From Candidatus Helarchaeota archaeon (GTDB lineage Archaea; Asgardarchaeota; Lokiarchaeia; Helarchaeales; HEL-GB-A), in the NCBI GenBank assembly GCA_016840125.1, contig JAEOSY010000005.1, forward strand, positions 1-23,163: a DNA stretch of 23,163 bases, written 5' to 3'. Within the stretch, counting starts at the first letter, position 1; every line of letters begins with the position of its first letter. A program made the position numbers and the translations under genes. The notes beneath the pieces are model-generated. The model had not been told where the DNA came from, searched no databases, and saw only the letters and a program-made list of their open reading frames with translations. This document shows, in pieces, positions 1-23,163 of the stretch.

Positions 1-53
1 AATATTTGACTTCAATAATTGACTATTAACCGATTTTCTATAATAAAAAACAC

Positions 54-61
54 AGGAGGTG
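54..61 (+). promoter_or_regulatory. Shine-Dalgarno site without a following ATG
   Basis: AGGAGGTG lies eight bases before the ATA at 69. It is the best ribosome binding site in the first kilobase, and its intactness argues that the ATA was an ATG until recently, or that translation still starts at ATA. A TATA-like stretch (tctataataaaa, about 37-48) lies just upstream. Confidence 0.5.
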
Positions 62-68
62 AATAAAA

Positions 69-551
69 ATAGGAAAAGCAGCTGCAGCGGGAATTATTGT
101 TGCACTGATTGCAGGAACCGCGATTGGGTATTACGTGTTGCCTATGGTTTTTCCAACCCGGCAGACTTACTTCACCGATCAAAGCACATCAAATTATAGC
201 ATGACTATTTCTTGAACCACCATACCAGGTTTAGTGATAAATTTGACAACCCAAACGGGAGATTCACTAGAGCTCTCCTTTACTTGTCTTGTAACTTGGC
301 AGCTCAGTTCTGGTGCAGGTATCCTAATAGCACAGTTTGAATTCGCAATAGATGGACTCCGTGATACAATGATGTATGTTTTAAGTGATAAGGGTGAAAC
401 AGCTGGAACTTATGGAATTGGCGTTGCATATCGGTACCGTGCTACGGAGCTCGCCCCAGGCGCTCATAATATCACCGTAGAAGTTGTCCTAGGGGGTAGT
501 GCTTCGAGTTGTAGACTTGAAAATATGTTCCTCTCAGTTCAAATCATCTAA
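69..551 (+). pseudogene. Small membrane-anchored secreted protein, broken by ATA start and in-frame TGA
   Basis: One reading frame runs from 69 to 551 and is interrupted only by a TGA at 213-215. A strong AGGAGGTG ribosome binding site (54-61) sits at normal spacing before codon 69, but that codon is ATA instead of ATG. The first ~20 residues (IGKAAAAGIIVALIAGTAIGYY) form a glycine/alanine-rich signal anchor, followed by a short serine/threonine-rich linker. The TGA falls next, and the frame continues as a beta-rich domain (IPGLVINLTTQ..., SFTCLVTWQLS, APGAHNITVEVV) ending in LSVQII. The protein style on both sides is continuous, so this is one gene of about 160 residues. Both defects can be explained by a G-to-A change at a third codon position (ATG to ATA, TGG to TGA). 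A shorter product starting at GTG 234 would lack the anchor. Function is not recognised; it resembles small extracytoplasmic proteins common in Asgard genomes. Confidence 0.6.
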
Positions 552-559
552 AATATTTC

Positions 560-569
560 CCCTTTTTTT
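560..569 (+). terminator. T-run terminator after the 69-551 gene
   Basis: A C-run followed by seven T residues lies ten bases after the stop at 551. Archaeal termination commonly uses such T-runs without a strong hairpin. It also marks the boundary with the convergent gene ending at 648. Confidence 0.35.
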
Positions 570-647
570 GTATTCTGGTTTAAAAGCCGGCTTCTAAGAA
601 ATTTAACCTATCCAACTATGATTTCTCATATCCATAGTCAAGAGCAA

Positions 648-1499
648 TTAAACAACGCTCTCAATGAATTTGAGATATTCGATACATTCCTTCGCATATA
701 GGTCGGCATCGGGACGTGTGCCTTTGAGGCTCTCATAGACATCTGCCCCAGTCGGGGGTAACGGTTCACATGCCATCGCGCCCACATAATCGATATCTTG
801 GAGAGCGCGAAAGATCTCAAACCAATCGGTCTGTCCACGTCCCGTAGACTTCCGATTGGAATCCGCCACATGAAAGTGAACTACATCCTTATTGGCCAGT
901 CGAATTGCTTGACCATTATTGTCCTCCTCAATGCTCGTATGGAAGAAATCCAACATCAATTTCACTTGGGAATGGTTGGTTTGCTTGAGTAGTTCGAGCG
1001 CTTGCTCGCATCGCTGCAAGAAAGCATTTTCATACCGATTAATGGGTTCAATCACAAACAGTACTTTCCCTACCGATTTAGCATGGTCACCTAGTTCTTG
1101 TAATGCATTCACACAGAGCTTTTGATTTGCTTCCGTCCAACCATCAGTCACATTGGCCACCCCCGAGGGGACAGTTAACACGAGTTTCGCTCCTAAATCC
1201 TCTCCAATTTTGAGACTGGCTTTGAGATATTCAAGTGTCCGTTTGATCACATCTTCATCTTTATCAATTAGATTGCGTCGCTTGGATTTCTCTGCAGCGC
1301 CCGTCATCATCGTGGCGCAGGAACTGCATGCAAGTTTATACTTTTTCATATAGTTGCGTACTTGTGTAATATCAAACTTTTCAGGCGCCGTAATCATCAG
1401 TTCAATCGCGTCATAACCATATTTCTGAAGCCGAATGAACTGTTTTTCAAGAGATTCTTCACCATATATCCAATTTGAGATACTATAGGTAATTTTCAT
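648..1499 (-). CDS. Sugar phosphate isomerase/epimerase, D-tagatose 3-epimerase-like TIM barrel
   Basis: The 283-residue product belongs to the xylose isomerase-like TIM-barrel superfamily (AP endonuclease 2 fold) and is the usual length for ketose 3-epimerases. The four metal ligands of that family fall at the expected spacing: Glu151 in IEPINRYEN, Asp184 in MLDFFHTS, His210 in HFHVADSNR and Glu245 in ACEPL. Arg216 matches the substrate-binding arginine after the histidine. The protein is cytoplasmic, with no signal peptide. It is the second gene of an operon, 16 bases after the corrinoid protein gene, so its substrate may relate to methyl-group metabolism rather than ordinary sugar catabolism; inosose or hydroxypyruvate isomerase-like activity cannot be excluded. 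Fold and metal site are secure; the substrate is unknown. Confidence 0.85.
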   Translation of the reverse strand: MKITYSISNWIYGEESLEKQFIRLQKYGYDAIELMITAPEKFDITQVRNYMKKYKLACSSCATMMTGAAEKSKRRNLIDKDEDVIKRTLEYLKASLKIGEDLGAKLVLTVPSGVANVTDGWTEANQKLCVNALQELGDHAKSVGKVLFVIEPINRYENAFLQRCEQALELLKQTNHSQVKLMLDFFHTSIEEDNNGQAIRLANKDVVHFHVADSNRKSTGRGQTDWFEIFRALQDIDYVGAMACEPLPPTGADVYESLKGTRPDADLYAKECIEYLKFIESVV

Positions 1500-1515
1500 C
1501 TTCTCTCAACCTTCT

Positions 1516-2175
1516 TTATTTCGCTTCTTCGATTAAAAGCCGAGCAATTTGCACCGCTTTCACGGCATCATCGGCATAGGCATCTGCCTTTACCTTTCGG
1601 GCATATTCTTCGGTTACAGGGGCGCCCCCCACCATGACTTTGACCTGATCCCGAAGCCCGAGTTCTTTCAACTTTTTAATAACGGTGCTGAAGTAAGGGA
1701 TAGTCGTAGATATCAGAGCGGACATGCATAGGATATCAGGCTTGACCCGTTGGATTGCTTGGATGAACTTTTGGGCAGGAACTTCGGTTCCTAAATCATA
1801 CACTTTAAACCCTGCCCCTTCCATGAAAAATTTCACTATATTTTTCCCGATATCATGAATATCCCCCTTCACGGTTCCTATAACGACAACAATTTCTTTT
1901 CTAGAACCACCCTCTTGCTTGCGATGGGCTTCAATTGCAGGTTTCAGCACCGCTAACGCATGTTCCATGGCTCGCGCCGCAATAAGAATTTCTGGTAGGT
2001 AATATTCTTGCTTTTGGAACTTTTCTCCTACTACTTCCATCGCTTGAATCAAGCAGTTTAAGCTGTCCATAGGATTTATACTCTGGTTTAATGATTCCTG
2101 GGATATTTGTTGCGCTAATTCCTGATCTCCCTCAATAATTGCCTTTGATAATTTGGGAAAGAGTTGCTCAGCCAT
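1516..2175 (-). CDS. Corrinoid (B12-binding) methyl-carrier protein, MtbC/MttC-like
   Basis: The 219-residue product has the two-part architecture of methyltransferase corrinoid proteins. An N-terminal helical cap (about 1-90, with MEVVGEKFQKQEYYLPEIL) is followed by a Rossmann-like B12 domain (94-219). The cobalt-ligand motif GDIHDIG gives Asp105, His107 and Gly110. Downstream, SALISTT (152-158) and VGGAPV match the conserved SxLxTT and GG segments that hold the dimethylbenzimidazole tail. It would carry a methyl group on cobalt between a substrate-specific methyltransferase and an acceptor. The ATG at 2175 has GGAG about eight bases upstream. It leads a two-gene operon with the epimerase-like protein and faces away from a UroD-type methyltransferase, its likely partner. 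No MtbB, MttB or MtaB homologue is in view, so the methyl donor is unknown. Confidence 0.92.
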   Translation of the reverse strand: MAEQLFPKLSKAIIEGDQELAQQISQESLNQSINPMDSLNCLIQAMEVVGEKFQKQEYYLPEILIAARAMEHALAVLKPAIEAHRKQEGGSRKEIVVVIGTVKGDIHDIGKNIVKFFMEGAGFKVYDLGTEVPAQKFIQAIQRVKPDILCMSALISTTIPYFSTVIKKLKELGLRDQVKVMVGGAPVTEEYARKVKADAYADDAVKAVQIARLLIEEAK

Positions 2176-2314
2176 ATAATTTACTCCTTGAATCTGTTAA
2201 ACTATGAATCTAAATACTAAATAAAAACCTTTTAACCCTAAAAAAAAGTATTTGAAAAGTTAATCAATTACAATGATAATGAACATCACCACTTATTTTA
2301 TTGTGGTTATGATT

Positions 2315-2337
2315 TGCGCAAAATTCTGGTTTGCGCA
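2315..2337. repeat. 8-bp inverted repeat (hairpin) beside TnpB remnant
   Basis: TGCGCAAA (2315-2322) and TTTGCGCA (2330-2337) are perfect reverse complements separated by seven bases. The first copy also reads as part of an ATTTGCGCAAAAT near-palindrome. It lies 65-90 bases before the transposase remnant, where IS200/IS605-type elements keep a subterminal hairpin. It could instead be an operator for the corrinoid operon whose start is 140 bases away on the other strand. Confidence 0.5.
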
Positions 2338-2401
2338 TTTAGGTTGGGCAGATTTATAACTGATGGTCGCGTACTCTCTTATGATTTGTATTTGAGGGTA
2401 G

Positions 2402-2701
2402 AATTTAAAGAGTATTAAGACAGTTCGCCTCACTTCTCGACCATTGACCCGACATAAATATACCCAAGTCGCCCGCACTATCTCCAGCTTTAAGGCGTCG
2501 GTGAACTTCTTGATCGCGAAGTGTGTGGAGAATCCGCTATTTCAGAAAACGTCCAAGAAGGGAATTACCTCTTATAATTATTCCTCGTACCCCACCATTC
2601 GCAAAAGCTTTTATCATGAGTGGAAAGCGAAGTTTTCAGGTATCCATACTCACTACTGCCACTCCACCGCCCGAGTCACGAAGGAGATCTTAAGACGGTA
2701 A
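2402..2701 (+). pseudogene. TnpB-like (IS605/IS607 OrfB) N-terminal remnant
   Basis: An open frame from 2402 (TAG just before it, no ATG) to the TAA at 2699-2701 encodes about 99 residues that look like the N-terminal part of an archaeal OrfB/TnpB protein. Features are a basic SIKTVRLTSRPLTRHKY start, the NFLIAKCVENPLF helix, a YSSYPTIRKSFYHEWKAKF segment and HTHYCHSTARVTKEILRR. Intact TnpB is about 400 residues; the whole RuvC nuclease part with its D-E-D residues and the zinc finger is missing. An ATT (2414) stands where a start might have been (I-K-T-V). The fragment fills the region between the two divergent methyl-transfer genes. Family assignment rests on recalled similarity of this N-terminal segment. 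Confidence 0.6.
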
Positions 2702-2813
2702 TCAAAATTCCATTTCCTTTCGGTTCAACTTATTTTCTTTGGATTGTTCAAGAAGTAATATATTTAGAGATGTATGAAGGTATTATTTTTGAATAAAATG
2801 TGGAGAAATTAAA

Positions 2814-4010
2814 ATGGTTACGAAACGGGATCGCGTCTTAAGGGCACTGAATCGAGAGGAACCAGATCGTGTCCCCATGTTTGAACTAATGGCGACCCCA
2901 GCTAGTCGAGCTGGGGCATATGGTACAAAGATGTTAGGTATGCTTCAGAATCGCGCAAGGGGACCTATCTTGAATAAAATAATAAAGGGTATCTGGACAC
3001 TCTTACAGAGAAAAAGGCGGGTATTAATCTTACGTAGAGTTGGAGCATTAATTGCAACTATGGTTAATATTGGGTTGATGCAGAACGCAGTACGTTATGA
3101 CCTAGATGCCGCATCTATTTTTCTTGCACCTATAGCCACTAATGGAGACGTCACATCACTTGAACACTACCAGGATGAGTATGGGCGAGTTAATAAAATC
3201 TCAGGGGAAGGGGTTCTTTGGTATGATGGGGGTAGATTGAATAGTCACGAAGCCCTCGATGAATTGGGGTTCCCAAATCCGCTAGATCCGTTTCGCCTTC
3301 AGTGTATGGATAAGGCCCTTGAAATCGCGGAGAAGAATGGAATCTTCGTTATGCCTTGCATCGGTGGTATGATGGAGGTTTTGTATGAAGGGGTTGGGAT
3401 GGAGAAATTCTTCTATCTCCTATACGATGACCCCAGCTTTATTCGCCGGATCATGGATTTGCAAAAAAGATTCTTGATCGAGTTAGCCAAATATCTAATT
3501 GATGAACGAGGTATAGAAGCAATCATCTTTGGGGATGATTCAGCCTACAAAAGTGGTCCTATGATGAGCGTCAAGCATTTTGAACAATACGTTTTTCCGC
3601 GCTATAAATCCATTTTCAATACAGTGCATAAGCGGGGCGCGAAAGCAATCATCCATTCAGACGGGGACACGCGGCTTATCCTCCCGGGGTGGATCAAAGC
3701 AGGGGTAGATGCCGTGCATCCATGGGAGCCAACTTCGGGTTGGCGGTTGAGCGAAGCCAAGGATGCGTGGGGTGATAAAATCTGCATCCTCGGGAATATT
3801 GATTGTAATACCCTAACTTATGGGCCCGACTCGAGAATTCAGCGCGAGGTCATCGAAGCGATTCGCGATGCTGGACCCGGAGGAGGCTATATTATGTCTT
3901 CGGGGAACTCCATTCATTTTGGTATCAAACCCGAGCATTTTCAGGTGATGATCGATACGTGTCGGAAATATGGAACGTACCCGCTTCAAATTCCAGAAAA
4001 ATATAGATAG
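2814..4010 (+). CDS. Uroporphyrinogen decarboxylase-family methyltransferase (MtaA/MtbA-like fold)
   Basis: The 398-residue product has the UroD barrel, recognisable from the TKRDRVLRALNREEPDRVP start, the GDDSAYKSGPMMS segment (240-252), HSDGD (281-285), HPWEPTSGW (302-310), LGNID (326-330) and PGGGYIMSSGNSIHFG near the C-terminus. True HemE enzymes carry an N-terminal RQAGR substrate motif, which is absent; the DRVPMFELM start is that of the methyltransferase branch, which moves methyl groups between corrinoid proteins and thiols such as coenzyme M. The HxC zinc motif of MtaA is replaced by His281-Ser-Asp283, so the acceptor or metal site may differ. The ATG at 2814 has GGAGA seven bases upstream. 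It faces away from the corrinoid protein gene, suggesting they act together. Confidence 0.85.
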   Translation: MVTKRDRVLRALNREEPDRVPMFELMATPASRAGAYGTKMLGMLQNRARGPILNKIIKGIWTLLQRKRRVLILRRVGALIATMVNIGLMQNAVRYDLDAASIFLAPIATNGDVTSLEHYQDEYGRVNKISGEGVLWYDGGRLNSHEALDELGFPNPLDPFRLQCMDKALEIAEKNGIFVMPCIGGMMEVLYEGVGMEKFFYLLYDDPSFIRRIMDLQKRFLIELAKYLIDERGIEAIIFGDDSAYKSGPMMSVKHFEQYVFPRYKSIFNTVHKRGAKAIIHSDGDTRLILPGWIKAGVDAVHPWEPTSGWRLSEAKDAWGDKICILGNIDCNTLTYGPDSRIQREVIEAIRDAGPGGGYIMSSGNSIHFGIKPEHFQVMIDTCRKYGTYPLQIPEKYR

Positions 4011-4058
4011 GAGTTTAATGGCTTTCTCTTAAACTCCAATTCGGGCATTAATATTGAA

Positions 4059-4421
4059 TTATCCTACATTTGGATCATTCTGAAAAATCTTTAAAGCTGC
4101 CTTGGGGCTCTCAAAAATTGGAATTAGTGCAGTACCAGCACTGCCCCAGATACTTTCAAAAGCGGGTTTAAATCGAACCGGAATTGAAGATAATCCCATT
4201 TGCCCACCAGCTTTTTGCAGTGCTCTACCCGTATTGAGGAGTTTTCCAATGCCTGAGCTCCCGATAAATTCGATCCCTGTCAAATCTACGAGTACCTGCG
4301 TTTTCCCGGATTTAAGCATACTTGTTAGTTTCTCTTCTAGAATCATGGCTGCCTTTTCGTCCACACGTCCGTCTATTCTGGCAATAGTTATATTTCCCTC
4401 TGAAGTTATTTTAATATTCAT
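4059..4421 (-). CDS. STAS-domain protein (anti-sigma-factor antagonist type)
   Basis: This 120-residue single-domain protein matches the STAS fold of SpoIIAA/RsbV. Strand ITIARIDGRVD (11-21) is followed by a helix and then VDLTGIEFIGSSGIGKLL (45-62). In SpoIIAA the second serine of the DSSG loop is the phosphorylation site; here that position is Ser56, with Gly54 in place of the usual aspartate. Bacterial relatives switch partners according to phosphorylation by an HPK-type kinase; no kinase or phosphatase partner is in this window and archaea lack sigma factors, so the partner is unknown. GGTGAT lies about four bases before the ATG at 4421. It diverges from the GH13 gene across a 105-base shared region. 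Fold assignment is firm, role unknown. Confidence 0.85.
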   Translation of the reverse strand: MNIKITSEGNITIARIDGRVDEKAAMILEEKLTSMLKSGKTQVLVDLTGIEFIGSSGIGKLLNTGRALQKAGGQMGLSSIPVRFKPAFESIWGSAGTALIPIFESPKAALKIFQNDPNVG

Positions 4422-4481
4422 AATATCACCTAATTTTTTTATTAGCTTTAGTTACTACAGTTTTTTTTGAATCTTATATCC

Positions 4482-4518
4482 TTTTATACCTCGTAGAAAT
4501 AGTTTCAATTCAGTGGTG
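4482..4518 (+). promoter_or_regulatory. Promoter and ribosome binding site of the GH13 gene
   Basis: A TATA-like TTTTATA (4482-4488) lies about 40 bases before the GH13 start, and GGTGAT (4513-4518) sits eight bases before the ATG. The same GGTGAT sequence precedes the divergent STAS gene. Confidence 0.4.
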
Positions 4519-4526
4519 ATAGTATA

Positions 4527-6230
4527 ATGGTAAAAAATGCGGAAGACCTTCCTTGGTGGAAAAAAACGGTAGTCTATCAAATCTATCCCCGATCATACAA
4601 GGACTCCACAGGTAATGGGATCGGTGATTTGAAGGGAATTATTTCAAAATTAGATTATATTCAGGATTTAGGGGTAGAGACCATCTGGTTCAGCCCGTTT
4701 TATCCTTCGCCGACAGATAAACCCTACAAGGAGCATGATTGTGGCTATGATATTAAAGATTATCGCGATATTAATCCAGAATACGGGACGATGGATACAT
4801 TTGATGAACTGTTGGAGGAGATGCACGGTCGAGGGCTGAAAATGATGTTGGATATGGTGATGAATCACACATCCAGCGAGCACCCATGGTTCAAAGAATC
4901 CCGCTCGAGTAGGGATAATCCGAAACGGGATTGGTACATTTGGCGGGACGGGAAGAAACCTAAGGGGAAAAAAGCCCCGACCAATTGGCGTTCAATTACG
5001 GGACATGCATGGGAGTATGACCCCCAAACAGATCAATGGTACTATCACGCGTTCTTACCATTCCAACCAGATTTAAATTATCGGAATCCCGAAGTACAAG
5101 ATGAGATGCTCGATACTGTTCGGTTTTGGTTGAAAAAAGGGGTGGATGGATACCGCTTAGACATATTTCAAGCCTTATTTGTTGATGCGGAATTCCGAGA
5201 TGCCCCTCTATCACGGCATCTGGTCTCAGAAGATTTGGATATTCTCTTTCGAAAATACTCTGGCGTGACCTTACACCACTTAGATACGATCGAATTTGCG
5301 AAGAAGTTGAGAGCCACCATCGATGAGTTTTCCGGGAAGTTTATGGTGGGCGAAATAATGGCATCGTATGAAACGCTGAAAAAATATCTGGGCGATATCA
5401 CGGAGGATGGGACAAACTATGATGGGTTAAATTTAGTTTTTCTTTTCAATTCCACATCCGCGTCAATGAAGGCGAAAAGCTTTAAAAAATTGATAAAGGA
5501 TTATGAGGAGTGGTGTCCCTACCCGTATATCCCTACGTGGGTGTTTGGGAACCATGATCAAATGCGACGGATTTCTAGAAGGGGTAATAACATTGAAAAG
5601 GCAAAATTAAATGCAGCCTTGGAATTAACGGTACGAGGTGTCCCCTTTATCTATTATGGGGAAGAGATTGGGATGCAAAATGTATTTATTCCAAAGAAAG
5701 AAAGTCGAGATGCCATCTCGTACACCTACGGGTGGGTTCCCCAATTCCTTCGGAATATTATCAAAAAGTTCGGACTCTTGATCAATCGAGATGAGTGTCG
5801 CACCCCCATGCAGTGGGATTCCTCTGAAAATGCGGGATTTAGCCCAGCAGGGGTTGAAACCTGGCTTCCAGTCCATCCTGACTTTAAAGATCGGAATGCT
5901 CAAGTGGAGGAAGAGGATTCGGATTCGTTACTTCATTGCTACAGGCGGTTTCTCAAGGCCCGAAAGGAAACGCCCGCATTGAATGCAGGGAGTATAGAAC
6001 TTTTGGATTTGAAAAAGGCGCCTAAATCCTTGCTTGCTTACAAAAGAAAAGTGGTTGCAAATGGTGGGGAACAGATCGTTGATGTTTTTCTAAATTTCAG
6101 TAAAAAGTCGGTAAAATTTACTAACCCTATTCAAAGTTCGCAGGTATTGGTCTCAACAACAATTAAATCGAACCCTGTGGATGGGAATGACCTTGTACTT
6201 ACTCCGTGGGAAGGTCTAGTGCTGAAATAA
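4527..6230 (+). CDS. GH13 alpha-glucosidase (oligo-1,6-glucosidase-like)
   Basis: The 567-residue cytoplasmic enzyme has the size and order of GH13 alpha-glucosidases. The barrel starts with WWKKTVVYQIYPRSYKD; region I is DMVMNHTS (109-116); region V is QPDLN (180-184), typical of the oligo-1,6-glucosidase subgroup; region II GYRLD gives the nucleophile Asp212; region III VGEIM gives the acid/base Glu276; region IV GNHDQ gives Asp344. A C-terminal beta domain follows, from about 480. It should release glucose from the non-reducing ends of short alpha-glucans, isomaltose or sucrose-like substrates; trehalose synthase or sucrose phosphorylase-type activity is less likely. There is no signal peptide, which suggests work on internal storage glucans or imported oligosaccharides. 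GGTGAT precedes the ATG. The neighbours do not identify a sugar pathway. Confidence 0.92.
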   Translation: MVKNAEDLPWWKKTVVYQIYPRSYKDSTGNGIGDLKGIISKLDYIQDLGVETIWFSPFYPSPTDKPYKEHDCGYDIKDYRDINPEYGTMDTFDELLEEMHGRGLKMMLDMVMNHTSSEHPWFKESRSSRDNPKRDWYIWRDGKKPKGKKAPTNWRSITGHAWEYDPQTDQWYYHAFLPFQPDLNYRNPEVQDEMLDTVRFWLKKGVDGYRLDIFQALFVDAEFRDAPLSRHLVSEDLDILFRKYSGVTLHHLDTIEFAKKLRATIDEFSGKFMVGEIMASYETLKKYLGDITEDGTNYDGLNLVFLFNSTSASMKAKSFKKLIKDYEEWCPYPYIPTWVFGNHDQMRRISRRGNNIEKAKLNAALELTVRGVPFIYYGEEIGMQNVFIPKKESRDAISYTYGWVPQFLRNIIKKFGLLINRDECRTPMQWDSSENAGFSPAGVETWLPVHPDFKDRNAQVEEEDSDSLLHCYRRFLKARKETPALNAGSIELLDLKKAPKSLLAYKRKVVANGGEQIVDVFLNFSKKSVKFTNPIQSSQVLVSTTIKSNPVDGNDLVLTPWEGLVLK

Positions 6231-6265
6231 TTGGATTTGAAAGCCTCATACTGGGAATAAGTTCG

Positions 6266-6282
6266 TGAAGAAAAAAAAGAGG
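6266..6282 (-). terminator. T-run downstream of the beta-helix frame on the minus strand
   Basis: On the minus strand the sequence shortly past the stop at 6294 reads C-rich and then a run of T residues (A-run 6270-6278 on the plus strand). This is the arrangement of an archaeal intrinsic terminator and supports the idea that a transcribed gene once ended here. Confidence 0.3.
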
Positions 6283-6293
6283 GGGTATTATTT

Positions 6294-6674
6294 TTACGGT
6301 GGCCCAAAGTTATTGATGGTGCTGTCAGCCGACTCGTAGTACCCATTACCCGCATAGATATTTAACCAATTGAGCGTGGAGCTGTTGATGACATTGGCGT
6401 AGGAGGTTGAATAGAGCTCGATTTCTTCGCACGTCGTATTCGAGATGGTGACATTATTATTACCGCCCGCATAGATCTGGAAAATATCTGAATAGTAGGC
6501 GGTTAAATTGGCGTCGTTCCAGAGGTATAAAGTGTTCAGGTAGTCTGAAACATTGCAGAAGATGAGAGTTATGTTGGCGGAATTATACCCTTGAAGCCCA
6601 CTGACGGCGCTCGTATTACTGAGAGTTAGGCTCGCATTATTCCATACGTAATATACGTAGTTATATCTCAACAA
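6294..6674 (-). pseudogene. C-terminal remnant of a beta-helix surface protein
   Basis: The frame encodes about 126 residues rich in Asn, Ser, Thr and Tyr with a loose 18-23-residue repeat: a short hydrophobic strand, a turn with N or G, then the next strand (for example ASLTLSNTS, ANITLIFCNVS, ANLTAYYSD, NNVTISNTT, ANVINSSTL). This is the look of a right-handed parallel beta-helix. Many N-x-S/T sequons point to an exported protein, yet there is no signal peptide and no good start: the first usable codon is a TTG directly after a TAA, and only about 50 bases separate it from the divergent SDR gene. Intact members are several hundred residues long, so this is probably the 3' end of a lost gene. 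Confidence 0.45.
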
Positions 6675-6730
6675 TTAAAAGTACTCCATATAATAGTTAC
6701 GTAAAGCACCGTTTGAAGTGGTAAATTACA

Positions 6731-7624
6731 ATGAGTGAAGAATTTTACGATATGACGGGAAAAGTCATTATTCTTACAGGTGCCAATTCCGGGATCGGGA
6801 AAAGATCAACCATAGCTTTAGCGAAGCTTGGGGCAACGGTTATTATGGCATGCCGGAGCCAAGAGCGCGGCGAGAAAGCGCTCTCAGAGGTTAAAGAAAT
6901 AACTGGAAGCGAGAAAGTCGAGTTGATGCTCGTCGACATGTCACTTCAAAGGTCGATTCGAGATTTTGTGAAAAAATTCAAAGAGAAGTACGAAAATCTC
7001 CATGTATTGATCCATAATGCGGCGAATTTTGATCAGCGTATGAAAAGAGTGAACCTGACAGAGGATGGAGTTGAGGTTATCTTCGCCACGAATCATCTAG
7101 GACCATTTCTAATGACCCATCTGCTGCTCGATACGCTAAAAGCGAGCGCTCCATCTCGGATCATCAATGTTTCAAGTCGAGGATTATCGTTCTTTCCGCG
7201 GATGACGATCCATTTTGATGACCTATACCAACAGAAACGGAAGAAATTCTCAGTCATGCGAGCATATTACCACAGCAAGATGGCCCATGTGATGTTCACC
7301 TACGATTTAGCACGTAAGTTGGAAGGAACTGGTGTGACGGTGAATGTAATTCGGGTACCGAATGTGAAAATTGATTGGGAACGGCTCGATGGGATCTCAA
7401 AGTTAAAGCGCGGCATATACCATATTAAGCGCTCGTTTGGGATCACCCCTGAGAAAATGGCGGAAACCTACGTTTATCTTGCATGTGATCCCGAACTCGA
7501 AACGGTGACCGGGAAAATATTCTCCAATAAAAACAAGGAAGTCAAGAGTAGTAAGAGATCTTACGATGAAGACGTGTGGGATCGATTATGGGATCTCAGT
7601 GAAAAATTAACGGGGCTTAAATGA
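6731..7624 (+). CDS. Short-chain dehydrogenase/reductase, retinol dehydrogenase-like
   Basis: The 297-residue classical SDR carries TGANSGIG (16-23) for the dinucleotide, CRS (41-43) whose arginine favours NADP(H), NAA (96-98), NHLGPF (121-126), a catalytic serine in INVSSR (145-150) and the YxxxK pair Tyr179/Lys183. It resembles the WW-oxidoreductase/retinol dehydrogenase branch in the ACRSQERGEKAL and NHLGPFLMTHLLLD segments. After the active site the usual HPG motif is replaced by RVPNVKID, so cofactor or substrate contacts there may be altered. The reaction would be reversible oxidation of an alcohol or reduction of a carbonyl, substrate unknown. GTGG before the ATG gives a weak ribosome site. 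It stands alone on this strand. Confidence 0.88.
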   Translation: MSEEFYDMTGKVIILTGANSGIGKRSTIALAKLGATVIMACRSQERGEKALSEVKEITGSEKVELMLVDMSLQRSIRDFVKKFKEKYENLHVLIHNAANFDQRMKRVNLTEDGVEVIFATNHLGPFLMTHLLLDTLKASAPSRIINVSSRGLSFFPRMTIHFDDLYQQKRKKFSVMRAYYHSKMAHVMFTYDLARKLEGTGVTVNVIRVPNVKIDWERLDGISKLKRGIYHIKRSFGITPEKMAETYVYLACDPELETVTGKIFSNKNKEVKSSKRSYDEDVWDRLWDLSEKLTGLK

Positions 7625-7637
7625 AAAAGAAAAAGGA

Positions 7638-7841
7638 TTAGAAGTTTTCGTCAGATTCCTTGGTTCCCAGCTTGGCCAAACTTTTGGCAATGGCGGCATT
7701 ATTTTTGTCAATGAGTGTAATAACGGCATCACCCACCAGTTTTACTAATTTAACGGGATCTTTGGGGGGATTTCGGGTCAACCATTTGTATTCGCGCTCC
7801 ATCTCGAATCTACTTAAACCTATTTGATTAGATAAACTCAT
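7638..7841 (-). CDS. Small conserved-looking hypothetical protein
   Basis: The frame encodes 67 residues starting MSLSNQIGLSRFEMEREYKWL. The product appears soluble and mostly helical, with a central VKLVKLVGDAVITLIDKNNAAIAKSLAKL amphipathic stretch (about 30-58) and an acidic tail. It has no cysteine pairs, membrane segment or recognisable motif. It ends 13 bases from the convergent SDR stop at 7624. An A/T-rich tract lies upstream of its ATG. I do not recognise the family; the composition looks like a genuine small protein rather than a shadow frame, but it could also be a remnant. Confidence 0.5.
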   Translation of the reverse strand: MSLSNQIGLSRFEMEREYKWLTRNPPKDPVKLVKLVGDAVITLIDKNNAAIAKSLAKLGTKESDENF

Positions 7842-7910
7842 AAACCATCAATTTTTTTTTTATTTTTCTCTAACATAAATCTCTTAAATTTATTTTGCTT
7901 ATAACTGAAT

Positions 7911-8320
7911 ATGTATAATGTAGTTATTACAGGCAGCACCTAAGAATTAGGAGATTCGGTGGTCATCAGTTCCCGAAATGAGGAGCGGGTGAAAAATACT
8001 CTAGCAAAATTAAAAGACCTTTTCCCAGATGGTAAAGTCTATGGAATGATTTGTGATGTTAGAGCCAAGGAAAATGTGGAAGCACTACCCAGTTACTTGT
8101 GAAGAATATCAGTGAGGAACCGAAAATCTTCAACATTCTCGCTGAAACCCCTAAAACGGTTGCAGATTACCTCGTTCCAAAGATGCGAGATGTAAAAGGT
8201 AGTGGGAAACACCTAAAATTCATGAAGGGGTGGAAAGTTGCTTTAAAATTTATGACTGCCTGGCGTTACAAGGACCGTTTCATGGATAAGGATGGGAATT
8301 TATTATTAGAAATAGAATAA
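7911..8320 (+). pseudogene. Decayed SDR (chlorophyll b reductase/NYC1-like branch)
   Basis: Three traces of one SDR are visible in order. ATG at 7911 starts MYNVVITGST, the first strand and TG motif, then a TAA (7941-7943). In the same frame follows LGDSVVISSRNEERV ... YGMICDVRAKENVEAL, the second and third strands of the Rossmann fold, up to about 8085. The frame then changes and the C-terminal part appears (TQLLVKNISEEPKIFNILAE, then ETPKTVADYLVPKM and a basic tail) to the stop at 8320. The rest of the glycine-rich loop and all of the central catalytic part with YxxxK are deleted. About 410 bases remain of an expected 800 or more. The IFNILAExPxTVAxxLVP pattern recalls the NYC1-like reductase group. 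It is unrelated in detail to the intact SDR upstream. Confidence 0.8.
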
Positions 8321-8396
8321 ACTTTAATCCCCAACTTTCAGTTTTACTCAAACCTTGAAAAATAAAAAACTAGGAAGTTTTTAATTACTATTGAAA

Positions 8397-8420
8397 CTAT
8401 AGAATTATAGATGCTATAGA
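8397..8420 (+). promoter_or_regulatory. Iterated YTATAGA motifs before the VapBC pair
   Basis: CTATAGA (8397-8403), TTATAGA (8405-8411) and CTATAGA (8414-8420) lie in tandem 20-43 bases before the antitoxin start. They could form a TATA box overlapped by operator sites, the arrangement expected for autoregulation by a ribbon-helix-helix antitoxin. GAGGT (8428-8432) is the ribosome binding site. Confidence 0.4.
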
Positions 8421-8439
8421 TTATTGTGAGGTATTTAAA

Positions 8440-8697
8440 ATGACATCAACAACAATTCAGCTCGATCAAAAGATTAAGGACGAGCTTTTCCTTTTAAAAA
8501 ATCAAATCGAAAAAAAGCTAGGACGATCGATAAGTTATAATGAATTAATTAGCATGCTTTTAGAAAATAACAAAGCAAGTTTATTAAGACGAAATTTAAA
8601 AGAATTTCAGAAATTACGAGGCATTATTTCGCGAGATAGTATTAAAACTTTCCAGAAAGAAAGAAAAATAGATAGTAAGGCAGAAGAATATGAGTAA
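8440..8697 (+). CDS. vapB: VapB-type antitoxin, ribbon-helix-helix
   Basis: This 85-residue protein begins TSTTIQLDQKIKDELFLLK, a beta-strand followed by a helix, then GRSISYNELISMLLEN, the second helix: the ribbon-helix-helix layout of archaeal VapB antitoxins. The C-terminal half (about 48-85) is basic then acidic and probably wraps the toxin. The frame overlaps the PIN gene by eight bases, which couples their translation. It would neutralise the toxin and repress its own promoter, where tandem YTATAGA motifs lie. The family call rests on the N-terminal pattern and the neighbour. Confidence 0.75.
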   Translation: MTSTTIQLDQKIKDELFLLKNQIEKKLGRSISYNELISMLLENNKASLLRRNLKEFQKLRGIISRDSIKTFQKERKIDSKAEEYE

Positions 8698-9151
8698 AGA
8701 CAATAAACTCAATCAGATATTAGAGCATAAAGAACTTGTTCTTGATACGGGTGTAATATTGAATTACCTCGGAGATCCAGATGCAGACTCAACGAAATGG
8801 CTTGATAAACATATCTTGACCGAAAGTTCCCAAGTAACACTACACTCTCATGAAGTGAATAGAGCTGAGCTATTATACTTGATTTGTCGAGAAGAGGGAA
8901 TGCGGAAAGCTAAAGAAATAATGAAATCTATTGAGGATTTTATTCTATTCCATAATGAGTTAGAGTTAATTGAGATTGTGGGAAAATTAAAATGTAATCT
9001 TTCGATTGCTTTAGCTGATTGCTTTTCTATTGCTACTGGATTATGGTTAAAAAGTCCGATTCTCTTTAGAAAAGAGAGAGAATTATCAGAATCTATAATT
9101 GAATCTTTAAGGAAAGAGTTCAAGGCAAATCTTTTGATATTCGATTCTTAA
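8690..9151 (+). CDS. vapC: PIN-domain ribonuclease toxin, VapC-like
   Basis: The 153-residue product has the PIN acidic residues at Asp19 (VLDTGVILNYL), Glu60 (VNRAELLYLI) and Asp110 (ALADCFSIAT), with Glu129 or Glu131 in the RKERELSE segment in place of the usual TRD. PIN toxins use these residues to hold Mg2+ and cut tRNA or rRNA. Its length is at the upper end for VapC. The start codon lies inside the end of the antitoxin gene. Unlike the second PIN gene in this window (14737-15320), this one is intact, so the pair is probably functional. The weak fourth acidic position leaves some doubt about activity. Confidence 0.82.
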   Translation: MSKDNKLNQILEHKELVLDTGVILNYLGDPDADSTKWLDKHILTESSQVTLHSHEVNRAELLYLICREEGMRKAKEIMKSIEDFILFHNELELIEIVGKLKCNLSIALADCFSIATGLWLKSPILFRKERELSESIIESLRKEFKANLLIFDS

Positions 9152-9226
9152 TTTCTAACTATTCTAGAGATTTTGATTTCTCACAATCTTAGTGTCTTGA
9201 AAGATAAATTTAACGACGTTAAGTAT

Positions 9227-9979
9227 TCATCCGAGTTCCAAGCTCTCGCCATTTTTAAGCAAGTAGAAGAGATGCCCTAAGCCTTCCTCTTCGAGTAATT
9301 TCTTGAATTTATTTGGTAGCCTTAAAGGCTTAAAATCTGGATAAAATCCAAAGTGAATTGGAATAGCATATTTTTTAGGCTTTAAGATCTTAACCATTTC
9401 GACGGCCTCAGGTGCATCAATATGAGGGTTAAGTTTTCGGAAATATCGAGCATTTGTCATCATCGGTAGGAACATTACGTCAATATGAGGAAAATGCAGG
9501 GGGAATTCATGAAATTCTTCAAAAAAGCCGGTATCGCCGGGAAAGTAAATAACATGGTTCCCCTCAAGCACATATCCTTGAGCTTTGCGCGGATGATTCG
9601 CGGGCACTGCCGTAATGGTAATCCCATTCAACTCTTCTTTCTCCCACGGTTCCAATTCGTGAATATCAGTGAAATGTTTGTATGCAGACTTGATGTTCCG
9701 TTTATTTCTATAACTCGCGGGGACAAAAAAAGGGGTCTCTTGAGGAAACTTGCGAAGGGTTGGGATGTGATAGTGATCCACGTGACTATGAGATATGAGG
9801 ATAGCATCGATATTCTTTTCGAGAAGTTGTTCAACGGTCATGCCCGCCTTCCATCTTCGCCTAAAGAAGAAAAGATAATGGGGGTACTTGCCAAGAATAG
9901 GGTCAGTGAGGATTTTCACTCCGTTCATTTCAAAAAGCAGTGTTGCATGACCGATGAAGGTAATTTTAGTTGATAACAT
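9227..9979 (-). CDS. Metallo-beta-lactamase-fold hydrolase (UlaG/UPF0173-like)
   Basis: The 250-residue product begins TKITFIGHATLLFEMNGVKILTDP, the signature of UlaG-like metal-dependent hydrolases and NAPE-PLD relatives. Metal ligands are seen in SHSHVDHYH (His64, His66, Asp68, His69), the GDTGFF motif later in the chain and PIHFG near the C-terminus. It is cytoplasmic. Members act on lactones, phosphodiesters or N-acyl phospholipids, and the substrate here cannot be chosen; the HFP/FRRRW segments hint at the phospholipase-D-like branch, but weakly. There is no Shine-Dalgarno sequence, while a TATTTAAA box (minus strand, 9999-10006) lies 20-27 bases before the ATG, as for a leaderless transcript. 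Confidence 0.87.
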   Translation of the reverse strand: MLSTKITFIGHATLLFEMNGVKILTDPILGKYPHYLFFFRRRWKAGMTVEQLLEKNIDAILISHSHVDHYHIPTLRKFPQETPFFVPASYRNKRNIKSAYKHFTDIHELEPWEKEELNGITITAVPANHPRKAQGYVLEGNHVIYFPGDTGFFEEFHEFPLHFPHIDVMFLPMMTNARYFRKLNPHIDAPEAVEMVKILKPKKYAIPIHFGFYPDFKPLRLPNKFKKLLEEEGLGHLFYLLKNGESLELG

Positions 9980-9998
9980 TCAAATCAGTAATCTCAAA

Positions 9999-10006
9999 TT
10001 TAAATA
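9999..10006 (-). promoter_or_regulatory. TATA-like box of a leaderless transcript
   Basis: On the minus strand this reads TATTTAAA, ending 20 bases before the ATG of the metallo-hydrolase. With archaeal initiation about 25 bases after the TATA centre, transcription would begin at or next to the start codon, matching the lack of a ribosome binding site. Confidence 0.45.
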
Positions 10007-10115
10007 GAAATTTTGAGGTAAGAATTACTCTTTTATAAAGATCATAGATCCTCTCCCAAAACAATTAATAGGCTATTAAAAAAACATATTTGCGAATTAA
10101 GAAAAGGTAGTAAAA

Positions 10116-10667
10116 ATGGCAAAAGCTAGTGAAGCTGATACAAAGAAGAGTGATGAGAAAAAGGCTGATAAGGAGAAAATTGGTAAGAAGAAAACCGATA
10201 AAAAAAAGACTGTAAAAGGAAAGTTGGGTAAGTTAATCATCGGGGTTGTAGCTTGTATTGGCATCGTGGAGATGATAATACTATTACTTACTTTACAATT
10301 GTCAACAGGAAAAGTAGATAGTTATATCACAACTACCTTATGGCAAGCGATTTTTATAATACCACTGCATTTACCTACGTTCCTCACGAGTGGAATGTGG
10401 TCCATCACGGCGGCTCTCACAATAGGGGCATTCATTGGTGGCCTTATCGTAAAAAAAATCAAAAAGGGGATATTAGTAGGTATTATCAGTTTTGGATTAT
10501 TGCTTTTACTCCAATTTGCAGTAGGATTCCTTTTTGATTTTAATGCTTTAATAGCTTGGTATTCTCTTATATCTTCGCTTGGTAGCAATGTAATACTGGA
10601 TTTTCTAGTGAGTATTGGTATTTTAATAACAGCAGGTGCCATTGGTGGAGCTCTTACAAGGGAATAA
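10116..10667 (+). CDS. Small polytopic membrane protein with lysine-rich N-terminus
   Basis: The 183-residue product opens with about 37 residues that are nearly half lysine, mixed with Asp, Glu and Thr (TKKSDEKKADKEK), then four hydrophobic segments at about 39-62, 75-95, 97-110 (leading into IVKKIKKG) and 115-140, and a last one at about 150-180. The basic leader probably sits in the cytoplasm on the membrane surface. Glycine-rich helices (GAFIGGLIV, TAGAIGGALT) suggest close helix packing. AAGGTAG gives the ribosome site. It lies 52 bases before the VIT1-like gene, probably one operon. The family is not recognised. Confidence 0.65.
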   Translation: MAKASEADTKKSDEKKADKEKIGKKKTDKKKTVKGKLGKLIIGVVACIGIVEMIILLLTLQLSTGKVDSYITTTLWQAIFIIPLHLPTFLTSGMWSITAALTIGAFIGGLIVKKIKKGILVGIISFGLLLLLQFAVGFLFDFNALIAWYSLISSLGSNVILDFLVSIGILITAGAIGGALTRE

Positions 10668-10719
10668 AAGCAATTTCCAATCAAACTTTTCTTAATTATT
10701 GAATAAACAGGTGAAAAAA

Positions 10720-11202
10720 ATGGTTTCCGCAACAATTCAAGGTTTAGCCTCCGGGATTATTGTAGCACTTGCTATTATGGTGGGTTTATCGTCTGGTACA
10801 GAAGCAAAAGTAGTGGTACTTAGCGGTATAGTTGTTGTCGCGTTTGTAGAGGGGTTTTCAGACGCTTTTAGTGAGTATTTATCTCAAAGAACCGATCATA
10901 CGGTAAAAACTAGAAAGGTTTGGAAAGAAGCTTCAATAGTATTTGCCACCAAGGCTGCCATTATACTGCAATTTATCTTACCGTTTCTATTCTTATCAAA
11001 GATTGAAGAAGCTACCCAATTTGCGATTTTTTGGGGCTTGTTCATTTTGAGCATTGTAAGTGGGCATATCGCCAGACAACAAGTAAATAGAAGAATTGTT
11101 CGCACAATGGTATTGTACGTAGGAGCTGCAATAATTATCATTACGATAACCTATTTTATTGGAGATTTTGTAGCGTATATTTTCTTCTTGCTAGGTATCT
11201 AA
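10720..11202 (+). CDS. VIT1/CCC1-like membrane protein
   Basis: From the ATG at 10720 this is 160 residues; a TTG at 10699 would add seven, but AGGTG at 10709-10713 points to the ATG. There are about four to five membrane helices. The first two (ASGIIVALAIMVGLSSG and VVLSGIVVVAFVEGFSDAFSEYLSQRTD) follow the pattern of VIT1/CCC1 iron and manganese transporters, where an acidic residue and the GEYLS-type end of the second helix are conserved. The family's cytoplasmic metal-binding helices are reduced to a short KTRKVWKEA loop. Transport of Fe2+ or Mn2+ into or out of the cell is therefore plausible but unproven. It lies downstream of a lysine-rich membrane protein. Confidence 0.6.
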   Translation: MVSATIQGLASGIIVALAIMVGLSSGTEAKVVVLSGIVVVAFVEGFSDAFSEYLSQRTDHTVKTRKVWKEASIVFATKAAIILQFILPFLFLSKIEEATQFAIFWGLFILSIVSGHIARQQVNRRIVRTMVLYVGAAIIIITITYFIGDFVAYIFFLLGI

Positions 11203-11249
11203 GATCTCCTATTCTATTGAAATACTTTTAGACTTCAATAATAATGTCG

Positions 11250-12233
11250 TTATTTGTTCGTCGTAGATGACTTAATTTTATTGATTATAGGCTCCAAAAT
11301 CTCAAATACAGCGGTATATATATCTTTAGCCCCGGTGAAGACAGCCCCAACGATTTTTTCGAGCGTCTCAGGGGGTAAAACAGTCTCAGAGACATGTTTG
11401 TATAATTGAGATTCCAAGAGGGTTTTGAGTTTGTTCCGGATAGTCGCGCGTTTCTTATTATTTAGTTTTCCGGAGCTTTCAAGATAGTCCCTATGCTTTT
11501 GAATTGCTTGAAATAACTCAGCTATACCACGTCCTTCAGTCGCAATGGTTCGTACAATGGGAGGTCGCCAGCCGGATTTCTGAGTATCGGACTCTAAGAG
11601 CATATTGAGATTGACTTTCAAGAAATCGCCACCCAAATCAGATTTATTTATTACTAGGACGTCAGCAATTTCGAGAATGCCAGCCTTTAGAACTTGAACG
11701 TGATCCCCAAGCCCAGCGACAGTCAATAAAAGAACAGTGTAGGCGAGGCGAAAGATATCCACTTCGGATTGCCCCGCCCCAACCGTTTCTATTAGAATAT
11801 AGTTCATTCCATAGGCATCATAAAGTTGAACAATATCATAAACTGCTTTCGAAATACCACCCATGCTCCCTCGCGAGGCAACACTCCGGATAAAGACCTT
11901 GGGATTTAGGATGATATCTCGCATACGGACCCGATCTCCCAAGAATGCGCCCCCGTAAATAGGTGAGGAGGGATCTACGGAAATTATCCCGACCTGCTGG
12001 TCTTTATTAGTTAGATATTCAACCATTTGAGTGATTAACGTGCTCTTACCAGTACCAGGCGAACCAGTAAGACCTATGATGTAAGGATCATGTGAGGATT
12101 TACAGAGTTTACTTAATAATTTACGTGCAATTTCAGGATTGTTTTCGATAAGTGTGATGATCCGTGCCAAGGCTGTCCGATCTTGGTTCAAAAATCGAGA
12201 GATAAGATCATCTAAATCGTCGATTTGACTCAT
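11250..12233 (-). CDS. meaB: Methylmalonyl-CoA mutase-associated GTPase MeaB (ArgK family)
   Basis: The 327-residue G3E-family GTPase guards loading of adenosylcobalamin into the mutase and removal of damaged cofactor. The P-loop GSPGTGKS is at 57-64, the Mg-binding SVDPSSP at 85-91, a conserved RVRMRD at 101-106, ETVGAGQSE at 149-157 (switch region) and the base-recognition NKSD at 196-199. Length and motif order fit MeaB. It lies 25 bases after the B12-binding subunit gene and is read with it; the large subunit is divergent. The clustering makes the mutase the clear client. The C-terminal 80 residues form the helical dimerisation part. Confidence 0.94.
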   Translation of the reverse strand: MSQIDDLDDLISRFLNQDRTALARIITLIENNPEIARKLLSKLCKSSHDPYIIGLTGSPGTGKSTLITQMVEYLTNKDQQVGIISVDPSSPIYGGAFLGDRVRMRDIILNPKVFIRSVASRGSMGGISKAVYDIVQLYDAYGMNYILIETVGAGQSEVDIFRLAYTVLLLTVAGLGDHVQVLKAGILEIADVLVINKSDLGGDFLKVNLNMLLESDTQKSGWRPPIVRTIATEGRGIAELFQAIQKHRDYLESSGKLNNKKRATIRNKLKTLLESQLYKHVSETVLPPETLEKIVGAVFTGAKDIYTAVFEILEPIINKIKSSTTNK

Positions 12234-12258
12234 GGCGATGCCTACAAGAAAAAAAGGG

Positions 12259-12660
12259 TTAACTTTTGACTAATTTATATATATAATCAACGATGGTTTT
12301 AGTAGGTGACCCAGGGCCGAAGATCTCACTTACGCCCTGTTTTTTTAATTTCGATATTTCTTCGGGAAGAACAATAGTGCCACCGGCAAGGATGAATTTG
12401 TCCCCAATCCCGGCTTTTTTGGCGAGATCGATAACGCGAGGTATCAAAGTCATATGCGCTCCGCTTAAAATAGACAAACCAATGAAATCGACATCTTCTT
12501 GAAGAGCAGCATCAACAACTTGCTCAGGAGTTTGATGGAGACCCGTATAGATTACTTCAATTCCGGCATCCCGTAACGCCATACTCACCACTTTGGCACC
12601 ACGGTCATGCCCATCTAGTCCCGGCTTTGCCATCAAAAAACGCAACTTCCGTTTGGACAT
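12259..12660 (-). CDS. mcmA2: Methylmalonyl-CoA mutase small (B12-binding) subunit
   Basis: The 133-residue product is a stand-alone cobalamin domain of the mutase C-terminal type: [17 protein letters not shown] contains the Asp16-x-His18-x-x-Gly21 cobalt motif, followed by SILSGAH and AGGTIV for the nucleotide tail. The open frame continues upstream to 12843, but the added 61 residues overlap the divergent large subunit and have no B12-domain features. The ATG at 12660 has GAGAGGT just before it and begins with the usual MSKRKLRF, so I take it as the start. The archaeal arrangement splits the mutase into this subunit and a catalytic chain, here read divergently across 107 bases. Confidence 0.93.
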
Positions 12661-12767
12661 ATAAGACCTCTCAACATTAATAACAAGTAATTCGATATTA
12701 TTATGAAATGCTTTATAGTTTTCTGAAATTAGGTTGTAATAGTATGAAGCATCTAGAGTGAAGGACA

Positions 12768-14411
12768 ATGTTGGACGAGAAATTATTAAAGGCGGAAAAG
12801 TCGGCAAAAACTGGCAAGGAACGGTCTGATAAGTTTCGGACACTCTCCAATATAGAAGTAAAGAAAGAATATACTCCTGCAGACATAAAAATCAATTATG
12901 AGAAGGATCTAGGAAAGCCTGGCGAATATCCTTTCATGAGGGGGGTGTATGACACGATGTATCGAGGGCGTCTTTGGACCATGCGCCAGTTTGCGGGTTT
13001 TGGAACCGCAGAGGATACAAATGCACGGTTTAAATATTTACTTGAACATGGAGAAACGGGTTTAAGCACCGCATTTGACTTTCCCACCCTATATGGGCGT
13101 GACTCCGACGATCCCCTCGCCGAAGGGGAAGTGGGAAAATGTGGGGTCGCCATATCTTCGCTGTTGGATATGGAAATTCTATTTGATGGAATCCCACTAG
13201 ATAAAGTCTCTACCAGCATGACGATTAATGGTCCAGCTGCAATTGTCTGGGCGTTTTACTTAGCCAACGCGAAAAAACAAGGCATCCCCTTCACGGAATT
13301 AAGAGGCACGATTCAGAACGACATCCTCAAAGAATATATTGCCCAGAAATCGTGGATATTTCCGCCTGAACCGTCTATGCGGTTGATAATTGACACCTTT
13401 GAGTTTGGAACTGACCAAGTCCCAAAGTGGAATACGGTGAGTATAAGCGGTTACCATATTAGGGAAGCTGGAAGCACCGCAGTCCAAGAATTAGCATTCA
13501 CGCTTGCGGATGGATTAGCGTATGTTGATGCAGCCCTCGAACGAGGGATGACCTTAGATGCTTTTGCACCAAGATTGTCGTTCTTTTTTAATTCACACAA
13601 TTACTTCTTTGAAGAAATTGCGAAGTTCAGAGCTGCACGACGGATCTGGGCAAATGAAATGAAAAAGCGTGGAGCAGAAGATCCGAGATCTCTAAAAATG
13701 AGGTTCCATACCCAAACGGCAGGCTGTTCCCTCACAGCCCAGCAACCTGACAATAATATCGTTCGCACGACCCTCCAAGCATTATCGGCAGTCCTTGGGG
13801 GGACGCAGTCCTTGCATACGAACTCCAAAGATGAGGCACTCTGTCTCCCCACTCAAGGTGCAGTCATGACGGCCCTCCGTACGCAACAAATCATTGCCCA
13901 TGAGAGTGGAGTGACCGATACCATTGATCCACTTGCAGGGTCCTATTACATGGAGTGGCTCACGACTAAGATGGAAGAAGAAACCTACAAGTATTTCAAG
14001 AAGATTGAAGATATTGGTGGAGTGATTGCGGGGATTAAGCAAGGATTTTTCCAACTTGATATCGCGAAAGCCGCGTACCGATATCAAAAAGAGATTGAGA
14101 CAAAGAAGCGGTTAGTAGCCGGCGTAAATGAGTTTAAACTGCCGGGTGATGATGAAATCAATATTCCTGTTCTAAAGATTGACCCAGAGGTTGAACGATC
14201 CCAGCATAATCGATTGAAGAAGTTACGGGAAACGCGTGATAATGCTAAAGTTGAGGAATCTTTACAGAAACTTGAAGAGGTGGCGAAGAAAGAAGATGAA
14301 AATGTGATGCCTTATTTGATTGATGCTGCCCTCGCTTATGCCACCCTGGGGGAAATCCGTCAGGCTTTAGAAAATGTATTTGGCACGTATAAACAGATTG
14401 AACCTTTCTGA
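12768..14411 (+). CDS. mcmA1: Methylmalonyl-CoA mutase large (catalytic) subunit
   Basis: The 547-residue chain is the archaeal catalytic half of the mutase, which interconverts methylmalonyl-CoA and succinyl-CoA with adenosylcobalamin. Visible motifs include [15 protein letters not shown] (54-68), [10 protein letters not shown] (181-190), PPEPSMR (199-205), [10 protein letters not shown] (226-235) and SLHTNS. Tyr65 and Arg205, which in the Propionibacterium enzyme (Tyr89, Arg207) hold the free carboxylate, are kept, favouring methylmalonyl-CoA over isobutyryl- or hydroxyisobutyryl-CoA. His230 matches the catalytic histidine. One departure is [10 protein letters not shown] (107-116), where a tyrosine usual in THRGYDSD-type sequences is arginine. 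The B12 domain is a separate gene. No epimerase or propionyl-CoA carboxylase gene is nearby. AAGGA lies close before the ATG. Confidence 0.95.
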
Positions 14412-14447
14412 AAAGATTGAATTACGTTCCATAAGTTGGAACAAGTT

Positions 14448-14732
14448 ATGTCATCAACAACAGAATTATATTTTGGAAACTTATTATTAAAAATGGTAAT
14501 GGTAATGGTGAAGATTGATGAACAAGGTAGAATAATAATACCAAAAGAAATACGTGAGAAATTAAAATTAATTGGAGAAGTGGAGATAGTAGAGGTAAAA
14601 GAAGGTATAATTCTCAAACCGAAACAAACTCTTACTTGGAAAAAATTCTATAAAGATAAGTTAAAGATGAATTGGGATGAAGTGCATAAGTTAGACCTTT
14701 CAGAGGAAGATTTAACTGATTTATGGATATGA
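14448..14732 (+). CDS. AbrB/MazE-type antitoxin
   Basis: The SpoVT-AbrB swapped-hairpin domain is clear: MVKIDEQGRIIIPKEIREKL followed by EVEIVEVKEGIILKP. Several starts are possible. The ATG at 14448 gives 94 residues, including a 20-residue leader; a run of ATG codons (14493-14509, GTAATG repeats) just before the domain could start a 75-79-residue form, which is the more usual length. A C-terminal tail (WKKFYKDKLKMNW, then acidic DLSEEDLTDLWI) would bind a toxin. It ends five bases before the PIN gene. The toxin is frameshifted, so the antitoxin may now be an orphan. Confidence 0.75.
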   Translation: MSSTTELYFGNLLLKMVMVMVKIDEQGRIIIPKEIREKLKLIGEVEIVEVKEGIILKPKQTLTWKKFYKDKLKMNWDEVHKLDLSEEDLTDLWI

Positions 14733-14736
14733 TCGA

Positions 14737-15320
14737 TTGAAGTTGAAAAAATTATTAGATGCTAATTTCTTAATTTATTCGCTTTTAGAAGACCATCCGG
14801 CATCAAAAGTTTGTGAGAAACTCATCCTTTCTTGTGAAAATAAGTTTGATTGGATCACTTCACCCATTACTTTGATTGAGACTTTTTATGTCTTAATTAA
14901 AATATATGGGCAAAAAATTGAGGACGTATATAATAAAATAAAAGCGATTGTAAAACTACCTCTGGGGATTGTTTCACTTGATCAAATTCTAGTGATTTCA
15001 GCATATTGGACAAACGAATAAGACATCAAATAGATATCAATGATGCAATATTACTTCAAATCGGCATTGAGATTGGAATACCTATAATTGCCACGGATGA
15101 CAAGAGATTAGCTAAAGCAGTAGAAGATTATGGTATTGTTTGTGAAAATCCAATAACTAAAGAAATCCGACAGGAAATGGCTGAATGGGAAAGGATTAAT
15201 TTACCAGAAAAGGGGATTGTACGAATTTACAAGGGAGTTCATAAATGGCTTGAGGAAAAAGATAAATCCATTGCTGATGAATTTAAATCCCTTACAAAAG
15301 GATTAACTCGAATGCTTTAA
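14737..15320 (+). pseudogene. PIN-domain toxin split by a frameshift
   Basis: Two overlapping frames together make one PIN protein. The first (14737-15021, TTG start) holds LLDANFLIYSLLED with the first Asp and SPITLIETFYVLI with the Glu, ending SAYWTNE. The second frame is open through that point and continues QIDINDAILLQIGIEIGIPIIATDDKRLAKA with the third and fourth acidic residues, then a 60-residue helical extension ending LTRML at 15320. Going from the first frame to the second needs one extra base, so a single base was lost near 15000-15020, or the assembly has an error there. No slippery heptamer is seen. The joined protein would be about 190 residues. It pairs with the AbrB antitoxin just upstream. 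Confidence 0.75.
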
Positions 15321-15375
15321 AAACGTCATTTCTGGAGGAGAGGACCTTTAAAAAGATGTGGGGGAAGATAAACTA

Positions 15376-15450
15376 ATATGTCCCAGCTGAAGTAATTATT
15401 AAGCGATTTGAGATGTCTTTGGCACTTATAAGCAGATTGAGCCATTTTAA
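15376..15450 (+). pseudogene. 3' tail of a second methylmalonyl-CoA mutase large-subunit gene
   Basis: Bases 15410-15450 match the last 41 bases of the intact large-subunit gene (14371-14411) at 32 of 41 positions. They encode [12 protein letters not shown] followed by TAA, against [12 protein letters not shown] followed by TGA. All codon differences except the first are synonymous. Upstream, after a one-base frame change, YVPAEVIIKRFE resembles [12 protein letters not shown] of the intact gene. Everything before that is missing. The third-position pattern says this copy diverged as a working paralogue before it was lost. The AbrB/PIN pair lies exactly between the intact mutase and this tail. 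Confidence 0.75.
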
Positions 15451-15461
15451 TAGATTTTCTC

Positions 15462-16460
15462 TTATTTTTTTCGACTATAGACACGCTCTGCAGTTTTCCA
15501 GCAAATATTTTCACGGGTTTTTTCGCTAAGCTGGTCAAGAAAAATATCATATCGCTGTAACTCAGGTCCCAATCGTTCGAATTTGGTGACGAGATCTGAT
15601 CCAAGACAGATGCGATCACTATAGCTTTCAGTCAGTTCGATCCACTCTGGCTGGGGCTCATTGTTCGGACAGATAACTATATCATAGATAATCCATGAAA
15701 AATCCACGATCAGAAGGGGATAATTCGCTAATAAACGTTCGACCATTTGATGGTAAAAAGGCACGCTAAGCCGACGCGAAATTCCACAGTGAGCTAGAAC
15801 TATGCGCGTACGAGGAAAATCGCGGAGAACCTCTTCTAACTCATGGAGATATACAGGATAATCACTTTTACTTACAGAGGTGACATTTTGATGCATTAAT
15901 ACTGGCAAATCATGTTCAGAGGCAAACTGATAGACGGGCCAGAGCGCACGGTGATTTGCGCGTGCAGTTCCACCGTATGTAAGCGCGGTCAAGTCATCAT
16001 GCCGTAGTAAAAGTTCGCCGATACCACACCAGACATCGGGATATTGCTCATAAATTCGCTTCAGATCACGTATAGCATATTTATCGATGGGATTGAAGCC
16101 GCAAATCAGAGGATAAAGGCGAGATCTCTGCGTTTCAGGTAGACTTCGCACCATTTCTGCCACAACTACATCCGTATAGGCATAATAATAACACCGGGAA
16201 TCATTCGCCAAGTAATAATTTGGCGGATCTCTATCATACTCAGCCCACATTTTTGAAACAGGCAATCCAAAAATCACTGCTTTTTCAACATTCGCACGAT
16301 TCATGGCTTCTATCAATGCATTGCCACCTGGGGTTTCTTGAATGAAGTTCACAACGTGTAGATGTGCATCAAAAATAGAATATTTACTCCCCTGTAAGGG
16401 GGATAAGGAACCAGGTTTGTTCGGGTCTCTTGTCCAGGTGGGAATTTGTTCATTTGGCAT
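15462..16460 (-). CDS. Amidohydrolase family 2 (ACMSD-like) metal-dependent hydrolase
   Basis: The 332-residue TIM-barrel protein has the amidohydrolase-2 ligand set: FDAHLH (His33, His35), a glutamate in IGELLL (Glu149), LMHQN (His190), LAHCG (His224) and GSD (Asp289). Relatives include ACMSD-type decarboxylases and assorted lactone or amide hydrolases; the reaction here is not known. There is no signal peptide. The ATG lies inside the end of the repeat-protein gene (11-base overlap including its stop), so the two are translationally coupled and should be made in fixed ratio. The inserted YYLANDSRCYYYAYTD segment after strand 2 probably covers the active site. Confidence 0.85.
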   Translation of the reverse strand: MPNEQIPTWTRDPNKPGSLSPLQGSKYSIFDAHLHVVNFIQETPGGNALIEAMNRANVEKAVIFGLPVSKMWAEYDRDPPNYYLANDSRCYYYAYTDVVVAEMVRSLPETQRSRLYPLICGFNPIDKYAIRDLKRIYEQYPDVWCGIGELLLRHDDLTALTYGGTARANHRALWPVYQFASEHDLPVLMHQNVTSVSKSDYPVYLHELEEVLRDFPRTRIVLAHCGISRRLSVPFYHQMVERLLANYPLLIVDFSWIIYDIVICPNNEPQPEWIELTESYSDRICLGSDLVTKFERLGPELQRYDIFLDQLSEKTRENICWKTAERVYSRKK

Positions 16461-17205
16461 GTTTTACCCCCAAAATTCTTTCAAGATAAACTGCTTCTTC
16501 AGCGGCAAGATATTTATAGACCTGACGCCACCCATATTCATCTCTGATAATCTGCCACAGTTGTTCTTTAGTAAACTGTTTCAATAGCTTTTTACTAATT
16601 TCATCGGGCATTGCTCGCAGTAAATGTGCTAAATCGCGACGATCTTTTATCATGAGTACGACTTTTTCCCACCCTAAGAGCTCGATGAGCTCCTTTTGGC
16701 GATCAAGGTCTAATGTATACAGGACTAAACTAAGTTCATAACCCGTTTGGATTAGATGCTTTAAATAGTCTTCACCAATCAATTGAAGAACCAATTGGTC
16801 GCATATACCATAAACCCATTGTAAAATCTCAGACAAATCTTCTGCAGAATGGATTATAGTCTGTAATCCCTTCGAACCAAGCGTCTGTAATAATTTTTCT
16901 TCTGCATCATGTTCAGAAAGTGTGGCTAGAATGTCCCGTAAATGTCCGGGAGCCCCTATAATATTCACGATTTTTGAACCCAAGGAGTCAATTAAGAAAA
17001 TTTTATCATCTAATGTCAGTACCTTCAATAAAGCATACAAATCTTGGGAGGTACGAACTATCTTATTTAAGTGTGGACGAAGCTGTTCTAAAACCATACG
17101 GTCATGATGACCTTGTAAAACATCTAATGCCACTGCTAACTCCGCAGCTGTTCCAATTTCAGCAGTCTTATTCTCAATTTTTATAGAAAACCGGTTTTTA
17201 ACCAT
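16450..17205 (-). CDS. Tandem 34-residue helical-repeat protein
   Basis: I take the ATG at 17205 (251 residues); a TTG at 17220 would add five. About seven units with a 34-residue period are visible, each centred on an acidic/polar residue, then LxxxLxxL: ELAVALDVL, DLYALLKVL, HLRDILATL, DLSEILQWV, ELSLVLYTL, DLAHLLRAM and, degenerate, WRQVYKYL. Between them runs a second helix of the form LLxxLGxxxLxxII (for example LLQTLGSKGLQTII). This predicts a curved alpha-solenoid scaffold without enzymatic residues. Similar LG-xxx-L-xx-I repeats are, as I recall, found in Legionella effectors. It leads a two-gene operon with the amidohydrolase, overlapping it by 11 bases, so it probably binds or targets that enzyme. 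No signal peptide or membrane segment is present. Confidence 0.75.
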   Translation of the reverse strand: MVKNRFSIKIENKTAEIGTAAELAVALDVLQGHHDRMVLEQLRPHLNKIVRTSQDLYALLKVLTLDDKIFLIDSLGSKIVNIIGAPGHLRDILATLSEHDAEEKLLQTLGSKGLQTIIHSAEDLSEILQWVYGICDQLVLQLIGEDYLKHLIQTGYELSLVLYTLDLDRQKELIELLGWEKVVLMIKDRRDLAHLLRAMPDEISKKLLKQFTKEQLWQIIRDEYGWRQVYKYLAAEEAVYLERILGVKHAK

Positions 17206-17225
17206 AATTTTGACATCCAATTATC

Positions 17226-17257
17226 AATAATGCAATTAACGTAAGTAATAATGCAAT
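17226..17257. repeat. 11-bp direct repeat, 21-bp spacing, in a divergent promoter
   Basis: AATAATGCAAT occurs at 17226-17236 and again at 17247-17257, exactly 21 bases apart, which puts both copies on the same face of the helix. They lie between the divergent repeat-protein and membrane-protein genes. A TATAAA (17271-17276) follows, 40 bases before the ATG at 17316. An operator pair is a reasonable reading. Confidence 0.45.
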
Positions 17258-17315
17258 AATTAATGAAAGTTATAAATCGATTCACTTTTTAGACCTTTGA
17301 TGGCATTGAATAATA

Positions 17316-18605
17316 ATGACTTTTAATAAGACATCCCTAGAGAAAACAGGCTTTTTCGCGGCCCGGCTGTTTGGATTTGTAGAAATTTTTATTTTATTTG
17401 GGTTCCAGTTCTTTTGGGTCATTTATGCTGGGGATCTGCTTTATAACGAAAGTATGTGGGATTTATTAGCCCTGCTCGGACCAATTGTCATAGGAATTGC
17501 AATAGGGTTTTTGTGCTATGTTGAAGAATTCAGAGCAGCACTCCGGAAGGTTGAATGGTTAATTCATCTATTAGTATGCTCAGTCATTTTAGTCATACTC
17601 CTACTTGTGCAGATAAGAAATGAATTTAATCCGGCTATACCCTATACATGGTTATTTCATTTTTGGTTGGTGTTTTTTGGGTTCGTGTTAGTTTCGAATA
17701 TCGTCTCGAATATTGATAAACCTTCGTTATTAACGTATTTTAGGGAGCGAAAACGCTTACTTCTGCTACTTGGGGTAGGGATAATAATTTGGATAATAAC
17801 CCTAGGTTTAGTTGTAGTTAGTCGAAATCCTGTTTTTTACTGGGTTACAGCTATAATTTATCATGCAATAATGATTCCCATTTCTTTAACACGGCAATAC
17901 ACGGATGAGGACAACTTAAAACTGAGGGAAGACGATTTTAACTCATATAGAACTTTTAAAAATGTTAAAGATATGTTTCGATGGTCTTCAATAAAGAAAG
18001 CTGGGACACTTAATCTTTTTAGGGCTTTTTTTCGCGGGTTTTTTCTCTTCATCTTACTAGTGGTCTCATGGAATTTATGGGCATTCGCGAATGGTGCCCT
18101 TGGTTCAATTGAAGATAATTATTATTTAATCTATGGAATTTTTTTCGAGCCGCTGTTCTATGGTGGGATGACCGTCGGGATAATAGTTCTGTTCTTAGAG
18201 GTAAAGCAAAAAATTCGGCTTTCTTACCTAGGGGATTTAATTGCGATAGCAATAGTAGGATTATCTTTACTGGACGTTTATTTTTTGGCTCCCTTTGTTA
18301 TGGGTTACCTTATAGTGATGATATTTCTGTTGGGCGCAAATCTAAATCCCATTAGCTCTGCAATCTATGGAGTTTTCCTTCAAATTACTTGGTTAGCGGG
18401 ATTGGTTCTCTTCATTTTTAATGGTGTGTTTATTAGCTTCGATATCACAGCATTGATTAACACAATCCTTTTTGGAATTACAGGCGGTCTTCTGGGAATC
18501 TCACTAATTTTTCAGGCAGCTGAGAAAATCCTACATAGAAGTGATGTCCCTAACATGATTGGGACGGAATTAAAGATTAATGATACCATGGAGGCTGTTA
18601 AGTGA
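17316..18605 (+). CDS. Polytopic membrane protein of unknown family
   Basis: The 429-residue product has about eleven to twelve hydrophobic segments: roughly 14-36, 46-68, 83-100, 111-130, 147-168, 172-190, then a charged cytoplasmic loop (192-230, with TDEDNLKLREDDFNSYRTFKN), and five more from 240 to 405 before a polar tail. The arrangement of six helices, a loop and further helices recalls flippase or transporter folds, but I see no diagnostic motif. The stop overlaps the GTG of the glycoside hydrolase gene by four bases, so the two are translationally coupled and probably act together at the cell surface, for example on an exopolysaccharide or a surface glycan. Confidence 0.75.
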   Translation: MTFNKTSLEKTGFFAARLFGFVEIFILFGFQFFWVIYAGDLLYNESMWDLLALLGPIVIGIAIGFLCYVEEFRAALRKVEWLIHLLVCSVILVILLLVQIRNEFNPAIPYTWLFHFWLVFFGFVLVSNIVSNIDKPSLLTYFRERKRLLLLLGVGIIIWIITLGLVVVSRNPVFYWVTAIIYHAIMIPISLTRQYTDEDNLKLREDDFNSYRTFKNVKDMFRWSSIKKAGTLNLFRAFFRGFFLFILLVVSWNLWAFANGALGSIEDNYYLIYGIFFEPLFYGGMTVGIIVLFLEVKQKIRLSYLGDLIAIAIVGLSLLDVYFLAPFVMGYLIVMIFLLGANLNPISSAIYGVFLQITWLAGLVLFIFNGVFISFDITALINTILFGITGGLLGISLIFQAAEKILHRSDVPNMIGTELKINDTMEAVK

Positions 18606-20086
18606 AATCTAAGACAGGTTCCAATCAAAATAAGAGAGTGCGTAAGAAGGGAATTCTTATTGTTGTGGTTATGCTTGTAGGGCTTATGGTGCCCTTTTTA
18701 TTGCTTGCCGTTTCAGTTAAAGCTCCGCCTATGAATGCTCCCACGCCATTACAAATTCCGATCGATGATATATGTGGCATGTGTCATCTTGGGTCAGATA
18801 ATAGCAGCTCGCAGGAATGGGTGAACATGAAAGAGTTGGGGGCGAATTGGACGCGAGTAGATTTCCACTGGGGTGGAATTGAAACGTCAGATGATGTTTG
18901 GTATTGGGATCACTGGGATGACTTTATAAATGCATCAGAACAGCATAAAGTGAAGGTATTAGCCCTGTTATTGTATGATAATGTAAATGTCGAAACCGTC
19001 AACCCCGAAAGTGATAAATATATTCATCCAAATGATATACCATACTTCTTAGATTACGTTAATCAGACTGTTAGACGCTATAAGGACCGAGTCGCCGCGT
19101 GGGAAATCTGGAATGAGCCAAACATTGATTTTTGGGATGGTCCCATCGATCACTTTTACGAGTTATTTAATCAGACGAGGGAATTAATCCATCAGATTGA
19201 AATAGAGTTCGGACAGAATTTGACCGTCCTTAGTTCCGCCATGGCATCCTCCACGGCAGGGTTTGTGTTTGACGAACTTGAAAAGATGTTCGAATTAGGC
19301 ATTATGGAGCATATCGACGTCGTCCCGCTTCATTTCTATAGCTATGATGCTGATTCGCTTTACCGTGGTATCATGCAGACAATGATCGTCGGGGAAAAAT
19401 ACGGCTTTGAAGGCGAATACTGGATTACAGAAATCGGGAATCCAACGGGTGGGCAATATCCCTGGCGGGTCTCGCAAGAGCAGCTTGCCAAGAACGTTAT
19501 TAAAATGCATGTTATTTCTTCGAATTTGAAAGTGAAGAAAGTTATGTGGTACCATGACCTAGATGCAGTCAATCCAGACCCCTATGATTCTGAGGGGTAT
19601 TTCGGGGTGCTCTATGGGAATGGAACCTGGAAGCCTGCCGCTTACGCTTACAGCTTATTCAGTAATCACTGTTCCAACAGCATACTCTACCAAGATCTTG
19701 TCATCAAACAGGGAAGCGTTTCCGCTACGGATCTTATGGCTACCTTATACCGTAGAAATAACGGCAATTCGACCCTTATCATGTGGTACGATCCCACACT
19801 CTATATGGAAGGGACAATCGAAGTCACCCTAGACCTCTCAGAAATGGGTGACGTAATAATCCATGATATTTACACCGGTGCTAATCAAACACTTACGGGT
19901 GATACCGTTGTAGTTGGATCTTCGCCAATTTTTATCACATTTCAGGCAACTAATATCTCCAATCCTGTTACATTGCATATTAAAGAATCAGGAATTGCTA
20001 TTACTCTCTATATAATCATTTTTATAGTGCTTATTAGCTCACTTGGACTTGCAGTAAAAGTAAACAAGAGGAGTCAAATAGAATAG
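18602..20086 (+). CDS. Membrane-anchored clan GH-A glycoside hydrolase (GH39/GH5-like)
   Basis: The GTG-started 494-residue protein has a basic N-terminus and one membrane segment (17-39), an external catalytic barrel, a beta-sandwich from about 385, and a second hydrophobic segment near the C-terminus (about 467-484) before KVNKRSQIE. The clan GH-A catalytic pair is clear: WEIWNEPN with acid/base Glu172 and YWITEIGNP with nucleophile Glu277. This layout resembles GH39 enzymes, including the anchored exopolysaccharide hydrolase PslG, though GH5 or related families are possible. About ten N-x-S/T sequons fit an extracellular, N-glycosylated protein. It should cut a beta-linked glycan outside the cell. 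It overlaps the upstream membrane protein by four bases. CGMCH (58-62) spells a haem-c motif, probably by chance. Confidence 0.85.
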   Translation: MKSKTGSNQNKRVRKKGILIVVVMLVGLMVPFLLLAVSVKAPPMNAPTPLQIPIDDICGMCHLGSDNSSSQEWVNMKELGANWTRVDFHWGGIETSDDVWYWDHWDDFINASEQHKVKVLALLLYDNVNVETVNPESDKYIHPNDIPYFLDYVNQTVRRYKDRVAAWEIWNEPNIDFWDGPIDHFYELFNQTRELIHQIEIEFGQNLTVLSSAMASSTAGFVFDELEKMFELGIMEHIDVVPLHFYSYDADSLYRGIMQTMIVGEKYGFEGEYWITEIGNPTGGQYPWRVSQEQLAKNVIKMHVISSNLKVKKVMWYHDLDAVNPDPYDSEGYFGVLYGNGTWKPAAYAYSLFSNHCSNSILYQDLVIKQGSVSATDLMATLYRRNNGNSTLIMWYDPTLYMEGTIEVTLDLSEMGDVIIHDIYTGANQTLTGDTVVVGSSPIFITFQATNISNPVTLHIKESGIAITLYIIIFIVLISSLGLAVKVNKRSQIE

Positions 20087-20128
20087 CTCCTTTTCCGCTC
20101 GTTTTATTTCCTTTAGTATTGGATGAAA

Positions 20129-20136
20129 TTTATAAA
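20129..20136 (+). promoter_or_regulatory. TATA box giving a leaderless transcript
   Basis: TTTATAAA is centred about 27 bases before the ATG at 20159. No Shine-Dalgarno sequence is seen between them, so transcription should begin at about the start codon. Confidence 0.55.
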
Positions 20137-20158
20137 TTGAAATTTTCAAGAGTTTGTT

Positions 20159-20653
20159 ATGTATGATATTGGAAAGGTCAAAGGTATCCATTTCTGTTTG
20201 CTGGTTTTTGCACGGGGAAAATGGAAAAAGAACTACGGGGAAACGCTCACCAAAAAACTACGATCTGACTGGTTCAAAATAGTGGCTTCAAAAGAAACTG
20301 AATTATTCGATCCTAAGAAGCTAGGGAAAAAACTGGGTGAATGTAAAATATGTGCCGAAGCCTATGAATTTTTTAAAAAGGAACAGGGGAAAGATAAGGG
20401 ATTTATTTTGTTTTCACATTTTGTACCCGAGGATATTAAATCATTACTCGATCCTCTCATAGAAGACCCGCAAGTTCAAAAAATCTACTACCTCGAACAA
20501 AACGCTGCATATTTTCTGATACCTCCAGATCAGTTCATCGCGAAACTTCAATCAAAAATTAAGAAACAAGTCTCGAAGAGGGAATTTTTTCAGATAGTCG
20601 ACCAAGGGCAGTTTGAAACAGGAGTGTTATACAAAATCTTTCCACGATTATAA
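20159..20653 (+). CDS. Uncharacterised 164-residue cytoplasmic protein
   Basis: I do not recognise this family. The protein starts MYDIGKVKGIHFCLLVFARGKW, a beta-strand-rich segment, then a basic stretch (KKNYGETLTKKLRSDWFK). A single CKIC pair at about 62-65 leads a helix (AEAYEFFKKEQGKDKG), followed by alternating strands and helices (FILFSHFVPEDIKSLLDPL, VQKIYYLEQNAAYFLIPPDQF) and a basic C-terminus. There are no membrane segments. It is a plausible globular alpha/beta protein, perhaps nucleotide- or nucleic-acid-binding given its basic surface, but nothing in the sequence proves that. The gene converges on kptA with seven bases between the stops, and its promoter suggests leaderless translation. 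Confidence 0.7.
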   Translation: MYDIGKVKGIHFCLLVFARGKWKKNYGETLTKKLRSDWFKIVASKETELFDPKKLGKKLGECKICAEAYEFFKKEQGKDKGFILFSHFVPEDIKSLLDPLIEDPQVQKIYYLEQNAAYFLIPPDQFIAKLQSKIKKQVSKREFFQIVDQGQFETGVLYKIFPRL

Positions 20654-20660
20654 TCTAATT

Positions 20661-21308
20661 TTAAGAGTTTATTTTGATAAAAGCGTTTGGAATAAAAGCC
20701 GATACAAAAATTGTCTTGCCCGCTTGCCAGATTTGAATCCCCTCCTGCACAGCTTTTTTCACATCAACTTCTAATATGATTAATTCGCCCTTATGCCGTC
20801 GCCCTACAATTTCCGCATCCTTAAGCGAAGTAGTTAAATGCACTAGATTTCGTCCCATCGGCTTAAGTCCTTCCTGCTTTATTTTCTGGTACGCCCGCAG
20901 ATTCGTTCCATGATATAAGAGTTCAGGTAAATCGGTCCGTGTAACTTCAATCTTGATATTCTTCAAGGAATGGCCGTATCTGGCACGGATCCTATCATTT
21001 CTTATTTCAAACCGCCCTTTTAAATCTAGAAAAATCAGCGCATCTATGACCTTTCGAGAGATCCAAGGGGAGTTTCGAACTGTTTTTAGAATAGTTATCA
21101 GATCCTCTATTGGAATTTGCGTAAACCCCTTAACATCCAGTTCAATACCGATGCGACTGGGATTATGACGTAAATTATAGCTGAGAAATTTACTTAAATT
21201 CCGACGTTGTTTTTCGGATAAAATAAATTTCCGTGGATGCTCGCAATTCTTAGGGTTAGGAGAATAGTCCTGACAGGTTTCACAATAATAGTAGTTCTCT
21301 ATTGACAT
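20661..21308 (-). CDS. kptA: RNA 2'-phosphotransferase with N-terminal zinc ribbon (Tpt1/KptA)
   Basis: The 215-residue protein would remove an internal 2'-phosphate from RNA using NAD+, making ADP-ribose 1'',2''-cyclic phosphate. An N-terminal knuckle (Cys9, Cys12, Cys22, His24) precedes the KptA domain. LSKFLSYNLRHNP gives the catalytic Arg47-His48 pair; IRARYGHS (107-114) gives the second arginine (Arg108) with a Tyr where many members have Gln; LYHGT (131-135) and VHLTT (156-160) form the NAD pocket; GRRHKG supplies the last arginine. All expected catalytic residues seem present. In eukaryotes the enzyme completes tRNA splicing; in archaea, whose ligase leaves no 2'-phosphate, its substrate is uncertain, with ADP-ribose capping of RNA or repair as alternatives. 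Confidence 0.93.
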   Translation of the reverse strand: MSIENYYYCETCQDYSPNPKNCEHPRKFILSEKQRRNLSKFLSYNLRHNPSRIGIELDVKGFTQIPIEDLITILKTVRNSPWISRKVIDALIFLDLKGRFEIRNDRIRARYGHSLKNIKIEVTRTDLPELLYHGTNLRAYQKIKQEGLKPMGRNLVHLTTSLKDAEIVGRRHKGELIILEVDVKKAVQEGIQIWQAGKTIFVSAFIPNAFIKINS

Positions 21309-21442
21309 TGAAAATAAAAATCATTTGGGTTTTAATAAGGCTTCGATTAGAGTCTCAGCAGTCGAGTGTGTGGAAGGTAAAGTTAAACGATATAAATTTA
21401 AAGAGTGAGGGAGATGAAATGAAAACTATAAAAAGAGAGCGA

Positions 21443-23163
21443 TCATAATCGATCTAATCTGTTTGTTATATCGTGATACTCATTACTAATGATCTTTGCA
21501 ACACGATCTGCTTGAAGTCTATCTAATTCATAGTAAGCAGCGTTAAATTTTTCTGAGAGAGCTTTTGCAAATCCAAGATTGAATCTTGTTAAGTCAGTAT
21601 CAATACAAATAAGAGGAATTTTATGATTCACAAATAAATCGCTTAAAATCTCTTGATCCTCCGAAAATGAATCATATAGGGGGACATTTTGTTTTCCATC
21701 AGATAGTAGAATAATTAAAGGAAGGAGACCTCTACAATTTTGTTCTGTAATAGCAATTTGCAGTGCCTTCTGGAGCCCCGCACTGAGAGGTGTTTTTCCA
21801 CCAGTGGGAATAATTGAGAGGAATTCAGTAGCCAGTTCTATGCTATTGGTGGGGGGAAGAACGAGGCGGGCGTCATGCCCGGAGAATGTAATCAGGCTGA
21901 TTTTATCTTTTCTGATATAAACTTCTTCTAATAGGCTGAAAATAGCTCCTTTTGCAGCAGACATTCGTTTATTTGCCGCCATTGATCCGCTGGTGTCGAG
22001 AACGAAGATAATAAGAACATTTGTTGGACTTCTTCTGACTTTTAATCGATAATGATTTGATTCAATACAGAAGTTCTCATGTTTTTTGATGGAATCGATT
22101 ACTGCTGCGCGTAAGGTGGCATCCAATGCGAGGTCCTGTATTTTTTCCTTTTTTAAAGGCCGTCTAAATTTATAATAATGGCCATTTCTATTGTAACTTT
22201 TGCTGAAACTCTTCCGGCTCTTCGTTCTTTGGTGTAATTCTTGGATATTCCGCTTTAAAATTTCTTTACGTGCTTGATCTGTGATTCCATCTCCGATTTC
22301 GAATATTTGTTCTTCAACGAATTGCAGGTCATCGAGATTATGGTCACGTTTCAGATTCTCGAGATCTGTGGGAGTTATGGGGAATATCTCTGTGGGTTCC
22401 GTTTCTTCAGGGGGAATTTCCTCCGTCTCTGGTGTTTCAAGGTCTGCTTCATGTTGAGGTTCAATTGATTCAGGTTCTTGGGGGAGTGATTCCTCAGGGT
22501 TTTTTTCGGATTTAGGGTCATCGGAAAGCTCATTTGGAGGAGATTCTATTTGCGGAGGTGATTTAATATCAATCTCATCTTTTAATTTATCCAAATATTC
22601 GGTAAATTCTCCAGGATCAAACTTTCTTTGTTTAAAAGGGCCTTTTCGCAATCGATGGGGTAAGGATAAAATCATCGATTCCTTAATATCATTGTAGGTC
22701 ACTAATTTTCTACCATTGAATGCAGCAAGTGTTTGGGCGGTTTTTGCGATGGTGATATCAGCGCGATGCCCATCCACACCAAATTCTATACAAACAAGGG
22801 AGATAAATTTGAAAAATTTTTCAGGGAGTACAACTTGATGAAGAATTTCCATAGCATGAATAATTTGATTTCTCAATTTTTCTTGTGTTTTCAAAAACTT
22901 TTGTTTAAATCCTTCCTGATCATTATCGAATTCTTGCCTAGATTTTATAATTTTAATCCGTTTCTCTAACTCTTGTTCACCCTTCACTTCGATGCATAGA
23001 CCAAAGCGATCCAGTAGCTGAGGTCGAAGATCCCCCTCCTCTGGGTTCATAGTACCAATCAGAATGAATTTTGCCGGATGAAAGAAAGAGATATTTTCCC
23101 GTTCAATGATATTATATCCCATTGCTGCGGCATCTAGAAGTAGATCAGCTACATGGTTATCCA
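21443..23163 (-). CDS. ChlI/ChlD-like AAA+ and VWA metal-chelatase protein, 5' end cut by window
   Basis: The frame is open to the window edge, where it reads DNHVADLLLDAAAMGYN, so the true start and Walker A lie outside. Visible AAA+ parts are FILIGTMNPEEG (sensor 1), LRPQLLDRFG (arginine finger) and GHRADITIAKTAQ, the sensor 2 motif of magnesium-chelatase ATPases. An acidic, proline-rich linker (about 188-250 from the internal ATG at 23122) follows, then a VWA domain with the metal site DTSGS (376-380), GGKTPLSAG and LLSDGKQN. This is the fused ChlI-ChlD type. With a CobN/ChlH subunit, such proteins insert Mg, Co or Ni into tetrapyrroles; no large subunit is seen here, so the metal is open. 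Cobalt would fit the B12-using genes nearby. Confidence 0.9.
   Translation of the reverse strand, partial: DNHVADLLLDAAAMGYNIIERENISFFHPAKFILIGTMNPEEGDLRPQLLDRFGLCIEVKGEQELEKRIKIIKSRQEFDNDQEGFKQKFLKTQEKLRNQIIHAMEILHQVVLPEKFFKFISLVCIEFGVDGHRADITIAKTAQTLAAFNGRKLVTYNDIKESMILSLPHRLRKGPFKQRKFDPGEFTEYLDKLKDEIDIKSPPQIESPPNELSDDPKSEKNPEESLPQEPESIEPQHEADLETPETEEIPPEETEPTEIFPITPTDLENLKRDHNLDDLQFVEEQIFEIGDGITDQARKEILKRNIQELHQRTKSRKSFSKSYNRNGHYYKFRRPLKKEKIQDLALDATLRAAVIDSIKKHENFCIESNHYRLKVRRSPTNVLIIFVLDTSGSMAANKRMSAAKGAIFSLLEEVYIRKDKISLITFSGHDARLVLPPTNSIELATEFLSIIPTGGKTPLSAGLQKALQIAITEQNCRGLLPLIILLSDGKQNVPLYDSFSEDQEILSDLFVNHKIPLICIDTDLTRFNLGFAKALSEKFNAAYYELDRLQADRVAKIISNEYHDITNRLDRL

What the first reader, a model, noticed from the sequence alone, without database searches (positions are those of the whole stretch)
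648..4010. Compact corrinoid methyl-transfer locus with an epimerase-like partner and no known methyl-donor enzyme
A corrinoid carrier, a UroD-type methyltransferase and a tagatose-3-epimerase-like TIM barrel are grouped, but no MtaB, MtbB or MttB homologue is present. The TIM barrel keeps all four metal ligands (E151, D184, H210, E245) and shares an operon with the carrier. It may process the methylated substrate or its demethylated product, such as an O-methylated sugar or polyol. This would be a demethylation module with a new substrate. The UroD protein has HSD instead of the HxC zinc motif of MtaA, which also suggests different chemistry.
Basis: partly seen in the sequence, partly recalled or inferred. 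Interest (0 to 1): 0.7.

Follow-up and report, generated by a model that had tools for sequence, protein, structure and literature searches.

The report
Asgard B12-dependent sugar demethylation genes (predicted)
This Asgard archaeon carries a vitamin-B12 methyl carrier, a likely B12-dependent demethylase and a sugar-epimerase-like gene side by side; relatives of the demethylase in other Asgard genomes often sit in sugar-breakdown gene clusters, which suggests, but does not prove, that these microbes strip methyl groups from methylated sugars without oxygen.

Summary
'No known methyl-donor enzyme' does not follow: donor enzymes of corrinoid O-demethylases are themselves UroD-superfamily proteins (PMC13222342). 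HSD is no oddity: 103 of 120 listed sequences have HxD. The trio is not conserved: in the two genomes with close UroD and carrier, all three families lie apart; the epimerase family neighbours a UroD in 1 of 8 genomes and a carrier in 0 of 8. Yet the sugar idea gains support. Related UroDs occur in 93 of 227 Asgard genomes; 18 of 60 regions hold a divergent GH94, GPH symporter or PF01261 gene within three genes, 10 of 13 when a carrier is near; 20 control regions hold none. Conversely, UroDs form 19 of 136 ORFs within two genes of divergent GH94 genes and 1 of 224 farther off. Best reading: UroD is the demethylase (MT-I), probably for methylated carbohydrates; the epimerase is at most a local partner. 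Substrate untested.

The parts
648..1499 (-). Xylose-isomerase-like TIM barrel, 283 aa, related to ketose 3-epimerases; metal ligands E151, D184, H210, E245
   Evidence: PF01261 129.5 bits; best NCBIfam keto_glucon_epim_IolO 162.7 bits against a cut-off of 300; PDB 3vnk E 1.3e-27; AlphaFold2 mean pLDDT 90.6, residues 214-222 and 251-253 below 50; Foldseek best D-allulose 3-epimerase 7cj9
1516..2175 (-). Corrinoid methyl-carrier protein, 219 aa, cap plus B12-binding domain, GDIHDIG motif
   Evidence: PF02607 and PF02310; TIGR02370 191.3 bits against 215.3; PDB 7xcn MttC E 1.7e-47; D104, I105, H106, I108, G109 invariant in 14 aligned sequences, window included
2444..2701 (+). 85-aa remnant of a TnpB-like protein between carrier and UroD genes
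   Evidence: 58-62% identity over residues 1-84 to three places in G007 and 56% over 1-57 to a fourth; the copy at L336:138-1496 has PF07282 Cas12f1-like TNB 56.2 bits; the remnant itself has no Pfam match
2814..4010 (+). UroD-superfamily protein, 398 aa, HSD (281-283) and N365 in place of MtaA's His-Cys...Cys; predicted methyl-donor methyltransferase (MT-I)
   Evidence: PF01208 112.5 bits; below every NCBIfam cut-off; alignment to MtaA 4ay7; AlphaFold2 mean pLDDT 92.5; Foldseek best 4ay7, TM 0.80 by target length
4059..4421 (-). STAS-domain protein; neighbour, link not claimed
   Evidence: PF01740 43.5 bits
4527..6230 (+). GH13 alpha-amylase-family enzyme, two genes beyond UroD; carbohydrate context only
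   Evidence: PF00128 424.1 bits; none of the 25 NCBIfam models shown (of 36) reaches its cut-off

Best explanation
The UroD protein is the substrate-specific methyltransferase (MT-I) of a corrinoid system. It moves a methyl group from an O-methyl compound to Co(I) on the 219-aa carrier (or a paralogous carrier); an activase and a methyl-corrinoid:H4MPT or thiol methyltransferase (MT-II) are encoded elsewhere in the genome. The most likely class of substrate is a methylated carbohydrate (O-methyl sugar or methyl glycoside). The TIM barrel, co-transcribed with the carrier, would be a ketose epimerase or isomerase acting on the demethylated sugar, as a lineage-specific recruit rather than a core part. 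Shown here: gene identity, residue pattern, clade-level linkage to carbohydrate genes, presence of activase and MtrH families in relatives. Inferred: methyl transfer, direction, substrate, co-transcription, and any role of the TIM barrel.
For: Residues: HSD and N365 in the positions of MtaA's HIC and later Cys; PMC10418091 states that O-methyltransferases of this superfamily have Cys ligands replaced by carboxylate or non-coordinating residues. Fold matches MtaA as well as HemE. Carrier 638 bp away and divergent, as in the Freyarchaeota-like clusters. Clade context: 93 of 227 Asgard genomes have such UroDs; of 60 regions, a carrier lies within three genes in 13, and 10 of those 13 also have a divergent GH94, GPH-type symporter or PF01261 gene, against 8 of 47 without a carrier (Fisher p 1e-4); 20 arbitrary control regions, 19 of them on contigs that also gave a UroD region, have none of the seven families scanned. 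Reverse test starting from Pfam GH94 hits: UroD within two genes in 16 of 40 loci; 19 of 136 near ORFs against 1 of 224 farther ones. In G084, G085 and G086 an HSD UroD, a second UroD and a carrier followed by GH3 lie together; in G083 the UroD pair and the carrier-GH3 pair lie on two contigs (GH3 of L167 by Pfam, the others by BLAST clustering). In a midpoint-rooted FastTree the window clade groups (support 0.97) with the large clade holding the GH94/symporter clusters, whose own support is 0.60; the GH3-linked UroDs lie just outside. RACo_C_ter in 17 of 17 and MtrH in 16 of 17 relatives tested.
Against: No assay and no substrate. The closest UroD homologues in held genomes (G087, G089) have no carrier, GH94-type, GH3 or symporter gene in the fetched regions. 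I saw the three-gene set nowhere else. A TnpB-like remnant separates UroD from carrier. UroDs of the GH94-linked clade are only about a third identical to the window protein (P0040 and P0059 34%) and have His, not Asn, at position 365. Of 36 HxD regions, 21 lack the carbohydrate genes scanned. Many UroDs beside GH94 genes in the reverse test, and the UroD of L008, are HCC or HSC types, so the linkage is to UroDs in general as much as to the HxD group; 24 of 40 GH94-type loci have no UroD within two genes. Related genomes are not independent samples.
Confidence: 0.42

Rival explanations
1. The grouping is incidental. A solitary corrinoid carrier, a general sugar epimerase and a divergent UroD lie close together without forming one pathway; carriers and UroDs are so numerous in Asgard genomes that neighbours arise by chance.
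For: The first look gave 0 to 71 UroD candidates in the genomes listed, and all 7 genomes have 5-6 carrier matches. TIM close family: UroD nearby in 1 of 8 genomes, carrier in 0 of 8. In G087 and G089 the families are apart. TnpB-like remnant between UroD and carrier. By eye, no longest-contig length is shared between the close TIM, UroD and carrier homologues listed, apart from the window's own.
Against: Carrier and TIM are 16 bp apart on one strand. PF01261 TIM barrels also lie beside UroDs in L008 and in L217, L219, L220. The clade as a whole is linked to carbohydrate genes.
Confidence: 0.33
2. The UroD protein is an MT-I for methoxylated aromatics or haloalkanes, like MtoB/OdmB/CdmB, and the sugar genes are irrelevant.
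For: Known UroD-type MT-I enzymes act on these substrates and CdmB homologues occur in Sigynarchaeales (PMC13222342). CdmB 9rui is found by the family profile at E 2e-4.
Against: CdmB matches over only 140 residues and has no His at the HSD position (LSFQG). The recurrent neighbours identified in the clade are glycosidases and sugar transporters; aromatic-degradation genes were not searched for specifically.
Confidence: 0.13
3. The UroD protein is an MT-II (methylcorrinoid to thiol or pterin), and the donor enzyme is an MttB-type protein encoded elsewhere.
For: 12 of 17 relatives carry PF06253 MTTB proteins elsewhere. UroD-type MT-II (MtaA, MtbA) is a known role.
Against: It lacks both Cys of the MtaA-type site. 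G087, the nearest genome with close UroD and carrier, has no MTTB match. Several Asgard clusters contain both an HSD UroD and a separate MtaA-like UroD (HTC...C in L224; HxC with the third position unresolved in L222, L228, L229, L231), as if MT-I and MT-II were divided between them.
Confidence: 0.08
4. The UroD protein is a cofactor-free decarboxylase or other non-corrinoid enzyme of unknown role.
Against: TIGR01464 hemE 41.1 bits against 302.95; HemE lacks the His aligned with H281.
Confidence: 0.04

Closest known systems
Corrinoid O-demethylase systems with a UroD-superfamily MT-I (MtvB/OdmB/VdmB/MtoB; CdmB for chloromethane)
   Same: UroD-fold donor methyltransferase plus a corrinoid carrier (membership of these enzymes in the superfamily: PMC13222342)
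   Different: Sequence link to CdmB is marginal (E 2e-4); HSD motif absent from CdmB; no MT-II or activase family found in the window ORFs scanned; carbohydrate neighbours in related clusters
MtaA/MtbA/MtsA methylcobamide:CoM methyltransferases and Mlp proteins
   Same: Same fold (4ay7 is the best Foldseek match); metal-site His conserved
   Different: Cys positions hold Asp and Asn; NCBIfam scores far under cut-off
HemE uroporphyrinogen decarboxylase
   Different: 41.1 bits against a cut-off of 302.95
D-psicose/D-tagatose 3-epimerases and IolO (TM_0416)
   Same: TIM barrel, four metal ligands
   Different: Scores below equivalog cut-offs (162.7 and 137.9 against 300); a subfamily of its own with 48-92% identity inside, whose named members are nearly all Asgard
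MttC/MtbC/MtgC-type corrinoid proteins
   Same: Cap plus B12 domain; PDB 7xcn E 1.7e-47
   Different: No substrate-specific NCBIfam model met (206.6 against 370 for MtgC; 191.3 against 215.3 for TIGR02370)

Membership tests
UroD-type corrinoid O-demethylase MT-I | UroD-superfamily fold | tested here: met
UroD-type corrinoid O-demethylase MT-I | Corrinoid carrier encoded nearby | tested here: met
   Window 1516-2175, divergent, 638 bp between starts; but in relatives G087 and G089 no carrier next to the close homologue
UroD-type corrinoid O-demethylase MT-I | Sequence in the MtvB/OdmB/VdmB/MtoB/CdmB clade | tested here: inconclusive
   Only CdmB could be compared (E 2e-4 over 140 residues); no reference sequences for the others at hand for a tree
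UroD-type corrinoid O-demethylase MT-I | Methyl transfer from an O-methyl substrate to Co(I) carrier | not testable with these tools
   Needs an assay
MtaA/MtbA CoM methyltransferase | His-x-Cys...Cys zinc site | tested here: not met
   HSD...N
MtaA/MtbA CoM methyltransferase | NCBIfam score above curated cut-off | tested here: not met
   PRK06252 77.3 against 244; TIGR01463 68.3 against 235.4; MtaA_Meth 48.8 against 400
HemE | TIGR01464 above cut-off | tested here: not met
   41.1 against 302.95
Ketose 3-epimerase (DTE/DPE family) | TIM barrel with four metal ligands E, D, H, E | tested here: met
Ketose 3-epimerase (DTE/DPE family) | Curated equivalog score | tested here: not met
   IolO 162.7 and psicose epimerase 137.9 against 300
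Ketose 3-epimerase (DTE/DPE family) | Epimerase activity | not testable with these tools
   Needs an assay
Corrinoid methyl carrier | B12-binding cap plus Rossmann domain with DxHxxG | tested here: met
   PF02607, PF02310; motif in ORF, conserved in 14 aligned sequences
Asgard UroD/carrier/carbohydrate cluster (proposed here) | GH94-type, GH3 or GPH symporter gene within a few genes | tested here: not met
   None among the window ORFs scanned; instead a PF01261 TIM barrel and a GH13 enzyme two genes beyond UroD

The most novel reading that the evidence does not exclude
Asgard archaea possess a B12-dependent pathway that demethylates methylated carbohydrates: a sugar symporter, a divergent GH94 or GH3 enzyme, a UroD-type MT-I with an HxD site, a corrinoid carrier and a second, Cys-type UroD as MT-II. 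The window is a reduced, lineage-specific version in which a ketose-epimerase-like TIM barrel has joined the carrier operon. This would be a new substrate class for corrinoid methyltransferases and an oxygen-free counterpart of the P450 route for methylated sugars (the P450 route is recalled, not from a call).
Probability: 0.35. Interest if true: 0.75.

Novelty: new variant of a known kind. Interest (0 to 1): 0.55.

Why it matters
Asgard genomes carry many UroD and corrinoid genes without known substrates; [quoted passage not shown] The linkage to glycosidases and sugar transporters gives a concrete, testable substrate class. If right, it would open methylated plant and algal polysaccharides to anaerobic methyl-group metabolism in the archaea closest to eukaryotes.

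Tried and rejected
The three-gene cluster as a conserved unit: rejected. MttB elsewhere as the explanation of the carrier: cannot be excluded, but G087 lacks it. HSD as an anomaly: rejected. Fold as a way to tell methyltransferase from decarboxylase: failed, HemE and MtaA tie; CdmB is not among the rows shown, which is not evidence against it. Contig lengths of homologue lists compared by eye: no sign of adjacency elsewhere, weak evidence only.

Literature on corrinoid demethylation of methylated sugars: the listings showed me no such system; listings are capped (one search listed 12 of 825), only titles and starts of abstracts were seen for most papers, and most subscription journals are not in the library. 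A search inside PMC8630106 for structural terms gave nothing. PMC10989822 (passages) reports another archaeal O-demethylase (MtgB of Bathyarchaeia), said there to have no homology with known methyltransferases; I did not compare it with the window.

Limits of the counts. The symporter and divergent-GH94 models used for the UroD-centred count were built from those same loci, so that count is partly circular; the GH94-centred test started from Pfam hits and left out 9 matches already fetched around UroDs and a few fragment or outlier matches. One search scored at most 8 candidates per genome. Counts of the same thing differ by method: divergent GH94 in 9 of 77 loci by BLAST clustering, in 10 of 60 by HMM within three genes. 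HxD against HxC regions with a carbohydrate gene: 15 of 36 against 3 of 23 (my tally of the rows; Fisher p 0.02); one further region reads QxD. Control regions come from long contigs, test regions also from short ones that are cut at contig ends; genomes are related, so p values are only indicative. Carriers beside the TIM family were searched only in the 8 close loci (again) and the 3 paralogue loci; UroDs in all 79 loci, where only L008 was positive. Neighbours without a Pfam call were identified by BLAST clustering, by my local models or by eye.
Full report
What is there. The window holds a TIM-barrel gene (648-1499, minus), a corrinoid carrier gene (1516-2175, minus) and a divergent UroD gene (2814-4010, plus). 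Pfam confirms all three above cut-off. The carrier and TIM genes are 16 bp apart, so these two are a plausible operon; the UroD start is 638 bp from the carrier start. In the gap, 2444-2701 encodes 85 residues that are 58-62% identical over residues 1-84 to three places in genome G007, with a shorter fourth match; the 452-aa copy read there carries a Cas12f1-like TNB domain. The gap thus contains the remnant of a TnpB-like gene, and UroD may have come to lie next to the carrier secondarily (inference). Names of homologues point to Helarchaeota. No genome is held for the window.

The TIM barrel. Ligands E151, D184, H210 and E245 are invariant in 25 aligned sequences, window included, and the nearest solved relatives are ketose 3-epimerases. 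It belongs to a subfamily with 48-92% identity whose named members are nearly all Asgard. Among 227 Asgard genomes 8 have a close member and 3 a more distant one at E 1e-70. In the 8 close loci a UroD is near in one (L008) and a carrier in none. In four others (L158, L161, L163, L165) it lies beside a 3-dehydroquinate synthase II-like gene with GH57-type genes nearby (Pfam for the L163 copies). In L008 a UroD (HSC...H type) and the TIM gene are adjacent on one strand amid GH1, D-lyxose isomerase, two FGGY kinases, class II aldolase, RuBisCO-type and GH3 genes. Among the 79 TIM loci only L008 has a UroD.

Close UroD (at least 660 bits) and close carrier (at least 289 bits) are found only in G087 and G089 of 227 genomes. 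In both, UroD, carrier and the TIM paralogue lie on different contigs. The UroD neighbours are unrelated; in one G089 copy two sulfatase-like genes and a Gfo/Idh/MocA gene lie 1.5 to 9.5 kb away (Pfam on one of the sulfatases). The three-gene set is thus not conserved there. MttB-family proteins occur elsewhere in 12 of 17 relatives but not in G087; the activase family RACo_C_ter in 17 of 17; MtrH in 16 of 17. Parts spread over the genome are common in these relatives.

What the clade does elsewhere. A 57-row alignment of the UroD clade hits 93 of 227 Asgard genomes at E 1e-70 or better. I fetched 60 regions, taken down the ranking and spread over genomes, not chosen by context. Clustering of neighbours in 77 loci (these 60 and 17 seen before) and Pfam on one member each showed a recurrent set: corrinoid carrier, a ~900-aa GH94-superfamily protein (77.9 bits, cut-off 27), an MFS_2/GPH-type sugar:cation symporter (MFS_2 143.8 bits; TIGR00792 gph 91 bits, under its cut-off of 231), and a second, MtaA-like UroD. 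L222 and L229 hold all of them plus a third UroD, L228 all with the third UroD cut by the contig end (by eye); L224 lacks the symporter. Within three genes, 13 of 60 UroDs have a carrier, 18 of 60 a carbohydrate gene (GH94-type, symporter or PF01261), and 10 of the 13 with a carrier also have a carbohydrate gene. L217, L219 and L220 have a PF01261 TIM barrel (Pfam for L219). Twenty regions placed at arbitrary positions, 19 of them on contigs that also gave a UroD region, have none of the seven families scanned. In genomes G084, G085 and G086, called Freyarchaeota-like because a near named UroD (P0025) is from that group, an HSD UroD and a second UroD lie near a carrier followed by a GH3 gene; in G083 the UroD pair and the carrier-GH3 pair are on separate contigs (GH3 of L167 by Pfam).

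Reverse test. GH94 (PF17167) is found in 74 of 227 genomes, in a canonical group (~800 aa) and a divergent one (~900 aa, mostly 63-99 bits). UroDs make up 19 of 136 ORFs within two genes and 1 of 224 farther off. Many of these UroDs are HCC or HSC types, so the link is to the UroD family broadly.

Position of the window. In a midpoint-rooted FastTree of 134 UroDs the window clade groups (0.97) with the clade that holds the GH94/symporter clusters (itself 0.60), while the GH3-linked UroDs lie just outside. The window protein is thus bracketed by carbohydrate-linked relatives, though about a third identical to them. The window itself shows no GH94, GH3 or symporter among the ORFs scanned; it has the TIM barrel and a GH13 enzyme two genes past UroD.

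Conclusion. The likely mechanism is methyl transfer from an O-methyl group of a carbohydrate or glycoside by the UroD protein to Co(I) on the carrier, with activase and MT-II supplied from elsewhere. Gene identities, residue pattern and linkage are shown; methyl transfer, substrate and the TIM's role are inferred. The listings showed no corrinoid system for methylated sugars in the held library. I file it as a new variant of a known kind: a UroD-type corrinoid demethylase system with a predicted new substrate class.

Noticed in passing
window 2444-2701: Remnant of a TnpB-like gene between carrier and UroD; G007 holds longer copies.
   Followed up: yes
window 11250-14411: Methylmalonyl-CoA mutase locus: MeaB and B12-binding small subunit on minus, large subunit on plus; the listed ORF starts of the two subunits overlap by 76 bp, so at least one start is probably further in.
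   Followed up: partly
window 14436-15320: MazE-like antitoxin gene followed by a PIN-domain protein that appears split into two overlapping frames (14737-15021 and 15006-15320); frameshift or assembly error.
   Followed up: no
L174-L178 (G085, G084, G086, G083, G161): A 473-477 aa protein (no Pfam match for the L174 copy) lies just upstream of an HSD UroD in five genomes in conserved order.
   Followed up: no
L158, L161, L163, L165: The close TIM barrel has shared neighbours: a 3-dehydroquinate synthase II-like gene and, nearby, GH57-type genes (Pfam on L163).
   Followed up: partly
L008:5197-18473: Lokiarchaeal sugar cluster with RuBisCO-type, class II aldolase, two FGGY kinases, lyxose isomerase, GH1 and GH3 around a UroD-TIM pair.
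   Followed up: partly
L173:5543-9362 (G161): Two carrier-UroD pairs in tandem, the UroDs with HCC...H and HNE...G in the metal-site positions (read on the same gene pair in L136).
   Followed up: no
divergent group: A divergent ~900-aa GH94-superfamily group is widespread in Asgard genomes and often next to UroD genes; its own substrate is unknown.
   Followed up: partly
window 20661-21308: RNA 2'-phosphotransferase (Tpt1/KptA family).
   Followed up: no
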